Shown piece by piece: positions 1 to 64,000 of a DNA stretch of 64,000 bases. The number at the start of each line of letters is the position of its first letter. Position 1 is the first letter of the stretch. A program made the translations under genes and the position numbers. This DNA comes from Maritimibacter sp. (GTDB lineage Bacteria > Pseudomonadota > Alphaproteobacteria > Rhodobacterales > Rhodobacteraceae), in contig NZVC01000057.1 of NCBI GenBank assembly GCA_002701395.1, forward strand, positions 1 to 64,000. The letters are read 5' to 3'. The notes under the pieces are model-generated. The model was not told the origin of the DNA. It ran no database searches and saw only the letters and a list, made by a program, of their open reading frames with translations.

Positions 1-328
1 GCCAATTCTCCTACCCTATGCAGGAATTGAATCAGCCGAGGGCCCTTCGATCAAGCACGAGTTTTTCAACAAAATACGCCCAGACTTCGTACATAGGATC
101 ACTGATAGGCAATGGGCTTGCCGATGCGCGACATCGGTCGACAGCAATGTGCGGTCGGGTTCCCGCGATGCGAAAAAATATGCGCGAACACGACGAAAAA
201 ATGTGGTCGCGCTCCTGCGGCTAACCATCTAATTTCATTGAATGCCTTACGAAAAAATTTTTGCGCCCCTACAGGCATCGCGGGGCGCCCGGATCACCGG
301 GCGCCCGCTTCGCTATCGTCGCCTCCCG
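1..328. other. Non-coding stretch, no supported gene
   Basis: No open frame here has a convincing ribosome binding site or recognisable protein. The stretch is more AT-rich than the rest of the window. It contains three copies of CGAAAAAAT at 171-179, 194-202 and 250-258, and GC-rich inverted repeats near its right end. No tRNA or other RNA fold was recognised. The short frames on both strands (for example 16-228) have no family features. Confidence 0.5.
258..306 (-). terminator. Possible terminator of the DUF1772 gene
   Basis: Two overlapping stems are visible. GGGCGCCCGG (283-292) pairs with CCGGGCGCCC (297-306) over a four-base loop, and GCGCCCC (263-269) pairs with GGGGCGC (282-288). Read on the minus strand, the second stem is followed by AAAAATTTTTTC, so it could end the transcript that leaves the DUF1772 gene. 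The stems share bases and cannot both form. Confidence 0.4.
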
Positions 329-832
329 CTAGGCGGGCCGGGCCGGTGACAGCGACGTCAGCGCCACCAGTAGCAACGCCGCCGCCACGCCGCAGGCGAC
401 TGTGCGAACCGTGTTCCAGAACGTCCAGCGCGGGACATAGGTGCCCGACCAATAGGTGCGGGTCGCCTCTTGCGACAGGTCCATGCCCGCCAACGCCTCG
501 TTCATCGGGACGTTGAAGACCACGGTGACGCCGAAACAGCCGACCAGATAGACCAGCCCCGCAGCGGCGACGAGCGTCGCGACCGGCCCGGTCATCCAGA
601 AGCCGGCGTAAACGGCCAGCGCCAGCGACACCGCGGCAAGGCCAAGGAACAGGGTCATGAACACCCAGCGGAACACCTCGCGGTTGATGGCCTGCATCGC
701 CTCGGCGCCGCCGTGGCCGCTGGTCACCGACAAGGCGCGCATGATGAAGTCTGAAAAGGCAAGAAACACGCCGCCGACCAGCGCATAGGCAAGCACGGCG
801 ATATGGGCGAAATAGAACAGAAACGGGGACAT
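329..832 (-). CDS. DUF1772 (anthrone oxygenase-like) membrane protein
   Basis: The 167-residue protein has about four hydrophobic helices (near residues 5-27, 55-77, 80-105 and 140-160). It also has the marks of the DUF1772 / anthrone-oxygenase-like family: an N-terminal FSDFIMRAL segment, a central FNVPMNEAL motif and a late W-x4-W-N-x-V-R motif. A good ribosome binding site (AAGGAG, about 9 bases upstream) supports this ATG. The biochemical role of bacterial members is not established. The gene is last in a minus-strand run with DUF4345 and NmrA-like genes, a grouping that suggests accessory redox or small-molecule resistance functions, but that is inference. Confidence 0.85.
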   Translation of the reverse strand: MSPFLFYFAHIAVLAYALVGGVFLAFSDFIMRALSVTSGHGGAEAMQAINREVFRWVFMTLFLGLAAVSLALAVYAGFWMTGPVATLVAAAGLVYLVGCFGVTVVFNVPMNEALAGMDLSQEATRTYWSGTYVPRWTFWNTVRTVACGVAAALLLVALTSLSPARPA

Positions 833-890
833 GGTCGGAACTCCTTAATGGGGCGGCGGCAGGGGATCGGCCCTGGCCGCCGCCGCTGGC

Positions 891-1319
891 TCAGGTGGTG
901 GTCCGCGCGGCCGAAAGGCCTGCCGCAGGGGTCCACAGGCGTTTGCGGAAGACCGCGAGGCACAGGGCGGCGATTGCCAATTCGACCGCAAGTGCGCCCA
1001 GCACGCTGCCCGACGGCATCCCGTCTGCGACAAGCCCGACCAGCCGCCCGACCGGGAAAGCGATGAAGACGGTCAGCGCCACCGCGATGGACACGGGCAA
1101 GATCGCCGGTCGGCGGATGCCCAGCAGCATCAGCAGGCCGAACCCCGCAAGCCCGGCACCGGGCGCGCGCAGCTCGCTCAGCAGGTTGGCGTCCCGGCCC
1201 AGCAGAATTCCATAGCTGGCGTAGAACGCATGCGGCGCGAACAGGATGAAGGCGCCGATGATCAGGGCGACAAGGCCCGCAAGACCCAGCGCAATCGTCT
1301 CTAATACAGTGGCTTTCAT
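891..1319 (-). CDS. DUF4345 family membrane protein
   Basis: The 142-residue protein is almost wholly hydrophobic, with four predicted helices: a long first one (residues 6-28), two in the middle (58-75 and 76-97) and one near the C terminus (103-124). The conserved pattern LRAPGAGLAGFGLLMLLG after the first helix is typical of DUF4345 proteins. No catalytic residues are apparent and the function is unknown. It lies between the DUF1772 and NmrA-like genes on the same strand, 25 bases from the latter, and is probably cotranscribed. Confidence 0.82.
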   Translation of the reverse strand: MKATVLETIALGLAGLVALIIGAFILFAPHAFYASYGILLGRDANLLSELRAPGAGLAGFGLLMLLGIRRPAILPVSIAVALTVFIAFPVGRLVGLVADGMPSGSVLGALAVELAIAALCLAVFRKRLWTPAAGLSAARTTT

Positions 1320-1344
1320 GTCATGATCTTTTCAACGGCGGGTG

Positions 1345-2172
1345 TCAGGCGGCGCGCGACCATGCGCCGGAGCGGGCCACCGTTTGGGCAAATTCCGCAA
1401 AGTCGCGGGGCGCGCGGCCTAGTGCCCGCATCACGCCGTCCGTGGTCGAGGCGTTGCGCCCGTCCAGCGTTTCCCGCGCAATGGCGGTGAAGACGTCGGC
1501 GACGAAGGGGCCGCCCGCTTCGGCGATGGTCGCGTGGAAATCGTCGAAGCTGATCGGGATATGCCGGATCTCGCGCCCCGTCGCCCGCGACAGGTCAGCC
1601 GCCATGTCGGCGAAGGTCATCAGCCGCGGGCCGGTCACCTCGTACAGCTCGCCGGCGTGGCCCGGTTCGGTCAGCGCGGCGACGGCAACATCGGCGATGT
1701 CGTCGACATCAATGATCGGCTCGGCCACGTCCCCACCGGGCATCGGAAGTACGCCGGCCAGAACCGGATCGCGCAGATACCCTTCCGAGAAGTTCTGAGC
1801 GAACCATGCGGCCCGGACGATGGTGAAATCGACGCCCGAGTTACGCACCACCTCTTCGCCCAGACGGGCGTGGTGTTCGCCGCGGCCCGACAGCAGCACA
1901 AGGCGTTCCACATCCGCATCGCGGGCCGTCTCGCACAGGGACTCGAGCTTTTCCACCGCCCCGGGGAAGGCAAGGTCGGGGAAATAGGTGACATAGGCCG
2001 CGCGGGCCCCACGCAGCGCCGGGGCCCACGTCTCGGGGGCCTCCCAGTCGAACGGCGTCGCAGAACTGCGCGAGCCACGGCGGACGGAATGGCCAAGCGC
2101 CTCTAGGCGGGTGGCGACGCGGCGTCCGGTCTTCCCGGTGGCGCCGATGACAAGGATCGGTTGGTCTTTCAT
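1345..2172 (-). CDS. NmrA-like NAD(P)-binding protein
   Basis: The 275-residue protein opens with a Rossmann nucleotide-binding loop (ILVIGATGKTGRRVA, residues 6-20). Its overall pattern is that of the NmrA / ergot-alkaloid-reductase-like atypical short-chain dehydrogenases: LLSGRGEHHARLGEE, IVRAAWFAQNFSEG and a late YEVTGPRLMTF segment. No classical YxxxK active site is clear, so it could be a redox sensor or a reductase. The start has a GGGAG ribosome binding site. The AraC gene upstream on the same strand and the DUF4345/DUF1772 genes downstream form its likely transcription unit. Confidence 0.85.
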   Translation of the reverse strand: MKDQPILVIGATGKTGRRVATRLEALGHSVRRGSRSSATPFDWEAPETWAPALRGARAAYVTYFPDLAFPGAVEKLESLCETARDADVERLVLLSGRGEHHARLGEEVVRNSGVDFTIVRAAWFAQNFSEGYLRDPVLAGVLPMPGGDVAEPIIDVDDIADVAVAALTEPGHAGELYEVTGPRLMTFADMAADLSRATGREIRHIPISFDDFHATIAEAGGPFVADVFTAIARETLDGRNASTTDGVMRALGRAPRDFAEFAQTVARSGAWSRAA

Positions 2173-2280
2173 GGGGTGTCTCCCTGGCTGAAGTAACGAT
2201 GGCCGGGGAATAGGCGCTGGGTGGGCGCGCGGTATTGACCGGCGATGCCAGCCTTTTGATAGTCGCCGCCAACGCGCCCG

Positions 2281-3285
2281 TCAGCGGTGGGACATGTCCT
2301 TGCGATAGGACGCGGGGGTCGTGCCGACCCATCTTTTGAAGGCGCGGGTGAAGGCGCTTTGTTCCGAAAACCCGGTCAGGAACGCGATTTCGGCCAGCGA
2401 ATGGGTCTCGTCCCGCAGCAGGCCCTCGGCAAGATCGCGGCGGGTGTCTTCGGTCAGTCCTTGGAAGGTCAGCCCGTGCTCTGACAAGCGCCGGTGGAAC
2501 GACCGCGCGCTTAGCCCAAGACCAAGGGCAATCTCGGCCATCTTCGGCGCCCCCTCGCTTAGGGCCTGCGCGATGGCAGCTTTGGCTTGCGTCACAAGCG
2601 GGGACGCACGGGTGATCTCGGACAGTTCCGCGTCCAGATGCGCGGCGAGATACTGCGAAATCCCCTCGTCCCCAAGGATGTTGGGCCGCGCCAGCGTTTC
2701 GTCTGCGAACAGGATCGCATCCAGATCCGCGCCGAACCGCACCGGGCAGCCGAACCAGTTCTCGTGCGCGGCGACCGAGCGCGGGGCGGGATGACGGACC
2801 CGCACCTCTAGGGGGGACAAAGGTTCTGGGCAGACCTGCCGGGCCAGCGACACGGCGCTTGCAAGGGTCGCCTCGTTCGACAGCCGCATCCCCAGACGCC
2901 GATCTCCGGTGCGGTGCAGGATGAACAAGGTGCCGTCGCTGTCCGGGCGCAGTTCGTATTCGACCACGCTGGTCCACAGCCGCGCATAGCGTTCCACCCG
3001 CGCGAACGAGGCCCCAAGCGTCGTCGCCGCCTTGAAGGCCAGCCCCAGCGCGCCGTATTCGTCAAGCCGCATCGACGCGCCGGTGCGCACGGGCAGGTCG
3101 GTCGCGTCGATCTGATCCGCGATCCGTTCAAGCATGTCATAGTACCGCTCGGCGGGGATCATCTGCTTGGCGTCCCATGCGCCATCGGGGTCGATCCCGA
3201 CATCGGCCAGAATAGCCGCCGCGTCGATGCCGCCGCCCGCCACGGAGACAACCTTCCGCGCGAAAAGCGACGTCACATACCCCAT
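2281..3285 (-). CDS. AraC family transcriptional regulator with AraC-type N-terminal ligand domain
   Basis: The 334-residue protein has an N-terminal ligand-sensing domain of the Arabinose_bd type found in OruR/ArgR-like AraC proteins (roughly residues 15-200), and a C-terminal double helix-turn-helix (roughly 230-330). The latter is recognised by the motif LAEIAFLTGFSEQSAFTRAF followed by GTTPASYRK. An in-frame TTG further upstream (3321) would add 12 unlikely residues, so the ATG at 3285 was chosen. It probably controls the adjacent NmrA/DUF4345/DUF1772 genes or the SDR-like gene upstream, but no operator was identified. Confidence 0.88.
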   Translation of the reverse strand: MGYVTSLFARKVVSVAGGGIDAAAILADVGIDPDGAWDAKQMIPAERYYDMLERIADQIDATDLPVRTGASMRLDEYGALGLAFKAATTLGASFARVERYARLWTSVVEYELRPDSDGTLFILHRTGDRRLGMRLSNEATLASAVSLARQVCPEPLSPLEVRVRHPAPRSVAAHENWFGCPVRFGADLDAILFADETLARPNILGDEGISQYLAAHLDAELSEITRASPLVTQAKAAIAQALSEGAPKMAEIALGLGLSARSFHRRLSEHGLTFQGLTEDTRRDLAEGLLRDETHSLAEIAFLTGFSEQSAFTRAFKRWVGTTPASYRKDMSHR

Positions 3286-3345
3286 GCCCCGCAGTCTACG
3301 GCACCCGCGCCAAGCCGCCAATGGCGTGATAGAGCTGCATGACCG

Positions 3346-4191
3346 TCAGGTTTCCGCCCCCCGGGCAAGAGCCGCGAAGTGATCGGCCAGCCGCCGGGTT
3401 CCGAACCGGGGCGCCACCATGTCCAGCCCAAGGGCTGTCAGGAAGAACCGGGCCGGACCGCTTAGGCGGCGCGGCAGGATCGGCAGCACGCCAAGCGCGG
3501 CGCGACGCAGGGCATCCGGCAGGTAGGTAATGCGCGGCTCTGTCCCAAGGGCAGCGAACGCCGCGCGGGCAATCTCGTCCTGCGTCATCACGTCAAGGCC
3601 ACCGATCTCGGCCCAGCCGAGCCCCGCGTCGGTCGCGTCCGCGACGGCCGCCGCCAGATCCGCGCCGTGGATGGGGTTAAGCCGCTTCGACCCGTCGCCG
3701 AAAAGCCAGACGCGCCCGCCGCGCGCCATCGCGAGGATGTCGCCCATGTCCGAGAAATAACCAGTCGGCGCGATGACCGTGGCGGGCAGGTCAGAGAACC
3801 GAAGCGTCTCTACAAAGGCGGACTTGGCATCGACCAGCGGGACGCCGGACATCGCGTCGGCGTTCAGGACATGCACATAGGCGAACCGACCGACCCCCGC
3901 GGTCTCTGCTTCGCGCAGCAGGTTCAGGTTCGCCTGAAAGTCGACCTCGCGATAGCCAAGGCCGTCAGCCTGCCGCGTGATCCCAAGCGCCGAGACGACA
4001 AGATCGACGCCGTCCATGACCCCGATCAGCGTCCCGGGCCGGGTGGCCTCGGCCTCGATCGACAGGTCGGCCAGCCCTTCGGCGCGAGACGTATCGCGCA
4101 CCAGTGCGGTGACGTGATGCCCCCGCCTTGCGTATTCGGCGCAAAGATAGCGCCCCAGATAGCCGGTTGCGCCGGCAACGAGAACGTTCAT
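3346..4191 (-). CDS. Atypical SDR / NAD(P)H-binding protein
   Basis: The 281-residue protein begins MNVLVAGATGYLGRYL, a textbook GxxGxxG dinucleotide-binding loop of the NmrA / atypical-SDR group. It continues with an acidic-basic LVRDTSRAEGL loop that suggests NADP(H) preference. The chosen ATG has a GGAGA ribosome binding site. A longer frame is open but has an arginine-rich, non-protein-like leader. It is a second Rossmann protein in the same accessory cluster as the NmrA-like gene at 1345-2172. Substrate unknown. Confidence 0.85.
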   Translation of the reverse strand: MNVLVAGATGYLGRYLCAEYARRGHHVTALVRDTSRAEGLADLSIEAEATRPGTLIGVMDGVDLVVSALGITRQADGLGYREVDFQANLNLLREAETAGVGRFAYVHVLNADAMSGVPLVDAKSAFVETLRFSDLPATVIAPTGYFSDMGDILAMARGGRVWLFGDGSKRLNPIHGADLAAAVADATDAGLGWAEIGGLDVMTQDEIARAAFAALGTEPRITYLPDALRRAALGVLPILPRRLSGPARFFLTALGLDMVAPRFGTRRLADHFAALARGAET

Positions 4192-4207
4192 GGATCGTCT
4201 CCAGTCT

Positions 4208-4576
4208 TCACAAGACACCGACGCCCAGCGCGGCAATGGCCATAAGCGCAAGAACCGGCGTCCAAAGCAGGCGCTCTGGGCGCGAGGGGCTGGCGGCATT
4301 GGCGGCAAGCGACAGCAGCGTGACCGCAACCGCCGGCCAGAACAACGGCGCCAACGGCACGGCACCGATGCCCGCCCGGGCAAGAACCGCCAAGGCCATC
4401 ACCGCCAGCAGCGCGGCCTGAACAAGGGCCAGCGCCCGCCACGCGGGCGGCAGGCGTCCGGGAAAGCGGCCCCCGACCGTCAACCGGCCAAGCGGCGCGC
4501 CTGCGGCGACCGCCAGATGCATCAGCACCGGCAAAGCGGCCAACCCGACATAGGCGAATGCAAGAAGCTTGGTCAT
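4208..4576 (-). CDS. Small four-helix membrane protein
   Basis: The 122-residue hydrophobic protein has about four predicted transmembrane helices (residues 4-24, 43-66, 70-92 and 103-121). A strong GGAGG ribosome binding site sits directly upstream of the ATG. It ends 16 bases before the SDR-like gene on the same strand, so the two are probably cotranscribed. I do not recognise a family with certainty. Confidence 0.65.
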   Translation of the reverse strand: MTKLLAFAYVGLAALPVLMHLAVAAGAPLGRLTVGGRFPGRLPPAWRALALVQAALLAVMALAVLARAGIGAVPLAPLFWPAVAVTLLSLAANAASPSRPERLLWTPVLALMAIAALGVGVL

Positions 4577-4586
4577 CGGTCCTCCA

Positions 4587-4763
4587 TTACCACGATTTCA
4601 GGCGCGCGGGACGCGACCGGCGCGGTCCCCGAGGCCGACCCTCGGGCAGACCAAGATCGCCCCACAGATGGCGGGGCGGGTACGGGTACGCGCATCGCCG
4701 TATCGGGCGGGCCCCTGTCAGCAGACGGTACAGCCCCGTCATGCGGGCACGAACATACTGCAT
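4587..4763 (-). CDS. Hypothetical small basic protein (58 residues)
   Basis: The frame starts at the ATG at 4763, preceded by AAGGGGG at good spacing. This start lies 10 bases after the lipoprotein gene's stop codon. The product is rich in arginine, tyrosine and proline, and its middle part (YPPRHLWGDLGLPEG) resembles the R-x-L-x-D-[IL]-G-L core of DUF1127-like small proteins. That likeness is weak. An upstream in-frame start at 4802 would overlap the lipoprotein gene and is less likely. Confidence 0.4.
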   Translation of the reverse strand: MQYVRARMTGLYRLLTGARPIRRCAYPYPPRHLWGDLGLPEGRPRGPRRSRPARLKSW

Positions 4764-4773
4764 GGCTGCCCCC

Positions 4774-5139
4774 TTAACCGACGATGGCATGGCCGCGACC
4801 ACGCAGGCAGTTCAACACGATTTCCGCACGCTTTTCGCTTGCCCCGGTCACCCCCGTCGCCGCACCCGCCAGCGCGCCGATCACGGCCCCGCCCAGCGCG
4901 TCGCCATCCTCGTCGATCGCGCCCAGCACGCCGCCCGCCCCTGCACCCAGCGCGGCGGCGGCCATCGTTTCGTGGTCAAGCTGCGACTGACTTCGCGCAA
5001 GAGCGCGGCAAGCGGCAAGGTCGCTTTCGTACCGCGCGTTCGGCGAGCCATCCAGAATCGGCTCTACGTTCGCGCCGGAATTGGCGCAGGCCCCCAGCAA
5101 GGCGGTCAGGGCCAGCGGCGCGATCAGCATCGGTTTCAT
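4774..5139 (-). CDS. Glycine-zipper lipoprotein
   Basis: The 121-residue protein has a lipoprotein signal peptide ending in the lipobox LLGAC, with Cys18 as the lipidated residue. A glycine- and alanine-rich segment follows (residues about 60-98, GAGAGGVLG... GGAVIGALAGAATG), typical of glycine-zipper outer-membrane lipoproteins. One cysteine near each end of the mature part (C44 and C112) could form a disulfide. The ribosome binding site is AAGGAG. Its likely place is the periplasmic face of a membrane; the exact role is unknown. Confidence 0.8.
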   Translation of the reverse strand: MKPMLIAPLALTALLGACANSGANVEPILDGSPNARYESDLAACRALARSQSQLDHETMAAAALGAGAGGVLGAIDEDGDALGGAVIGALAGAATGVTGASEKRAEIVLNCLRGRGHAIVG

Positions 5140-5237
5140 CGTGTTCTCCTTCGACTGTCATCAATGTCGAAGGGGCGTTTAGCCGTCCGCGCCGCACCGC
5201 GGCATGACCGCAGGGATCAACGGCATGACCTGCGGTA

Positions 5238-6254
5238 TCATTCGTTCTGTCCCAGCCAGACCGTCGGGCTGGATCCGGTCCAGCGCCGGAACGCCCGCAC
5301 GAAGGCCGAGGCTTCCGAGAACCCCAGAAGATAGGCCGTCTCACCGACCGAGACCTTGCGCGTGCTGAGGTAATCCATCGCCATCCGGCGGCGCAGGTCG
5401 TCGTGGACTTGCGCGAAGGTGACGCCTTCGTCCTTCAGGCGCCGGTACAGCGTCTGCCGGCTCATGCCGAGATCGCGGGCGATGCGGTCCATCGACAGCG
5501 ACCCCTCGTGCAGATCCGCAAGCATCCGGGTCTCGACGTCCGAGCGGACCGTGTCGTTGGTCGCGAGATCCTCAAGCAACGCGTCCGCGTGGCGGGTGAA
5601 GATCCCGAACACATAGTCCTTGCCGCCGTCGAACGCCTCATCAAGCCACACCGGGTTGATGCGCAGCGCGTTGCGCTTGGCGCGGAACGTGACCGGGACG
5701 CGGAAGAGTTCGGGATAGCGATTGGCGTGCGGCGGCGGCGCATAGGTGACTTCCAGCGCCTGCTCGAACGGATATTCAGGGGCAGAGCGCCGGAATTCCG
5801 AGATGAACCGGGCGAACCCTGACTCGGTCGCCATCCAGTTGCCGTCGCTCGGGCGGTGATCGACGACCCAGACCGCGTGACCTTCGCGCTGGATCTCGAA
5901 CCGCCCGCGCCCGCCGGGGATCGGCACGTCGGCCATAAGCCGGGCGTATCGGTTCAACTGGCCAAGGCTGTGCGGGAAAGACGTCGAGGCATGGACGATC
6001 TGGCCGACGATCGACATCGTCTCTAGCCGGGTTTCCAGAACATGACGCAGAAGAAGCGAGGTATCGCCCGTCGCCTTGATCCCGGCAGCGATGAGGGTTT
6101 GGTAAGACGCGACGGGGACGCGCATGTCCTGATCCGCAAGGTCGTCTTCGGTCAGCCCCGCCGCCGCCAGCAGCCTGTCCCGAGGCGCCCCTTCGGCCAC
6201 CGCATAGTCTAGGAACGCGCTTGCGAAACCGGCGGCCATCGTCTGGTCGGACAT
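5238..6254 (-). CDS. AraC family transcriptional regulator
   Basis: The 338-residue protein has an OruR/ArgR-type N-terminal ligand domain (about residues 10-200) and a C-terminal AraC helix-turn-helix pair (about 235-335). The latter contains MDRIARDLGMSRQTLYRRLKDEGVTF and VGETAYLLGFSEASAFVRAFRRWTG. The open frame extends far upstream, but the ATG at 6254 has AAGGGAG nearby and begins the conserved part. It is divergent from the broken MFS exporter gene at 6559, which it may regulate. Confidence 0.88.
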   Translation of the reverse strand: MSDQTMAAGFASAFLDYAVAEGAPRDRLLAAAGLTEDDLADQDMRVPVASYQTLIAAGIKATGDTSLLLRHVLETRLETMSIVGQIVHASTSFPHSLGQLNRYARLMADVPIPGGRGRFEIQREGHAVWVVDHRPSDGNWMATESGFARFISEFRRSAPEYPFEQALEVTYAPPPHANRYPELFRVPVTFRAKRNALRINPVWLDEAFDGGKDYVFGIFTRHADALLEDLATNDTVRSDVETRMLADLHEGSLSMDRIARDLGMSRQTLYRRLKDEGVTFAQVHDDLRRRMAMDYLSTRKVSVGETAYLLGFSEASAFVRAFRRWTGSSPTVWLGQNE

Positions 6255-6558
6255 GCGGCGGTCTCCCTTCGCCAAGAACGTGCTGCGCCGGATCACACGG
6301 CCAAGGCGCGCGCGCAGAATGTTCCGGGAGATGCAAAAAGGACAACCCTTTTGGCAGCTTGCGGGACAGGCGGGCATTCGTTTGCGACTGGAAAGCACGC
6401 ATCGCCCGACCGCTGACAGGCACGAAAAGGGGCGCCGCCCTGCAGGCAGTGCTTTGATCCATTTGGCGCATAACTGCATCCCGGATTCCCGCATAATCAG
6501 CGGCCCTTCGAAGCGGTAAACCGGCACAAGACACCCAGTCAGACCGCCGGAGCCGACC
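6255..6558. promoter_or_regulatory. Divergent intergenic region with an inverted repeat
   Basis: This 304-base gap separates the AraC gene (minus strand) from the MFS gene (plus strand) and should hold both promoters. It contains the inverted repeat AAAAGG-N5-CCTTTT at 6336-6352, a plausible protein-binding site. No small gene with a ribosome binding site and a protein-like sequence is visible. The GTG start of the MFS gene is preceded by GGAG. Confidence 0.4.
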
Positions 6559-7755
6559 GTGACAGATACCCCCTTTGACCAGACCGACGCAGCCGAGCCC
6601 GGCGCATGGGGGGCGGTGCTGTCGATGTCGCTATGCGTGGCGATGCTGATCGCGGCTGAATTCATGCCAGTCAGCCTGCTGACCCCGATGGCCGAGGGGT
6701 TGGGCGCCAGCACCGGGCAGACCGGACAGGCGATCTCGATCAGCGGGCTGTTCGCGGTGGCGACCAGCCTTGCGATCACCACGGTCGCGGGGCGCATCAA
6801 CCGAAAGACGGTGCTGGTCGTGCTGACGGCGCTTATGCTGATTTCGCTGGTGGTGGTCGCACTGGCCCCGTCCTTTACCGTGCTGATGGCAGGACGCGCC
6901 CTGTTGGGGATCTGCGTCGGCGGGTTCTGGTCGCTGGCCACTTCGATCCTGATGCGGCTGGTGCCGGACCGCGACGTGCCGCGCGCGCTTGGGCTGATGT
7001 ATGGCGGGCAGGCCATCGCGGCAGCCTTCGCCGCGCCGCTGGGCAGCTATCTGGGCGATATCGTCGGCTGGCGCGGCGTGTTCTGGGCGCTGACGCCGGT
7101 GGTGGCGGTGAACCTTGTCTGGCATCTTGTGGCGCTGCCATCGCTGCCGGTCGAGACGCGGCAAAGCCTTTCCACCTTCGGCACTCTGCTGCGGCGGCGG
7201 TATTTCCGGCGCGGACTGGTGGCGATCACGTTCACATGGGGGTCCGCCTTCACCATGTTCACCTACCTGCGGCGATTCCTTGAACAGGTCACCGGCGTGG
7301 GTGTCGATGTGCTGTCCGTGCTGCTGTTGGTGCTGGGCGCCGCCGGGTTCGTCGGCTCTTCTCTGTCGGGCCGCATGGTCGGTGGCCGGATCGAACGGAT
7401 GTTGTGCCTGCCCGCGCTGGTGATGGGCGGCTGCACCGCCGCGCTGTTGATCGCCGGGGGAACGGTGCTTGCGGCAGGCGTGCTGCTGGCGATCTGAAGC
7501 GCGATTAACACCGCGATGTCGGTCATCTGGATGAGCTGGATGCCCCGCAACGTCGATGACCTGCCAGAAGCGGCGGGCGGGCTGATGGTTGCGGTGATTC
7601 AGGCGTCGATCCTGCTGGGCGGCGTCGTCGGCGGCTTCCTTCTGGACCTTGTCTCGATCCGGGCCACCTTTGGCGGAAGCGTCCTTCTGGCCATCGTGGC
7701 GCTGGCAATCACCGGCACCGGCCGCCGCCTTCTGAAACCGAACCCGGAGAGCTGA
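6559..7755 (+). pseudogene. MFS drug/arabinose-type efflux transporter, interrupted by an in-frame TGA
   Basis: Reading from a GTG start with GGAG upstream, the frame encodes an MFS exporter of the YdhP/AraJ-like type: an early FMPVSLLTPMAEGLG segment, motif A-like AGRINRKTVLV, and about ten helices. It stops at a TGA (7495-7497, codon 313) and then continues open in the same frame to 7755. The second part supplies the last two helices, including MSVIWMSWMPRNVDD. Homologues usually carry Trp or another residue at the interrupted position, so a TGG to TGA change would explain the stop. The intact length would be about 397 residues. Alternatives are a sequencing error or readthrough. Confidence 0.82.
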
Positions 7756-7758
7756 CCA

Positions 7759-8208
7759 ATGACACGCCCCCTTCGTCCGACCCGCCGCGCCGTTTTGGCC
7801 AGTGCCGCGACCGCCCTTCTGGTGCCCGCTGCGGCGCGCGCGCAATCCAGCACGGGGGCCATGCGGATGCGGGTCGCCTTCGACGATCAGCAGGTGACGT
7901 ACCAGCTGTTCGACAATCCGACGGTGCGCGACCTGATCTCGATGCTGCCCGCCGAACTGGAAATTCAGGATTTCTCGAACAACGAAAAGATCGTGCACCT
8001 GCCGCGCCGTCTGGACGAGGGCGGATTCGAAGCCTTCGACGACGAGACGCCGGGCGATCTGTGCTACTTCCTCGGCTGGGGCAACCTTGCGCTGTTCCAC
8101 GACGATTACACGTTCCGCGACGACCTGATCCGGCTGGGCCATATCGAGGGCGAGGTGACGCCGCTGCTGCACAAGGGCACCTATCCCGTCCGGATCGAGA
8201 TGGTCTGA
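7759..8208 (+). CDS. Tat-exported cyclophilin-like fold protein
   Basis: The 149-residue protein begins with a twin-arginine signal (TRRAVLAS, then an alanine-rich stretch ending in ARAQ, cleavage near residue 29). The mature domain matches the cyclophilin-like (DUF369/Cyclophil_like) family: beta-rich, with YQLFDNPTVRDLISMLP, LDEGGFEAF and the CYFLGWGNLALFHDD motif. Such proteins have a cyclophilin-type barrel but their substrate is unknown. The gene starts 3 bases after the broken MFS gene, so the two form an operon. Confidence 0.82.
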   Translation: MTRPLRPTRRAVLASAATALLVPAAARAQSSTGAMRMRVAFDDQQVTYQLFDNPTVRDLISMLPAELEIQDFSNNEKIVHLPRRLDEGGFEAFDDETPGDLCYFLGWGNLALFHDDYTFRDDLIRLGHIEGEVTPLLHKGTYPVRIEMV

Positions 8209-8282
8209 GGCCGGGGCGCGCGCCGTGCGAGCCTAATCCGGCCTTGGACGGCTCAGCCGCCGCTACAGCGAACTTGGGCAGG

Positions 8283-9578
8283 TCATAGCGACGGAAGCCA
8301 CAGCACAAGGATCGGGAACGCCAGCAACAGTGCCACGTGCAGGACATCCGCCAGCACGAAAGGTCCCGTCCCGCGGAATATCGTGGTCAGGGGAATGTCG
8401 CGGGCCACGCCGCTTAGGACATAGACGTTCATGCCCACCGGCGGGGTGATCAGCGCGATCTCGGTCATGCGCACGACCAGCACGCCGAACAGCACCGCGT
8501 CATAGCCAAGCCCCGTCACCAGCGGAAAGAACAGCGGCACCGTCAGCGTCATCATCGCCGAGGCATCAAGGATCATCCCAAGGAACAGGTACAGGGCCAG
8601 GATGATCAGCAGCACCGCCAGCGGCGGCAGGTCCACCGCGCTGACCCAGCCGACAAGGTTCAGCGGGATCGTCGTGACGGTGACGAAGGCGTTGAACACC
8701 AGCGCCCCGAACAGGATGCCGAAGATCATCCCGGTGGTGCGTAGCGTGTCATAAACGGCGGTGCGCAGGGCGGGCAGGCTTAGCTTGCCGCGCCAGCCCG
8801 CGATCACAAGGGCGCCGAAGGCCCCCATCGCGCCCGCCTCGGTCGGGGTGAACCACCCCCACAGGATGCCGCCCATGACGAAACAGAACAGGACGATCAC
8901 GTCGCCGGTCTTGCGGAAGCCGCGCAGGCGGTCGCCCCAGCCATAGCGCGGGCCAGCCGGGCCGGCTTTCGGGTCAAGGCCGCAGCGGATCGCGATCACC
9001 GCCATGTAGAACAGCGCCAGCAGCACGCCGGGGATGATCCCGGCGGCGAACATGTCGCCGATCGAGGTCTCGGTCAGGATACCGTAGATGATGAACATGC
9101 CGGAGGGCGGGATCAGGCTGCCGATGGTTCCGCCCGCCGCGACCGACCCGGACGCCAGCGACAGGGAATAGTTGTGGCGGCGCATCTCTGGCAGGGCCAC
9201 CAGCCCCATCGTGGCCGTGGTCGCCAGCGAAGAGGCGTTGACCGACGCGAACCCGGCGGACGCCCCGACGGTCGCCATCGCCAGCCCGCCCTTGCGGTGG
9301 CCCAACATACGCGCCGCGAAATCGTACAGGTCCTGCCCGATGCCGCTGGCGAACAGCACATGCGCCATGAACAGGAACAGCGGCACCGTGCCGATGGCAT
9401 AGTTGGTGGCAAGATCGAAGGCGATGACGCCGACCTTGATGATCGCGGCGTGGAAGCTGATCAGAAGACCGAAGCCCACGACGCCCACCAGCCCCATCGC
9501 GAACCCGATGGGCATACCGAAGGCGATGAACAGGAACATCGCGGCGATGCCGATGACGCCGGCCAGAACGGGGGTCAT
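8283..9578 (-). CDS. TRAP transporter large permease (DctM family)
   Basis: The 431-residue integral membrane protein has about twelve helices, with the typical DctM motifs: ASSLATTATMGLVALPEM, GSLIPPSGMFIIYG and a late TPPVGMNVYVLSGVA. It forms the sodium-coupled channel of a tripartite carboxylate importer with the small permease (its gene overlaps by four bases) and the binding protein upstream. It is the last gene of the minus-strand operon that begins with the dehydratase-like subunits, so it probably imports their substrate. The long open frame upstream of the ATG is a shadow of the small permease gene. Confidence 0.93.
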   Translation of the reverse strand: MTPVLAGVIGIAAMFLFIAFGMPIGFAMGLVGVVGFGLLISFHAAIIKVGVIAFDLATNYAIGTVPLFLFMAHVLFASGIGQDLYDFAARMLGHRKGGLAMATVGASAGFASVNASSLATTATMGLVALPEMRRHNYSLSLASGSVAAGGTIGSLIPPSGMFIIYGILTETSIGDMFAAGIIPGVLLALFYMAVIAIRCGLDPKAGPAGPRYGWGDRLRGFRKTGDVIVLFCFVMGGILWGWFTPTEAGAMGAFGALVIAGWRGKLSLPALRTAVYDTLRTTGMIFGILFGALVFNAFVTVTTIPLNLVGWVSAVDLPPLAVLLIILALYLFLGMILDASAMMTLTVPLFFPLVTGLGYDAVLFGVLVVRMTEIALITPPVGMNVYVLSGVARDIPLTTIFRGTGPFVLADVLHVALLLAFPILVLWLPSL

Positions 9579-10063
9579 TTGCCCACCTTCCGGCCCGCGA
9601 TGAACTGCGCGCCGCGCAACACGCAGACCGCGATCATCAGGCAGATTGCCGCCACCATCAGCCAGCGGAACGGCGCGACGGGGATGTCCAGCAGCGGCGT
9701 CACCTCGCCCTGCCGACCGCGGCGCAGCGCCTCTTCGATGGCGGCATAGGCGACAAAGCCCCAGAACACCGTGCCCGCCAGCAGCATCAGTCCCTGCGAC
9801 AGGCCCGAGATACGCGGGCGAAAGGTCTGCACCAGCAGGTCGACCTTGGTATGGGCACCGTCCCACGCGGCGAACGCCAGGGCGAGTGTCACCGTCGGGA
9901 TCAGCAGCAGTTCGGCCAGTACGTAAGTGCCGGGAAAGGCGATGCCGATGGCGCGGAAGACAACCGTGACCACCGTCAGGCCCATCAGTGCCAACAGCGA
10001 CAGAACGCCGAACGCCGCCGCGCCACGCACCACCCGACCAAGCAGTGTTTCAATGCCCGTCAT
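9575..10063 (-). CDS. TRAP transporter small permease (DctQ family)
   Basis: The 162-residue protein has four transmembrane helices and the DctQ pattern (an early RVVRGAAAFGVLSLLALMGLTVVTVVFR and a later AFAAWDGAHTKVDLLVQ). The GAHTKVDLL segment is the conserved H-x-x-[VI]-D motif of TRAP small subunits. The ATG at 10063 has GGGAGAA upstream. It works with the large permease and binding protein genes on either side. Confidence 0.9.
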   Translation of the reverse strand: MTGIETLLGRVVRGAAAFGVLSLLALMGLTVVTVVFRAIGIAFPGTYVLAELLLIPTVTLALAFAAWDGAHTKVDLLVQTFRPRISGLSQGLMLLAGTVFWGFVAYAAIEEALRRGRQGEVTPLLDIPVAPFRWLMVAAICLMIAVCVLRGAQFIAGRKVGK

Positions 10064-10082
10064 CGCTTTCTCCCGGTTGGTC

Positions 10083-10106
10083 GGGGGGCGCACCGCCGCG
10101 CCCCCC
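10083..10106 (-). promoter_or_regulatory. Hairpin between TRAP binding-protein and small-permease genes
   Basis: GGGGGGCGC (83-91 of this block) pairs perfectly with GCGCCCCCC over a six-base loop, directly after the binding-protein stop codon. No T run follows on the minus strand, so it is probably an mRNA-stabilising or partial-termination element that lets the binding protein be made in excess over the permeases. Confidence 0.5.
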
Positions 10107-10112
10107 GGGGTC

Positions 10113-11108
10113 TTATTCGGCGTATGCCGCGCGGATACGCTCCAGCACCTCGGTGCCGGGCTTGCCCATCGCGTCAAGCTCTTCGGCCACCGGCTTCAGC
10201 GCCGGTGCGAAGGCCTCGGAGTACTCGGCCACCACCTCGGGCGCGACGGCGTTGAACGTCACCCCCTGCTCTTCGCCATAGGCGCGCCCGGCGTCCTCGG
10301 CCTCTTGCGCCAGTTCCAGCGTGCGCAGGCTTAGCCACTCGGTGTTGTCGTCGAAGACCTTCTGGATGTCCTCGGGCAGCGAGGCCCAGACATCGCCGTT
10401 GATCCCGCGCGACGGGTAGGCGCCGCGCGAATGCGGCAGTTCCGAGTAGTAATTCACCACCTCGGCGAAGCTAAGCGATTTCAGCGCCTCGTAAGGGGCG
10501 ATGACCCCGTCCACGACACCCTTCTCCAGCGACGGATAGGTTTCCGTCATCGGCATCGTGACACCCTCGGCGCCGAAGGCCGCAAGCGGACCGATAAAGT
10601 CCACCGCCGCGCGGATGCGCAGTCCCTTCAAGTCGTCCAGCCTCTCGATCGGGTTTTCCCGGGTCAGGACGTGCATCGGCGTGCCGACGTTGTAGCCGAC
10701 GACATGCACGCCATCGAGTTCCTCGTTGAAGACCGGATACGACTCGACAAGGTCCATGTAGACGTCCAGCACCTTCGCCGGGTCGGTATAGCCGTAGAAC
10801 ATGCCCGGAACGAGCCGGTTCATGTCATAGCCCGACCGCGCGTAGATCGGCGCGATATAGGCCATGTCGGCGACGCCCGCCGACAGTTCGTCGACCCCCT
10901 CGCGCGAGGTGATCAGCGTGCGGCCCCAGTATGGCGTGATGTCGACCCGGCCGCCGGACTGTTCCTCGATCCGGGCGATCCACTCGGCGTCGGCGGCGCC
11001 GTAGGGGTGCGTCTCGGTGTAGGGCGAGGCATAGGTCAGGTTGAAATCCGCCGCCCATGCGGGCAGCGCGGTAAGGCAAAGCGTGATGATTGCCGTAGTT
11101 CTGAACAT
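10113..11108 (-). CDS. TRAP transporter solute-binding protein (DctP family)
   Basis: The 331-residue periplasmic protein has a signal peptide cleaved after PAWA. Its DctP domain includes THPYGAADAEWIARIEEQSGGRVDI near the N terminus, the helix-hinge region LDDLKGLRIRAAVDFIGPLAAFGAEGV with the carboxylate-binding arginine, and TYPSLEKGVVDGVIAPYEALKSL. This fold captures organic acids for the permease encoded downstream. A strong AAGGGAGG site precedes the ATG. Only 20 bases separate it from the CoA-transferase gene, which ties transport to CoA activation. The ligand cannot be read from sequence. Confidence 0.92.
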   Translation of the reverse strand: MFRTTAIITLCLTALPAWAADFNLTYASPYTETHPYGAADAEWIARIEEQSGGRVDITPYWGRTLITSREGVDELSAGVADMAYIAPIYARSGYDMNRLVPGMFYGYTDPAKVLDVYMDLVESYPVFNEELDGVHVVGYNVGTPMHVLTRENPIERLDDLKGLRIRAAVDFIGPLAAFGAEGVTMPMTETYPSLEKGVVDGVIAPYEALKSLSFAEVVNYYSELPHSRGAYPSRGINGDVWASLPEDIQKVFDDNTEWLSLRTLELAQEAEDAGRAYGEEQGVTFNAVAPEVVAEYSEAFAPALKPVAEELDAMGKPGTEVLERIRAAYAE

Positions 11109-11128
11109 GGTTCTTCCTCCCTTTGATA

Positions 11129-12313
11129 CTATGTGAACGCCGGGGTTGATGGCCCGGTCTGGTGCGCGCTCAGCGCGTTTATCTCGGGTTGCGTCAGGCC
11201 AAGGTCGCCAAGGACCTCGGCCGTGTGCGTTCCGGGCAACACGGCGGGATGCGGGCTTTGGAACGCCCCCAGCCGCACCGGCGGACCGGCCTGTATCAGC
11301 GCGCCGCCCGGCGCATCCACCGCGATCACCATGCCGCGTTCGCGCAGGTGCGGTTCCTGCAGGGCCGCCGCCAGATCGTTGACGGGGGCGAACTGCGTGC
11401 CCGCCTGCTCTAGATGCGCCAGCCAATGCGCGCGCGGTTGTGTGGCAAAGATGGCGGCAAGGCCGTTTCGGATCTCATCGCGCTTGCCGGGGTCCATCTG
11501 CCAGTCGGCGTATTCGGGCCTGCCCATCGCGGTACAGAACGCCGCCCAATAGCGCGGCTCCATGTCGGTCGTGACCAGCCATTCGCCATCGGCACAGCGC
11601 CACAGCCCCATGTCGGCGCGCCGGGTGCCGCGTGGCGGGATCTGTGCCGGATCTTCGTACCGGGCGATCAGGTTGGCCAGCAGAACCAGCGAACAGTCCG
11701 TCATAGAGACGTCGACATGTTGTCCCTGCCCCGTCGCGCGTGCCTGCATCACGGCGGCCAGCGTGGCAAACGCCGCATGTGCGCCGGTGGCGATGTCGGC
11801 GGCGGCAAAGCCCGGCAGGCCGGGCGCGTCCGGGTCTTCGCCAGTGCGCGACAGCACGCCCGACAGCGCCAGCGCCACGGGATCATGCCCCGGCTTGTCG
11901 CGCAGCGGTCCGGTCTGACCGCACAGGGTCAGCGAGCTGTAAACAAGCGCCGGATTCCCTTCAGACAGCTGTCCGTATCCCAGCGACAGCTTGTCCAGCA
12001 CGCCGGGACGGTAGTCCTCGACCACGACGTCCACCGTCGCGGCCAGACGGCGCAGCACGGCTTGGGCCTCCGCATCGCCAAGGTCGAGGCAGATCGACTT
12101 CTTCCCGCGCGCCAGCATGTCGCGGGCGCGTTGCCGGGCGCGGCCAGCCTCGTCCAGCTTGTCCCAGCCGAAGACCTTCGCCTGCTTGGCCAGTTCGCGC
12201 GGGTGTTCCACCCGGATCACCTCGGCCCCCTGATCGGCCAGCAGCCACGTGCAGTAGGGCCCGGGCAACAGCCGCGAGAAATCCAGCACGCGAAGTCCGG
12301 CCAGCGCGCTCAT
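11129..12313 (-). CDS. Family III (CaiB/BaiF) CoA-transferase, first of three tandem copies in genome order
   Basis: The 394-residue protein starts GLRVLDFSRLLPGPYCTWLLADQGAEVIRVE, the standard family III opening. The catalytic aspartate position is retained in KPGHDPVALALSGVLSRTG. This family moves CoA between carboxylic acids through an acyl-enzyme anhydride on that aspartate. Its gene overlaps the next CoA-transferase gene by four bases (ATGA). It is probably a homodimer able to act alone, while the two shorter neighbours may form a heteromer. The substrate is unknown; the TRAP system encoded next to it suggests an imported acid. Confidence 0.9.
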   Translation of the reverse strand: MSALAGLRVLDFSRLLPGPYCTWLLADQGAEVIRVEHPRELAKQAKVFGWDKLDEAGRARQRARDMLARGKKSICLDLGDAEAQAVLRRLAATVDVVVEDYRPGVLDKLSLGYGQLSEGNPALVYSSLTLCGQTGPLRDKPGHDPVALALSGVLSRTGEDPDAPGLPGFAAADIATGAHAAFATLAAVMQARATGQGQHVDVSMTDCSLVLLANLIARYEDPAQIPPRGTRRADMGLWRCADGEWLVTTDMEPRYWAAFCTAMGRPEYADWQMDPGKRDEIRNGLAAIFATQPRAHWLAHLEQAGTQFAPVNDLAAALQEPHLRERGMVIAVDAPGGALIQAGPPVRLGAFQSPHPAVLPGTHTAEVLGDLGLTQPEINALSAHQTGPSTPAFT

Positions 12314-13296
12314 GCGGCGTTCCCTTCATGCACGGCGAACAACGGCCCCGGAACGCCATCGGCGTCGAACACCCCGCGCGCCCGCATCTGCGGGCTGTCG
12401 GGTACCTCGGACAGCTTGATGATCGGCGACAGGCCCCAGCCATGTTCCAGCGACCAGTCGGCAAGGGTCTGGCGATCATGCTTGGCGAAGAACGCGGCGA
12501 CCACCGCCTGCCAGCGTTCGATGATCTCTTGGTCCGTGTCGGCGACAAGGATGTCGTCCCAGTCAATGTCGGCCAGTTCCCCCGCAGCACCCTCGGCCTG
12601 CATCACGCGGACAAGGGCGCGCATCATGCCGGGGTTGTCGATCATGGACCACGTCACGAAGCCATCGGCACAGGGCCAAATCTGCCGCACTCCGGATTTG
12701 CCGCGCACCAGCATGTTGCCTTGCCGGGTGCCGATCCGTCCGGTGTGTTCGTACATCACCGCCTCGCGGTAATTGGCCAGCGCCGCGCATTGCAGGCCCG
12801 ACAGGGTGATGCGCTGTCCCTTGCCGGTCAGACGCCGCGCCCGCAGGCCCATCAGGGCCGCCGTCGCCGCCTGAATGCCGGTCAGCGCATAGGCCTGTTC
12901 GCCCGGCAGCCGCAGCGGCGGGCGGTCGGGCTGGCCGATGACATGCATCAGCCCCGACTGCGCCATCAGCGTCAGGTCGGTCGCGGGGCGGTCGCTGTCA
13001 GGAAAGCCCGTCACGACAATGTGGATCAGCCGGTCGTGCGCCGAAGCCAGCGCGTCGACCCCGTCGCGCGGGTCGGTGCGCCGGTCGTCCAGCCGGATGT
13101 CGGCCCCTTGCAGCAGGTCGGCCAGCGGCGCGTCGCTGCGCACCATCCCCTTGTGCCATGCCTTTTCCCGCGCCTCGGTCAGCGGCGCGGCATCGGCAAG
13201 GATCACCTCTGCGCCCAGCCGCGCCAGCATCGAGCCGCCGAAATCCACCATGTGATCGGCCAGCACCACCGCCTTGATCCCATCGAGCAGCTTCAT
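12310..13296 (-). CDS. Short family III CoA-transferase
   Basis: The 328-residue protein is shorter than the family norm of about 390-430. It starts MKLLDGIKAVVLADHMVDFGGSMLARLGAEVILAD and keeps an aspartate at the catalytic position (RPATDLTLMAQSGLMHVIG). The N-terminal frame could extend upstream but that part is the shadow of the preceding gene. It overlaps both neighbours by four bases. Its size and its pairing with the next gene resemble two-subunit family III transferases such as BbsEF, an inference from organisation only. Confidence 0.85.
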   Translation of the reverse strand: MKLLDGIKAVVLADHMVDFGGSMLARLGAEVILADAAPLTEAREKAWHKGMVRSDAPLADLLQGADIRLDDRRTDPRDGVDALASAHDRLIHIVVTGFPDSDRPATDLTLMAQSGLMHVIGQPDRPPLRLPGEQAYALTGIQAATAALMGLRARRLTGKGQRITLSGLQCAALANYREAVMYEHTGRIGTRQGNMLVRGKSGVRQIWPCADGFVTWSMIDNPGMMRALVRVMQAEGAAGELADIDWDDILVADTDQEIIERWQAVVAAFFAKHDRQTLADWSLEHGWGLSPIIKLSEVPDSPQMRARGVFDADGVPGPLFAVHEGNAA

Positions 13297-14396
13297 GCCA
13301 GCGCCCCCTCTGCCACCAGTTCGGAAACCTCGGCCTCGGTCAGCCCGATCTCGGCGAACACCGCCGCGTTGTCCGCCCCAAGGCACGGGGAGGGTCCGAC
13401 ATGGCCGGGCGTGCCGGACAGGGCGTAGGGCGGCGCGGGCATCCGGGCGGTGCCGATCACCGGGTGATCCACCGCCACGAAATGCCCCGCCTCGGCCAGC
13501 GCCGGGTGCTCGGACAGGCCCTTGCCGTCCAGCACCGCCGCCGCCGGAACACCACGCGCGACCAGTGCCTGTTCCAGCGCGAAGACATCCCAGCCGGAAC
13601 TGTCATCGCCCATCACATCGGCCAGCGCGGCGCGGTGCGCGTCACTTTCGCAGGCGATCGCGATCCACTTGCCGTCCTTGCAGGGAAACACCCCGTGCGG
13701 GTGCATCACGGGATCGTCGTTCGCGGGTTTCTCGGTCGGCATCTCGGCAAAGAGATCGCCCGCGACCTGCACCATCGCCTCGATCTGGCTGACATCGACC
13801 CATGTGCCCTGCCCCGTCCGGTCGCGATGCTCCAGCGCCGACAGAACGGCCACGGTCAGCATCATCGGCGCGACCACGTCGCCGTAAGCGAAAGGCGGCA
13901 TATGGGGTTCCGTCCCCGGCCAGCCGGTCATGTCGCAATGGCCCGACCATGCCGCGGCAGAGTTGCCATAGCCGCGAAACCCGGCCATCGGCCCGGTCCG
14001 GCCCGCGACGGACACGCTGGCAAGGATGATGCCGGGGCGGATGTCCTGCAGCGTCTGCCAATCCAGCCCGATCCGGTCCATGTAGCCGGGGCCGAAGTTC
14101 TCGACCACCACGTCGGCCCATGCCACAAGCCGCTTGGCCACCTCGACCCCGCGCGGGTCGCCAAGGTTGATCGTCACGCTTTGCTTCGACGTGTTGGTCT
14201 GCGCAAAGAAGACCGAGGCATCGTGGTTCCGCCGGTCGCCCCCGGCAAAGGGCGGCGAGCGGCGTCCAAGGTCCAGCCGCCGCGCGCTTTCGATCTTCAC
14301 CACCCGCGCGCCGTTGTCGGCCAGATCCTTGGTGGCGCGCGGCCCGGCGCCCACCCACGAGAAATCCGCGATCTTCAGCCCGTCGAGCGCGCCCAT
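13293..14396 (-). CDS. Family III CoA-transferase lacking the usual catalytic aspartate
   Basis: The 367-residue protein has the family opening (DGLKIADFSWVGAGPRATKDLADNGARVVKIE) and a typical nucleotide-contact segment (NTSKQSVTINLGDPRG). At the catalytic position, however, it reads RGYGNSAAAWSG, where active members read G-x-D. This suggests a non-catalytic partner of the 328-residue transferase next to it, or an active site that uses another residue. The ATG at 14396 overlaps the stop codon of the dehydratase-like subunit gene. Confidence 0.85.
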   Translation of the reverse strand: MGALDGLKIADFSWVGAGPRATKDLADNGARVVKIESARRLDLGRRSPPFAGGDRRNHDASVFFAQTNTSKQSVTINLGDPRGVEVAKRLVAWADVVVENFGPGYMDRIGLDWQTLQDIRPGIILASVSVAGRTGPMAGFRGYGNSAAAWSGHCDMTGWPGTEPHMPPFAYGDVVAPMMLTVAVLSALEHRDRTGQGTWVDVSQIEAMVQVAGDLFAEMPTEKPANDDPVMHPHGVFPCKDGKWIAIACESDAHRAALADVMGDDSSGWDVFALEQALVARGVPAAAVLDGKGLSEHPALAEAGHFVAVDHPVIGTARMPAPPYALSGTPGHVGPSPCLGADNAAVFAEIGLTEAEVSELVAEGALA

Positions 14397-15640
14397 CACC
14401 CTGCCTCCTGTTCCAGCGCCGCACGCACGCGCGCTTCCATCGTTTCGCGGTCCCAATCGCGCGGGTCGACCATGTCGGAATGAATCTCGACCACCCGCAC
14501 GCCTGCGGCGCGCAGCGCCTCGCGCGCGAAATAGGAACCATACCCGGAAAAGCGGTCATGTTCCGGCACCAGCAGAACCGCGACGTCGATGCGCCAGCGC
14601 TTCGCTTCCTTGACCATCCACGCATTGACCCAGGGCGGCTGGTGCAGCTGTTCGTTCATCGCCGCCACCCGGGCCGCCAGCGCCCGCAGCGGATCGCCGT
14701 GGTCGGCGCGAATATAGCCGTCGGCGGCGAAGGGCAGGTACATCGACCAGCAGAACACCGCGCCGTGCGACTCTTCGAAGGCGCGATAGAACGACGTGTC
14801 GAACCACAGCCCCGCGCCGATCCACATCATGCGGGTGCGCTCGTCTTCGCAGACCGCCTCGCCCCGCTCGATCCGTCCCGCGACCTCGTCGCGGAACGCC
14901 GTGACGTGCGACAGGGCCCAGTCGCTGCCCCGGTGCCACTGCGGGATCATCACGTTCGGCATCTGCTCGCCGATGCCCACGGGACACTTGTCCGCCCCGG
15001 CGATCATGTCCGCGACGTCGTCGAGAATGCGTTCCTGCTCGTCGATCCGGGCCATGTAGGCGGCGAATGCGGCATGGTCGAAATCGCGCCCGGTCAGCCG
15101 TTCCAGCGCCTCGATCAGCACCTGCATCTCGGCCACCATCAGGTCCAGCCGGGCGGTGCCGTACAGCCCTTCCCAGTCGCTGCGGGCGCGCGTCCACCAG
15201 TCCGGCGCAGGGTCGGGCGTGGCGGGGGCGGACAGCAGGTGCAGTTCCGCCCCGGTCAGGTCCGCCCAGTGCTGGAACAGGCGCGGATGCTCATCCGAAC
15301 TGGCGCGGGCGCACAGGATCGCCGGCGCCGGCAGGCCGCCCCACGGCTGCCGGTCGAAATCCCCCTGCATCTGCGCGATCAGCGGCAGGCTGGAATACCG
15401 CGGCAGGTGGGCGTGAAAGCCCAGATCCTCCATCCGGTCGAAGTAGTCGGGCGCCAACTGCTTGGCCGCGATGACAGCCGACCACCATTGGTTGGTGACC
15501 ATCGGCACGTCCATGAAATGAAACAGCTCGTGCGGCGTGTCGGCGTTGACGAAGGCAAAGGGCGCACCGTCGGTGATCTGCCCGCGCAGACCCTTCAGCC
15601 AGTCACGCTGATAGCTGGTGGCGGCTTGGGCGCAGGTCAT
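14396..15640 (-). CDS. 2-hydroxyacyl-CoA dehydratase-like subunit, cluster cysteines mostly missing
   Basis: The 414-residue protein follows the 2-hydroxyacyl-CoA dehydratase / benzoyl-CoA reductase BcrC-HgdB fold pattern: TPHELFHFMDVPM near residue 35, ILCARASSDEHPRLFQHWADLTG near 108-130, and a late VAVLLVPEHDRFSG...EALRAAGVRVVEIHSD. Known members bind a [4Fe-4S] cluster through three cysteines. Here only the middle one (about Cys110) is at the expected place. The first is in a PRYSSL context and the third in EHDRFSGYG. It may work without a cluster or have another role. No activator ATPase gene lies nearby. It overlaps its partner gene by four bases. Confidence 0.75.
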   Translation of the reverse strand: MTCAQAATSYQRDWLKGLRGQITDGAPFAFVNADTPHELFHFMDVPMVTNQWWSAVIAAKQLAPDYFDRMEDLGFHAHLPRYSSLPLIAQMQGDFDRQPWGGLPAPAILCARASSDEHPRLFQHWADLTGAELHLLSAPATPDPAPDWWTRARSDWEGLYGTARLDLMVAEMQVLIEALERLTGRDFDHAAFAAYMARIDEQERILDDVADMIAGADKCPVGIGEQMPNVMIPQWHRGSDWALSHVTAFRDEVAGRIERGEAVCEDERTRMMWIGAGLWFDTSFYRAFEESHGAVFCWSMYLPFAADGYIRADHGDPLRALAARVAAMNEQLHQPPWVNAWMVKEAKRWRIDVAVLLVPEHDRFSGYGSYFAREALRAAGVRVVEIHSDMVDPRDWDRETMEARVRAALEQEAG

Positions 15641-16695
15641 GACAGAGCCTCCGATATGCGGGCGCGGGCGCGGTCCTGCCATGCCGCGTCGGGGCGGAAC
15701 GGGCGAAAGCCAAGGTCGAGAAACCGCGCGCCCTGCGCCTTGGCGGCCGCGCGCAGGCCGGGCAGCTCCCAGCCGAAACTGTCGTCATTCGCGTCGACGC
15801 TGGCGATCACCAGATCCGCGCCTTGGATGCCCGCGTGCAGCGCCTGCGTATACCGTCCCGGCGGCGCCGCACGGGTGGAAAGCGGGTCAAGCGCGATGTC
15901 GCCCAGCCGGTCGCCGCTGTCCGGTTGCACCGCAACGCGGCCATAGTCCTGAAGATCGGCGATGACCTGCCCTTGCCCCGCGCAAAGGTCGTGCAGCACG
16001 GGAATATCGCAGGCGGTGCCGACAAGGGCGATCTTCGGCCCCGGCTGTTGTGCAAGGTCGGACAGCAAGGCGACGTGCGCATCCGGCGCAATCCAGCGAC
16101 CAGCGTTGCGCGCAACAAAGGCGTCGGGCCCGCCGGTCGGCAACCCGCGCAGGGCATCGACACGGCGCATTTCGGCGGCGACCGCGTCCGACAGGCGGCC
16201 CGCATCGAGCGCCGTGCCAAGCGTTTCGGACAGGTGACGTGTCAGCCGGTCAAGCTCGGTTGCGTTGAACGCGGCGGCCGGGGCGCTGTCGGTGTGCAGC
16301 AGGTTCCACAGGTACAGGCGCGGGCCACGGTCGGGCAGATGGCCCAGCCGGCGCAGTTCCAGCGCGTATTGATAGGCCGCCAGCGCGGCGACATCCTCAC
16401 GCACGAAGATCAGCGTGGCGAAATCATCGAACGCCCCCGCCGCGAAACGGTGCAGAAAGCGGGTCGCGAAGGGATCGAGGAAGGGTTCCGCCACCGTATC
16501 GACGATGGCAGAGCGCGGGCCATCCACGCTATCGGACAGCGGCGGCGCTTTGACGTCCAGCGGCATCCCGCCCAGCGCGGAGACCAGCGCACGCGGCACA
16601 CCTTCGCCGAACAGGCCAACCGGACCGTCCGGCCCGGACCGCGCCCCATCGGCGCGCATGGCGAATGCCTGCTGCAAGTCTGAATGCACTGGCAC
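15637..16695 (-). CDS. Second 2-hydroxyacyl-CoA dehydratase-like subunit, no cluster cysteines seen
   Basis: The 352-residue protein is the first gene product of the minus-strand operon. It starts at a GTG (16695) with a strong GGGGAGGG site. Its pattern fits the smaller subunit of this fold: GVPRALVSALGGMPLDV near residue 32, DDFATLIFVREDVAALAAYQY near 90-110, LYLWNLLHTDSAPAAAFNATELDRL near 130-150, and GPKIALVGTACDIPVLHDLCAGQGQVIADLQDYG near 220-250. The cysteines that hold the [4Fe-4S] cluster in HadC/HgdA are not seen at the first two sites (FATRFLHRF and FVREDV). Family assignment is moderate because the protein is divergent. Confidence 0.65.
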   Translation of the reverse strand: MPVHSDLQQAFAMRADGARSGPDGPVGLFGEGVPRALVSALGGMPLDVKAPPLSDSVDGPRSAIVDTVAEPFLDPFATRFLHRFAAGAFDDFATLIFVREDVAALAAYQYALELRRLGHLPDRGPRLYLWNLLHTDSAPAAAFNATELDRLTRHLSETLGTALDAGRLSDAVAAEMRRVDALRGLPTGGPDAFVARNAGRWIAPDAHVALLSDLAQQPGPKIALVGTACDIPVLHDLCAGQGQVIADLQDYGRVAVQPDSGDRLGDIALDPLSTRAAPPGRYTQALHAGIQGADLVIASVDANDDSFGWELPGLRAAAKAQGARFLDLGFRPFRPDAAWQDRARARISEALS

Positions 16696-16754
16696 CGCGC
16701 CCTCCCCTGCGACTATGCCCGTTGGCTGCCGCGTCCGTCAGGCGGCGCAGCTTA

Positions 16755-16803
16755 GTTCATCTTGGAAACTTTATTGGGCGCCTGTCAATCCCCATGTTTG
16801 ACA
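16755..16803. promoter_or_regulatory. Divergent promoter region with an imperfect MarR-type operator
   Basis: At 16755-16769 the sequence GTTCATCTTGGAAAC is an imperfect version of the inverted repeat seen at 17361 and 19339. Its right half plus flank (TGGAAACTTTAT) is identical to that at 19347-19358. A TTGACA -35 box reads on the minus strand at 16788-16783, towards the dehydratase operon, and another on the plus strand at 16798-16803, towards the MarR gene. The -10 boxes are weak. The arrangement fits regulation of both sides by the MarR protein. Confidence 0.5.
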
Positions 16804-16852
16804 ATCCACCGGGTGCCGCTTAGCGAAAGTGGGCCAGCATGGACTAAACCCG

Positions 16853-17323
16853 ATGACCTCTGCCGACACCGACGACAGCGCGCCCCACTTGGGCCACCTG
16901 AAAGAGGATCTCTCTTTCGTGTCGCGGATCCTGCGCGCGCGCATCGCGTCCAGCAACGAATCGTTCTTCGCCGACCATCAGGTCGCGGGGGGCGAGGTCG
17001 CGGTGCTGAACCTGATCGGCATCAACCCCGGGCTGGCACAGAAAGAGCTTGCACAGTTGGTCGTCCTGCGCAAATCCGCGCTGACGAAGCTTGTGAACGA
17101 GCTGGAGAAAAGCGGCCTGATCGAGCGCCGCAAGGAAGGCGCGGACAAGCGGCTGAACGCGCTTTACCTGACGGACGAGGGACAGGCGCGGCTGGCACGG
17201 CTGCGCCCCGACATGGCGCGGCTTCAGGCCGAGATCCTTGCCCCGCTGTCCGCCGCGGAACGGGCCATCCTGTTCGAACTGTTGTGGCGCCTGATCGACG
17301 AAACCGAGACGCCGATCCTGTAA
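16853..17323 (+). CDS. MarR family transcriptional regulator
   Basis: The 156-residue protein has the MarR winged helix: a dimer helix, then QKELAQLVVLRKSALTKLVNELEKSGLIERRKEGADKRLNALYLTDEGQARL (about residues 55-110), including the wing DKRLN. The start is uncertain. The ATG at 16853 fits the family, and an in-frame GTG at 16829 would add 8 residues. Neither has a strong ribosome binding site. It is divergent from the dehydratase/CoA-transferase/TRAP operon and precedes another CoA-transferase gene. Inverted repeats in front of all these units make it the likely local repressor, perhaps answering to a CoA ester. Confidence 0.9.
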   Translation: MTSADTDDSAPHLGHLKEDLSFVSRILRARIASSNESFFADHQVAGGEVAVLNLIGINPGLAQKELAQLVVLRKSALTKLVNELEKSGLIERRKEGADKRLNALYLTDEGQARLARLRPDMARLQAEILAPLSAAERAILFELLWRLIDETETPIL

Positions 17324-17340
17324 AGGCCCCGGCGGCGGTC

Positions 17341-17375
17341 TTGACAGACCCCGATATTCAGTTTCATTTTGAAAC
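17341..17375 (+). promoter_or_regulatory. Promoter with perfect GTTTC-N5-GAAAC operator
   Basis: GTTTCATTTTGAAAC at 17361-17375 is a perfect 6+6 base inverted repeat around TTT. A TTGACA -35 hexamer lies upstream at 17341-17346, and the repeat overlaps where the -10 region should be. The site sits 54 bases before the CoA-transferase start codon and matches the repeat at 19339-19353. Confidence 0.55.
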
Positions 17376-17428
17376 CAGTTTACGTCCACCCTTTCAACGT
17401 CTGAGGGGTGGACCGGGGAGGAACACAG

Positions 17429-18586
17429 ATGGCAAAACCGCTCGACGGCATCCGGATTGCCGACTTCAGTCACGTGATCGCCGGGCCGCTTGCGACGCAG
17501 TTCCTTAACCTGCTGGGGGCCGAGGTCATCAAGGTCGAGCCGCCCGCGGGCGACCCGATGCGCTATTACACGCAAGACCCGGATCGGCGCGGCATGGCCG
17601 AGCCCTTCGTCGGGGCGAACGCGGGCAAGCGGTCCATCGTGCTGGATCTGAAGACTGACGAAGGCCGCGCCGCCGCCCGCGATCTGGTCGCCACGGCGGA
17701 CGTCTTCGTCGAGAACTTCCGCCCCGGTGTGGCCGACCGCCTTGGGCTGGGCGCGGACCGGCTGACCGCTGCGCATCCCGGCCTGATCTACTGCTCTGTC
17801 TCCGGCTTTGGCCAGGACGGGCCGTTGCGCGACTATCCCGCCATCGACCAAGTGATCCAAAGCATGTCCGGCCTGATGCTTTTGTCGGGACACGACGGCG
17901 AACCGGCGGAACGCATCGGCTTTCCGCTGGTCGACACCTATTCGGCCCTGCTCGGCGCCTTCGCGATCCTGTCGGCGGTGCTGCAGCGCGAACGCGATCC
18001 GGACCGTCGCGGGCAGGTCATCGACGTGTCGATGCTGGATGCGACTATGGTGATGATGAGCTCGGTCGTGGTGCCGATGATGCTGTCGCAACAGGCTCCG
18101 GTCCGGGCCGGAAACCGTGGGTTTTCCGGCGCGCCCACGGCGGACACGTTCGAAACGGCGGATGGAGAGATCACCATCGGCGCCGTGCAGCAGGTACAGG
18201 TGGCGCGGCTGTTCCGGACGCTGGGCTGTTCCGAGCTGCTGGAAGACGACCGCTTTGCGACGCCCGACGCGCGGATGGCCCACGACACCGACCTGCGGGC
18301 GCTTTTGCTGGACCGTTTCGCGACGCGCGGGGCCGAGGATTGGGAAAAGGCGCTGGCAGAAGCCGGGGTTCCGGCAGGCAAGGTTCGCCCGCTGGGCGAG
18401 GCGCTGACGATGGATCAGTTGCAGGATCGCGACCTGTTCCTTGATCTGCCGGACGGACAGCGCGTGCTGAACGCGGGTTTCCGGTTTCAGCGTGATGGGC
18501 CGGGCGTCGACCAGTGCGCCCCGAAGCTGGGCGCGGATACGGAAGACGTTCTAGCCTGCATTCAGCGGACGACCGGGGCGCGCTAG
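17429..18586 (+). CDS. Family III (CaiB/BaiF) CoA-transferase
   Basis: The 385-residue protein has the complete family III layout: GIRIADFSHVIAGPLATQFLNLLGAEVIKVEPP at the start, GKRSIVLDLKTDEGR, and FVENFRPGVADRLGLG. The catalytic aspartate is in YPAIDQVIQSMSGLMLLSG and the C-terminal half is typical (GVPAGKVRPLGEAL). The ATG at 17429 has GGGGAGGAA upstream and is preferred over the in-frame start at 17408. It is a separate unit with its own operator, convergent with the GntR gene (four-base overlap of ends). It is a fourth CoA-transferase of the locus. Confidence 0.92.
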   Translation: MAKPLDGIRIADFSHVIAGPLATQFLNLLGAEVIKVEPPAGDPMRYYTQDPDRRGMAEPFVGANAGKRSIVLDLKTDEGRAAARDLVATADVFVENFRPGVADRLGLGADRLTAAHPGLIYCSVSGFGQDGPLRDYPAIDQVIQSMSGLMLLSGHDGEPAERIGFPLVDTYSALLGAFAILSAVLQRERDPDRRGQVIDVSMLDATMVMMSSVVVPMMLSQQAPVRAGNRGFSGAPTADTFETADGEITIGAVQQVQVARLFRTLGCSELLEDDRFATPDARMAHDTDLRALLLDRFATRGAEDWEKALAEAGVPAGKVRPLGEALTMDQLQDRDLFLDLPDGQRVLNAGFRFQRDGPGVDQCAPKLGADTEDVLACIQRTTGAR

Positions 18587-19254
18587 TCGAAGATCTCGTC
18601 CGGAAGCGCGGCGGTGTGGGCATTGCCCGACCGGATGTGGCTGCGCATCGCCGCTTCGGCGACATCCGGCGCGCCCGCAAGGATGGCGTAGGTGACGAAC
18701 CTGTGCCCCTCGTTCGACTGGCGCAACTGTTCCAGCGCGAAAAGCTGCGGCAGCCGCAGGCCAAGGTACGGGACCCGCACGCGTTCGATCAGGTCGGCGA
18801 CGTGGGCGTTGTCCGCCAGCGTTTCGATCAGCGTGTGATAGGTTCGGTTTTCGCGACTGTAGGTCTCAAGATCCTGCGCCGCTTCGGCGGCATCCATCCT
18901 GTCCTGTACCGCGCGCAACGCGTCGCGCTGGTCCTCTGCCAGGGTGCGTTCTGCCGCAAGCCGCGCGGCAAGGCTTTCCAACACCTCGCGGGCGCGCCCC
19001 ATGTCCAGCAGTTCGGCGCGGCCGTACCGGCGCACCAACACGCCCCGGTTGGCGTGAGAGACAAGATGCCCTTCGCCCACCAAAATGCGAAAGGCCTCGC
19101 GGATGCGGCCGCGCCCGACGCCGTACTCTTCCGCCAGCTCGGTCTCGATCAGCCGCACACCGGGCCGCAATGCGCCGGAAAAGATGCGCGCCTTAAGCGC
19201 GGCCGTGATGTCTTCGGTGCTGGGTGCGGTGCCCGGCGGGTCGGCGGTTTGCAT
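18583..19254 (-). CDS. GntR family (FCD) transcriptional regulator
   Basis: The 223-residue protein has an N-terminal GntR winged helix (about residues 14-80: ALKARIFSGALRPGVRLIETELAEEYGVGRGRIREAFRILVGEGHL). A C-terminal all-helical FCD ligand domain follows (about 90-215), with the metal-site pattern DLETYSRENRTYHTLIE and a late H-x3-GN-H. It is divergent from the ABC transporter operon. A perfect palindrome lies 15 bases before its start. It probably controls itself and that operon in response to the transported compound or a product. Confidence 0.9.
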   Translation of the reverse strand: MQTADPPGTAPSTEDITAALKARIFSGALRPGVRLIETELAEEYGVGRGRIREAFRILVGEGHLVSHANRGVLVRRYGRAELLDMGRAREVLESLAARLAAERTLAEDQRDALRAVQDRMDAAEAAQDLETYSRENRTYHTLIETLADNAHVADLIERVRVPYLGLRLPQLFALEQLRQSNEGHRFVTYAILAGAPDVAEAAMRSHIRSGNAHTAALPDEIFD

Positions 19255-19268
19255 GGGTGCCCTTTTGC

Positions 19269-19280
19269 TTTGTCGACAAA
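19269..19280. promoter_or_regulatory. Palindromic GntR-type operator
   Basis: TTTGTCGACAAA is a perfect 12-base palindrome. It fits the GT-N(x)-AC half-site style of FCD-type GntR operators and lies between the divergent GntR and ABC-transporter genes. A related but imperfect sequence (ATTGTTGACAGA) follows at 19321-19332 and overlaps a -35 hexamer. Confidence 0.5.
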
Positions 19281-19324
19281 CTGGCCCGTTTTTCGCCTGA
19301 AGCGCAAGAATCAGAAAAGAATTG

Positions 19325-19353
19325 TTGACAGAAATACGGTTTCCAATGGAAAC
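19325..19353 (+). promoter_or_regulatory. Promoter of the ABC-transporter operon with GTTTC-N5-GAAAC operator
   Basis: TTGACA at 19325-19330 is a consensus -35 hexamer. Starting 8 bases after it, GTTTCCAATGGAAAC (19339-19353) is a perfect 6+6 inverted repeat covering the spacer and -10 region. It is of the same kind as the site before the CoA-transferase gene (17361). Its right flank (TGGAAACTTTAT) is identical to the MarR intergenic region. This links the ABC-transporter operon to the same regulator as the dehydratase operon. Confidence 0.55.
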
Positions 19354-19393
19354 TTTATGCGGAGGACCGTCATGCATCCAAAGGGAGGATACG

Positions 19394-20956
19394 ATGCACC
19401 GACCCCGATTCAGCCGATTGGCGCGACCGATTTTATGCGCGGCGGTGGCCCTAGCGGCCCCTGTCGCGGCACAGGCGCAGGACGACACGCTGGTGATCGC
19501 CCTGCCGACCTTTTCCGAACAAACGATGACACCGTGGAGCGGGTCCGGTCAGCGCAAGACCTACCTCGACACCGTGTACGAATACCTTGTGTACCTTGAC
19601 GCGGACGGCAACACACAGCCCGGTCTGGCCGAAAGCTGGACGATCGAGGATGACGGCACCAAGTGGACCTTCACCCTGCGCGAAGGTGTGCCGTTTTCCG
19701 ATGAAAGCTGCGGCGATGTGACGGCAGCGGACGTGAAGTATTCCATCGAGCGGCTGATCGACGAAGACAGCCGGGCGGGGCCGTCCTCGACCATGCGGCG
19801 GGTGATCGACACGGTCGAGGCCCCGGACGACCGGACCGTGGTAGTGAACCTCAAGGCGCCGGATTTCCTGCTGGATTCCGGTTACTTCGGCGAAGCGCAG
19901 CAGCTGGGCATCGTCTGCAAAAGCTATATCGAGGCGCAAGGCGACGCCGCCGACACGGCGCCGCCGGTGGGCACCGGAGCCTACGTGCTGGAAAGCAGCG
20001 TGGACGGGTCCGAGATCGTGATGACACGGCGCGCGGGCGACCATTGGCGTGTCTCGCCCGAATGGGGCAAGATCAGCTTTCGCGCGGTGCCGGAAGAAGC
20101 CACCCGCGTGGCCATGCTGCGCGCCGGCGAAGCGGACATCGCGCCGGTCAGTTTTGACAGCATCGACGGGCTGAAGGACGCGGGCATCGGCATCGTGTCC
20201 GCCGAACGGACGTGGTCGCCGGTGATCCGTCTAGGCGGCGTCGTGCAGACGGACGAGGCCCGCTTCAACGCCGATCTGCCGTGGGCGGACCGGCGCGTGC
20301 GGCAGGCGATGAACTATGCCATCGACAAGCAGGCGATCATCGACGAGCTGTTCGCGGGCCAAGGCATCGTCGCCAACGGCGACACGCCGGTCGCGGCGTG
20401 GGACAGCGTGCCGCCCTACCCCTACGATCCCGACAAGGCGCGCGAGTTGCTGACCGAAGCCGGCTATCCCAACGGGTTCGACATGACGCTCAAGACCTTC
20501 ACCACCACGCCAGGCGCCGAACTGCCGCTGATGGCCGAGGCCGCGGCGCTGTACCTTGCGGATGTGGGGATCAACGTCACCATCGAACCCGGCGACTGGC
20601 CGTCGATCCGGTCGGAATGGACCAGCGGCGGCAAGCTGGATTTCGCGATGACCCACCGGGGGTTCCCCTTCGCCAATCCCGAAAACGGGGTCGAGGCGGG
20701 ATTCTCGACCCGGTCGCTGTTCGCGTCCTTCACCTCGGACGAGTTGGAGGAAAAGCTGGCGTCGCTTGCCGCCGAGACCGACCGCGACACCCGCCGCGAG
20801 AAGCTGACCGACATCGGCCAGTACATCCGCGACGAGGCCGGGGCGATCTTCATGGTGCTGGCGAACGAGCCCTATGGCGTCGGCGCGGATGTCGGGGATT
20901 GGTCGATCGACACGTCCTACGTCTACAACTTCGATCAGGTCGGCAAGGCCGAGTGA
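19394..20956 (+). CDS. Peptide/nickel-type ABC transporter substrate-binding protein (family 5)
   Basis: The 520-residue periplasmic protein has a signal peptide ending in AQAQ. Its family 5 binding domain is recognised by YLVYLDADGNTQPGLAESWTIEDDGTKWTFTLREGVPFSD, the later MNYAIDKQAIIDELFAGQG, and the C-terminal half typical of DppA/OppA-like proteins. Such proteins bind peptides, opines, glycosides and other small molecules. The ATG at 19394 has AAGGGAGGA upstream. A second ATG at 19372 also has a good ribosome binding site but is out of frame. The gene opens a seven-gene operon and is followed by a hairpin. Confidence 0.93.
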   Translation: MHRPRFSRLARPILCAAVALAAPVAAQAQDDTLVIALPTFSEQTMTPWSGSGQRKTYLDTVYEYLVYLDADGNTQPGLAESWTIEDDGTKWTFTLREGVPFSDESCGDVTAADVKYSIERLIDEDSRAGPSSTMRRVIDTVEAPDDRTVVVNLKAPDFLLDSGYFGEAQQLGIVCKSYIEAQGDAADTAPPVGTGAYVLESSVDGSEIVMTRRAGDHWRVSPEWGKISFRAVPEEATRVAMLRAGEADIAPVSFDSIDGLKDAGIGIVSAERTWSPVIRLGGVVQTDEARFNADLPWADRRVRQAMNYAIDKQAIIDELFAGQGIVANGDTPVAAWDSVPPYPYDPDKARELLTEAGYPNGFDMTLKTFTTTPGAELPLMAEAAALYLADVGINVTIEPGDWPSIRSEWTSGGKLDFAMTHRGFPFANPENGVEAGFSTRSLFASFTSDELEEKLASLAAETDRDTRREKLTDIGQYIRDEAGAIFMVLANEPYGVGADVGDWSIDTSYVYNFDQVGKAE

Positions 20957-20965
20957 CCGCGACCC

Positions 20966-20993
20966 GGGCGGGGCGCCGCTGTGCGGCCCGCCC
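20966..20993 (+). promoter_or_regulatory. Intercistronic hairpin after the binding-protein gene
   Basis: GGGCGGG (20966-20972) pairs with CCCGCCC (20987-20993), with an inner CCGC/GCGG stem and a three-base loop, followed by TTTAT. It lies 9 bases after the stop codon and 39 before the permease gene. It is likely a partial terminator or 3-prime stabiliser that keeps binding-protein mRNA in excess. Confidence 0.5.
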
Positions 20994-21032
20994 TTTATCG
21001 TTGGCCCCTACCGTTGAATTGAAAGACCCCGC

Positions 21033-21956
21033 ATGACCAAGCTGATCCTGGGCCGTCTGGCAGAGGCGCTTGCCGCGCTTTTGCTGATGAGCCTTGTCAT
21101 CTTCATTCTCAGCCGGGTGACCGGCGACCCGGTGGCTTTGCTGCTGGGCGACGGCGCGACGGCCGAGGATCGCGACCAGCTGATCGCGCAGCTCCAGCTG
21201 GATCGCCCGTTGTGGCGGCAGTACCTGTCGTTTCTTGGCAATGCGGTGTCGGGCGATTTCGGCCAATCCGTCGCCGCCGGGCGGCGCGATGCGCTGGAAC
21301 TGGTGCTGGACCGCCTGCCCGCCTCGCTGTCGCTGGCGGGTGTGGCGCTGGGGTTCACCTTGGTCCTTGGCATCGTGATGGGCGTTCTGGCGGCGATCAC
21401 GCGGGGCGGCGCCGTGGACGTGATCCTGCGCATGGTGGCCCTGCTTGGCCAGTCGGTCCCAGCGTTCTGGCTGGGGATCGTGCTGATCTACGTGGTGTCG
21501 GTGAACTGGGGCCTGCTGCCGACGTCGGGCTATGGCACGGCGGCGCATTACGTGCTGCCCGCGCTGACGCTGGGCACCTTCACGCTGGCCGCAGTGCTTC
21601 GGCTGGTACGCGCCTCGATGCTGGACGCGCTGGCCTCGGAATACGTCAAGCTGGCCCGGATCAAGGGCCTGCCCGAGGCGACCGTGATCCTGAAACACGC
21701 GCTGTCCAACAGCCTGATCCCGGTGGTGACCTTCATGGGCGCGTTCTTCGCCACCATGATCACCGGCGCGGTGGTGGTCGAGACGGTGTTCGCATGGCCG
21801 GGCATCGGGCGGCTGGCCTACGAAAGTATCGTGTCGCGTGATTTCCCGGTGATCCAGACCGTGGTGCTGGTCATCACCGCATGCTTCATCCTCGCCAATT
21901 TCTGCGTCGATATGCTGTACCTCGCCATCGACCCGCGCATGAGGGACCGGGGCTGA
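21033..21956 (+). CDS. ABC transporter permease, DppB type
   Basis: The 307-residue protein has six helices. It shows the DppB/OppB pattern: an N-terminal LVIFILSRVTGDPVALLLG segment and the EAA loop YVKLARIKGLPEATVILKHALSNSLIPVVT (about residues 206-235), which contacts the ATPases. It forms the membrane channel with the next protein, whose gene overlaps it by one base. Confidence 0.93.
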   Translation: MTKLILGRLAEALAALLLMSLVIFILSRVTGDPVALLLGDGATAEDRDQLIAQLQLDRPLWRQYLSFLGNAVSGDFGQSVAAGRRDALELVLDRLPASLSLAGVALGFTLVLGIVMGVLAAITRGGAVDVILRMVALLGQSVPAFWLGIVLIYVVSVNWGLLPTSGYGTAAHYVLPALTLGTFTLAAVLRLVRASMLDALASEYVKLARIKGLPEATVILKHALSNSLIPVVTFMGAFFATMITGAVVVETVFAWPGIGRLAYESIVSRDFPVIQTVVLVITACFILANFCVDMLYLAIDPRMRDRG

Positions 21957-22774
21957 TGCAGCGTTTCACCTTCCGCGCCGCGCTTGTCCTGCTGGTCTTC
22001 TTCGTGCTGACCGCGCTGGTCGGGCCTTACCTGATCGAACACGATCCGCTGAAAGGCAGCCTGCGCGCGCGGCTCGATCCGCCGGGAACGCCCGGGCATC
22101 CGCTGGGCACCGACCGGCTGGGCCGCGACATGCTGGCCCGCATCGTCGAGGGCGCACGGATTTCCCTGACCGTCTGCGCCGTCGTCATCGCCATCGCGGG
22201 CAGCATCGGCACCGCAGTGGGTACCCTGTCGGGCTATGTCGGCGGCTGGCTGGACCGGGTGCTGATGCGGCTGGTGGACCTTGCGCTGTCGCTGCCCGTG
22301 ATCCTGCTGGCGCTGCTGATCGGTGCCGTGTCTGGCCCGTCCTTCGGGAACATCGTTCTGGTGATTTCGCTGGTGCTTTGGTCGCAATACGCCCGCATGG
22401 CGCGGGGCGAGACGTTGCGGGTCAAGACCGAGGACTATGTCGACCTCGCCCGGACGTCGGGCCTGACCCATGTGCAGATCATCGCACGGCACATCCTGCC
22501 GAACATCGCCCCGGCGCTGATCGTGGTGGCGACGCTGCAGGTGGGCGTGGTGATCGTGCTGGAATCCTCGCTGTCCTTCCTTGGCGTCGGTGTGCCGCCG
22601 CCGAACCCCTCGTGGGGGTCGATGGTGGCCGAGGGGCGCAGCTATGTCGTCACCGCGTGGTGGGTGTCGCTGTTCCCGGGCATCGCGATCCTGCTGGTCG
22701 TCATGGCCGTCAACATCGTCGGCGACGCGCTGACCGACCGCATCAACCCCGGCCTGAGGGGGCGCACCGCATGA
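21956..22774 (+). CDS. ABC transporter permease, DppC type
   Basis: The 272-residue protein has the DppC signature HPLGTDRLGRDMLARIVEGARISL (about residues 45-68), six helices, and an EAA loop (VDLARTSGLTHVQIIARHILPNIAPALIV). The earlier open frame is the shadow of the DppB gene's end. ATG overlaps the previous stop codon by one base, and its own stop overlaps the first ATPase gene by four. Confidence 0.93.
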   Translation: MQRFTFRAALVLLVFFVLTALVGPYLIEHDPLKGSLRARLDPPGTPGHPLGTDRLGRDMLARIVEGARISLTVCAVVIAIAGSIGTAVGTLSGYVGGWLDRVLMRLVDLALSLPVILLALLIGAVSGPSFGNIVLVISLVLWSQYARMARGETLRVKTEDYVDLARTSGLTHVQIIARHILPNIAPALIVVATLQVGVVIVLESSLSFLGVGVPPPNPSWGSMVAEGRSYVVTAWWVSLFPGIAILLVVMAVNIVGDALTDRINPGLRGRTA

Positions 22775-23736
22775 GCATGCTGTCGATCCGCAACCTGTCG
22801 GTCCGCCTTGGCCCCGGCGACAGCGCGCCCGCGATCCTTGACGACGTGTCACTGGACGTCCGCCCCGGCGAGACGCTGGGGCTGGTGGGCGAAAGCGGGT
22901 CCGGCAAGTCGACGCTGGGCATGTCGGTCCTGCGCCTGACGCCGCCATTGCTGGCCGAGGGCACGACCGGCCGGATCCTGTGGGATGGCGATGACGTGTT
23001 GCGGATGCGCCCACGGCAGTTGCGCGGGCTGCGGGGCGGCGAAATCTCGATGATCCTGCAGGACCCGATGGCGTCTTTGAACCCGGTCTTTTCCATCGGT
23101 GCCCAGCTGAAAGAGGCACTGCACCGCGCCGGGCGAGACGACTTGCAAGCCGCCGCCGAGGCCGCGCTGGCCGAGGTCAACATCCCCTCGCCCGCTGACC
23201 GGCTGCGCAGCTATCCGCACCAGATGTCCGGTGGAATGCGGCAACGGGTCGTGTCCGCCATCGGTCTGGCGCAAGAACCGCGCCTGATCATCTGCGACGA
23301 ACCGACGACCGCCTTGGATGCGACGATCCAGTTCCAGTTTCTTGAACTGCTCCGCGCGCTTCAGGCGGCGCATCACATGGCGATGCTGTTCATCACCCAT
23401 GATTTCGGCGTGGTCGCCCGCATCTGCGACCGCGTGGCGGTGATGTACGCGGGCCGCATCGTTGAAACGGGCCCGGTGCGCGAGATCTTCGCGAACCCGC
23501 GCCACCCTTACACCCGCGCATTGCTGGCCGCCGTGCCGTCAACCGCCACGGCGCCCGACCGGCTTCCGGTGATCGAGGGCGCGCCGCCCTCGGTCGGCAA
23601 TCGCCCGGGCGGCTGTGCCTTCCATCCGCGCTGCCCGCTTGCGACCACGGCCTGCCAACAGGCGCCCGCGACCGAAACCCTTGCCCCTGGACATGACGTC
23701 GCCTGCTGGCACGCCCGACAAGAGGCCGTGGCATGA
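22771..23736 (+). CDS. ABC transporter ATP-binding protein, DppD type
   Basis: The 321-residue ATPase has Walker [10 protein letters not shown], signature MSGGMRQRV, Walker [13 protein letters not shown] and H-loop FITHDFGVV. The oligopeptide C-terminal extension has a cysteine-rich [21 protein letters not shown] cluster, which in DppD/OppD-type proteins binds an iron-sulfur cluster. It pairs with the following ATPase to drive import. Confidence 0.93.
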
Positions 23737-24677
23737 CCGCGATCCTGTCCACCCATGCGCTGGGCCGCACGTTCCGGACCAAGGGCGGCCCCCTGCACGC
23801 GCTGACCGAGGTCACGATAGACTGCCTGCCGGGCCGGTCGCTGGGCGTGGTCGGAGAGTCGGGCTGCGGCAAGACGACCCTGAACCGGCTGATCCTGATG
23901 CTCGACAGCCCGACAGCGGGAGAGGTCCGCTTCAAGGGCAAGCCCCTGTCCGCGCTAGGCCGCGCCGAACGCCGCGCCTTTCGCCGGGCCGTGCAGCCGG
24001 TGTTCCAGAACCCCTATTCCTCGCTCAACCCGCGTCTGCGGGTGCGTCGGATCATCCGCGAACCGCTGGCGGCGAACACCGACCTTGGCCGTGCGCAGAT
24101 CGACGCCCGGGTCGACGAGGTTCTTGAAGCGGTCGGCCTTTCGGCGCGCGACGGCGACCGGCTGCCAGCCGAGTTCTCTGGCGGGCAAAGGCAGCGCATC
24201 GCCATCGCGCGGGCGCTGGCGTCGAAACCCGAACTGATGCTTTTGGACGAACCGGTGTCGTCGCAGGACATCTCGATCCGGGCGCAGATCCTGAACACGT
24301 TGAAGGACCTGCGCGACGAATACGGGCTGGGCACGCTGTTCGTCAGCCACGACCTCGCGACCGTGCGGTTCATGTGCGACGAGGTGATTGTGATCTACCT
24401 TGGCCGCATCGTCGAACGCGGCCCGGCGGCGCAAATCTGCACCGCGCCGCGACACCCCTACACGCAGGCTCTGCTGGCGGCGACGCTTCCCGCCGACCCG
24501 GATGCGCAGGGCGTGGCCGTGCCGCCGAAGGGGGAAATCCCCTCGCCGCTGTCGCCTCCGCCGGGCTGCGCCTATCACACGCGCTGCCCCTTCGCGCGCG
24601 ACATCTGCAAGGCACAGCGCCCCGAGGCGCGGGACGGAGTCGCCTGTCACATGGTCCACGACGGGGGCTGGTTATGA
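23733..24677 (+). CDS. ABC transporter ATP-binding protein, DppF type
   Basis: The 314-residue ATPase has Walker A GESGCGKTT, signature FSGGQRQRIAIARAL, Walker B LMLLDEPVSSQD and H-loop FVSHDLATV. The C-terminal extension has the same cysteine pattern (GCAYHTRCPFARDICKAQRP). The D-loop reads SSQD rather than the usual SALD, a small variant seen in DppF-like proteins. Gene overlaps of four bases on both sides show strict co-translation. Confidence 0.93.
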   Translation: MTAILSTHALGRTFRTKGGPLHALTEVTIDCLPGRSLGVVGESGCGKTTLNRLILMLDSPTAGEVRFKGKPLSALGRAERRAFRRAVQPVFQNPYSSLNPRLRVRRIIREPLAANTDLGRAQIDARVDEVLEAVGLSARDGDRLPAEFSGGQRQRIAIARALASKPELMLLDEPVSSQDISIRAQILNTLKDLRDEYGLGTLFVSHDLATVRFMCDEVIVIYLGRIVERGPAAQICTAPRHPYTQALLAATLPADPDAQGVAVPPKGEIPSPLSPPPGCAYHTRCPFARDICKAQRPEARDGVACHMVHDGGWL

Positions 24678-25789
24678 CCTGTCGCTTCATCGCCGTGGGC
24701 GACGTCGCGCCCGACCGGGACGACCCGGCCAGCATATTCGCCCATGTTAGGGACCGAATCCGCGCCGCCGATCTTGGCTATTGCCAGCTAGAGGTGAACC
24801 TGACGACCCGTGGTCAGCGCGTGCCGCAGGCGCGTCATACCGTGCGCGGCAAGCCCGAGATCGCCGATGCGCTGGTCGGCACCGGGCTGAACATCGTGTC
24901 CTTCGCCGGAAACCACACGATGGACTGGGGCCCCGAGGGGATGTTCGACACGCTTGCCAATCTGGACCGCGCAGGCGCGCGCCACATGGGGGCCGGGGCG
25001 CACATCATGCAGGCCCGCGCCCCGGTGATCGAACAGCGCGGCGGCGTCACCGTGGGGTTTCTGGCGGTCAATTCGATCCTGCCTCAGAACTACTGGGCGG
25101 ATGACGACAAGCCCGGCTGCGCACCGATGCGGGGCCACACCGTCTATGAGCAGATCGAACACGACCAGCCCGGCACGCCCGCGCGCGTCCACACCTTCCC
25201 GCATCGTGAAGACCTTGCCGCGCTGACCGGCTCGATCCGGGCGCTGAAGGACCGGGTCGACGTGGTGATCCTGTCGCATCACGCCGGCATCCACTTCGTT
25301 CCGGCGGTGATCCCCGACTATCAGCGCGACGTGGGCCGCGCCGCAATCGACGCGGGGGCCGACATGGTGCTGGGCTGTCACGCGCACATCCTCAAGGGGA
25401 TGGAGTTCCACAACGGCAAGCCGATCATCCATTCGCTGGCCAACTTCGCTCTGGATCTCTGGATGACGCCGGAACACGCGGCGGGGCGTGGATTTCGCGA
25501 GATTCAGTCTCTGTCTCCGGGGTGGGAGCCGGATTTCACCTCTTCTTATAATTTCCCGCCGGACTCGCGCATGAGCATCGCGGTCGAGGCCACGCTGACG
25601 TCTGGTGGCGTGGCCGATCTGACGCTGCTTCCGGTCTGGATCGACCGGGACTCTGCCCCCCGCTTCGTGTCGGCCTCCGAACCAGAATTCGACCGCATCC
25701 TGTCGTACCTGCGCAAGATCACCGAGACCGCGGGCCTGCCCACGCGCTATCGCGCGGATGGCGACACGATCCGGCCCGATCCAGCATGA
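24674..25789 (+). CDS. CapA family protein (metallophosphatase fold)
   Basis: The 371-residue protein is of the CapA / PGA_cap type, a calcineurin-like metallophosphatase fold. Features are FIAVGDVAPD at the start, LEVNLTTRG, FAGNHTMDWGPEGMFDTLANLDRAGARHMGAG (about residues 76-107), VVILSHHAGIHFVP (about 197-210), MVLGCHAHILKGMEFHNGKPIIHSLANFALD (about 233-265). The GNH, SHH and GCHAH motifs carry the probable metal ligands. CapA of Bacillus acts in poly-gamma-glutamate assembly, but in alphaproteobacterial catabolic operons it is more likely a hydrolase of a phospho- or amide-type substrate. No signal peptide is seen, so it should be cytoplasmic. It is encoded between a transporter and an MmgE/PrpD gene. 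Confidence 0.85.
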   Translation: MTCRFIAVGDVAPDRDDPASIFAHVRDRIRAADLGYCQLEVNLTTRGQRVPQARHTVRGKPEIADALVGTGLNIVSFAGNHTMDWGPEGMFDTLANLDRAGARHMGAGAHIMQARAPVIEQRGGVTVGFLAVNSILPQNYWADDDKPGCAPMRGHTVYEQIEHDQPGTPARVHTFPHREDLAALTGSIRALKDRVDVVILSHHAGIHFVPAVIPDYQRDVGRAAIDAGADMVLGCHAHILKGMEFHNGKPIIHSLANFALDLWMTPEHAAGRGFREIQSLSPGWEPDFTSSYNFPPDSRMSIAVEATLTSGGVADLTLLPVWIDRDSAPRFVSASEPEFDRILSYLRKITETAGLPTRYRADGDTIRPDPA

Positions 25790-27114
25790 CCGTAACGCTG
25801 GATATCGCCGCACGGTCGCGGGCCGTGTCGTGGGACGCCCTTGCGCCCAGCGCACAGCACGCGGCGCGGCTGTGTCTTGCGGATGGGCTGGCCGTGATGC
25901 TTGGCGCCCTGCGGCTTGAACCTGCGGTCCAGCCGTTCCAGACGCAGGCGCGGCTGTACGGGCCCGGCCCCGCACCGCTGCTGGCGGGGGGAACCGCCCC
26001 GGCCCCGGCCGCCGCGCTGGCCAACGGCGCGCTGGCCCATGCGCTGGATTTCGAGGACACCTTCGACCGCGCCGGCCTGCATGTGAACGCGGCGGTGATC
26101 CCGACCGTTTTGGCGCTGGGGCCGGACAAGCCGCTGGCAGAGGTGCTTCGCGCCATGATCCTTGGCGCCGATCTTGCCTGCCGCATCGGGCTGTCCCTGA
26201 CTCGCGATCCGGCGACGCGCGGCTGGTATCACCCGCCGATGATCGGCGCCTTCGGTGCGGCGCTGGCCGGCGCGCTGCTTCTGGGTCTGGATGACAAGCA
26301 GACCGTTGCTGCACTGTCTCTAACGCAGGCGCAGTTCGCCCTGAGCGATGCCTTGAAACGCAGTCCCGCAAGCGATCTGCGCGCCGTCCGCGACGGGTTC
26401 GCCGCGCGCGCCGCGACCGAGGCGGTGATGCTGGCGCAGGCCGGGGTCACCGGCACGACCGACCCGGTGGCGGAAGACGGTGGCCTTGTTCACATGATGA
26501 CCGGTGCCGCGCCCGACCCCGCACCCTTCGCGGACGTTGGAAACCCGGTGCTGGCGACGGACGTGACGCTAAAGCCGTGGCCCTGCTGCCGGGGCACCCA
26601 TCGCGCCATCGCGCTGGCGTTGGACCTGCGGGCGCAGGGCGTCGCGCCGGCGGACTTGCACGATGTGGCCTTCGACGTGGCCCCGCCGGACGACATGCTG
26701 TTCGCGCCACGGGGCGACCGCATCCGCCCCGCCACGGCCATCGCGGCGAAGTTCTCGATCCCGTTCTGCTTTGCCGCGGCGATTTTGCACGGGGCGCCGG
26801 GGCTGCTGGCATTCGACGATGCCGCCCGGCGGGACCCCGACACGCTGGCGCTGGCACAGCGGGCCAGCCTTGCAAGCTGCGCACCGGGCACGACCCCGAC
26901 TGCGCGGCTGACATGGGCAAACGGCACGCAAGACGTCAGCCCGCTGCCCGACCCGCCCGAGATGCGCGCCGGGGACACGTCCTTTGCCCGGCTTACGCCG
27001 AAATTCACCGACTGCGTCGGGCGCTCTGGTGCGCTCGACATGCTGCTTTCCCTAGAAACCGCCGATCCCGCGCTGCCTGTCGCCACGTTGCTGGCCGGCC
27101 TCGCACCGGCCTGA
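25786..27114 (+). CDS. MmgE/PrpD family protein
   Basis: The 442-residue protein belongs to the MmgE/PrpD (2-methylcitrate dehydratase-like) family. Features are an early AARLCLADGLAVMLGALRLEP, then ANGALAHALDFEDTF (about residues 77-92), and a helical segment ending PKFTDCVGRSGALDML typical of the C-terminal domain. Characterised members dehydrate 2-methylcitrate or isomerise itaconate/aconitate-like acids, so a role on a branched tricarboxylic or hydroxy acid is possible. Its gene overlaps the CapA-like gene by four bases and is 17 bases before the P450 gene. Confidence 0.87.
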   Translation: MTVTLDIAARSRAVSWDALAPSAQHAARLCLADGLAVMLGALRLEPAVQPFQTQARLYGPGPAPLLAGGTAPAPAAALANGALAHALDFEDTFDRAGLHVNAAVIPTVLALGPDKPLAEVLRAMILGADLACRIGLSLTRDPATRGWYHPPMIGAFGAALAGALLLGLDDKQTVAALSLTQAQFALSDALKRSPASDLRAVRDGFAARAATEAVMLAQAGVTGTTDPVAEDGGLVHMMTGAAPDPAPFADVGNPVLATDVTLKPWPCCRGTHRAIALALDLRAQGVAPADLHDVAFDVAPPDDMLFAPRGDRIRPATAIAAKFSIPFCFAAAILHGAPGLLAFDDAARRDPDTLALAQRASLASCAPGTTPTARLTWANGTQDVSPLPDPPEMRAGDTSFARLTPKFTDCVGRSGALDMLLSLETADPALPVATLLAGLAPA

Positions 27115-27131
27115 TTCCGAAAGGCACCGCC

Positions 27132-28355
27132 ATGCGTCCAATGGACATCCGCCCCCAGCCCCGCAACACCGAGTCCTTTTCCCAGGACCACGACTTCGAC
27201 GCGGGGACCGACGATTTCGACGCGGTTCACGCGCTGTTCGGCGACCTGCGGTCGCGTTGCCCGGTCGCGCATTCCAACGACCTTGGCGGCTTCTGGCTGT
27301 TCACCCGGTACGAGGACGTGGAAAGCGCGATCTCTGATCCCACGCGCTATACCACCGCCGTGCAGAACGTGGTGCCGCGCGTCGCCACGACCGGGCGGCG
27401 GCCGCCGCTGCATCTGGACCCACCGGATCACACGCCCTATCGCCGGGCCCTGACGCCGCTGTTCCGGCGCGAACGGATGGCATTCTGGGACACCGAGATC
27501 CGCAAGATGGCCGAGGAGCTATTCCAACCCCTTGCGGCGCAAGGCAGCTTCGACGTGTGTCGTGATTTCGGCTATCCGCTGCCTGCGATGGTGCTGGCCG
27601 AGTTCTTCGGCATTTCCGCCGAAACCGCCGACACGATCCGCCGGATCGGCAACGACTTTACCCTCGCGCTGGAAACGATGGATCTTGATCTGATCCAGCA
27701 GACCTCGCTGGTGCTGTACAAGGCCGCCGCCGAGCTGATCGCCGACCGCAAGGACACCCCGCGCGATCCCGGCAGCGACCCGGTCAGCGCCATGCTGGAG
27801 ATGCGGGTGAACGGCGAACCGCTGCCCGACGACGGCATCCTTGGCACGGTGCGGCAGCTTCTGGTGGTGGGAATCATCGCCCCGACGACCTTCATCGGGT
27901 CGATGGCGCTGCATTTCGAACGCCACCCCGAACACCTTGCCCTGCTGCGCGCGGAGCCGGACAAGATCCCTGCCGCCGTGGACGAACTGCTGCGGCTGTA
28001 TACGCCCTATCGCGGGTTCGCCCGCACCCCGGTCGACGATGTCACTGTCTGCGGGCGGACCATCCGGCGGGATGAACCGGTGGCATTGGCCTTCACCGCT
28101 GCGAACCGCGACCCCGAGGTGTTCCGCGATCCCGATACCTTCCGTCTGGACCGCAAGGACGAGCCGCCGCACCTTGCCTTTGGCCGTGGACCGCACATGT
28201 GTGCCGGGCGCGGCATCGCGCTGGTGATGATCACCGCGGCGCTGGAGCAGTTCGTGCAGAACGTCGCCGCGTTCAAGATCACGGGCCCGGTCCCGATGAC
28301 CACATGGCCGGAATACGGCCCCTTAAGCGTGCCCGTCACGATCTCTGGCACGTAG
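27132..28355 (+). CDS. Cytochrome P450 with an atypical I-helix
   Basis: The 407-residue soluble P450 has the ExxR motif (DELLRLYTP, near residue 281) and the heme loop FGRGPHMCAGRGIA, with the thiolate ligand at Cys357. The I-helix oxygen-activation region reads VGIIAPTTF (residues 246-254). The usual acid before the threonine, [AG]Gx[DE]T, is missing. It is the last gene of the ABC-transporter operon and starts 17 bases after the MmgE/PrpD gene with a GAAAGG site. No ferredoxin or reductase gene is in the window. It may hydroxylate or O-demethylate the imported compound. Confidence 0.9.
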   Translation: MRPMDIRPQPRNTESFSQDHDFDAGTDDFDAVHALFGDLRSRCPVAHSNDLGGFWLFTRYEDVESAISDPTRYTTAVQNVVPRVATTGRRPPLHLDPPDHTPYRRALTPLFRRERMAFWDTEIRKMAEELFQPLAAQGSFDVCRDFGYPLPAMVLAEFFGISAETADTIRRIGNDFTLALETMDLDLIQQTSLVLYKAAAELIADRKDTPRDPGSDPVSAMLEMRVNGEPLPDDGILGTVRQLLVVGIIAPTTFIGSMALHFERHPEHLALLRAEPDKIPAAVDELLRLYTPYRGFARTPVDDVTVCGRTIRRDEPVALAFTAANRDPEVFRDPDTFRLDRKDEPPHLAFGRGPHMCAGRGIALVMITAALEQFVQNVAAFKITGPVPMTTWPEYGPLSVPVTISGT

Positions 28356-28356
28356 G

Positions 28357-28379
28357 GCCGTCGGGCACATTGCCCCGGC
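28357..28379 (+). terminator. Likely terminator of the ABC-transporter/P450 operon
   Basis: Right after the P450 stop codon, GCCG-tc-GGGCA pairs with TGCCC-CGGC over a CAT loop. A GC-rich bridge and GTTTCGTTT follow. The stem is good but the T tract is broken, so this is a moderate-confidence call. Confidence 0.45.
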
Positions 28380-28460
28380 GGGCGCTCGTTTCGTTTCGGC
28401 TTTACCGAATCCTAATGCGCAACTGGCATCAGCATCCCGAAGCAACCGCCGGAGATGCTG

Positions 28461-29858
28461 ATGTCCGTTTCGATCAGGGACGTTGTTAAGCCTTGGGGTG
28501 ACGCCGACCGCCGGGTCGGCGAGCAGGTGCATGACCTTGTTTTGCCACGGCTTAGGGACATTCTTCTAAGCGCCTATCGGCAGGTGGACGCGTCGATGCC
28601 CGCCGTACCCGATGACCTGTACGCGGCTGAAAAGGCCAAGTTCGGGTTCATCGCGCGGGGCGATTTCTCGGACGACTATTTCGCGCTTCAGACGCAACTG
28701 GCCGAAAACATCGCATCGATGACCGACTACGCCACCTATCTGCGGGGCTACGGGGTCTATTGCGGCAAGATGGTCGCGGAACTGCTGGATGCCAGCCAAG
28801 GCGAAACGGCGGAAAACCGGAACCGCATGGCCGAAAGCGCAATCGCCTCGGTCTTCGCCGATCTTACGGTGACGATGGGTGAATATTTCCGCAAGGAAGC
28901 GGAAGAGGACGCGCGCGCCCGTGCGGTTCTGGGAAAGGCGCTGAATGCGCTGGCCGACCGGGATCTGACCTATCGCGTGGGTGACGACGCGCCCGCCAAG
29001 ATCGCGGACGCGCGCGCCGACTTCAACGCCGCGACCGAAAGCCTTGAAAGCACCATGACCGAAATCGCCGGCAGTACCGAGGAAGTGTCGGGCAGCGTGT
29101 CGGAGATTGCGCGCGCCATCTCGGAACTTGCCGACCGGACAGAGGAACAGGCCCGGATGCTGGAACAGACGGTGTCGTCCGTCGATCAGGTCAGCGACGC
29201 CATGCGGACCAACGCCGACACCGCCCGCCGCGCCAACGGCGCCGCCGCCGAGGCGACGACGCTGGTGGGCCGCTCGGGCGAGGTTATGGCGCAAGCGAAC
29301 ACGGCGATGGGGGCGATTTCAAACAGTTCGCGCGAGATAGAGAAGATCGTATCGGTGATCGACGAGATCTCGATGCAGACCAACCTGCTGGCGCTGAACG
29401 CTGCGGTCGAAGCCGCGCGCGCCGGCGATGCCGGGTCCGGCTTTGCCGTCGTCGCGCAAGAGGTCCGGCAGCTTGCCCAGCGCACCGCCGAGAACGCGCG
29501 CAACATTCGCGACCTGATCGAGACAAGTTCGGATCACGTCGGGCGCGGCGAGAAGGTCCTGAAAGAGGTCGGCGTGACGCTCGACAGCACCTCTGAGCGG
29601 GTGACAGAGATCAACGGCCTGATGGCCGACATCGCCAACCGGACCGAAACGCAGGCCACGGCCTTCGGACGGATCAACGAATCCGTCACCAACATCGAGA
29701 CGCTGACACAGCGCAACGCCGCAATGGCAGAGGAAACGCACGCCGCAGTCGTCGGGCTGGACGGAAGCTCTGCCCGGCTTGGCGAAATGGTGGGACAGTT
29801 CCGCCTGTCGGATGCCACGTGGCCCGATGAAGGCGACATGAAAGCGAAGGCCGGCTGA
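28461..29858 (+). CDS. Soluble methyl-accepting chemotaxis protein
   Basis: The 465-residue cytoplasmic chemoreceptor has no transmembrane helices. Residues 1-140 are a helical sensor region (GDFSDDYFALQTQLAENIASMTDYATYLRGYGVYC), loosely like a protoglobin but without an obvious heme histidine. From about 175 comes a long coiled-coil signalling domain with the hairpin tip IEKIVSVIDEISMQTNLLALNAAVEAARAGDAGSGFAVVAQEVRQLAQR (about 295-345), which contacts CheA/CheW. The ATG at 28461 has GGAG at correct spacing; the in-frame ATG at 28455 does not. Confidence 0.92.
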   Translation: MSVSIRDVVKPWGDADRRVGEQVHDLVLPRLRDILLSAYRQVDASMPAVPDDLYAAEKAKFGFIARGDFSDDYFALQTQLAENIASMTDYATYLRGYGVYCGKMVAELLDASQGETAENRNRMAESAIASVFADLTVTMGEYFRKEAEEDARARAVLGKALNALADRDLTYRVGDDAPAKIADARADFNAATESLESTMTEIAGSTEEVSGSVSEIARAISELADRTEEQARMLEQTVSSVDQVSDAMRTNADTARRANGAAAEATTLVGRSGEVMAQANTAMGAISNSSREIEKIVSVIDEISMQTNLLALNAAVEAARAGDAGSGFAVVAQEVRQLAQRTAENARNIRDLIETSSDHVGRGEKVLKEVGVTLDSTSERVTEINGLMADIANRTETQATAFGRINESVTNIETLTQRNAAMAEETHAAVVGLDGSSARLGEMVGQFRLSDATWPDEGDMKAKAG

Positions 29859-29867
29859 CCAGCCGCC

Positions 29868-30590
29868 TTACGCGGTGCCGCTTTCGAAATAGTCGGGAAG
29901 CTCGTCGCGCAGGGTTTCGATCCGCCGGATCGTCGCCCCCAGATGGCCCCGCATCGCGGCGGCCGCCAGTTCGGGATTGCCGGACGCGATGCCTTCGACC
30001 ACCGCCAGATGGCCGTGGATGATCTCTGACATCTTGCCCTTGCGCGGAAGCTCCAACCGCTGGCACCGGCTTAGGTGCCCCAGCCGCCGCGCCAGCATCG
30101 CGTGCAGTGCGGGCACGCCGACCGTCTCGAACAAGGTCAGGTGAAACGCCCGGTCGAGTTCGTTGAACAGCAGCATTTGCGACGGGTCGTCCTGAAGCGC
30201 CTCTTGCATCCGGACGAAACTGCGCGCGCGTTTCAGCGCGGCCATATCGCCTTTCTCAGCCATGCGGCGGGCGACTTCGGTTTCAATGGCGACGCGCAGG
30301 AAGTGAACCTCTTTCAGCTGCGCCTCGTCGATCCGGGCGACAACGGTCTTGGACTGCGGAAAGATCCGGACAAGGCCGTCCTCTTCCAGCCGCTGTAGGG
30401 CCTCGCGCACCGGCGTCTGGCTGACGCCGTACTCTTGCGCCAGTTCGCTGCGGCCCAGCGTGGCGTCGGGGACAAGCTGCATGTCGATGATCCGGGCGCG
30501 CAGGCTTTCATAGACCCTGTCAGCGGCAGTTCCCCCACCGTCGACCCGGGCCGCCCCGCCTCGCAACAATCCCTCGGCAGACAAGTCCAT
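29868..30590 (-). CDS. GntR family (FCD) transcriptional regulator
   Basis: The 240-residue protein has a GntR winged helix (about residues 22-90: VYESLRARIIDMQLVPDATLGRSELAQEYGVSQTPVREALQRLEEDGLV) and an FCD domain (about 95-225) with metal-ligand histidines in ELDRAFHLTLFETVG and HGHLAVVEGI. It is divergent from the sugar-acid TRAP operon and has AGAGGGA before its ATG. FCD regulators usually sense organic acids, so it is the likely repressor of that operon. Confidence 0.92.
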   Translation of the reverse strand: MDLSAEGLLRGGAARVDGGGTAADRVYESLRARIIDMQLVPDATLGRSELAQEYGVSQTPVREALQRLEEDGLVRIFPQSKTVVARIDEAQLKEVHFLRVAIETEVARRMAEKGDMAALKRARSFVRMQEALQDDPSQMLLFNELDRAFHLTLFETVGVPALHAMLARRLGHLSRCQRLELPRKGKMSEIIHGHLAVVEGIASGNPELAAAAMRGHLGATIRRIETLRDELPDYFESGTA

Positions 30591-30667
30591 GCCGTCCCTC
30601 TTCGCACCTTGACCGCGACACGCATCCGCCCGTGCGGCTGCCCCATATCATAGGTGAGGAAGCCAGT

Positions 30668-30697
30668 TGCTTCAACTAGGTGACTAATATATTAGTT
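30668..30697 (+). promoter_or_regulatory. Promoter and palindromic operator of the sugar-acid operon
   Basis: ACTAATATATTAGT (30684-30697) is a perfect 14-base palindrome in the gap between the GntR gene and the TRAP binding-protein gene. A possible -35 (TTGCTT, 30668-30673) lies 17 bases before TATTAG (30691-30696), which is inside the palindrome and may be the -10. A bound GntR dimer would block the polymerase. Confidence 0.55.
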
Positions 30698-30763
30698 GGC
30701 CTGTTCGCCACCGGCAGAGGAGAGACCGGCGCCGAACACACCGAGCGTAACGGGAGGAACAGA

Positions 30764-31795
30764 ATGAACATCAAGGCATTGGGATCGGCAGTCGCGGCTG
30801 TCGCCTTACTTGGAATCACCGGCTTTGCCGCCGACGCGGCGGACCGGACCCTGAAGATTCAGACCTCGTCCAACGCCAGCCACGCGTCGCTGGCCTATCT
30901 CAACGAGGAATGGGTCCCCAAACTGGAGGAAATGACCGGCGGCACCCTCACGGTCGAGCTTCTTCCCGTGGATGCGGTCGTTCCGCGCCGCGAAACCGCC
31001 GAAGCGATCAGCGTCGGCATTCTGGATGGCGACCTGACGTCGATCAACTATTTCGCCGGTGTCGACCCGGCCTTCGCACTGATGGGCGACCTGATCGCGG
31101 GCTATGACAGCGCCGACCAGATCCAAGCCTTCTGTGCACAGGGCGGCGGCAAGGAGATGCTGCAGAAACTGTTCGACGAGCATTTCGAGGGCGTTCACGT
31201 CGTGGGCTGCGGCGCCTACGCGCGCGAAGCTTTCGTCTCTAAGGTGCCGGTTCGCGGCGTCGGCGACCTTGCCGGGCTGAAGATCCGTTCGCCCGAGGGG
31301 CTGGCCGCCGACGTGTTCAAGCGGGCGGGCGCCGCACCGGTGTCGATGTCGGGTTCGGAAACCTACGGCGCGCTTGAGAAGGGCGTGATCGACGCTGCCG
31401 ACAACTCGGCCTACGCCAACAACGACGCCAACGGGATGCACAAGATCGCCAAGTATCCGATCTTCCCGGGCATCCACTCGACCCCGATCCTGCAGTTCAC
31501 CGTGTCGGAAATGGTCTGGGACGAACTGACCCCGGCCGAGCAGGTCGCTCTCGAGACGTGGTACCTTGCCGCCTACAACGGCCTGCGCCAGTACTTCGAC
31601 CGCCTCGACCGCCAGCTGGTTGCCCGTGACAAGGCCGCCGGAGAGCTGGAAGTCATCGATTGGCCGCAGGAAGAGCGCGACGCGCTGCGCAAGATCGCGC
31701 AAGAAGCGTGGTCGGATTTCGCCGCCCAGTCCGATCTGGCGAAGGAAGTGTACGACGCGCACATCTCGTTCATGGAAGAGGCCGGCCTGCTGTAA
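30764..31795 (+). CDS. TRAP transporter solute-binding protein (DctP family)
   Basis: The 343-residue periplasmic protein has a signal peptide (residues 1-27, ending AADAA). Its DctP domain includes LNEEWVPKLEEMTGGTLTVELLPVDAVVP, DLAGLKIRSPEGLAADVFKRAGAAPVSMSGSETYGALEKGVIDAADN, and an early IQTSSNASHASLAYL. CGGGAGG precedes the ATG at 30764. It supplies the fused QM permease downstream and, judged by the operon, should bind an aldonate, aldarate or uronate. Confidence 0.92.
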   Translation: MNIKALGSAVAAVALLGITGFAADAADRTLKIQTSSNASHASLAYLNEEWVPKLEEMTGGTLTVELLPVDAVVPRRETAEAISVGILDGDLTSINYFAGVDPAFALMGDLIAGYDSADQIQAFCAQGGGKEMLQKLFDEHFEGVHVVGCGAYAREAFVSKVPVRGVGDLAGLKIRSPEGLAADVFKRAGAAPVSMSGSETYGALEKGVIDAADNSAYANNDANGMHKIAKYPIFPGIHSTPILQFTVSEMVWDELTPAEQVALETWYLAAYNGLRQYFDRLDRQLVARDKAAGELEVIDWPQEERDALRKIAQEAWSDFAAQSDLAKEVYDAHISFMEEAGLL

Positions 31796-31805
31796 GGCCG
31801 CCCAC

Positions 31806-31832
31806 GCCGCGCCCGGACCCACCGGGCGCGGC
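31806..31832 (+). promoter_or_regulatory. Intercistronic hairpin after the TRAP binding-protein gene
   Basis: GCCGCGCCCGG (31806-31816) pairs perfectly with CCGGGCGCGGC (31822-31832) over a five-base loop, 10 bases after the stop codon. There is no T run. It is the third case in this window of a hairpin between a binding-protein gene and its permease gene. Confidence 0.55.
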
Positions 31833-31957
31833 ACCCACCGGCCAGGAGGAGGCCGGGCAACAAGCACCGACCCGGACCACCGGGCAAGGGAAATCCAGAA
31901 CAGACAGGAGGCGGCCGCAGGTTCCGAACCGCGCCGCTTGGGGGAGAAGGGCCAGCC

Positions 31958-34036
31958 ATGAGCCGCGAATACGAAGAGCGCCTGCAGCACGCACCGTTGG
32001 AGGTGGCGGGTGACGATCCGACCCACGAGGAAGACAGTCTTTCCCGTGCCGATTATACGCCGGTCGATCACGTCAGCCACCTGATGGGGATCATGATCTC
32101 GGTCTTCTACATGGCCGCCGCGCTGGCCACGCTTTACGAGGTCTTTTCCCGCTATCTGCTGAACGCCCCGACCTACTGGGCCTTCGAAACCGTGATGATG
32201 CTGTGCGCGGCGGCTTGGATGCTGTCGTCGGGTTACATCACGATGAAACAACGCCACATCGGCATCACCGTCTTCCACAACATCGCGTCGGACAACACCC
32301 GCTGGTGGCTGGACCTGTTCGCGATGGTCGTCGGCATCATCGCGCTTTACATGCTGCTGACCGACGCCGCGATCCGCGCCTATGTTTCCGTCGAACGGCT
32401 GGAGAAATCGGGCTCTGCGTTCAACTCGCCGCTGCCGATGATGCTGAAATCGCTGATGGTGACCGGGGCGTTCCTGTACCTTGCGCAGTTGATGGTCAAC
32501 CTGCACCGCCACTTCACCTCGCCCATTGCGCGGCTGGCGGTGAAAGTGGTCGCGGTCTACTTCGTCGTCTACTTCGTGTCCGCCTTCCTGTCCGAAGCCT
32601 TCGATGTGTCTCTGGCACAAGTGATTTCGGGCTTCTTCTCGGACATCGGCAAGGCGATGGATCCCTCCGCCGCGCTGAACATGCGCGAGATGGATCTGGG
32701 CACCGTGTCGATCATCATGGTGATCCTGCTGATCGCGCTGATGATGACCGGCATGCCGCTGGGCATCGTCACGCTGATCGTGTCGGTCATCATGGCGATC
32801 GGGTTCTTCGGGCCGCGCGGGCTGTTCCTTGTGTCGTCGAACGCGGCGGGCCTGCTGGAACACTACACGCTGGTCGCGGTGCCGTTCTTCGTGCTGATGG
32901 CCTCGATCCTTGAACGCGCCGGCATCGCCGAGGACCTGTTCGACGCGATGTCGATCTTCGCGGGCAACCTGCGCGGCGGCGTCGCGGTGCAGACCACCGT
33001 GGTCGCCGTGATCCTTGCCGCCATGTCGGGTGTCATGGGCGGCGAGATCGTGATGCTGGGCCTTGTCGCCTTGCCGCAGATGTTCCGCCTTGGGTACGAC
33101 CGCAAACTGACCATCGGCCTGATCTGCGCAAGCGGTGCGCTGGCCACGCTGATCCCGCCGTCGATCATCATGATCGTCTACGGCCTGTCGGCCGAGGTCG
33201 GCATCGGCGACCTGTTCATGGCCGGCGCCACGCCGGGGATCATGCTGGCGGTCTTCTATGCCAGCTACGTGCTGATCCGGGTGAACCTGAACCACAGCCT
33301 TGCCCCCACCGCGGCCGAGGTGGCCCAGATGACGGGCGGCAAGGAACAGAAGCTGTCCAAGGACCGTCTGACCGCCGTCATCCTGTGCATCATCCTGATC
33401 GGTGCCGTGATGGGGTCGATCTATGGCGGTGTCGCGTCTGTGACCGAAGCCGCAGCGGTGGGCTGTATCGGCAGCCTGTTCGTCGCCGCCGTCCGCAACC
33501 AGTTCAAGTGGGAGGTCCTGAGCGCCGCGCTGATCGGTTCGATGACCACGGTCGGCACGATCATCTGGCTGGTGCTGGGCGCGGTCAGCTTCATCGGGAT
33601 CTTCAACCTTGTCGGCGGGGGCGACTTCATGCGGTCGCTGTTCCTTGACCTTGGCCTGTCCGCGATGGGCACGATCCTTGTGATGATGCTGATCCTGATG
33701 GTGCTGGGCACTTTCATGGAATGGATCGCCATCGTGTTCATCACCGTGCCGGTCTTCGCCCCCGTGGTGATGACCCTTGCACCGGAACTTGGCCTGACCG
33801 AGGATCAGGCAAAGATCTGGTTCGGCATCCTGTTCGTGATGAACATCCAGATCTACTTCCTGTCGCCGCCCTTCGGTCCCGCGTGTTTCTGGCTGAAGTC
33901 CGTGGCCCCCAAGGACGTGACGCTGCAAGAGATCTTCCTTGCCGTCCTGCCCTTCATCGCCCTGCAGATCACCGGCCTGATCCTGGTGATGCTGTTCCCG
34001 CAGATCGCCCTGTGGCTGCCTGAACTTTTGAATTGA
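31958..34036 (+). CDS. Fused TRAP transporter permease (DctQ-DctM fusion)
   Basis: The 692-residue protein joins the small and large TRAP permeases. Residues about 40-200 are the DctQ-like four-helix part (MGIMISVFYMAAALATLYEVFSRYLLNAPTYW), including the K-Q-R-H-I-G-I-T motif. Residues about 245-690 are the DctM part with VILAAMSGVMGGEIVMLGLVALPQM, SGALATLIPPSIIMIVYG and the last helix pair ALQITGLILVMLFPQIALWLP. A helix linker near 195-240 joins the parts. The N-terminal 40 residues are hydrophilic. Confidence 0.93.
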   Translation: MSREYEERLQHAPLEVAGDDPTHEEDSLSRADYTPVDHVSHLMGIMISVFYMAAALATLYEVFSRYLLNAPTYWAFETVMMLCAAAWMLSSGYITMKQRHIGITVFHNIASDNTRWWLDLFAMVVGIIALYMLLTDAAIRAYVSVERLEKSGSAFNSPLPMMLKSLMVTGAFLYLAQLMVNLHRHFTSPIARLAVKVVAVYFVVYFVSAFLSEAFDVSLAQVISGFFSDIGKAMDPSAALNMREMDLGTVSIIMVILLIALMMTGMPLGIVTLIVSVIMAIGFFGPRGLFLVSSNAAGLLEHYTLVAVPFFVLMASILERAGIAEDLFDAMSIFAGNLRGGVAVQTTVVAVILAAMSGVMGGEIVMLGLVALPQMFRLGYDRKLTIGLICASGALATLIPPSIIMIVYGLSAEVGIGDLFMAGATPGIMLAVFYASYVLIRVNLNHSLAPTAAEVAQMTGGKEQKLSKDRLTAVILCIILIGAVMGSIYGGVASVTEAAAVGCIGSLFVAAVRNQFKWEVLSAALIGSMTTVGTIIWLVLGAVSFIGIFNLVGGGDFMRSLFLDLGLSAMGTILVMMLILMVLGTFMEWIAIVFITVPVFAPVVMTLAPELGLTEDQAKIWFGILFVMNIQIYFLSPPFGPACFWLKSVAPKDVTLQEIFLAVLPFIALQITGLILVMLFPQIALWLPELLN

Positions 34037-34046
34037 GGAGACTGAG

Positions 34047-34169
34047 ATGATCGGAAGAGACAGCCGCGACGACATCGACGGATATGGCAAATGGCCGTGG
34101 ATTGCCGGCCTGATCCTGACTGCGGTCCTGATCTACACCATGCATCACTTCGCCACGCCGATTTCCTGA
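34047..34169 (+). CDS. Small single-helix membrane protein in a TRAP operon (40 residues)
   Basis: The frame begins 10 bases after the permease stop with a strong GAGGAG site and ends 9 bases before the next gene. The peptide has a charged N terminus (MIGRDSRDDIDGYGKWPW), one transmembrane helix (about residues 17-32) and a short tail ending in TPIS. It fits a small accessory subunit of the transporter. I do not recognise a named family. Confidence 0.6.
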   Translation: MIGRDSRDDIDGYGKWPWIAGLILTAVLIYTMHHFATPIS

Positions 34170-34178
34170 GGAAATACC

Positions 34179-35924
34179 ATGAAAGACGACAAGACCGGCA
34201 AACGGTACGAAGACCTGCGGTCCGCCCGCTTCTTTGCCGCAAACGACTTCAGAAGTTTCGGGCATCGGTCGCGGGCCATGCAGATGGGGCTGGGCCACGA
34301 GGACTGGGAAGGCAAACCCGTCATCGGGATCATCAACACATGGTCCGAGGCACAGCCGTGCCACATGCACTTCAAGGACCGGGTCGAATGGGTAAAGCGC
34401 GGCATCTTGCAGGCAGGCGGTCTGCCGATGGAACTGCCGGTGCATTCGCATTCGGAACAGTTCCTGAAACCGACCTCGATGCTGTACCGCAACATGGGCG
34501 CGATGGAGGTCGAAGAGACCCTGCGCGCCCACCCCTGCGACGGCGCCGTGCTGATGGGGGGCTGCGACAAGTCCACGCCCGCCCTGATCATGGGGGCGAT
34601 CAGCTGGGGCTTTCCGTTCCTTTTCTTGCCCGCCGGTCCGATGCTGCGCGGGAACTACGCGGGCAAGGTTCTTGGGTCCGGCTCTGACGCGTTCAAGTAC
34701 TGGGACGAACTGCGCGCGGGCACGATCACCGACGAGGAATGGAAAGGCATCGAGGGCGGCATCGCGCGGTCCGATGGCCACTGCATGACGATGGGCACCG
34801 CGTCCACCATGACCGCGATCGCGGAAGGCTTCGGCCTGTGCCTGCCCGGCGCGTCGTCGATCCCGGCGAACGACGTCAACCACAAGCGCATGTCCGCCGC
34901 CTGTGGCCGCCGCGCGGTGGAAATGGTCTGGGAAGACCTGACGCCCGCCAAGATCGTCACCAAACAGGCCGCCGAGAACGCGACCACCGTCGCGATGGCG
35001 ACCGGCTGTTCCACCAACGCCGTGATCCACCTGATCGCGATGGCGCGCCGTGCGGGGATCGACTGGGGCCTGCCCGACTTTGACCGGCTCAGCCGCGAGG
35101 TTCCTGTGATCGCCAACGTCCGTCCGTCCGGCAAGGAATACCTGATGGAGGATTTCTTCTATGCGGGCGGTCTGCGCGCGCTGATGAAGGAACTTGGCGA
35201 CAAGCTGGACCTGTCCGCGATCACCGTCACCGGCAAGACGATGGGCGAAGGGCTGGACGGCGCGGTGAACTACAACCCCGACGTCATCCGCCCGCTGTCT
35301 AACCCAGTCTATGCCGAGGGCTCGCTGGCGCTGCTGAAGGGCAACCTTGCCCCCGACGGCGCGGTGATCAAGCCCGCCGCCTGCGATCCGAAGTTCCACA
35401 AGCACAGTGGCCCCGCGATCGTCGCGGACTCGTACCCCGAGCTGAAGAAGATCATCGACGATCCCGATTACGACATGACTCCCGACCACGTCCTGATCCT
35501 GCGCAACGCGGGTCCGCAGGGCGGTCCGGGGATGCCGGAATGGGGCATGATCCCGATGCCCAAGGCGCTGCTGAAGCACGGGCACCGCGACATGGTCCGC
35601 CTGTCCGATGCGCGCATGTCCGGCACCAGCTTCGGCGCCTGCATCCTGCACGTCGCGCCCGAGGCGTATATCGGCGGCCCGCTTGCGTTGGTGAAGACCG
35701 GCGACATCATCGAGCTGGACGTGCCGAACCGGTCTTTGAACGTGAAGATCAGCGACGAGGAAATGGCAGAGCGCCGCGCCGCTTGGGTCGCGCCGGAACC
35801 GCGCTATGAACGCGGCTACGGCTGGATGTTCAGCAAGCACGTCGAACAGGCCGACAAGGGCTGCGACTTCGACTTCCTGAAGACCGAGTTCGGCAAGCCC
35901 GTCGATGAACCGGTGATCTTCTGA
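34179..35924 (+). CDS. IlvD/Edd family sugar-acid dehydratase (arabinonate/xylonate dehydratase-like)
   Basis: The 581-residue enzyme is of the IlvD/Edd type. Cys61 (SEAQPCH), Cys129 (MGGCDKSTPA) and Cys202 (SDGHCMTMG) match, with an offset of two, the [2Fe-2S] ligands Cys59, Cys127 and Cys200 of Rhizobium L-arabinonate dehydratase. The catalytic serine is in DARMSGTSFG. These enzymes remove water from aldonic acids such as L-arabinonate, D-xylonate or D-galactonate to give 2-keto-3-deoxy acids. Its place beside a XylX-like dehydratase and a 2-oxoglutarate semialdehyde dehydrogenase favours a pentonate. Its final A overlaps the next start codon. Confidence 0.9.
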   Translation: MKDDKTGKRYEDLRSARFFAANDFRSFGHRSRAMQMGLGHEDWEGKPVIGIINTWSEAQPCHMHFKDRVEWVKRGILQAGGLPMELPVHSHSEQFLKPTSMLYRNMGAMEVEETLRAHPCDGAVLMGGCDKSTPALIMGAISWGFPFLFLPAGPMLRGNYAGKVLGSGSDAFKYWDELRAGTITDEEWKGIEGGIARSDGHCMTMGTASTMTAIAEGFGLCLPGASSIPANDVNHKRMSAACGRRAVEMVWEDLTPAKIVTKQAAENATTVAMATGCSTNAVIHLIAMARRAGIDWGLPDFDRLSREVPVIANVRPSGKEYLMEDFFYAGGLRALMKELGDKLDLSAITVTGKTMGEGLDGAVNYNPDVIRPLSNPVYAEGSLALLKGNLAPDGAVIKPAACDPKFHKHSGPAIVADSYPELKKIIDDPDYDMTPDHVLILRNAGPQGGPGMPEWGMIPMPKALLKHGHRDMVRLSDARMSGTSFGACILHVAPEAYIGGPLALVKTGDIIELDVPNRSLNVKISDEEMAERRAAWVAPEPRYERGYGWMFSKHVEQADKGCDFDFLKTEFGKPVDEPVIF

Positions 35925-37129
35925 TGGCGCTTGATCTGTCCACACGCCGTATCGCGGCCCGACAACCCTTTGGCGGCGTGCCGAAGGGCAAGGCCAGTCA
36001 GGACGCGATCAAGGGGATGACCCTGTCGCACATCGTGCTGCCGCTGGAAAACCCGCTGTCGGACGCCAAGGTTCTGACCGGGCGCCAGTCTGCGCTGGCC
36101 GCCGTCGACATCATCTCGTGCGAGATGGTGTCCGAGAACGGCCATCGCGGGATGGGCTTCGCCTATACCCTGCGGGCTGGCGGGTCGGGCATGTTCGCGC
36201 TGGCCTGCGAAATCGCCGACCGGATCATGGGCCACGACCCCAACGACATCGGGCGGCTCTGGGAACTGCTGCGTTGGCAGACCAACAGCCTTGGTCAGGG
36301 CGGCATGTCGTACCAGACCATTGGCGCGTTCGACACGGCGCTGTGGGACATGAAGGCCAAGGTCGCGGGTCTGCCTTTGGCCAAATTGCTTGGGGCGCAC
36401 CGCGACACGCTGCGGATCTACAACAGTCAGGGCCAGTACCTTCAGGCGTCGATCGACGAGATGAAGGCCGCCGCCGACCGGTCGCTTGCGCTGGGCATCG
36501 GCGGCATCAAGATGAAGGTCGGCCAACCGGACGGGCAGGAGGACCTGCGCCGCGTCATGGCAATGCGCGATCACCTGCCCGATGACATCGCGTTCATGAT
36601 CGACGCGAACCAGCAGTGGGACCGCGCCTATGCGCAGCAGTTCGGCAAGATCGTCGACGAGGTCGGGCTGGCGTTCATCGAGGAACCGCTGGACGCGCTG
36701 GATATCGAAGGCCACGCCGAACTGGCCCGCAACCTTGCGACGCCCATCGCGACGGGCGAGATGCTGACCTCGCCGACCGAGGCGATCCAGCTCGTGCAGA
36801 AGGGCGGCTGCGACATCAGTCAGGTTGACGCGCTGCGGATCGGCGGCGTGACCCCGTTCCTCAAGGCGATGGCGATGGCAGAGGCGCACCGCGTCCAGAT
36901 CGCGCCGCACTGGTTGATGGAACTGCACGTCCACCTTGCCGCCGCCTTCCCGGAAGAGGCGTGGATCGAGCATTTCCACTGGTTAGAGCCGCTTTTCGAC
37001 GAACGTCTGGAGATCGCAGACGGCCGCGTGGCGGTGCCGGACCGGCCGGGGCTTGGCCTGACCCTATCCGACAAGGCGCGCGACTGGACCGTCGCGACGC
37101 AGGACATCGGCGAACGGGGACGCGCATGA
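35924..37129 (+). CDS. Enolase-superfamily sugar-acid dehydratase (mandelate racemase type)
   Basis: The 401-residue enzyme has the mandelate racemase / muconate lactonizing fold. The barrel motifs are IGGIKMKVG (KxK-type base near residue 192), FMIDANQQWD, FIEEPLDALD and GEMLTS (metal ligands), then VQIAPHWLMELH with the second general base histidine. The KxK plus PHW pattern is that of L-talarate/galactarate dehydratase-like members. It would supply 5-keto-4-deoxyglucarate-type products to KdgD, encoded downstream. Exact substrate not resolved. Confidence 0.88.
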   Translation: MALDLSTRRIAARQPFGGVPKGKASQDAIKGMTLSHIVLPLENPLSDAKVLTGRQSALAAVDIISCEMVSENGHRGMGFAYTLRAGGSGMFALACEIADRIMGHDPNDIGRLWELLRWQTNSLGQGGMSYQTIGAFDTALWDMKAKVAGLPLAKLLGAHRDTLRIYNSQGQYLQASIDEMKAAADRSLALGIGGIKMKVGQPDGQEDLRRVMAMRDHLPDDIAFMIDANQQWDRAYAQQFGKIVDEVGLAFIEEPLDALDIEGHAELARNLATPIATGEMLTSPTEAIQLVQKGGCDISQVDALRIGGVTPFLKAMAMAEAHRVQIAPHWLMELHVHLAAAFPEEAWIEHFHWLEPLFDERLEIADGRVAVPDRPGLGLTLSDKARDWTVATQDIGERGRA

Positions 37130-38013
37130 CCGAGGTTCTGACCGGCGCACAGAAGGCATTCTACGAGGAACAGGGATACCTGATCCTCGAGAACCGTGTG
37201 CCGGTCCCCATCCTTGATCGCATCCGGCAAGAGATCGCCCGGTTTACCGAGGTCGCGCGCGGCATGACCGCGTCGGACGACAAGATCGACCTTGAAGACA
37301 GCCACACCCCCGACGATCCGCGCATCCGGCGGGTAAAGCTGCCGCACACGCAGTCCGACGTGGTGAACGACCTGCTTCGGTCCGATCACATCCTTGCGCC
37401 GGTCCGCGACCTGATCGGCCCCGACGTGCGGATGCAGACCACGAAGCTGAACATGAAATCGGCGGGCTACGGCGCGGCGGTGGAATGGCATCAGGACTGG
37501 GCCTTCTACCCCTACACCAACGACGACGTGCTGGCGGTCGGCGTCATCATCGACGATATGACAGAGGCGAACGGCCCGCTGATGGTGCTTCCCGGCACCC
37601 ATCGCGGCCCCGTCCTGAACCACCACCACAACGGCTATTTCGCCGGTGCCGTCGACCTAGAGGCGGAAGGCATCGACATGGCCGACGCGGTGCCGCTGAT
37701 GGGCCCCGCCGGGTCGATCTCGATCCACCACGGGCGCATCCTGCACGGATCGGCCCTGAACACGTCGACACAGGACCGCCGCATCATCTTCTACGAGATG
37801 ATGGCCGCGGACGCGTTTCCGATCTTCGGGCAGAACACCTTCCCGGCGTCGCTGGAAGAGTTCGACGCGCGAATGCTGTGCGGCACCTCCACACTTGAAC
37901 CGCGCATGGCGGAGGTGCCGGTGCGCATCCCCAAGCCCCTGCCGCCGACTAGCGGTTCGATCTACGAAATCCAGAAAGCCATGGGCAAACGATCCTTCGA
38001 GGTACTGAAATGA
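37126..38013 (+). CDS. PhyH (phytanoyl-CoA dioxygenase) family oxygenase
   Basis: The 295-residue protein has the PhyH fold. The iron facial triad is His122 and Asp124 (WHQDW) plus His207 (ILHGSALN). Arg218 or Arg219 (TQDRR) binds the 2-oxoglutarate carboxylate. The start is the ATG overlapping the previous stop. Such enzymes hydroxylate or demethylate small substrates with 2-oxoglutarate and oxygen. One in a sugar-acid operon is unexpected; removal of an O-methyl group from a methylated sugar acid is a speculative role. Confidence 0.88.
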   Translation: MTEVLTGAQKAFYEEQGYLILENRVPVPILDRIRQEIARFTEVARGMTASDDKIDLEDSHTPDDPRIRRVKLPHTQSDVVNDLLRSDHILAPVRDLIGPDVRMQTTKLNMKSAGYGAAVEWHQDWAFYPYTNDDVLAVGVIIDDMTEANGPLMVLPGTHRGPVLNHHHNGYFAGAVDLEAEGIDMADAVPLMGPAGSISIHHGRILHGSALNTSTQDRRIIFYEMMAADAFPIFGQNTFPASLEEFDARMLCGTSTLEPRMAEVPVRIPKPLPPTSGSIYEIQKAMGKRSFEVLK

Positions 38014-38921
38014 CCGACCTGAAAACCGCGCTGACCGGGATTTCCGGCATCCTTGCCACCCCGTACGACGCCGACGGCAACATCGCCCCCGCCAAGCAGG
38101 CGCCGATCGTCGAACGCGCGCTGAAGGCTGGCGTGCATATCCTGACCGCGAACGGCAACACCGGCGAGTTCTATTCGCTGACCACCGACGAGGCGATCGA
38201 GATGGTCACCGCCGCCGCCGGTCACATCGGCGGGCGGTGCCCGCTGGTGGCCGGGGTCGGCCGCGCGCTGCCCGATGCCTGCCGCCTTGCCAAGGCATCC
38301 GCCGCCGCTGGCGCCTCGGCGCTGATGATCCACCAGCCGCCCGACCCCTTCGTCGCCCCGCGCGGCGTGGTCGATTACGTCAAGGCGGTGTCCGAGGCCG
38401 GGAACAACCTGCCGATGGTGCTGTACCTGCGCAACGACGGCATCGGCACCGACGCCATCGCCGCGCTGTGCTCGGTTCCCGGCGTTGTCGGCGTGAAATG
38501 GGCCACGCCCAACCCGATGAAACTGAAGGCCGCGATGGAAGCCTCGCCCGATGACATCATCTGGGTCGGTGGCCTTGCCGAGGTCTGGGCCCCCACATTC
38601 TACGCCGTCGGCGCGCGCGGCTTCACCTCTGGCCTGATCAACGTCTGGCCGGAACGGTCGGTCGCAATCAGCCAGGCGCTGGAAGGCGGCGACTATGCCA
38701 AGGCCCGCGACCTGATCGCCGGGATGCAGGTGTTCGAGGACATCCGCGCCGAGGAACAGGGCGGCGCCAACGTGCCCGGCGTCAAGGCGGCGCTGGCGAT
38801 GATGGGCGAGGATTGCGGCGGCGTGCGCCCGCCGGCGGCATGGCCGCTGTCGGACGACCAGACGTCGCGGCTGAAGGCATTCATGGATGACGCGGGCCTG
38901 CTGTCCCGCGCGGCAAGCTGA
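38010..38921 (+). CDS. DHDPS/NAL family lyase or dehydratase
   Basis: The 303-residue TIM-barrel enzyme has the Schiff-base Lys163 (VVGVKWATPNP), the conserved Tyr139 (VLYLRNDG) and the carboxylate-binding loop NGNTGEFYSL (about residues 48-57). Related family members are 2-keto-3-deoxy-L-arabinonate dehydratase, KDG aldolases and KdgD. It is a second DHDPS-type gene in this operon beside kdgD and lacks the KdgD-like GGTGEMFSL loop. A role on a 2-keto-3-deoxy acid is likely. Confidence 0.87.
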   Translation: MTDLKTALTGISGILATPYDADGNIAPAKQAPIVERALKAGVHILTANGNTGEFYSLTTDEAIEMVTAAAGHIGGRCPLVAGVGRALPDACRLAKASAAAGASALMIHQPPDPFVAPRGVVDYVKAVSEAGNNLPMVLYLRNDGIGTDAIAALCSVPGVVGVKWATPNPMKLKAAMEASPDDIIWVGGLAEVWAPTFYAVGARGFTSGLINVWPERSVAISQALEGGDYAKARDLIAGMQVFEDIRAEEQGGANVPGVKAALAMMGEDCGGVRPPAAWPLSDDQTSRLKAFMDDAGLLSRAAS

Positions 38922-38929
38922 GGAAGATC

Positions 38930-39649
38930 ATGACGGACGTGAAACCCGAAACGCTGGAAAAGCTGAAGACCGTCAGCGTGGCGACCCTGTGCACGGCGCT
39001 GTTCAAGCGGGGCCTGCGCAATCAGGTGGTTCAGGACGTGCGCCCGGTGAAGGCCAAGGGCGAGAACATGGTGGGCCCCGCGTTCACCCTGCGCTACATG
39101 CCCGCCCGCGAGGACCGCAACACGCTGGCAGAGTTCCGCAACACCGAGCATCCGCAGCGCAAGGCGATCGAGGACTGCCCGCCGGGCCATGTGTTCGTGA
39201 TGGACAGCCGCCAGGACGCCTACGCCGCGTCCGCCGGTGACATCCTGATCACCCGCCTGATGGTGCGTGGCGGCGCCGGAGTCGTCACTGATGGCGGGTT
39301 CAGGGACGCGATGCGCATCGGCGAGCTGGAAATGCCCGCCTATCACAACCGCCCCTCGAGCCCGACCAACCTGACCATCAACGAGGCGATCGACATCAAC
39401 GTTCCGATCGGCTGTGGCGGCGCGCCGGTGTTCCCCGGCGACATCGTGGTGGGCGACGACGACAGCGTCGTCATCATCCCGGCGCACATGGCCGACGAGA
39501 TTGCCGACGAAGCGGTCGAGATGACCGCCTACGAGGATTTCGTAGTCGAGCAGGTAAAGGGCGGCGCGACCATCATCGGCCTGTACCCGGCGACAAAGGA
39601 CGAAAACCTTCAGAAGTTCGCGGAGTGGCGCAAGGCAAACGGACGCTAA
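38930..39649 (+). CDS. RraA-like family protein (probable 4-hydroxy-4-methyl-2-oxoglutarate aldolase type)
   Basis: The 239-residue protein has the RraA/HMG-aldolase pattern: the TVSVATLCTALFKRGLRNQ start, VVTDGGFRDAMRIGELEMPAY with the Gly-Gly-x-Arg-Asp substrate site (about residues 121-126), GDIVVGDDDSVVIIP near the C-terminal third. The RD motif and upstream loop support aldolase-type activity on oxo-acids, not RNase regulation. GAGGA precedes the ATG. It may cleave a branched or C4-hydroxy keto acid of this pathway. Confidence 0.85.
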   Translation: MTDVKPETLEKLKTVSVATLCTALFKRGLRNQVVQDVRPVKAKGENMVGPAFTLRYMPAREDRNTLAEFRNTEHPQRKAIEDCPPGHVFVMDSRQDAYAASAGDILITRLMVRGGAGVVTDGGFRDAMRIGELEMPAYHNRPSSPTNLTINEAIDINVPIGCGGAPVFPGDIVVGDDDSVVIIPAHMADEIADEAVEMTAYEDFVVEQVKGGATIIGLYPATKDENLQKFAEWRKANGR

Positions 39650-39660
39650 GCCGCCCTCAT

Positions 39661-39719
39661 CCCGGGGTCGCCCGGGACACTCTCATGCCCATGCAGAAGG
39701 CCCCGGTTCACGCCGGGGC
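39661..39719. repeat. GC-rich hairpin pair in an intergenic gap
   Basis: CCCGGG (39661-39666) pairs with CCCGGG (39671-39676) around GTCG. GCCCCGG (39700-39706) pairs with CCGGGGC (39713-39719) around a six-base loop. There are no T tracts. A similar hairpin, in the other orientation, lies at 59658-59674. They look like REP-type elements, and here could also tune expression of the UxaA-like gene. Confidence 0.35.
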
Positions 39720-39754
39720 GCACTGAGACCGGACCGCCCCTGTTAGGACGAACC

Positions 39755-41293
39755 ATGACGATCGACACGCAGACAAGAAACCCTGTCATCCGGCTTGATC
39801 CGGCGGACAATGTGGCCGTCGCGCGCGAGGACATCGCGGCCGGTACAGAGATCCCGTCCGAGGGGATCAAGACAAACCACGACATCCCGATGGGTCACAA
39901 GGTGGCCACCCATGCCATCGCCAAGGGCGACCCCGTGCGGAAGTACGACACCACCATCGGCTTCGCAGGCGAGGACATCGTGCCCGGCGACTGGCTGCAC
40001 ACCCACAACGTGCTGATGGACGACTTCCAGAAGGACTATCGCTACGCGCAGGACTACGTGGCCGCGGAACTGCTGCCACCCGAACAGCGCGCGACCTTCA
40101 TGGGCTATCCCCGTGCCGATGGCCGGTACGGCACGCGCAACATGATCGGCATCTTCATCACCGTGAACTGCGCCGCCACGGTGGCCCGCAAGATCAGCCG
40201 CTATTTCGACGAGGAACGTCTGGCCGATTATCCCAACGTGGATGGCGTCGTCGCGTTCATCCACGAACAGGGCTGCGGCATGGAGCAGACGGGCGAACCG
40301 CTGGACCTGCTGCGCCGTACCCTTGCCGGCTACATCCGTCATCCGAACACCGCCGGGGCGCTGGTGTGTTCGCTGGGCTGCGAACGCAACAACCTCAGCA
40401 AGTTCATGGAGGCCGAAAGCCTTGCCACCGGCAAGATGCTGCGGACCGTCACGATGCAGCAGATCGGCGGCACCATGAACGCCGTCGAAGAAGGCAAAGC
40501 CGTCATCCGCGAGATGCTGGAAGAGGCAAACAAGATCGAGCGGGAAACCGCCAGCGCCGAACACATCATGATCGGCCTGCAGTGCGGCGGGTCCGACGGC
40601 TTTTCCGGCATGTCGGCCAACCCGGCGCTGGGCAAGACGGTCGACATCCTGGTGCGGAACGGCGGCACCGCGATCCTGTCCGAGACGTCCGAACTGTACG
40701 GGATCGAGCACACCCTGACCTCGCGCGCGAAGTCCGAGGCCGTGGGGCGGCAGTTCATCGACCGCATCAACTGGTGGCTGGAATACAACAAGGGCCGCGA
40801 CACCCAGATCAACGGCACCGTCAGTCCCGGCAACCAGGCGGGCGGACTGGCGAACGTGATCGAGAAATCGCTGGGCGGATCGAAGAAGGGCGGATCGACC
40901 GGCATCAACGCGGTCTACGAATACGCCTATCCAGTGACTGAAAAGGGCCTTGTCCTGATGGACACCCCCGGTTTCGACCCGGTGTCCGCGACAGGACAGA
41001 TCGCCGGCGGCGCCAATATGATCTGCTTCACGACCGGTCGCGGGTCCTGCTTCGGCAGCTACCCGTCGCCGACCATCAAGCTAGCCTCGAACTCGACGAT
41101 GTACACCCGGATGCACGGCGACATGGACATCAACTGCGGCAAGGTGATCGACGGCGAAAAGACGCTGGACGAGATGGGCGAAGAGATCTTCGAGAAGATT
41201 CTGGCTGTCGCCAGCGGGGAACTGTCCAAATCCGAGCTGCTGGGCGTCGGCGAGGAAGAGTTCGCCCCGTGGCAGATCGGGGTGCTGTCGTGA
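39755..41293 (+). CDS. UxaA/GarD family altronate or galactarate dehydratase
   Basis: The 512-residue protein has an N-terminal SAF-like domain (about residues 10-90: VARED...GHKVATHAIAKGDPVRKY) fused to the catalytic UxaA domain (about 112-500). The catalytic part includes IHEQGCGMEQTG, SLGCERNN, GLQCGGSDGFSGMSANPALG, STGINAVYEYAYPV and DTPGFDPVSATGQIAGGANMICFTTGRGS. This family uses iron to dehydrate D-altronate or D-galactarate. With the enolase-type enzyme and KdgD it supports use of hexaric or hexuronic acids. AGGACG precedes the ATG. Confidence 0.92.
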   Translation: MTIDTQTRNPVIRLDPADNVAVAREDIAAGTEIPSEGIKTNHDIPMGHKVATHAIAKGDPVRKYDTTIGFAGEDIVPGDWLHTHNVLMDDFQKDYRYAQDYVAAELLPPEQRATFMGYPRADGRYGTRNMIGIFITVNCAATVARKISRYFDEERLADYPNVDGVVAFIHEQGCGMEQTGEPLDLLRRTLAGYIRHPNTAGALVCSLGCERNNLSKFMEAESLATGKMLRTVTMQQIGGTMNAVEEGKAVIREMLEEANKIERETASAEHIMIGLQCGGSDGFSGMSANPALGKTVDILVRNGGTAILSETSELYGIEHTLTSRAKSEAVGRQFIDRINWWLEYNKGRDTQINGTVSPGNQAGGLANVIEKSLGGSKKGGSTGINAVYEYAYPVTEKGLVLMDTPGFDPVSATGQIAGGANMICFTTGRGSCFGSYPSPTIKLASNSTMYTRMHGDMDINCGKVIDGEKTLDEMGEEIFEKILAVASGELSKSELLGVGEEEFAPWQIGVLS

Positions 41294-41366
41294 AACGACT
41301 CTGTGACGTCGCCTTGCAGACACCACCGCTATTTGAAAGGGTCCGCGCGCAATGCGGAGGAACGCG

Positions 41367-42473
41367 ATGGAACTGAATGAGAAAGAACGGCAGGGCCTTT
41401 GGCTTGGCCGGGCCCAGCTGGACGTCGGCCCCGCCGTCGTCACGCTGCGCGACGGACGGCTGATCGACATCACGTCGAAACAGGCGCCGACCGTGCGCGA
41501 CATCATGGAGATGGACGACCCCGCCGCCTATGTGCGGGGCGCTTCGGGCACCGACGTCGGCGAGCTGGGCGAGGTCGCCATGCTGGCGCCCTGCGACCTG
41601 CAGGCGATCAAGGCCTGCGGCGTGACCTTCGCCCAGTCGATGGTCGAGCGCGTGATCGAGGAACAGGCCGCAGGCGACCCGGACAAGGCCGCCGAGATCC
41701 GCACGCGCGTGTCCGAGATCATCGGCGACAGCCTTGACCAGATCGAAGCCGGATCGCCCAAGGCCGCCAAGGTCAAGCAAGAGCTGATCGAGCTTGGCAT
41801 GTGGTCGCAGTACCTCGAAGTCGGCATCGGCCCGGACGCCGAGGTGTTTTCCAAGGCGCAGACGCTGTCGTCGGTCGGCACCGGCGCGGACGTGGGCCTG
41901 CACCCGATGTCGAACTGGAACAACCCCGAGCCCGAGGTCGTGCTTGCCGTGAACTCGCGCGGGGACATTCTTGGCGCCACGCTGGGCAACGACGTGAACC
42001 TGCGCGACGTGGAAGGCCGCTCGGCGCTGCTTTTGTCGAAGGCGAAAGACAACAACGCGTCCTGCGCGATCGGGCCGATGATCCGGCTGTTCGACGACAC
42101 CTTCAGCCTTGATGACGTCCGCAACGCCGAACTGGACCTGACGGTCGAGGGCGAGGACGGCTTCGTCCTGAACGGCCGCTCGCTGATGTCCAAGATCAGC
42201 CGCGACCCGACCGACCTTGTGAAACAGACGGTCGGACGCCACCATCAGTACCCTGACGGGTTCATGCTGTTCCTCGGCACGCTGTTCGCGCCGACCGAGG
42301 ACCGCGATGAACCGGGACAGGGTTTCACCCACCATATCGGGGACCGTGTGACCATCGCCAGCGATGGGCTCGGCGCCCTTACCAACACCGTCCGGCTTTC
42401 CACGGAATGCCCGGAATGGACCTTCGGACTGGCCGCGCTGATGCGCAATCTGGCCGGCCGCAACCTGCTGTAG
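41367..42473 (+). CDS. FAH-family 2-keto-3-deoxy-pentonate dehydratase (XylX-like)
   Basis: The 368-residue protein is a fumarylacetoacetase-family member, and its pattern matches the XylX-type 2-keto-3-deoxy-D-xylonate dehydratases. Features are GVTFAQSMVERVIEEQA, YLEVGIGPDAEVFSKAQTLSSVGTGADVGLHP, NNPEPEVVLAVNSRG and GATLGNDVNLRDVEGRSALLL. The ATG at 41367 is preceded by GCGGAGGAACGCG. The earlier in-frame ATG at 41352 would place GGAGG inside the gene, so it was rejected. It is followed at once by the semialdehyde dehydrogenase gene, as in Weimberg pathway operons. Confidence 0.85.
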   Translation: MELNEKERQGLWLGRAQLDVGPAVVTLRDGRLIDITSKQAPTVRDIMEMDDPAAYVRGASGTDVGELGEVAMLAPCDLQAIKACGVTFAQSMVERVIEEQAAGDPDKAAEIRTRVSEIIGDSLDQIEAGSPKAAKVKQELIELGMWSQYLEVGIGPDAEVFSKAQTLSSVGTGADVGLHPMSNWNNPEPEVVLAVNSRGDILGATLGNDVNLRDVEGRSALLLSKAKDNNASCAIGPMIRLFDDTFSLDDVRNAELDLTVEGEDGFVLNGRSLMSKISRDPTDLVKQTVGRHHQYPDGFMLFLGTLFAPTEDRDEPGQGFTHHIGDRVTIASDGLGALTNTVRLSTECPEWTFGLAALMRNLAGRNLL

Positions 42474-42482
42474 GAGATGACG

Positions 42483-43991
42483 ATGACATTGACAGGAAAA
42501 CACCTGATCGCCGGCGACTGGGTCATGGGCGACGCCACGTTCACAAGCGAACCCTCGTCGGGCGAGGCGAACACCTTCTCGGTCGGCACCCCCGCCCACG
42601 TCAACGCCGCCTGTGAAGCCGCCGAGGAAGCGTTCTGGGAGTACGGCTATTCCACGCGCGAAACCCGCGCCAAGTTCCTGAACGCCATCGCGGACGAGAT
42701 CGAGGCCCGCGCCGAAGCGATCACCAAGATCGGCGTCGAGGAATCGGGCCTGCCCGAAGGCCGCCTGAACGGCGAACGCGGCCGCACCACCGGCCAGCTG
42801 CGCCTGTTCGCGGACCACATCCTGAAGGGCGACTATCTGGACAAGCGCCATGACGAGGCGCTGCCCGACCGTCAGCCCCTGCCCCGCCCCGACCTGAAAA
42901 TGGTGCAGCGCCCGATCGGCCCCGTCGCCGTGTTCGGCGCGTCGAACTTCCCGCTGGCCTTCTCGACCGCCGGTGGCGACACCGCCGCCGCGCTGGCCGC
43001 CGGGTGCCCCGTCGTGGTCAAGGGCCACTCGGCCCACCCCGGCACCGGCGAGATCGTGGCACAGGCCATCGACGCCGCGATCAAGTCCTGCAGCCTGCAT
43101 CCCGGCGTTTTCAGCCTGATCCAGGGCGGCAAGCGCGACGTCGGCACCGCGCTGGTGCAGCACCCGCTGATCCGCGCCGTGGGTTTCACCGGCTCGCTGG
43201 GCGGCGGCCGCGCGCTGTTCGACCTGTGCGCCCAGCGCCCCGACCCGATCCCGTTCTTCGGCGAGCTTGGTTCGGTCAACCCGATGTTCATCCTGCCCGA
43301 GGCCGTCAAGGCGCGCGGCAAGGCCATCGGTGAAGGCTGGGCCGGGTCTCTGACGATGGGCGCTGGCCAGTTCTGCACCAACCCCGGCATCGCCGTGGTT
43401 CAGGAAGGTCCCGAAGGCGACGCCTTCGTTTCGGCCGCTGCCGAGGCCCTGAAGGGTGTCGCGACCCAGTGCATGCTGACCGACGGCATCGCCGACGCCT
43501 ATCGCAACGGCAAGTCGCGCTTTGACGGCCGCAACGCGGTGGAACCGGTGCTGGTCACCGACAGCGAGGGCCGCAACGCCAGCCCTAACCTGTACCAGAC
43601 CCGCGTCGATGCCTACCTGCAAGACCACGCGCTGGGCGAAGAGGTCTTCGGCCCGCTTGGTCTTGTGGTCCGCGTGGACGGCCCCGACGATATGGAAAAG
43701 CTGGCGCGCGGCTTCGAAGGTCAGCTGACCGCGACCCTGCACATGGATGACGGCGACACCGCGCTGGGCGCGCGCCTGATGCCGGTGCTGGAACGCAAGG
43801 CCGGCCGCATTCTGGTCAACGGCTTCCCGACCGGCGTGGAAGTCTGCGACGCGATGGTTCACGGCGGGCCCTACCCCGCGTCGACCAACTTTGGCGCGAC
43901 TTCGGTCGGCACGCTGTCGATCCGGCGCTTCCTGCGTCCGGTCTGCTACCAGAACATGCCTGACGATCTGCTGCCCGGCGATCTGAAGTAA
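42483..43991 (+). CDS. 2-oxoglutarate semialdehyde dehydrogenase (NADP-type aldehyde dehydrogenase)
   Basis: The 502-residue aldehyde dehydrogenase has catalytic Cys in GAGQFCTNPG, general base Glu in PFFGELGSVNP and cofactor lysine in CPVVVKGHSAHPG. FTGSLGGGRALFD and the short GELGSVNP form are typical of alpha-ketoglutarate semialdehyde dehydrogenases. It oxidises 2,5-dioxopentanoate to 2-oxoglutarate. The ATG at 42483 has AGGAG at proper distance; the upstream ATG at 42477 does not. It is the common end point of the pentonate and hexarate routes here. Confidence 0.9.
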   Translation: MTLTGKHLIAGDWVMGDATFTSEPSSGEANTFSVGTPAHVNAACEAAEEAFWEYGYSTRETRAKFLNAIADEIEARAEAITKIGVEESGLPEGRLNGERGRTTGQLRLFADHILKGDYLDKRHDEALPDRQPLPRPDLKMVQRPIGPVAVFGASNFPLAFSTAGGDTAAALAAGCPVVVKGHSAHPGTGEIVAQAIDAAIKSCSLHPGVFSLIQGGKRDVGTALVQHPLIRAVGFTGSLGGGRALFDLCAQRPDPIPFFGELGSVNPMFILPEAVKARGKAIGEGWAGSLTMGAGQFCTNPGIAVVQEGPEGDAFVSAAAEALKGVATQCMLTDGIADAYRNGKSRFDGRNAVEPVLVTDSEGRNASPNLYQTRVDAYLQDHALGEEVFGPLGLVVRVDGPDDMEKLARGFEGQLTATLHMDDGDTALGARLMPVLERKAGRILVNGFPTGVEVCDAMVHGGPYPASTNFGATSVGTLSIRRFLRPVCYQNMPDDLLPGDLK

Positions 43992-44001
43992 CGACCAACA
44001 G

Positions 44002-44033
44002 GCCCGCCCCGACAACGGGGCGGGCTTTTCTTT
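44002..44033 (+). terminator. Rho-independent terminator
   Basis: GCCCGCCCCG (44002-44011) pairs perfectly with CGGGGCGGGC (44016-44025) over a four-base loop, followed by TTTTCTTT. It ends the long sugar-acid transcript just after the dehydrogenase gene; some readthrough into kdgD is possible. Confidence 0.85.
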
Positions 44034-44071
44034 GCCCAAATAGAAAACGTCTCTAACAAACGGAAAAACTC

Positions 44072-44977
44072 ATGAAATCGCCCAACGAGCTGAAGGACAT
44101 CATCCGCGCTGGCCTGCTGTCCTTCCCTGTCACGCCCTTCGATTCGAACGACGAGTTCAACCCGTCCGCTTTCCGCGCCCACATGGAATGGTTGTCGGAA
44201 TACCCGGTGGCGGGCCTGATCGTGGCAGGCGGCACGGGCGAGATGTTCTCGCTGACCCCGTCCGAGATCGTTGACGTGGTGAAGACCGCGAAAGAATCCC
44301 AGCCGAACGCGCCGATCCTTGCCGGGTGCGGCTATGGCACCAAGCTGGCCTGCGAACTGGCCCAGTCGATCGAGGCCGCCGGCGGCGACGGTATTCTGCT
44401 GCTGCCCCACTATCTGATCGGCGCGCCGCAGGACGGGATCGAGGCGCATATCCGCGCCGTCTGCAAATCGACGAACATGGGCGTCATCGTCTACAACCGC
44501 GGCGCGTCGGTCTGCTCGGCCGAAACGCTGAAGCGGCTGGTCGACGATTGCCCGAACCTTATCGGCTTCAAGGATGGCACCGGCGACATCGACACGGTGA
44601 AGCGGATCACCGTGGGGCTTGGCGACCGGCTGTCCTACATCGGCGGGATGCCGACGCACGAACTGTTCGCTCACGCCTTCCGCGGCGCCGGGGTGCACAC
44701 CTATTCGTCGGCGGTGTTCAACTTCGTCCCCGAAACGGCGCTGAAGTTCCACAAGGCGTTCCAGTCGGGCGACGACGCGACCTGCGAACAGATGCTGCGC
44801 GACTTCTACTATCCCTTCGCCAAGATCCGCGACCGCAAGACCGGCTATGCGGTGTCGGCGATCAAGGCGGGCGTCAAGCTGCGTGGGTTCGACACAGGCC
44901 CGGTCCGCACACCGCTGATGTCGCTGACCGACGAAGAGATGGACATGATGAAGGACCTGATCGAAGGCCACGGCTGA
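44072..44977 (+). CDS. kdgD: 5-dehydro-4-deoxyglucarate dehydratase
   Basis: The 301-residue DHDPS-family enzyme has the KdgD pattern: [26 protein letters not shown] (residues 53-65), Tyr141 (IVYNRGA) and Schiff-base Lys167 ([10 protein letters not shown]). It turns 5-dehydro-4-deoxy-D-glucarate into 2,5-dioxopentanoate with loss of CO2 and water, feeding the dehydrogenase encoded just before it. It sits after a terminator, so it may have its own promoter. The ribosome binding site (GGAA) is weak. Confidence 0.9.
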
Positions 44978-45010
44978 CCCCGGGCCGGGCGCGCCCGGCA
45001 TCCGGCCCCC

Positions 45011-45038
45011 AACGCCCCGCGGCACGCTGCGGGGCGTT
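45011..45038. terminator. Bidirectional terminator hairpin between kdgD and the hybrid kinase gene
   Basis: AACGCCCCGC (45011-45020) pairs perfectly with GCGGGGCGTT (45029-45038) over an eight-base loop. The A/T ends on both sides let it act for both convergent genes, though the T runs are short. Confidence 0.6.
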
Positions 45039-45085
45039 CGCGTTTCTGGCCGCCATTGCGGGGCGGTACAGTCCCGAAACAGGTT

Positions 45086-47272
45086 CTAAACGGCGGATTT
45101 CAGGTCTTCGCCAAGCGGCGGCAGACAGGTATCGGGGCAGAATTCGTCCAGATAGCCCAGCACGGTGTCCTTCTTCAAAGGCTTGGTCATGTACCTGTCC
45201 AGCCCGCAGGCAAGGATTTCCTCTTCGTCCCCGGCCATCGCATGCGCCGTCATCGCCACCACGGGCGCGCGGTTCAGGCCCAGCGCGGCTTCATGCTCGC
45301 GGATCATGCGGGTGGCCTGCCGACCGTCGACCTCTGGCATCGAGATATCCATGAACACGACGTCGGGGGGATCCTCGATATATGCGTCGACCGCCTGCTG
45401 TCCGTTCTCGACAAACCGAAGGTCGATGTCGGCGGATTGCACCAGCTTTGAAAACACCAGCCGGTTGGTTCGGTTGTCCTCTGCCGCCAGCACGCGCAGC
45501 CGCCGCAGCGACAGCGGCGTAAAGGCACTGTCGGCGGCGCGCGGCGGACGGGGCGCGGGGCGCGCGGACAGGGCCCGCACCACATCCTGCCGCCGCAGAG
45601 GCTTTGGCAGCGCGCCGTCGAAATCCGGCCCCGGCCCGGCGCCGGATTGTGTGGCCCCCGCCGACAGAAGATAGATCGGCCCGGTGAACCCGTCGCGCCG
45701 CAGATCGGCCGCGACCTTGCGCGCGTCGGACCCGCGCAGATCCTCGTCCAGCAACACGACATCCCCCTGCCCGGGACCGGCGGCGACAAGGTCTGCGCCG
45801 GTTTCGCAGGGCACGGCACGCACCCGCTGCGCCGCAAGCTGCCGCCGCAGGATGTCCCGCGCGTCGGGGTTCGGGTCGGCGAACAGCACCCGGTCCAGCC
45901 AGACCGGTGGGCCGGGCAGCGCACCGGGCGCGTCGTCGACAAGGTCGAGTTGCAGATAGCACCCGAAACTGGACCCTTCGCCCACGACGGAATCGACCCA
46001 GATCTGGCCCCCCATCATCTCGACCAACCGCTTGGTGATCGCCAACCCAAGCCCCGTGCCTTCGAACCGGCGGTTGCGGTCGTCATCGACCTGATTGAAT
46101 TCGCCGAAGATATGCTCGGCAAGGTCGGGCGCGATGCCGATCCCGGTATCCTCGACCGTGACATGCACCCGCTGCGCCCCTGTACCGCCATCCGGCAGGC
46201 ACGACACGCGGATCATCACATGCCCGGCTTCGGTGAACTTGACCGCGTTGCCGACAAGGTTCGTCAGGATCTGGCGCACCCGCCCGGGATCGCCCATGAA
46301 CCATGTCGGCATGAAGGTGTCGTAGTCGACCAGCAACGACAGCTGCTTGGTCCCGACCGACGGCCGCAGCAGCGTCACGACCTCGTAGACCGCGGCCTCT
46401 AGGTCGAAGGGTTCGGGGTGCAGGGTCAGGCGGTCTGCTTCGATCTTGGAATAGTCGAGAACGTCGTTGATCAGCACCAGCAGCGCCTCTCCGGAAGAGC
46501 GGATCGTCTCGACATAGAGACGCTGTTCCTCGTCCAGCGCCGAGTCTGCCAACAGCTGCGCCATGCCGACGACGCCGTTCATCGGCGTCCGGATCTCGTG
46601 GCTCATATTGGCAAGGAAGGCGGACTTGGCGCGGTTCGCGGCCTCTGCCTTGTGGCGGGCCTGCTTCAGCTTTGCCTCGTTCCGGATGGTCGAGGTGATG
46701 TTCAGCGCCAGCGACACGGTATCGCCGCCCTCGGTCCGCCGGTCCACCAGCCGGATGAAGACGTTGTTCCAGAACCGGACGACCCGCGGCGGGATCGTCG
46801 GGGACTGCCAGCGCCACAGCATATCCTCGATCCAGTCGTCGCGGCTGGCGTCGTCGGTATCGACAAGCCCTTCCTCTGCCGCGATGCGCAGAAGGTCGGG
46901 ATAAGCGATCCCGGGCGCCACGCAATCCAGCCCGTCGAACGGGGTCAGAAAAGCAGAGTTGGCGGCGACCATGATCCCGCCCCCGTCGAACACGGCGAAC
47001 CCGTCCTGAATCGTCTCGATCGATTCCCACAGGCGCCGCTCTGCGATCATCATCGCGCCGCGCGCTGTCTCAAGCTCGGTCCGGACGGCGTCGGTTTCCT
47101 GCCGCAGAACCTTCGTTTCCTCGCGTTTTTCGACGACTTCCTCGGACAGCGTGCGGGCATGCGCCGACAGCTTGCGGTTCGCCTCGAACAGTTCGTCCTG
47201 CTTCACCTTCAGAAGACGTTCCGCCGCAAGCCGGGCCCGACGCTCGCGGACAAGGTCGTCTGAAGTCGTCAT
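45086..47272 (-). CDS. Hybrid sensor histidine kinase with two receiver domains
   Basis: The roughly 728-residue protein has an N-terminal coiled coil (about residues 5-80), then a PAS-like sensor domain (about 82-205). A histidine kinase core follows with [15 protein letters not shown] (phosphorylation site), then ATPase boxes [24 protein letters not shown] and [14 protein letters not shown]. Two receiver domains end the protein, with aspartates in [10 protein letters not shown] and [13 protein letters not shown]; the last has the typical MTAHAM and KPLKKD. No transmembrane helix is seen, so it senses a cytoplasmic signal. Start not certain: ATG at 47320 and TTG at 47329 are in frame. No response-regulator gene is adjacent. 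Confidence 0.9.
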
Positions 47273-47431
47273 ATTTCCAGCATCCGGTCCGCCCCGTGCC
47301 ACCGTTCGGTCTGCCCTCATGATGACCAATTCTTGATGAAAAGGTTGTTAACGCCCCCGCGAATCCGTTGCCTGCGCCGTCACGCCCATGCGACGGTCGC
47401 GCCAAGGATTTTAGAAGGTGAGGAGCATGTT

Positions 47432-50400
47432 ATGCGTTTCGGTCCGATTTTGGCCGTGGTCCCCCTGTTGCTTGCGACCATTGCCCACGCAGACAGCCCG
47501 ATCCCCGAACGCCGGCTTAGCCTGATCCGCGATACCGACTTTCCGGGCGGTGACATCCGCACGATCTTCGACAGCACCCTGAACGCCTGCGAGACCGCCT
47601 GCCTGTCCGACGACAGCTGTGTCGCCTTCACCTACAACGGCCGGTCGCGCGCCTGTTTCCCGAAATCCGAGGTCGGCGAGACATCGGTGTTCGAAGGCGC
47701 GTTCTCGGGCCGGGTACTGGTCACGCCCGCCGCGACGCTGGCACTGGGCGAAACCCGCGCGGCAGAACTGGACGTCCTGACCGACAGTGACCTTTCCGAT
47801 GCCCGCGATCTTGCGCTGGACCTGACGAACACGCATGTCCCGAACGACTGGACCGTCGAAGACCTGCTGCAATCGGCGGCCGAGGCGCGGTCCAACGGCA
47901 ACATCGTTTCTGCCTACCGCTTCACCGGCGCGGCCACCGTTCTTAGCGACGCGCCCGACCACTGGACGGAATACGCGCTGCTGGCGCTGGCGATCGAAAC
48001 CGAGAAGTCCAGCGAACGGCGCACCTATCGCAACCGTGCCCTGTCCGCCGCGATCAACGCCTACCTGCGCGCCGACACGCCGCCGGTGCAGCACAACGCG
48101 CTTCTGGTGCTGGCCGAGGCGCTGAAGGCCAAGGGCCGCGGGCGCGACATGATCCCGGTGCTGCGGCTGGCGCAGGAGATCACCCCACGCACCGACACCG
48201 CCGACCTGCTGGACGATGCCATCGCCAAGTACGGCTTCCGCGTCGTCGAGCACGACGTCGAAAGCGACAGCGCCCGTCCGCGTGTCTGCGCCGAATTTTC
48301 CGAGGATCTCGTGCAGGCGGGTGTCGACTATTCGACCTACGTGCAGCTTCCGTCTGCCGGGATGATCGTCGAACCCGACCAGCGCCGCCTGTGCATCGAG
48401 GGCGTCGAACACGGCGAACGCTATCAGGTCACCTTCCGCGAAGGACTGCCCGCCGCCACCGGCGAAGAGCTTGCGGCGAACGTCACGCTGAACCTGTATG
48501 TCCGCGACCGATCCCCAGCCGTCCGCTTCCCGGGCCGCGCCTATATCCTGCCCGCGACCGGAGAGGTGAACATCCCGGTCGAAACGGTGAACCTGACCGA
48601 TCTTGCACTGACCCTGCGCCGGGTCAGCGAACGGTCCGTTCTGCGCGCGATCCAAGAGGGCTGGTTCGGTCGCCCGCTGTCGCCGTGGTCGGACGAGCAA
48701 TTCGCGGAAACCGTGGCCTCGACCGTTTGGACCGGCACCGGCGAGGTTGGGACCGAACTGAACACCGATGTCACCACCCGTCTGCCGCTGACCGAGGTCA
48801 TCGGCGATCTCGATCCCGGCATCTACGCGCTGAAGGCCGCGATCCCCGGCGCCGATCCCTACGACGATCCTGCGGCGACCCAATGGTTCGTTGTCTCTGA
48901 CCTTGGTCTTGCCACCATGCAGGGCGTCGATGGGCTGCACGTCTTCACCCGGTCCTTCGCCACCGCTGACGCCACCGAGGGGGTCGAACTGACGCTTCTG
49001 TCCCGCGCCAACGCTGAACTGGGCCGCGTCACCACCGACGCGCAGGGCTATGCGATGTTCGCGCCCGGCCTGATGAACGGCACCGGCGGCGCGACGCCCG
49101 CGATGGTGCTGGCACGCGCAGGCGACGACCTGACGTTTCTGTCGCTGACCGACCCCGAGTTCGACCTCAGCGACCGTGGCGTCGAAGGGCGCGAGCCCGC
49201 GGGCGCCGTCGATGCCTTTCTGACCACGGACCGCGGCGCCTATCGCGCGGGCGAAACGATCAACGCCACCGTTCTGGTGCGCGATGCGCAGGCAGAGGCG
49301 ATCGAGGGGCTGCCGCTGGTCGCCGTCCTGATGCGGCCCGACGGTGTCGAATACGCCCGCGCCCTGTCGTCCGACCCGGTCGCGGGCGGCCACGTCTTCA
49401 GCTTCGCCACCTCGGGCGAGGCGCCACGCGGCGCGTGGCGGCTGGATATCCACGGCGACCCCGACCTGCCCGCCATCGCCTCGGCCCGCGTTCTGGTGGA
49501 AGACTTCCTGCCCGAACGCATCGACTTCGACCTGTCGCTGCCCGACGCACCGCTGGTGCCGGGCGAAGATGCGCTACTGACAGTGCAGGCCGATTACCTG
49601 TTCGGCGCCCCGGCAGGCGATCTGGCCATCGAAGGCGACCTGATGCTGCGCTCCACCCGGACGCTCGACACCTTCCCCGGCTATGAATTCGGCCGCTACG
49701 ACACAGAGATCCCGACCGAGGCATGGTATTTCCCCGCCGACCTGCGCACCGAAGCGTCCGGCGCGGCAAGCATCGCGCTGGAGCTGCCGGAGCTGGTCCC
49801 GAACTTCCGCCCGATGCAGGCCGACGTGACCGTGCGCATCGCCGAAGGCTCGGGCCGCCCGGTGGAACGCAGCCTGTCGCATGCGGTGGTTCCGACCGAC
49901 CCGGTGATCGGCATCAAGCCCAACTTCGACGGCACCCTGTCCGAGAACACCGACGCCTCTTTCGCAGTGATCGCGCTGGACGAAAGCCAGACCCGCACCG
50001 CGATGGACGTCCACTGGACCGTCAGCAAGGTCGAGACCCGGTATCAGTGGTACAGCTACGACGGCTACTGGGACTGGGAGCCCGTCACCCGCCGCTCGAT
50101 CGTGGCCGAGGGCGACACGACGCTGGGTGACGCCCCCGCCACCATCACCGCGCCGGTCGAATGGGGCCGGTACGAGATCCGGGTCGAGGCGACCGGCACC
50201 GACTATGTCGCCGCGTCGTCCGAATTCTACGCGGGCTGGTACGGCGGCGCCGACGCATCCGCCACGCCGGACCTTCTGGAACTGTCGCTGGACGCCGAAA
50301 GCTATCGCCCCGGCGACACCGCCACGCTGCGGGTCGTGCCGCGTTCCCCGGGCAAGGGGGTGATCACCGTCGTCTCGAACCGGCTGATCGACATGCAGGC

Positions 50401-52867
50401 GGTCGACCTGTCCGAGGGCGAGAACACCTTCGACCTGCCCGTCACCGATGACTGGGGCGCGGGCGCCTACGTGACCGTCTCGGCGATCCGCCCGATGGAT
50501 GTCGACGCGGGCCGCAACCCGGCCCGCGCGCTGGGTGTCGCCCATGCCGCCGTCGACCCCGGCCCGCACAAGCTGAACGTCGCCTTCGACATGCCGACCG
50601 AGGCCGATCCGCGCGGCACGATGGACGTCGCCGTCAAGGTCGACGGCGTGACCGAGGGCGAGGACGCCTATGTCACCATCGCCGCTGTCGACGTGGGCAT
50701 CCTGAACCTGACGGGCTTCGACGCACCGGACGCAAGCGGTCACTATTTCGGGCAAAGAAAGCTGGGAATGGGCCTGCGCGATGTCTACGGACGGCTGATC
50801 GACGGTATGGCCGGCAGCATGGGCAACGTCCGCTCGGGCGGTGACTTCAACGCCGTGTCCGGCAGCACCGCGCCGCCCCCGACCGAGGATCTGGTCGCCT
50901 TCTTCACCGGTCCGCTTAAGGTCGATGCCGACGGCATGGCCCAGACGGACTTCGAACTGCCATCCTTCAACGGTACCGTCCGGCTGATGGCCGTCGCCTG
51001 GTCGCCGACCGGCGTGGGCGAGGCGCAGCAGGACGTGCTGGTCCGCGATCCCGTGGTGGTCACCGCCAGCCTGCCCCGCTTCATGGCGCCCGGCGACACG
51101 TCGCGCCTGCTGCTGGAAATCGTCCACGCCAGCGGCCCGGCTGGCCGCGTCGGACTGGACGTCGCGCCGCATGGTCTGCGCCTGAACCGCGCCGTGCCAT
51201 CGGGTTTTGACATCGAACAGAAAGGTAAGGTCGTGCTGACCCTTCCGGTGACCGCCGACGCCGCCGGGGTTCACAGCATCGACGTGACGCTGACCACGCC
51301 CGGCGGCAAGGTTCTGACCAGAACGCTGACCCTGCCAGTGCAGGTGAACGACCCCGAGATCACCCAGACCTCGCGGTTTGAACTGGCCGCAGGCGATACC
51401 TTCACCTTCGACAGGGACGTGTTCACCGGCTTCCGCGCTGGCACCGCATCGGCCACGCTGGCCGCCGGTCCGATCGCGCGAATGGACGCGCCGGGCCTGC
51501 TGGCCGCGCTGGACCGCTATCCCTACGGCTGCACCGAACAGACCACCAGCCGCGCGCTTCCGCTGCTGTATATGAACGCCGTGGCGCAGGCGATGGGGCT
51601 GGACGAACGCCACGCGCTGGACGAACGCATCCGGCAGGCCATCGCCAGCGTCCTGACCCGACAGGCCCCGAACGGCGCCTTCGGCCTGTGGCGCGCGGAT
51701 TCGGGCGACTTCTGGCTGGACGCCTATGTCACCGACTTCCTGTCGCGCGCAAAGGCCGCCGGTCACACGGTGCCGGAAATTGCCTTCCGCAACGCACTCG
51801 ACAACCTGCGCAACCGCGTGAACTACGCCCCCGATTTCGACGACGGCGGCGAAGACGTGGCCTATGCGCTGTACGTTCTGGCCCGCGAAGGCGCGGCGTC
51901 CATCGGGGACTTGCGCTATTACGCCGACGTGAAATCCGCCGCCTTCGGCTCGCCGCTGGCCGTGGCGCAGGTGGGGGCCGCGCTGGCCGCGTACGGCGAC
52001 CCGACCCGCGCCGACCGGATGTTCGGCCTTGCGGCGCGGATGATCGCGGACGAAACGCCGGAACAACACGTCTGGCGCGCCGACTACGGCACCAACCTGC
52101 GGGATCGCGCCGCCGTCCTGACGCTTGCGGTCGAGGCGGGCAGCAGCGCGGTGGACGCCGACGCCATGCTGGACAGCATCGCCCCCGTCGCCACCGACCG
52201 ACACCTGTCGACGCAGGAACAGGTCTGGTCGCTGCTGGCGACCCACGCGGTGCTGGACGCCAACGCGCTGGGCAACCTGACCCTGAACGGCGCCGCGCTG
52301 GACGGCCCGCTGGTGCGCGTAATCGAGGATGACACCGCCCTTGCCCCGCTTGCCGTGAAGAACGAAGGCACCGACGCAACCACAATCACCCTGACCACCT
52401 TCGGCGTCCCCAACGTCCCCGCCCCGGCTTCGGGCAAAGGCTATTCCATCTCGCGCCGGTACTTCGACATGGACGGCGCGCCCGTGGACCCCGCCGAGGT
52501 CGCGCAGGGCACCCGGCTTGTCGCGGTGCTGACGGTCACCCCCCATGCCGAGGCAGAGGCGCGGCTGATCGTCGACGACCCGCTGCCCGCCGGGTTCGAG
52601 ATCGATAACCCGAACCTGATGCGCGGCGGCGACGTGCAGGCGCTAAGCTGGCTGGAACTGGAAGAGGACGTGCGCACCGCCGAGTTCCGGCAGGACCGCT
52701 TCCTTGCCGCAATCGACTGGTTCACCGACGAACCTTTCCGCCTTGGTTACATCGTGCGCGCGGTGTCGCCGGGCAGCTTCCATCACCCCGCCGCCTCGGT
52801 CGAGGACATGTACCGTCCCGAATACCGCGCCCACAGCGACGCGGGCCGCGTGACCGTCACCGAATGA
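47432..52867 (+). CDS. Alpha-2-macroglobulin family protein with N-terminal PAN/apple-like domain
   Basis: The 1811-residue secreted protein has a signal peptide (MRFGPILAVVPLLLATIAHA) with no lipobox cysteine, unlike the lipoprotein YfhM of E. coli. Residues about 35-90 form a PAN/apple-like module (CETACLSDDSC...CFPKSE). The macroglobulin domains follow, with MG-type strands and a bait-like region. The thioester motif YGCTEQ is at Cys1367, then a helical complement-like domain. The thioester traps attacking proteases in the periplasm. It overlaps the next gene (a PBP1C) by four bases, the pairing known for bacterial macroglobulins, suggesting joint cell-wall defence or repair. Confidence 0.93.
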   Translation: MRFGPILAVVPLLLATIAHADSPIPERRLSLIRDTDFPGGDIRTIFDSTLNACETACLSDDSCVAFTYNGRSRACFPKSEVGETSVFEGAFSGRVLVTPAATLALGETRAAELDVLTDSDLSDARDLALDLTNTHVPNDWTVEDLLQSAAEARSNGNIVSAYRFTGAATVLSDAPDHWTEYALLALAIETEKSSERRTYRNRALSAAINAYLRADTPPVQHNALLVLAEALKAKGRGRDMIPVLRLAQEITPRTDTADLLDDAIAKYGFRVVEHDVESDSARPRVCAEFSEDLVQAGVDYSTYVQLPSAGMIVEPDQRRLCIEGVEHGERYQVTFREGLPAATGEELAANVTLNLYVRDRSPAVRFPGRAYILPATGEVNIPVETVNLTDLALTLRRVSERSVLRAIQEGWFGRPLSPWSDEQFAETVASTVWTGTGEVGTELNTDVTTRLPLTEVIGDLDPGIYALKAAIPGADPYDDPAATQWFVVSDLGLATMQGVDGLHVFTRSFATADATEGVELTLLSRANAELGRVTTDAQGYAMFAPGLMNGTGGATPAMVLARAGDDLTFLSLTDPEFDLSDRGVEGREPAGAVDAFLTTDRGAYRAGETINATVLVRDAQAEAIEGLPLVAVLMRPDGVEYARALSSDPVAGGHVFSFATSGEAPRGAWRLDIHGDPDLPAIASARVLVEDFLPERIDFDLSLPDAPLVPGEDALLTVQADYLFGAPAGDLAIEGDLMLRSTRTLDTFPGYEFGRYDTEIPTEAWYFPADLRTEASGAASIALELPELVPNFRPMQADVTVRIAEGSGRPVERSLSHAVVPTDPVIGIKPNFDGTLSENTDASFAVIALDESQTRTAMDVHWTVSKVETRYQWYSYDGYWDWEPVTRRSIVAEGDTTLGDAPATITAPVEWGRYEIRVEATGTDYVAASSEFYAGWYGGADASATPDLLELSLDAESYRPGDTATLRVVPRSPGKGVITVVSNRLIDMQAVDLSEGENTFDLPVTDDWGAGAYVTVSAIRPMDVDAGRNPARALGVAHAAVDPGPHKLNVAFDMPTEADPRGTMDVAVKVDGVTEGEDAYVTIAAVDVGILNLTGFDAPDASGHYFGQRKLGMGLRDVYGRLIDGMAGSMGNVRSGGDFNAVSGSTAPPPTEDLVAFFTGPLKVDADGMAQTDFELPSFNGTVRLMAVAWSPTGVGEAQQDVLVRDPVVVTASLPRFMAPGDTSRLLLEIVHASGPAGRVGLDVAPHGLRLNRAVPSGFDIEQKGKVVLTLPVTADAAGVHSIDVTLTTPGGKVLTRTLTLPVQVNDPEITQTSRFELAAGDTFTFDRDVFTGFRAGTASATLAAGPIARMDAPGLLAALDRYPYGCTEQTTSRALPLLYMNAVAQAMGLDERHALDERIRQAIASVLTRQAPNGAFGLWRADSGDFWLDAYVTDFLSRAKAAGHTVPEIAFRNALDNLRNRVNYAPDFDDGGEDVAYALYVLAREGAASIGDLRYYADVKSAAFGSPLAVAQVGAALAAYGDPTRADRMFGLAARMIADETPEQHVWRADYGTNLRDRAAVLTLAVEAGSSAVDADAMLDSIAPVATDRHLSTQEQVWSLLATHAVLDANALGNLTLNGAALDGPLVRVIEDDTALAPLAVKNEGTDATTITLTTFGVPNVPAPASGKGYSISRRYFDMDGAPVDPAEVAQGTRLVAVLTVTPHAEAEARLIVDDPLPAGFEIDNPNLMRGGDVQALSWLELEEDVRTAEFRQDRFLAAIDWFTDEPFRLGYIVRAVSPGSFHHPAASVEDMYRPEYRAHSDAGRVTVTE

Positions 52868-54906
52868 GACGCGCCGCGCCCTTCGTCCTTGCGCTGGCGC
52901 TGTTCGCGGCGGCGCTGGGGCGGGACGGCTTCGACCGCTGGGTCGACACCACGGTGCTGCCGCCGCTGGTCGTCGAAACCTCGGTCGAGATGCTGGACCG
53001 CAATGGCACGCTGCTGCGCGCCTATACCGTGGCCGACGGGCGCTGGCGGCTGGACGTGTCGCTGGACGGGGTCGATCCCCGCTATCTCGACATGCTGATC
53101 GCCTACGAGGACAAGCGGTTCTACCGTCACCACGGCGTCGATCCGGTGGCGATGCTGCGCGCTGTCGGACAGGCCCTGCGCAACGGGCGGATCATCTCGG
53201 GCGGGTCAACCCTGACGATGCAGGTGGCCCGCCTGCTCGAGAACGGCCCCACCGGCGAATGGCACGGCAAGCTGCGCCAACTGCGCGTTGCGCTGGCGCT
53301 GGAACGGCACCTGACCAAGCAGCAAATCCTTGCGCTGTACGTCAACCGCGCGCCCTTCGGCGGCAACCTCGAAGGCGTCCGCGCCGCCACTTTCGCCTAT
53401 TTCGGCAAGGAACCGCGTCGCTTGACCCCGGCCGAGGCCGCGTTGATGGTCGCGTTGCCGCAATCGCCCGAACGCCGCCGCCCCGACCGCTATCACGGCG
53501 CGGCCCACGACGCCCGCGACCGGGTGCTGGCCCGCATGGTCGGCGACCGCGTCCTGACCGACGACACCCGGCGCGCCGCGATGACCGAACCGGTACCCGA
53601 CCGCCGCATCGACTTTCCCCGCCTTGCCGCGCACCTGACCGATCGGCTGCGGTCCGAAGGTCCGTCGGCCCAGATCCACCGGCTGACGCTGGAGGCCGCG
53701 CTGCAGGCAAGGCTGGAAACGCTGGCCGAACGCGCCGCGCACGAGGCTGGCCGCCGCCAGTCCATCGCCATCATGGTCGCGGACCATACGACCGGGGAAA
53801 TCCTCGCCTCGGTCGGGTCCGCCGGCTATGCCGACGACGACCGCGAGGGCTTCGTCGACATGACCCGCGCGATGCGCTCGCCCGGCTCGACGCTAAAGCC
53901 GCTGATCTACGGGCTGGCCTTCGATCGCGGACTGGCGCACCCGGAAACGCTGATCGAGGATCGGCCAACCGCCTTCGCGGGGTACACGCCGCAGAACTTC
54001 GACGGCGCCTTCCGGGGCACCATCCGCATTCGCGACGCGCTGGCGTTGTCGCTGAACATCCCGGTGGTCAAGCTGCTGGATGCGCTTGGCCCCGCCCGCC
54101 TGCTGGTCCACCTGCGCCGCGCCGGAACCGCCACAGAGTTTCCCGGCACCAACCCCGGCCTCGCCGTCGCGCTGGGCGGCATCGGGGTCAGCCTGGACGG
54201 CCTGATCCGTCTTTACGCCAGCCTCGCGCATGGCGGCGCCGCGGTGCCGATCCATGTCCGTCAGGACGCCGACCTGCCGGCCCGGCCCCGCAAGGTCCTG
54301 TCACCCGAAAGCGCGTGGATGGTGGCCGACATCCTGTCCGACATCCCGCCGCCCCCCGGCGCCGCCCGCAACGGGCTCGCCTACAAGACCGGCACCAGCT
54401 ATGGCCACCGCGACGCGTGGGCGCTGGGCTTCGACGGCACCCATGTCGCGGGCGTCTGGATGGGCCGTCCCGACGGCACCCCGGTTCCCGGCGCCTTCGG
54501 CGGAGAGGTCGCGGCCCCTATCCTATTCGAGACCTTCGCGCTTCTGAAATCCCGGCTCGACCGGCTTCCCGCACCGCCGCCGTCGACCCTGATCGTCGGG
54601 CACGCGGGTCTGCCCGATCCGCTGAAACACTTCCGCCCGCGCGACGCCGCCTTTGCCGACGATCCGGATGCACCGACCGTCGCCTTTCCGCCGGACGGCG
54701 CGATCCTCGAAACCTCCGACCACCTGCTGACGGTCAAGGTCCGCGACGGGGCACCGCCATTCACATGGCTGGCCGACGGCCGCCCCGTGCTGACCCGCAG
54801 CCACGACCGCAACGCTGTGATCGAGCTTCCGGGCCCCGGGTTCGTCACCCTCTCGGTGATCGACGCCAAGGGCCGCGCGGCCAGAACCACGGTCCAACTC
54901 GACTGA
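52864..54906 (+). CDS. pbpC: Penicillin-binding protein 1C
   Basis: The 680-residue bifunctional enzyme has an N-terminal membrane anchor (residues 1-20) and a glycosyltransferase domain with catalytic Glu82 (YEDKRFYRHHGVD) and GGSTLTMQVARLL. The transpeptidase domain has SxxK in SPGSTLKPL, SLN in ALSLNIPV and KTG in LAYKTGTSYGH. The C-terminal BiPBP_C domain (about residues 600-680) is characteristic of PBP1C. It makes peptidoglycan strands. It follows the macroglobulin gene by a four-base overlap. Confidence 0.94.
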   Translation: MRRAAPFVLALALFAAALGRDGFDRWVDTTVLPPLVVETSVEMLDRNGTLLRAYTVADGRWRLDVSLDGVDPRYLDMLIAYEDKRFYRHHGVDPVAMLRAVGQALRNGRIISGGSTLTMQVARLLENGPTGEWHGKLRQLRVALALERHLTKQQILALYVNRAPFGGNLEGVRAATFAYFGKEPRRLTPAEAALMVALPQSPERRRPDRYHGAAHDARDRVLARMVGDRVLTDDTRRAAMTEPVPDRRIDFPRLAAHLTDRLRSEGPSAQIHRLTLEAALQARLETLAERAAHEAGRRQSIAIMVADHTTGEILASVGSAGYADDDREGFVDMTRAMRSPGSTLKPLIYGLAFDRGLAHPETLIEDRPTAFAGYTPQNFDGAFRGTIRIRDALALSLNIPVVKLLDALGPARLLVHLRRAGTATEFPGTNPGLAVALGGIGVSLDGLIRLYASLAHGGAAVPIHVRQDADLPARPRKVLSPESAWMVADILSDIPPPPGAARNGLAYKTGTSYGHRDAWALGFDGTHVAGVWMGRPDGTPVPGAFGGEVAAPILFETFALLKSRLDRLPAPPPSTLIVGHAGLPDPLKHFRPRDAAFADDPDAPTVAFPPDGAILETSDHLLTVKVRDGAPPFTWLADGRPVLTRSHDRNAVIELPGPGFVTLSVIDAKGRAARTTVQLD

Positions 54907-54955
54907 TCTCGCGCCTGCCTGCTTCTTCTCTTTAAAAATACCTTGGGGGGTCCCC

Positions 54956-55062
54956 GGGGGGCAAAGCCCCCCGATCTTGAATCATTTGGGGCAAAGCCCC
55001 CCGAAATAAATCACTTGGGGCAAAGCCCCCCGATTTATCCATCTCGGGGCGACGCCCCCCGG
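54956..55062. repeat. Four tandem GC-rich hairpin repeats between convergent genes
   Basis: Units at 54956-54974, 54986-55004, 55015-55033 and 55044-55062 share GGGG-CAAAG-CCCCCCGA, the last as GGGGCGACGCCCCCC. They recur every 29-30 bases, each as an inverted repeat, separated by AT-rich spacers. They lie between the converging ends of pbpC and the thiolase gene, so they may act as a bidirectional terminator. The flank CCTTGGGGGGTCCCC is another inverted repeat. REP-like, not CRISPR. Confidence 0.75.
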
Positions 55063-55064
55063 CG

Positions 55065-56240
55065 TTAAACCCGCTCCAGCGCCAGCGCGATGCCCTGACC
55101 GCCGCCGATGCACATGGTGACCAAGGCGCGCTTGCCGCCGATCCGCTCCAGCTCGTACAGCGCCTTTACTGTGATGATCGCGCCGGTCGCGCCGACCGGG
55201 TGGCCCAGCGCGATGGCGCCGCCGTTCGGATTGACCTTTGCCGGGTCGAACCCCAGTTCCTTCGACACCGCCAAAGCCTGCGCTGCGAACGCCTCGTTCG
55301 ATTCGATCACGTCGAAATCCGACGCCGACAGGCCCGTCTTCTCTAACAACGCACGCACGGCGGGGACCGGGCCGATGCCCATCACCTCAGGCCGAACGCC
55401 AGCGTGGGCATAGCCGGTGATCCGCGCCCGCGCCGTCAGCCCCGCCGCCTGCGCCGCGTCGGCCCGCGCCAAGACCAGCGCCGCCGCACCGTCGTTGATG
55501 CCCGACGCATTGCCCGCCGTCACGGTGCCGTCCTTCTGGAACGCGGCCCGCAGCCCGGCCAGCTTCTCGGCGCTGGTGGCCTTCGGATGCTCGTCGGTGT
55601 CGAACGGCACCATGTCGCGCTTTACCTTCACCTCGACCGGAACGATCTGGTCCCTAAACAGGCCTTCCGAGATCGCTTTGGCCGCCCGCTCTTGGCTTTG
55701 CAGCGCGAAGGCGTCCTGTTGTTCGCGGGTGATCCCGTGCTCGGCCGCGACATTTTCGGCGGTGACGCCCATGTGCCCGGTGCCGAACGGACAGTTCAGC
55801 GCGCCCAGCATCATGTCCTGCGCGCCAAAGTCGCCCATCTTCTGACCCCAGCGCACCTGCGGCACGATATAGGGCGACCGGCTCATGCTTTCGGCGCCGC
55901 CCGCCAGCCCGAAATCGGCGTCGCCCAGCGCCAGCGCCTGCACCACCGACACGATGGCCTGCGCGCCCGATCCGCACAGCCGGTTCACGTTCATCGCAGG
56001 GGTCGTGTCGGGGATGCCCGCCTCGATCGCGGCGGCGCGGGACAGGTACATGTCGCGCGGTTCGGTGTTGATCACGTGGCCATAGGCGACGTGGCCGATC
56101 TGCCCCGGCTCGACCCCGGCGCGGGTCATCGCCTCGCGCGCGACGGTCGCGCCCAGCTGAATCGGCGGCGTCCCGGCCAGCGATCCGCCGAAGGTGCCGA
56201 TGGCGGTCCGTGCGCCGCCCAGAATAACGATATCGTCCAT
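55065..56240 (-). CDS. Acetyl-CoA acetyltransferase / thiolase
   Basis: The 391-residue thiolase has nucleophile Cys89 (NRLCGSGAQA), then GGAESMSRSPY, then NEAFAAQALAV, the base His in GHPVGATG and the second catalytic Cys in MCIGGGQG. The start is the ATG at 56240 with GGGGGAGGACACT upstream. It condenses or cleaves acetoacetyl-CoA and 3-ketoacyl-CoA. Homogentisate breakdown gives acetoacetate, so it may help use that product. It is followed downstream (minus strand) by a repeat block. Confidence 0.92.
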   Translation of the reverse strand: MDDIVILGGARTAIGTFGGSLAGTPPIQLGATVAREAMTRAGVEPGQIGHVAYGHVINTEPRDMYLSRAAAIEAGIPDTTPAMNVNRLCGSGAQAIVSVVQALALGDADFGLAGGAESMSRSPYIVPQVRWGQKMGDFGAQDMMLGALNCPFGTGHMGVTAENVAAEHGITREQQDAFALQSQERAAKAISEGLFRDQIVPVEVKVKRDMVPFDTDEHPKATSAEKLAGLRAAFQKDGTVTAGNASGINDGAAALVLARADAAQAAGLTARARITGYAHAGVRPEVMGIGPVPAVRALLEKTGLSASDFDVIESNEAFAAQALAVSKELGFDPAKVNPNGGAIALGHPVGATGAIITVKALYELERIGGKRALVTMCIGGGQGIALALERV

Positions 56241-56280
56241 AGTGTCCTCCCCCGGCCCTTGGCTAAGTCGTCTGGGCCTG

Positions 56281-56724
56281 TCAGTCGTCCGGCGTTTCAC
56301 CCGGATCGTGCAACAAGGCGCGCATTCCGGCAAGAAAAGCCGCTGCGTCATCGCCAAGCTGCGCCATCGCCCGCTGCTGGAAGGCGTCCGCGATCGGGGT
56401 CATCTCGGCCATCAGCGCGCGTCCCTTGTCGGTCAGCGCCAGCGAGACCAGCCGCCGGTCCTGCGCGTTGGCGGTCTTGGTCACGTATCCCGCCGCCTCC
56501 AACCGCGCGGCCGCTCGGCTGACCTTGGATTTCTCCAGCTCGGCCCGCAGGTGGATGTCCCGTACCGACACCTCGTTGGCTTGGCTCAGATGCGCGATCA
56601 CCCGCCATTCGGCCCGGCTGATTCCGAACCGGCTGCGGTAATGCTGCGCGAAGTCGCGGCTGACCCGCTCGGACAGAACGGCCAACTGGTACGGCAGGAA
56701 TTCTCCAAGGTCGAAATCGTTCAT
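56281..56724 (-). CDS. MarR family transcriptional regulator
   Basis: The 147-residue protein has a MarR winged helix: [69 protein letters not shown] (about residues 35-105), with the DRR wing. Translation starts best at the ATG at 56724 with AGAGGA upstream. It is divergent from hmgA, with a 20-base perfect palindrome between them, and probably represses hmgA and itself. The ligand is likely homogentisate or another aromatic acid. Confidence 0.92.
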
Positions 56725-56781
56725 TTTCAACGTCCTCTGTCCGCCGCCCCGGTCCGGGCGCGGGCGTCACCGCATCTTGTC

Positions 56782-56806
56782 TTGACATCGTTGCAATTGC
56801 AACGAT
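56782..56806 (+). promoter_or_regulatory. hmgA promoter with perfect 20-base MarR operator
   Basis: TTGACA at 56782-56787 is a consensus -35. ATCGTTGCAATTGCAACGAT (56787-56806) is a perfect 20-base palindrome that starts on the last base of that box and ends close to the probable -10 (GATAGA, 56804-56809). Binding there would block the promoter. The TTGCAATTGCAA core is typical of MarR-type sites. Confidence 0.75.
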
Positions 56807-56867
56807 AGATCTTCGGGCAAGCTTCAGGTGGTGCCGGTCACCGCCCGCCATGCTGTCGGAGGAGCAC

Positions 56868-58229
56868 ATGAACAAGCAAGCGACCCCCCGCGAGATGCAG
56901 CGCGCCGCCACCACCGTCGGCACGCACGAGGGCTACATGCCCGGCTTTGGCAATGACTTCGAAACAGAGGCGCTGCCCGGTGCCTTGCCGCAGGGCATGA
57001 ACAGCCCGCAAAAGTGCGAATACGGTCTCTACGGGGAACAATTGTCCGGCACGGCCTTTACCGCGCCCAGCCACCAGAACGAGCGCACGTGGTGCTATCG
57101 CATCCGCCCGTCGGTGAAGCATTCGCACCGCTATGAACGGATCGACGTGCCGTACTGGAAGTCCGCGCCGCATGTGGTCGAGGACGTCACCTCGCTGGGC
57201 CAGTACCGCTGGGACCCGGTGCCGATGACCGACGAACCGCTGACGTGGATCACCGGGATGCGGACGATGACCACCGCCGGCGACGTGAACACGCAGGTCG
57301 GCATGGCGTCTCACATCTATCTGGTGACCGAGTCGATGGTCGACGACTATTTCTATTCCGCCGACAGCGAACTGCTGATCGTGCCGCAGGACGGCAAGCT
57401 TCGGTTCTATACCGAACTTGGGGTCATCGACCTTGAACCCAAGGAAATCGCCATCATCCCGCGCGGCCTGCTGTACCGGGTCGAGCTGCTGGACGGCCCC
57501 GCGCGCGGCTTCGTGTGCGAGAACTACGGCCAGAAGTTCGACCTGCCCGGCCGCGGCCCGATCGGCGCGAACTGCATGGCGAACCGCCGCGACTTCAAGA
57601 CACCGGTCGCCGCCTATGAAGACCGCGAGGAACCGTCGACCGTGACGGTGAAATGGTGCGGCCAGTTCCACGTCACGAAGATCGGCCATTCGCCGCTGGA
57701 CGTGGTCGCATGGCACGGCAACTACGCCCCGGTGAAATACGACCTGCGCACCTATTGCCCGGTCGGCGCGGTGCTGTTCGATCATCCCGACCCGTCGATC
57801 TTTACCGTGCTGACCGCGCCGTCGGGCGTCGAGGGCACGGCGAACATCGACTTCGTCCTGTTCCGCGAACGCTGGATGGTGGCAGAAGATACCTTCCGCC
57901 CGCCGTGGTACCACAAGAACATCATGTCCGAGCTGATGGGCAACATCTATGGCCAGTACGATGCCAAGCCGCAGGGCTTCGTCCCCGGCGGCATGAGCCT
58001 GCACAACATGATGCTGCCACATGGCCCCGACCGGAACGCCTTTGAAGGCGCGTCGAACGCGGACCTGCAGGCCGAGAAGCTGGACAACACGATGTCCTTC
58101 ATGTTCGAGACCCGCTTCCCGCAACACCTGACCGCTTTCGCCGGGAAAGAGGCGCCGCTGCAGGACGATTACATCGACTGCTGGACCTCGCTTGAGAAGA
58201 AGTTCGACGGAACGCCGGGCAGGAAATAG
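56868..58229 (+). CDS. hmgA: Homogentisate 1,2-dioxygenase
   Basis: The 453-residue enzyme has the HmgA hallmarks: [46 protein letters not shown] (the first iron histidine and the glutamate) and [12 protein letters not shown] (the second histidine). It opens the ring of homogentisate with iron and oxygen to give maleylacetoacetate. GGAGGAGCAC precedes the ATG at 56868; the in-frame ATG at 56850 is less likely. It leads the homogentisate operon. Confidence 0.96.
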
Positions 58230-58247
58230 GCCTGTTCAGATACTGAA

Positions 58248-58355
58248 ATGACCTACCTGATCGTCCTTGGGGTCCTGATCGCCATCGCCGCCTTCGTCAG
58301 TCTTGGCGCACGGCAGGCGGCGGACCCTTGGGACGAACTGGACGACGAAGACTGA
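58248..58355 (+). CDS. Small single-helix membrane protein (35 residues)
   Basis: The frame is open from the ATG at 58248 to the TGA at 58355, between hmgA and the fumarylacetoacetase gene. The peptide has one hydrophobic helix (MTYLIVLGVLIAIAAFVSL) then an acidic tail (PWDELDDED). There is no strong ribosome binding site, but its amphiphilic design and tight fit in the operon make it plausible. No family recognised. Confidence 0.45.
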   Translation: MTYLIVLGVLIAIAAFVSLGARQAADPWDELDDED

Positions 58356-58363
58356 GGACCTGA

Positions 58364-59632
58364 ATGCTCAAGACATCATGGGTCGCTTCGGCCAACAGCG
58401 CCGAAACCGACTTTCCGCTGAACAACCTGCCGTATGGCGTCTTCTCTGTCGGGGATGCCGACCTGCGCTGTGGCGTGGCGATCGGCGACCGGATCATCGA
58501 CGCCACGGGTCTGGAAGCCGCCGGCATCCTGCGCGCCGATCCCGACGCCGACGTGCTGGACGCGCCGTACTGGAACGACTTCATGGCTTTGGGGCCGAAG
58601 GTCTGGGCCGCCTACCGCGCGAAGCTGCAAGACCTGCTGGCCGAGGGTGCCTCTGAAGAGGTGCAGGACCAGCTGACCACCTATTCCGTCCCGATGTCCG
58701 AGGCGACGCTGCATCTGCCGTTCAAGGTCGCCGAGTACACCGACTTCTACGCCGGCAAGCATCACGCCACCAACGTCGGCACCATGTTCCGCGGCGCCGA
58801 GAACGCGCTGCCGCCGAACTGGCTGTCGATCCCCATCGGCTACAACGGGCGCGCGTCGTCCGTGGTGGTCAGCGGCACCGAGGTCCGCCGCCCGTGGGGC
58901 CAGCTAAAGGGCCCGGACATGGACCTGCCGGTCTTCGCCCCCTGCAAGCGGTTCGATATCGAGCTGGAAATGGGCGCCATCGTCGGGATGCCCTCGGACG
59001 GGCCGGTGACGGTACAGGAAGCCGACGACATGATCTTCGGCTATGTGTTGCTGAACGACTGGTCGGCGCGCGACATTCAGGCTTGGGAATACCAACCGCT
59101 GGGCCCGTTTCAGGCCAAGGCGACGGCCACGTCCCTGTCGCCGTGGATCGTCACAAAGGCCGCGCTGGAACCCTTCCGCTGCTCTACGCCGCACCGCGAG
59201 CGCGTGCTGCTGCCGTACCTCGAAGAGCCGGGTCCGATGCTGTACGACATCCCGCTTTCGGTCTCTATCCTGCCGGAAAACGCCGAGAAGCCCGAGATTC
59301 TGGCGCGCACCAACTACCGCGAGATGTACTATTCCGCCGCTCAGCAACTGGCGCACCACACCACGGCGGGATCACCAATGAACGTGGGCGACATGCTGGG
59401 GTCCGGCACGATCTCGGGTCCGTCGAAGGACGAACGCGGGTCGCTGCTGGAAATGAGCTGGGGCGGAAAGGAACCGCTGACGCTGGCCGACGGCAGCACC
59501 CGCAGCTTCATCGAGGACGGCGACACCCTGACCTTGTCGGGCGCGGCGCAGGGCGACGGCTATCGCGTGGGCTTCGGCGATTGCGCTGGCACGGTCATCC
59601 CGGCGCTGGACGACCCCTACAAGAGGGGCTGA
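58364..59632 (+). CDS. fahA: Fumarylacetoacetase
   Basis: The 422-residue enzyme matches fumarylacetoacetases: DFPLNNLPYGVF, EYTDFYAGKHHATNVGTMFRG (the metal Asp and catalytic His), KRFDIELEMGAIVG (two metal glutamates) and LLNDWSARDIQAWEYQPLGPF. It splits fumarylacetoacetate to fumarate and acetoacetate, the last step of tyrosine and homogentisate breakdown. GAGGA precedes the ATG. A maleylacetoacetate isomerase gene, usually needed before this step, is not in the window. Confidence 0.96.
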   Translation: MLKTSWVASANSAETDFPLNNLPYGVFSVGDADLRCGVAIGDRIIDATGLEAAGILRADPDADVLDAPYWNDFMALGPKVWAAYRAKLQDLLAEGASEEVQDQLTTYSVPMSEATLHLPFKVAEYTDFYAGKHHATNVGTMFRGAENALPPNWLSIPIGYNGRASSVVVSGTEVRRPWGQLKGPDMDLPVFAPCKRFDIELEMGAIVGMPSDGPVTVQEADDMIFGYVLLNDWSARDIQAWEYQPLGPFQAKATATSLSPWIVTKAALEPFRCSTPHRERVLLPYLEEPGPMLYDIPLSVSILPENAEKPEILARTNYREMYYSAAQQLAHHTTAGSPMNVGDMLGSGTISGPSKDERGSLLEMSWGGKEPLTLADGSTRSFIEDGDTLTLSGAAQGDGYRVGFGDCAGTVIPALDDPYKRG

Positions 59633-59657
59633 TGCAGCGGGCGGCGAAACACCCCGT

Positions 59658-59674
59658 CCCGGCGCCAAGCCGGG
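59658..59674. repeat. GC-rich hairpin between convergent genes
   Basis: CCCGGC (59658-59663) pairs with GCCGGG (59669-59674) over a five-base loop. A second GC block (CGGGTCAGGCCCGGGG) follows near 59700. The pair resembles that at 39661-39719 and may be a REP-type element and terminator between fahA and the UPF0314 gene. Confidence 0.35.
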
Positions 59675-59727
59675 GCCCTTCGCCCACCGCGGCGAGTCCT
59701 CGGGTCAGGCCCGGGGCGCACCGGGTG

Positions 59728-60288
59728 TCATCCGCCCTGCTGCCATTGCAGCACGCTGTCCAGCGGCCAGAGCAGCATCAGCACATTCAGCGCAAGACCA
59801 TCGCGGATCAGCGTCATGGTCAGCGCCTCGAACCCGATCACCACGGCCACGCTGACCCAGACCGGCAAACGGCGCGCCAGCCAGAAGCCCAGCGCCATCG
59901 CCGCGATGTCGACCATCGCGTTGATCACCGCGTCGCCGTTGTAATCGAAGGACACCGTGTAGTCGCGATAGCGCGAAATCACCCACTCGGTGTTCTCGAC
60001 CACCTCCCACGCGCACTCGACGGCCATCGCGATCAGGAACCGCCAGCCTACCGGCATCCACCGCGCCACCAGCCACAGCGCCGCGTCGAACAGCAGCCCG
60101 TGCAACAGGTGGCTGGGGGTGTACCAGTCGGTCAGGTGCTGACTGCTTTGCTCGGTCGGGGTGTTGCCGCCCCAGATCAGCACGTCGCCACAAGGGCAGA
60201 TCAGGTTCCGGCCCATCAGGATCATCACAAGGCCCGCGGCCACGGCAAGGCCAAGTGCCAACAGGTAAGGCGTGCGGCTGTACGTCAT
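59728..60288 (-). CDS. UPF0314 (DUF2585) membrane protein
   Basis: The 186-residue membrane protein matches UPF0314. Its hallmarks are MGRNLICPCGDVLIWGG near residue 28, SSQHLTDWYTPSHLLHGLLFDAALW, AVECAWEVVENTEWVISRYRDYT, DYNGDAVINAMVDIAAMALGFWLARRLPVW and LIRDGLALNVLMLLWP. It has about five helices; function is unknown. It is divergent from the MBL-fold gene. The ATG at 60288 was preferred to an in-frame GTG at 60297. Confidence 0.9.
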   Translation of the reverse strand: MTYSRTPYLLALGLAVAAGLVMILMGRNLICPCGDVLIWGGNTPTEQSSQHLTDWYTPSHLLHGLLFDAALWLVARWMPVGWRFLIAMAVECAWEVVENTEWVISRYRDYTVSFDYNGDAVINAMVDIAAMALGFWLARRLPVWVSVAVVIGFEALTMTLIRDGLALNVLMLLWPLDSVLQWQQGG

Positions 60289-60306
60289 AGAACCCACTCA
60301 AGTTAA

Positions 60307-60322
60307 GGACGCTTCGGCGTCC
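60307..60322 (+). promoter_or_regulatory. Leader hairpin with a UUCG tetraloop
   Basis: GGACGC pairs with GCGTCC around TTCG, closed by a C-G pair, giving the very stable C(UUCG)G tetraloop. It lies 21 bases upstream of the MBL-fold gene's ATG, so it may protect or tune that mRNA. It could also serve as a DNA inverted repeat. Confidence 0.4.
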
Positions 60323-60343
60323 ATGAATACGAAAGGACAACGC

Positions 60344-61294
60344 ATGGCAAAGGCCTTTGCATCACAGGGCGACATGGCGGAGAAAAACGTCAGCTTCACC
60401 GAGATCGGCGACGGGCTGTATGCCTTCACCGCCGAGGGCGACCCGAACTCGGGCGTCATCATCGGCGACAACTCGGTGATGATCGTCGAGGCGCAGGCCA
60501 CCCCGCGCCTTGCCAACAAGGTGATCGAGTGCGTGCGCTCGGTGACCGACAAGCCGATCACCCATCTTGTGATGACGCACTATCATGCCGTCCGCGTGCT
60601 GGGGGCCTCGGCCTTCAATGCGCCGCAGGTCATCATGTCGGAAAAGGCCCGGTCGATGGTCGTCGAGCGCGGGCAGGAAGACTGGGACAGCGAATTCGCG
60701 CGCTTCCCCCGCCTGTTCCAAGGCCACGAAGAAATCCCCGGCCTGACGTGGCCCACCACCACCTTCAACGGGCGCATGAGCGTGTATCTCGGCAACCGCC
60801 GCGTCGACATCATGCAGTTGGGCCGCGCCCATACCGCGGGTGACGCGGTGGTCTATGTGCCCGACCAGAACGTCATGTTCACTGGCGATATCGTGGAATA
60901 CAAATCCGCCTGCTACTGCGGCGACGGCCATTTCCACGACTGGCCCGACACCATCGAGAACATCCGCGCATGGGAACTGGACGCGATCGCGCCGGGCCGG
61001 GGCGATGCGCTGATCGGCCCGGACATGGTCAACGCCGCACTCGATTCCACCACCGATTTCGTCAAGTCGACCTACGCCCCGGTGGCCAAGGTCGCGCTGC
61101 GTGGCGGATCGCTGAAAGAGGCATGGGACGCCGTGCGCGCCGAGTGCGATCCGAAGTTCAAGGACTACGCGATCTACGAGCACTGCCTGCCCTTCAACGT
61201 CGCCCGCGCCTATGACGAGGCCCGCGACATCGACACACCCCGCATCTGGACCGCCGAGCGCGACGCCGAGATGTGGGAAATGCTTCAGGGTTGA
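60344..61294 (+). CDS. MBL-fold metallo-hydrolase with altered metal motif
   Basis: The 316-residue protein has the beta-lactamase fold pattern: SFTEIGDGLYAFTAEGDPNSGVIIGDNSVMIVEAQATP, then THYHAVRVLGASAF, GRAHTAGDAVVYVPDQNVMFTGDIVEY. The canonical HxHxDH reads HYHAVR, so the Asp and last His are replaced and one metal site may be lost. AAGGA precedes the ATG at 60344. It is placed between homogentisate genes and an FAD monooxygenase, so a hydrolase or lactonase role is possible but not shown. Confidence 0.85.
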   Translation: MAKAFASQGDMAEKNVSFTEIGDGLYAFTAEGDPNSGVIIGDNSVMIVEAQATPRLANKVIECVRSVTDKPITHLVMTHYHAVRVLGASAFNAPQVIMSEKARSMVVERGQEDWDSEFARFPRLFQGHEEIPGLTWPTTTFNGRMSVYLGNRRVDIMQLGRAHTAGDAVVYVPDQNVMFTGDIVEYKSACYCGDGHFHDWPDTIENIRAWELDAIAPGRGDALIGPDMVNAALDSTTDFVKSTYAPVAKVALRGGSLKEAWDAVRAECDPKFKDYAIYEHCLPFNVARAYDEARDIDTPRIWTAERDAEMWEMLQG

Positions 61295-61300
61295 AGACAG

Positions 61301-61816
61301 ATGGAACCCTTCCGCACGATGGCGCTGAACAACGCATGGGCCAACGCGACGCTTTACGCCGCGCTGCCCGCCCTGCCCAAGGGTGCGTTCACGGCGCCTC
61401 GGCCGGGGTTCTTTCCGTCCCTGTCGAAAACGCTGAACCACATCTACGAGGTGGATCTGTACTACATCGACGCGCTGGAAGAAGGCGGGCGGGGCCGGTC
61501 GGTCTATGACCGGACAGAGGTCACCGACCCGCACGACCTTGGCGCGCTTCAAGCCGATGCAGACCTGCGGCTGGCCCAGTACTGCGCCGCGTTGATGCCC
61601 GAGGATCTGGATCGCCGGGTACGCACCGAACGCGGCCACGATCCCAACGTGACCGAGAAGGTCGGCGCGCTGTTGCTGCACCTGTTTCAGCACCAGATCC
61701 ACCACCGCGGGCAGGCGCATGTCCAGGTGCAAGAGGCCGGTATTTCACCGCCGCAGCTGGATGACTTTCACCTTGAAGACGGTCGCGTGCCCTCGGCACG
61801 GGCCTATTTCGAATGA
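61301..61816 (+). CDS. DinB family protein
   Basis: The 171-residue four-helix protein has the DinB pattern: MALNNAWANATLYAAL at the start, LNHIYEVDLYYIDAL (first metal histidine) and LFQHQIHHRGQAHVQVQEAG, with the typical H-x3-H-x-GQ metal site. DinB proteins include maleylpyruvate isomerase-like and thiol-transferase members. A thiol-dependent isomerase that replaces the missing maleylacetoacetate isomerase is worth testing. It starts 6 bases after the MBL-fold gene. Confidence 0.88.
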   Translation: MEPFRTMALNNAWANATLYAALPALPKGAFTAPRPGFFPSLSKTLNHIYEVDLYYIDALEEGGRGRSVYDRTEVTDPHDLGALQADADLRLAQYCAALMPEDLDRRVRTERGHDPNVTEKVGALLLHLFQHQIHHRGQAHVQVQEAGISPPQLDDFHLEDGRVPSARAYFE

Positions 61817-61820
61817 TCCG

Positions 61821-61973
61821 ATGGTCGGCCTTCGGATCCGAAAACCCGCCCTTGGCGATCCACGCGCCCAGGTTCTGCGCTTTCTGCGGCTTGTCGCCGT
61901 GTTCTACGCCGCCGGGCACGTCTTGCCCGGCATGCTGATCTGGCTGATCGGGAGGACAGCCCATGCCCTATGA
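61821..61973 (+). CDS. Small single-helix membrane protein (50 residues)
   Basis: The frame begins 4 bases after the DinB gene and overlaps the start of the FAD monooxygenase gene by 11 bases. The peptide has a basic N terminus (MVGLRIRKPALGDPRAQV) and one helix (LRFLRLVAVFYAAGHVLPGMLIWLIG). The ribosome binding site is weak. Family not recognised. Confidence 0.45.
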   Translation: MVGLRIRKPALGDPRAQVLRFLRLVAVFYAAGHVLPGMLIWLIGRTAHAL

Positions 61974-63513
61974 TTACCAACCGTTCGAATACACCGCACC
62001 GCCCGGCCTGACGGCCCCCGAACCGCGCCACAAGGTTGTTATCGTGGGCGCCGGCCCGATTGGCGTGGCGATGGCGCTGGAACTGGCCAACCACGGCATC
62101 CCGTCCGTCGTGCTGGATGACAACAACGTGGTGTCGGTGGGCAGCCGCGCGATCTGCTGGTCCAAGCGCAGCCTCGAAATCCTCGACCGGCTGGGCGTTG
62201 GGGAAAAGTCGGTGGAAAAGGGTGTCACATGGAAGGTCGGCCGGACCTTTCACCGCGACGCAGAGGTGTTCAACTTCGACCTGCTGCCCGAAGCGGGTCA
62301 CAAGATGCCGGCATTCGTGAACCTTCAGCAATATTATGTCGAAGAGTATCTTGTGCAGGCCGCGCTGGCCAATCCGCTGGTGGATCTTCGGTTCAAGAAC
62401 AAGGTGGTGACGGTCCATCAGGACGCCGACGAAGCCCGTGTGGATATCGAGACGCCGGACGGTCTGTATTCGCTGTCGTGCGCGTACCTGATCGCCTGCG
62501 ACGGCGCCCGGTCCCCGGTGCGCCACATGATGGGGTTGGAATTCGACGGAGAGCTGTTCGAAGAACGGTTCCTGATCGCCGACATCGAAATGACGGCCGA
62601 CACGCCGTCGGAACGCTGGTTCTGGTTCGAACCCACCTTCCATCCCGGCCAGTCCGCTCTGCTGCACAAGCAGCCCGACAACATCTATCGGATCGACCTT
62701 CAGCTTGGCTGGGACACCGACCCCGAGGAAGAGAAGACGCCGGAAAAGGTCATCCCCCGGATCGAAAAGGTCGTGGGTCATTCCGATTTCCGGCTGGACT
62801 GGGTCAGCGTCTACACCTTCCAGTGCCGCCGGCTTCAAAGCTTCGTCCATGACCGGGTGCTGTTCGTGGGCGATAGCGCGCATGTCGTGTCGCCCTTCGG
62901 CGCGCGAGGCGGAAATGGCGGGTTGCAGGACGTCGACAACCTTGGCTGGAAGCTGGCCGCCGTGCTGAACGGACAGGCGGAAACGTCCCTGTTAGAGACT
63001 TATGATGCCGAACGCACCTACGGGTCGGACGAGAACATCCGCAACTCGACCCGGTCCACACGGTTCATGACGCCTGCCGACGGCGCCGAGCGGCTGTTCC
63101 GCGATCAGGTTCTGGCGCTGGCGTCCAAAGCGCCGTTCGCGCGGGGCTGGGTGAACTCTGGCCGGTTGTCGGTGCCCTGCGTGTACCCCGATTGCGGGCC
63201 CGACGCGCCGGGGCTTCCTGCCGTGTCACGCCCGGGCGCGGTGGCGCCGGATGCGCCGCTGGACAACGGCTGGCTGCTAAGCGCACTTGGCGGCAAGGTC
63301 ACGGTGCTGGCGCTTGGCTGCGAGGCACCGGACGTGCCGGGGGCCGAGACGCTATCGGTGCCGCTGACCGACACGATCCGGGCGCGGTATCTTGGGGACG
63401 CCGGACAGGCCGTGTACCTTATTCGGCCCGACCAAGTGGTCGCCGCGCGTTGGAAAACGCCGGATGCAGGCACGATTGCTGCCGCGATAGAGACGATTTG
63501 GAGGGGGAAATGA
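61963..63513 (+). CDS. FAD-dependent aromatic hydroxylase-type monooxygenase
   Basis: The 516-residue protein is a class A flavoprotein monooxygenase of the PheA/TfdB/MhpA type. The FAD site is VVIVGAGPIGVAMALELANHG (about residues 25-45), then the DG motif ACDGARSPVR and the GD motif LFVGDSAHVVSPFGARGGNGGLQDVDNLGWKL. It ends in a thioredoxin-like domain (about 425-510). A GGGAGG site precedes the ATG. With hmgA and fahA, a good role is to hydroxylate a phenylacetate-type acid to homogentisate. The exact substrate is unknown. Confidence 0.88.
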   Translation: MPYDYQPFEYTAPPGLTAPEPRHKVVIVGAGPIGVAMALELANHGIPSVVLDDNNVVSVGSRAICWSKRSLEILDRLGVGEKSVEKGVTWKVGRTFHRDAEVFNFDLLPEAGHKMPAFVNLQQYYVEEYLVQAALANPLVDLRFKNKVVTVHQDADEARVDIETPDGLYSLSCAYLIACDGARSPVRHMMGLEFDGELFEERFLIADIEMTADTPSERWFWFEPTFHPGQSALLHKQPDNIYRIDLQLGWDTDPEEEKTPEKVIPRIEKVVGHSDFRLDWVSVYTFQCRRLQSFVHDRVLFVGDSAHVVSPFGARGGNGGLQDVDNLGWKLAAVLNGQAETSLLETYDAERTYGSDENIRNSTRSTRFMTPADGAERLFRDQVLALASKAPFARGWVNSGRLSVPCVYPDCGPDAPGLPAVSRPGAVAPDAPLDNGWLLSALGGKVTVLALGCEAPDVPGAETLSVPLTDTIRARYLGDAGQAVYLIRPDQVVAARWKTPDAGTIAAAIETIWRGK

Positions 63514-63698
63514 CAGCCTTGATTGACACGCCGAACCTGGCGGATCACGACGGGTTCTACGAAGAGCTTCTGGCGGCGCACAAGGGTCTGGTCGAGGCGG
63601 ACAGCCACGCGCTGAACGCGCAGTTGGTGCTGATCCTTGCCAATCATATCGGTGACCGGCGGGTTCTAAGCGAGGCGATTGCGCTGGCAAAGCGCTAG
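63510..63698 (+). CDS. DUF2783 family small protein
   Basis: The 62-residue protein has the DUF2783 pattern (HDGFYEELLAAHKGLVEADSHALNAQLVLILANHIGDRRVLSEAIALAK). It overlaps the FAD monooxygenase gene by four bases. Members often accompany such flavoproteins, so it may be a partner or stabiliser. GGAGGGGG precedes the ATG. Confidence 0.82.
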   Translation: MTALIDTPNLADHDGFYEELLAAHKGLVEADSHALNAQLVLILANHIGDRRVLSEAIALAKR

Positions 63699-63726
63699 GA
63701 GACTTCGCGCGCCTTACAAAATGAAA

Positions 63727-63760
63727 GGGCCCGGCGCTTTCGCACCGGGCCCGTTTCGTT
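63727..63760. terminator. Terminator between convergent genes
   Basis: GGGCCCGG (63727-63734) pairs with CCGGGCCC (63745-63752) over a ten-base loop, followed by GTTTCGTT. It should end the monooxygenase/DUF2783 transcript, and could serve the convergent binding-protein gene as well. Confidence 0.65.
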
Positions 63761-63777
63761 TCGGGGTCAGGCCGCTA

Positions 63778-64000
63778 TCAGGCCATCCACCAGCGTTCCG
63801 CAACACGGCCGTTGTCGACCTTGTAGACGTTGCCGATGGTGCCCGAGTTGGCGATCTTCGACGACTTGGCGCCCACGAAGTTGGCGAACATCGGGATCAT
63901 TGCGCCGCCCTCGTCGTGCACGATCTGCTGCATCTCGTGGTAGATGTCGCGGCGCTTGTCGCTGTCGAACTCGACACGGCCCATCACCAGCAGTTCCATG
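63778..64000 (-). CDS. Peptide-type ABC transporter substrate-binding protein, partial at the window edge
   Basis: The last 74 or so codons of a family 5 substrate-binding protein run off the window end. The DSDKRRDIYHEMQQIVHDEGGAMIPMFANFVGAKSSKI segment is the C-terminal helix and FxN strand typical of DppA-like proteins. The frame continues past 64000, so the N terminus is missing. Confidence 0.8.
   Translation of the reverse strand, partial: MELLVMGRVEFDSDKRRDIYHEMQQIVHDEGGAMIPMFANFVGAKSSKIANSGTIGNVYKVDNGRVAERWWMA

What the first reader, a model, noticed from the sequence alone, without database searches (positions are those of the whole stretch)
14396..16695. 2-hydroxyacyl-CoA dehydratase-like pair without most iron-sulfur cysteines and without an activator gene
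Seen: at the places where HadB/HgdB-type proteins carry three cluster cysteines, the 414-residue subunit keeps only the middle one and the 352-residue subunit none of the first two. No HgdC/HadI-type ATPase gene is in 64 kb. Known: the classical enzymes are oxygen-sensitive radical enzymes that need that cluster and activator. Inferred: a divergent branch that works in an aerobe by another mechanism, or a substrate-binding or regulatory pair.
Basis: partly seen in the sequence, partly recalled or inferred. Interest (0 to 1): 0.75.

Follow-up and report, generated by a model that had tools for sequence, protein, structure and literature searches.

The report
Dehydratase-like pair lacking iron-sulfur cluster
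Aerobic bacteria carry a conserved two-protein relative of oxygen-sensitive radical dehydratases that has lost its iron-sulfur cluster residues and its activator yet keeps its CoA-binding residues, so it probably does different, oxygen-tolerant chemistry on an imported acid.

Summary
The 414-aa (A) and 352-aa (B) proteins have the full fold of HadB/BzdO and HadC/BzdN (VIA Z 35.7/33.5 and 32.5/33.0). A Glu conserved in the radical enzymes is Gln in A, but the two tyrosines that hold the thioester in BzdO are kept in 53 of 53 branch rows. No activator ATPase was recognised in any of 39 tested genomes carrying this branch, against 20 of 20 tested genomes with cysteine-bearing pairs. The branch is one clade, under purifying selection, in alphaproteobacterial loci mostly with class III CoA-transferases (two BbsEF-like) and TRAP transporters. 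A's cysteines go from 3 or 2 to 0, with one complete loss in a 44-row tree. Best reading: an acyl-CoA enzyme using polar, non-radical chemistry on an imported, CoA-activated hydroxy- or dicarboxylic acid. Loss of cluster residues and activator is well supported; reaction and substrate are inferred and untested.

The parts
14396..15640 (-). A subunit (alpha-like, HadB/BzdO fold), 414 aa, no cluster cysteines
   Evidence: PF06050 131.6 bits; model pLDDT 82.6, HadB Z 35.7, BzdO Z 33.5; ligand positions
15637..16695 (-). B subunit (beta-like, HadC/BzdN fold), 352 aa, no cluster cysteines
   Evidence: model pLDDT 91.9, BzdN Z 33.0, HadC Z 32.5; ligand positions
13293..14402 (-). Class III CoA-transferase a, BbsF-like, with the aligned Asp (D175)
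   Evidence: PF02515 285 bits; best PDB match 9fn0_B, E 1.4e-50; D175 in 22 of 22 rows
12310..13299 (-). Class III CoA-transferase b, BbsE-like, Tyr in place of that Asp (start approximate)
   Evidence: PF02515 119 bits; best PDB match 9fn0_A, E 2.8e-15; Tyr in the window and in 5 of 5 relatives aligned
11129..12313 (-). Class III CoA-transferase c
   Evidence: best PDB match succinate--hydroxymethylglutarate CoA-transferase 9br7, E 9.6e-49; D173 in 22 of 22 rows
10113..11108 (-). TRAP transporter substrate-binding protein DctP (start approximate)
   Evidence: PF03480 121 bits
9575..10063 (-). TRAP transporter small permease DctQ (start approximate)
   Evidence: PF04290 54 bits
8283..9590 (-). 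TRAP transporter large permease (start approximate)
   Evidence: reading frame; conserved with the operon; homologue annotated as TRAP large permease in L025
16829..17323 (+). MarR-type regulator, divergent from B
   Evidence: PF12802 49 bits
17408..18586 (+). Class III CoA-transferase d
   Evidence: PF02515 376 bits; D176 in 21 of 21 rows with a letter; conserved near the pair

Best explanation
A and B form a heterodimer of the 2-hydroxyacyl-CoA dehydratase / benzoyl-CoA reductase fold that has left radical chemistry. SHOWN by sequence: none of the three cluster cysteines is left in either subunit; a Glu conserved in HadB and MbdO is Gln; no activator gene was recognised in the assembled genome; the two tyrosines that hold the thioester oxygen in BzdO are kept. 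INFERRED: the TRAP transporter imports an organic acid; the BbsEF-like pair (a+b) and transferases c and d move CoA onto it; A binds the CoA ester in the old substrate channel; and A catalyses a polar acid-base step, most likely elimination of water or a carbon-carbon lyase step in which the leaving group sits beta to the thioester, where the beta-proton problem that forces 2-hydroxyacyl-CoA dehydratases into radical chemistry does not arise. The old cluster positions are surrounded by conserved charged residues (A: R126, D130, D376, R377; B: D74, R99, E100, D101, D304) that may bind the substrate or fill the gap. B is probably a structural partner that has lost its electron-relay role.
For: Ligand columns: A, 28 of 28 full-length rows of the cysteine-bearing group have 3 of 3 Cys; of 53 branch rows 37 have 0, 15 have 2, 1 has 3 (two of the 53 repeat another row). 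B: 57 of 57 cells are Cys in 19 cysteine-bearing rows; one Cys in 44 branch rows. Conserved-Glu position: E in 28 of 28; in the branch Q 48, T 3, A 1, E 1. Thioester tyrosines Y96 and Y315 (BzdO Y97, Y298): 53 of 53 (roles from PMC11971306 section 9). Activator profile: 21 of 23 and 15 of 16 branch genomes have no match at E 0.001, the other three only partial 20-23 bit matches; 5 of 5 and 15 of 15 tested cysteine-bearing-pair genomes match at E about 1e-60 or better. dN well below dS for A and B. Full fold match. B and A in one frame in L043 and L044. Gene order kept in 15 of 18 loci. BbsEF-like transferase pair.
Against: No biochemistry. No coordinates could be inspected, so the geometry of the charged residues is not shown. 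In the A model confidence is low in two of the three ligand loops (residues 91-100 mean 67, 371-380 mean 61). 15 of 53 A rows keep two ligand cysteines and also have Cys at positions 97 and 131, and one row keeps three, so part of the branch may still bind a cluster or a metal. R126 and R377 are absent in the fused sub-branch. One member (L091) keeps E at the Glu position, and one B row (L044) has a Cys at the second position. Substrate unknown; the link to aromatic genes is post hoc and not seen in Rhodobacterales-type loci.
Confidence: 0.5

Rival explanations
1. A and B no longer catalyse: they are an acyl-CoA-binding accessory or sensor for the neighbouring CoA-transferases or the MarR regulator.
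For: CoA-transferase neighbours are found at nearly every locus looked at; cluster residues and Glu lost while thioester tyrosines stay.
Against: A is the better-conserved subunit, with many invariant polar residues, more than plain CoA binding needs; CoA-transferases a, c and d keep their aligned Asp; locus L129 has the pair with no CoA-transferase found by tblastn.
Confidence: 0.18
2. The pair still uses a metal centre: a residual [4Fe-4S] or zinc site in the cysteine-keeping members, or a carboxylate-bound divalent metal at the acidic site of B, acting as a Lewis acid as in aconitase, not as an electron carrier.
For: L042 keeps all three A cysteines but none in B, and no activator was found in its genome G014; sphingomonad-type A proteins carry four cysteines at the old site; B has D74, E100, D101, D304 in the window.
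Against: The window's own A has no Cys at these positions, and no Cys column is shared by the whole branch; B's acidic residues are not kept in all members.
Confidence: 0.2
3. It is an ordinary radical 2-hydroxyacyl-CoA dehydratase that borrows an unrecognised activator and holds its cluster by other residues.
For: Same fold; class III CoA-transferases also serve the Fld and Had dehydratases (recalled).
Against: No activator recognised in 39 genomes; B relay cysteines gone in 43 of 44 rows, with one Cys in the last (some rows gapped); the conserved Glu gone in 52 of 53 rows.
Confidence: 0.03

Closest known systems
(R)-2-hydroxyisocaproyl-CoA dehydratase HadBC (PDB 3o3m/3o3n/3o3o)
   Same: Full-length fold of both subunits (Z 35.7 and 32.5); alpha/beta-type pair; class III CoA-transferase context (for Had recalled)
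   Different: No cluster cysteines in either subunit, Glu to Gln, no activator recognised in the genome
Class I benzoyl-CoA reductases BzdNO and MbdON (8s02, 9g87)
   Same: Best sequence-profile matches of A (BzdO 1.3e-15, MbdO 1.7e-15) and of B (BzdN 4.5e-13); thioester tyrosines kept
   Different: BzdO ligands C95, C128, C380 are P94, S129, D376; no activator of the A4 kind recognised
Benzylsuccinate CoA-transferase BbsEF (9fn0)
   Same: CoA-transferase a is closest to chain B and b to chain A among solved chains; one partner with and one without the aligned Asp
   Different: The operon's own genes include none for benzylsuccinate beta-oxidation; the relatives are mostly aerobes (recalled)

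Membership tests
HGD-D fold superfamily (PF06050) | Pfam gathering score 28.4 bits, A subunit | tested here: met
   A 131.6 bits
HGD-D fold superfamily (PF06050) | Pfam gathering score 28.4 bits, B subunit | tested here: not met
   B 16.7 bits, E 0.0058; placed by fold instead
HGD-D fold superfamily (PF06050) | Full-length three-dimensional fold of both subunits | tested here: met
   A to HadB Z 35.7, 389 aligned; B to BzdN Z 33.0, 336 aligned
Radical 2-hydroxyacyl-CoA dehydratase / class I benzoyl-CoA reductase | Three cysteines holding the alpha-subunit [4Fe-4S] cluster | tested here: not met
   P94, S129, D376
Radical 2-hydroxyacyl-CoA dehydratase / class I benzoyl-CoA reductase | Three cysteines of the beta-subunit relay cluster | tested here: not met
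   D74, E100 or D101, D304
Radical 2-hydroxyacyl-CoA dehydratase / class I benzoyl-CoA reductase | ATP-dependent activator encoded in the genome | tested here: not met
   none recognised in 39 of 39 tested branch genomes against 20 of 20 tested controls matched; the window's genome is a 62-contig assembly
Radical 2-hydroxyacyl-CoA dehydratase / class I benzoyl-CoA reductase | Conserved active-site Glu (Glu65 in BzdO) | tested here: not met
   Gln65 pairs with a Glu of MbdO and HadB; that this Glu is BzdO Glu65 is inferred, as BzdO's stretch was not in the printed alignments
Radical 2-hydroxyacyl-CoA dehydratase / class I benzoyl-CoA reductase | Acyl-CoA thioester-binding tyrosines (BzdO Tyr97, Tyr298) | tested here: met
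   Y96 and Y315, 53 of 53 branch rows
Radical 2-hydroxyacyl-CoA dehydratase / class I benzoyl-CoA reductase | Dehydration of a 2-hydroxyacyl-CoA | not testable with these tools
   needs an assay
Heteromeric class III CoA-transferase of the BbsEF kind | Two partners, one with and one without the aligned Asp | tested here: met
   a D175, b Tyr; the 695-aa sphingomonad form has Thr in its first and Asp in its second half; that BbsEF itself is so built is recalled
Heteromeric class III CoA-transferase of the BbsEF kind | Benzylsuccinate as substrate | not testable with these tools
   needs an assay

The most novel reading that the evidence does not exclude
A new oxygen-tolerant enzyme class built on the 2-hydroxyacyl-CoA dehydratase scaffold: activator and beta-subunit relay are gone from the whole branch, and the alpha-subunit cluster was then lost, with intermediates still living (3, 2 and 0 cysteines), the emptied cluster site becoming a charged acid-base site for a CoA ester made by a BbsEF-like transferase.
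Probability: 0.45. Interest if true: 0.8.

Novelty: new variant of a known kind. Interest (0 to 1): 0.62.

Why it matters
The family is a textbook case of chemistry that needs low-potential Fe-S clusters and an ATP-driven one-electron activator, and so is tied to anoxic life. A selected branch, patchily spread in alphaproteobacteria, that has shed all of that yet keeps the acyl-CoA residues would show how a radical enzyme scaffold is re-used for polar chemistry, and its living 3-, 2- and 0-cysteine members make the path testable. It also warns annotators: some of these genes are labelled '2-hydroxyacyl-CoA dehydratase family protein'.

Tried and rejected
Activator elsewhere: PF01869 gave L001, a 290-aa BadF-type protein beside an SDR gene (named by eye), which the activator profile A4 did not match at E 0.001, and the weak L002; A4's only G000 match, L056, reads by eye as an FGGY sugar kinase and G678's L057 as a hydantoinase/oxoprolinase-type protein. 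G956's 20.6-bit match was not examined. Decay: argued against by dN/dS and conservation.

Coverage of the activator test: of the genomes carrying the branch, 17 of the 21 named loci were tested (not L004, L007, L010, L021) and, of the G genomes, all but G979, G1045 and G1052, which by the place of the match are the genomes of L012, L023 and L013; the seven plasmid records with branch members were not tested. Of the 28 G genomes with only cysteine-bearing or weak matches, 20 were tested.

Substrate: I considered aryl-lactates (for instance from rosmarinate), aryl-malates and benzylsuccinate-like acids. Of the 10 sphingomonad-, Caulobacterales- and similar loci, 8 lie near PobA, pca, hydroxycinnamoyl-CoA hydratase/lyase, aldehyde dehydrogenase or tannase genes (not L021, a short contig, nor L043), but of 9 none (one 35% Rieske match in L131). 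Rhodobacterales-type loci gave only general hits of 27-33% to these markers (L008, L016, L073); in the window a 47% thiolase match lies 40 kb away. The markers were taken from four of the eight loci (L025, L026, L042, L044), and L041 had been seen, so this is only a hint. Alpha-elimination of an aryl-lactyl-CoA without a cluster is chemically hard, so I do not commit to it.

Literature: seven searches for such a pair or its substrate listed no paper that, by title or start of abstract, describes a cluster-less member; the library is only part of the literature. Seen: PMC11971306 passages and sections 8 and 9; PMC11574389 passages and section 6; PMC10818641 passages; search listings otherwise.

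Trees: the 62-row quick tree (from 82 rows) was rebuilt with 44 rows, leaving out near-copies and the long-branched L091, L121, L028, L045 and L104/L105/L112. Ligand columns were not removed. L091 (0 Cys) paired with L042 (3 Cys) in the first tree; with it, a second loss cannot be excluded. Which rows count as cysteine-bearing was set by locus; the tree, not the cysteines alone, separates the groups, but six of the nine L104-L112 rows were not in it.

Errors of mine: the A row used a wrong frame; its A values are void and were redone. One search's printout was cut by the output limit.
Full report
OBSERVATION. Two genes on the minus strand, B (15637-16695, 352 aa) and A (14396-15640, 414 aa), overlap by ATGA, so they are probably translated together. 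A is a clear PF06050 member (131.6 bits, cut-off 28.4); B is below the cut-off (16.7 bits). The genome's two PF01869 (activator-type) matches are on other contigs, and A is the only PF06050 match of the genome at E 0.001.

FOLD. AlphaFold2 models: B mean pLDDT 91.9, A 82.6. VIA-align 2 puts B on BzdN (Z 33.0, 2.6 A, 336 aligned) and HadC (Z 32.5), and A on HadB (Z 35.7, 3.0 A, 389 aligned), the MbdONPQ entry (Z 33.6) and BzdO (Z 33.5); the first rows outside the family stand at Z 8.1 and 6.0. Both chains therefore keep the whole fold. Confidence is low in two of A's three ligand loops.

CLUSTER POSITIONS. BzdO holds its [4Fe-4S] cluster by Cys95, Cys128 and Cys380, with Glu65 and His131 as acid/base groups, and holds the thioester oxygen by Tyr97, Tyr298 and Gln274 (PMC11971306, sections 8 and 9). 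The profile alignment puts P94, S129 and D376 of the window's A at the three cysteines, Y96 and Y315 at the tyrosines and A290 at Gln274; a Glu of MbdO and HadB falls on Q65. I take that Glu for BzdO's Glu65; BzdO's own stretch was not printed in any alignment. MAFFT with cysteine-bearing homologues agrees on the cysteines. In B the three positions hold D74, E100 or D101 (the two alignments differ by one residue) and D304.

RELATIVES AND COUNTS. One genome-collection scan gave 21 loci. Profile searches found the branch in 4 of 385 genomes of the class, 4 of 398 of the phylum, 10 of 321 of the window's order and 12 of 326 of the order of the sphingomonad-type genome G325, the window's own genome counted in the first three. 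The other 3, 2, 7 and 17 matching genomes gave only weaker matches (E 1e-22 or poorer), and the rows taken from them were cysteine-bearing. Every branch member found whose class was shown is alphaproteobacterial. From these, the plasmid records and the fetched stretches, 82 A-like rows were extracted: 53 of the branch (L075 repeats L013 and L079 repeats L023) and 29 of the cysteine-bearing group (one partial). Cysteines at the three A positions: 28 of 28 full-length cysteine-bearing rows have three; of 53 branch rows 37 have none, 15 two, one three (L042). Glu position: E in 28 of 28; branch Q 48, T 3, A 1, E 1. Both thioester tyrosines: 53 of 53 branch and 26 of 28 full-length cysteine-bearing rows. 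B: all three cysteines in 19 of 19 cysteine-bearing rows; in 44 branch rows a single cysteine, at the second position of L044 (at least eight branch rows are gapped at one or more of the positions). The rows are related, so these counts are not independent events. The one cysteine-bearing A protein checked (L050) is closest to MbdO among solved chains, so the control group may be reductase-like, not dehydratase-like.

ACTIVATOR. A seven-sequence activator profile (A4) was run on whole genomes. Of 23 genomes carrying the branch, 21 had no match at E 0.001 and two (G000, G678) only partial matches of 23.2 and 21.1 bits that read as other proteins. Of 16 further branch genomes 15 had none and G956 one partial 20.6-bit match, not examined. 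All 5 and all 15 tested genomes with cysteine-bearing pairs matched at E about 1e-60 or better; 8 more such genomes were not tested. G000 is listed as 100% complete with 9% contamination.

TREE. In a 62-row tree the cysteine-bearing group and the branch are the two sides of one fork (SH-aLRT 98). In a 44-row careful tree the no-cysteine rows form one clade (98/94), the three-cysteine L042 is its sister (90/100) and the two-cysteine sphingomonad and Caulobacterales rows branch earlier, at an unresolved fork. This fits one complete loss of the A cysteines after the B cysteines and the activator were already gone. The deepest forks are weakly held, and L091 and L121 were left out as long branches.

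SELECTION. Window against six relatives: A dN 0.085-0.18 with dS 0.6-1.1; B dN 0.23-0.46 with dS 0.94-1.2. Both are under purifying selection, A more strongly.

NEIGHBOURS. In 15 of 18 Rhodobacterales- and Aquamicrobium-type loci the order B, A, CoA-transferases a, b, c, TRAP P, Q, M is kept; L006 and L011 have only B, A, MarR and CoA-transferase d, and L007 is fragmentary. Transferase a is closest among solved chains to 9fn0 chain B and b to chain A, the two benzylsuccinate CoA-transferase subunits; a, c and d have an Asp where b has Tyr (that this Asp is the nucleophile is recalled). Sphingomonads have a 695-aa CoA-transferase that covers both partners in one frame, with Thr in the first and Asp in the second half at that place, and L043 and L044 have B and A in one 788- or 795-aa frame, which supports a physical B-A pair. 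A second sub-branch (L027, L071, L072) sits with one or two CoA-transferases, a PIG3-type quinone oxidoreductase and a regulator that looks IclR-like by eye. L129 has the pair without a CoA-transferase found.

MECHANISM. 2-Hydroxyacyl-CoA dehydratases need the alpha cluster as reductant and Lewis acid, the beta cluster for electron transfer and storage and the activator as donor, because the beta-proton is otherwise too weakly acidic (PMC11574389, section 6). The window's pair lacks the residues or genes for all of these but keeps the thioester tyrosines. The likeliest chemistry is therefore polar: a beta-elimination or lyase step on a CoA ester in which the leaving group is beta to the thioester, as would arise if a transferase of the BbsEF kind puts CoA on the far carboxylate of a hydroxy-dicarboxylic acid. 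R126 (47 of 53), D130 (50 of 53) and R377 (47 of 53), found at those places in 0, 0 and 1 of the cysteine-bearing rows, are candidates for new catalytic or cavity-filling residues. This step is inference. Rivals are a non-catalytic binding pair, or a Lewis-acid metal site in the cysteine-keeping members.

VERDICT. Membership in the fold superfamily is met by A's profile score and by the fold of both chains (B's profile score fails); membership in the radical dehydratase/reductase family fails on four tested features. Overall a new variant of a known kind: real, selected, patchily spread in alphaproteobacteria, function open.

Noticed in passing
window 24374-27114 (+): A CapA/PGA_cap-family gene directly followed by an MmgE/PrpD gene; the two families also occur near the pair in L014, L025 and L134, which hints at a shared pathway.
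   Followed up: partly
L027, L071, L072: Sister cluster-less pairs in a different setting: CoA-transferase(s), B, A, PIG3-type quinone oxidoreductase, IclR-like regulator (by eye).
   Followed up: partly
L020, L025, L026, L029, L041 and other sphingomonad loci, A positions 94-131: Sphingomonad A proteins carry a CxxC plus CxC set at the old cluster site, two of the four outside the classical ligand positions, which could bind another metal.
   Followed up: no
L007, around 8397-10993: In this MAG B and CoA-transferases a, b and d are fragmentary although A is whole; may be an assembly fault or a decaying copy.
   Followed up: no
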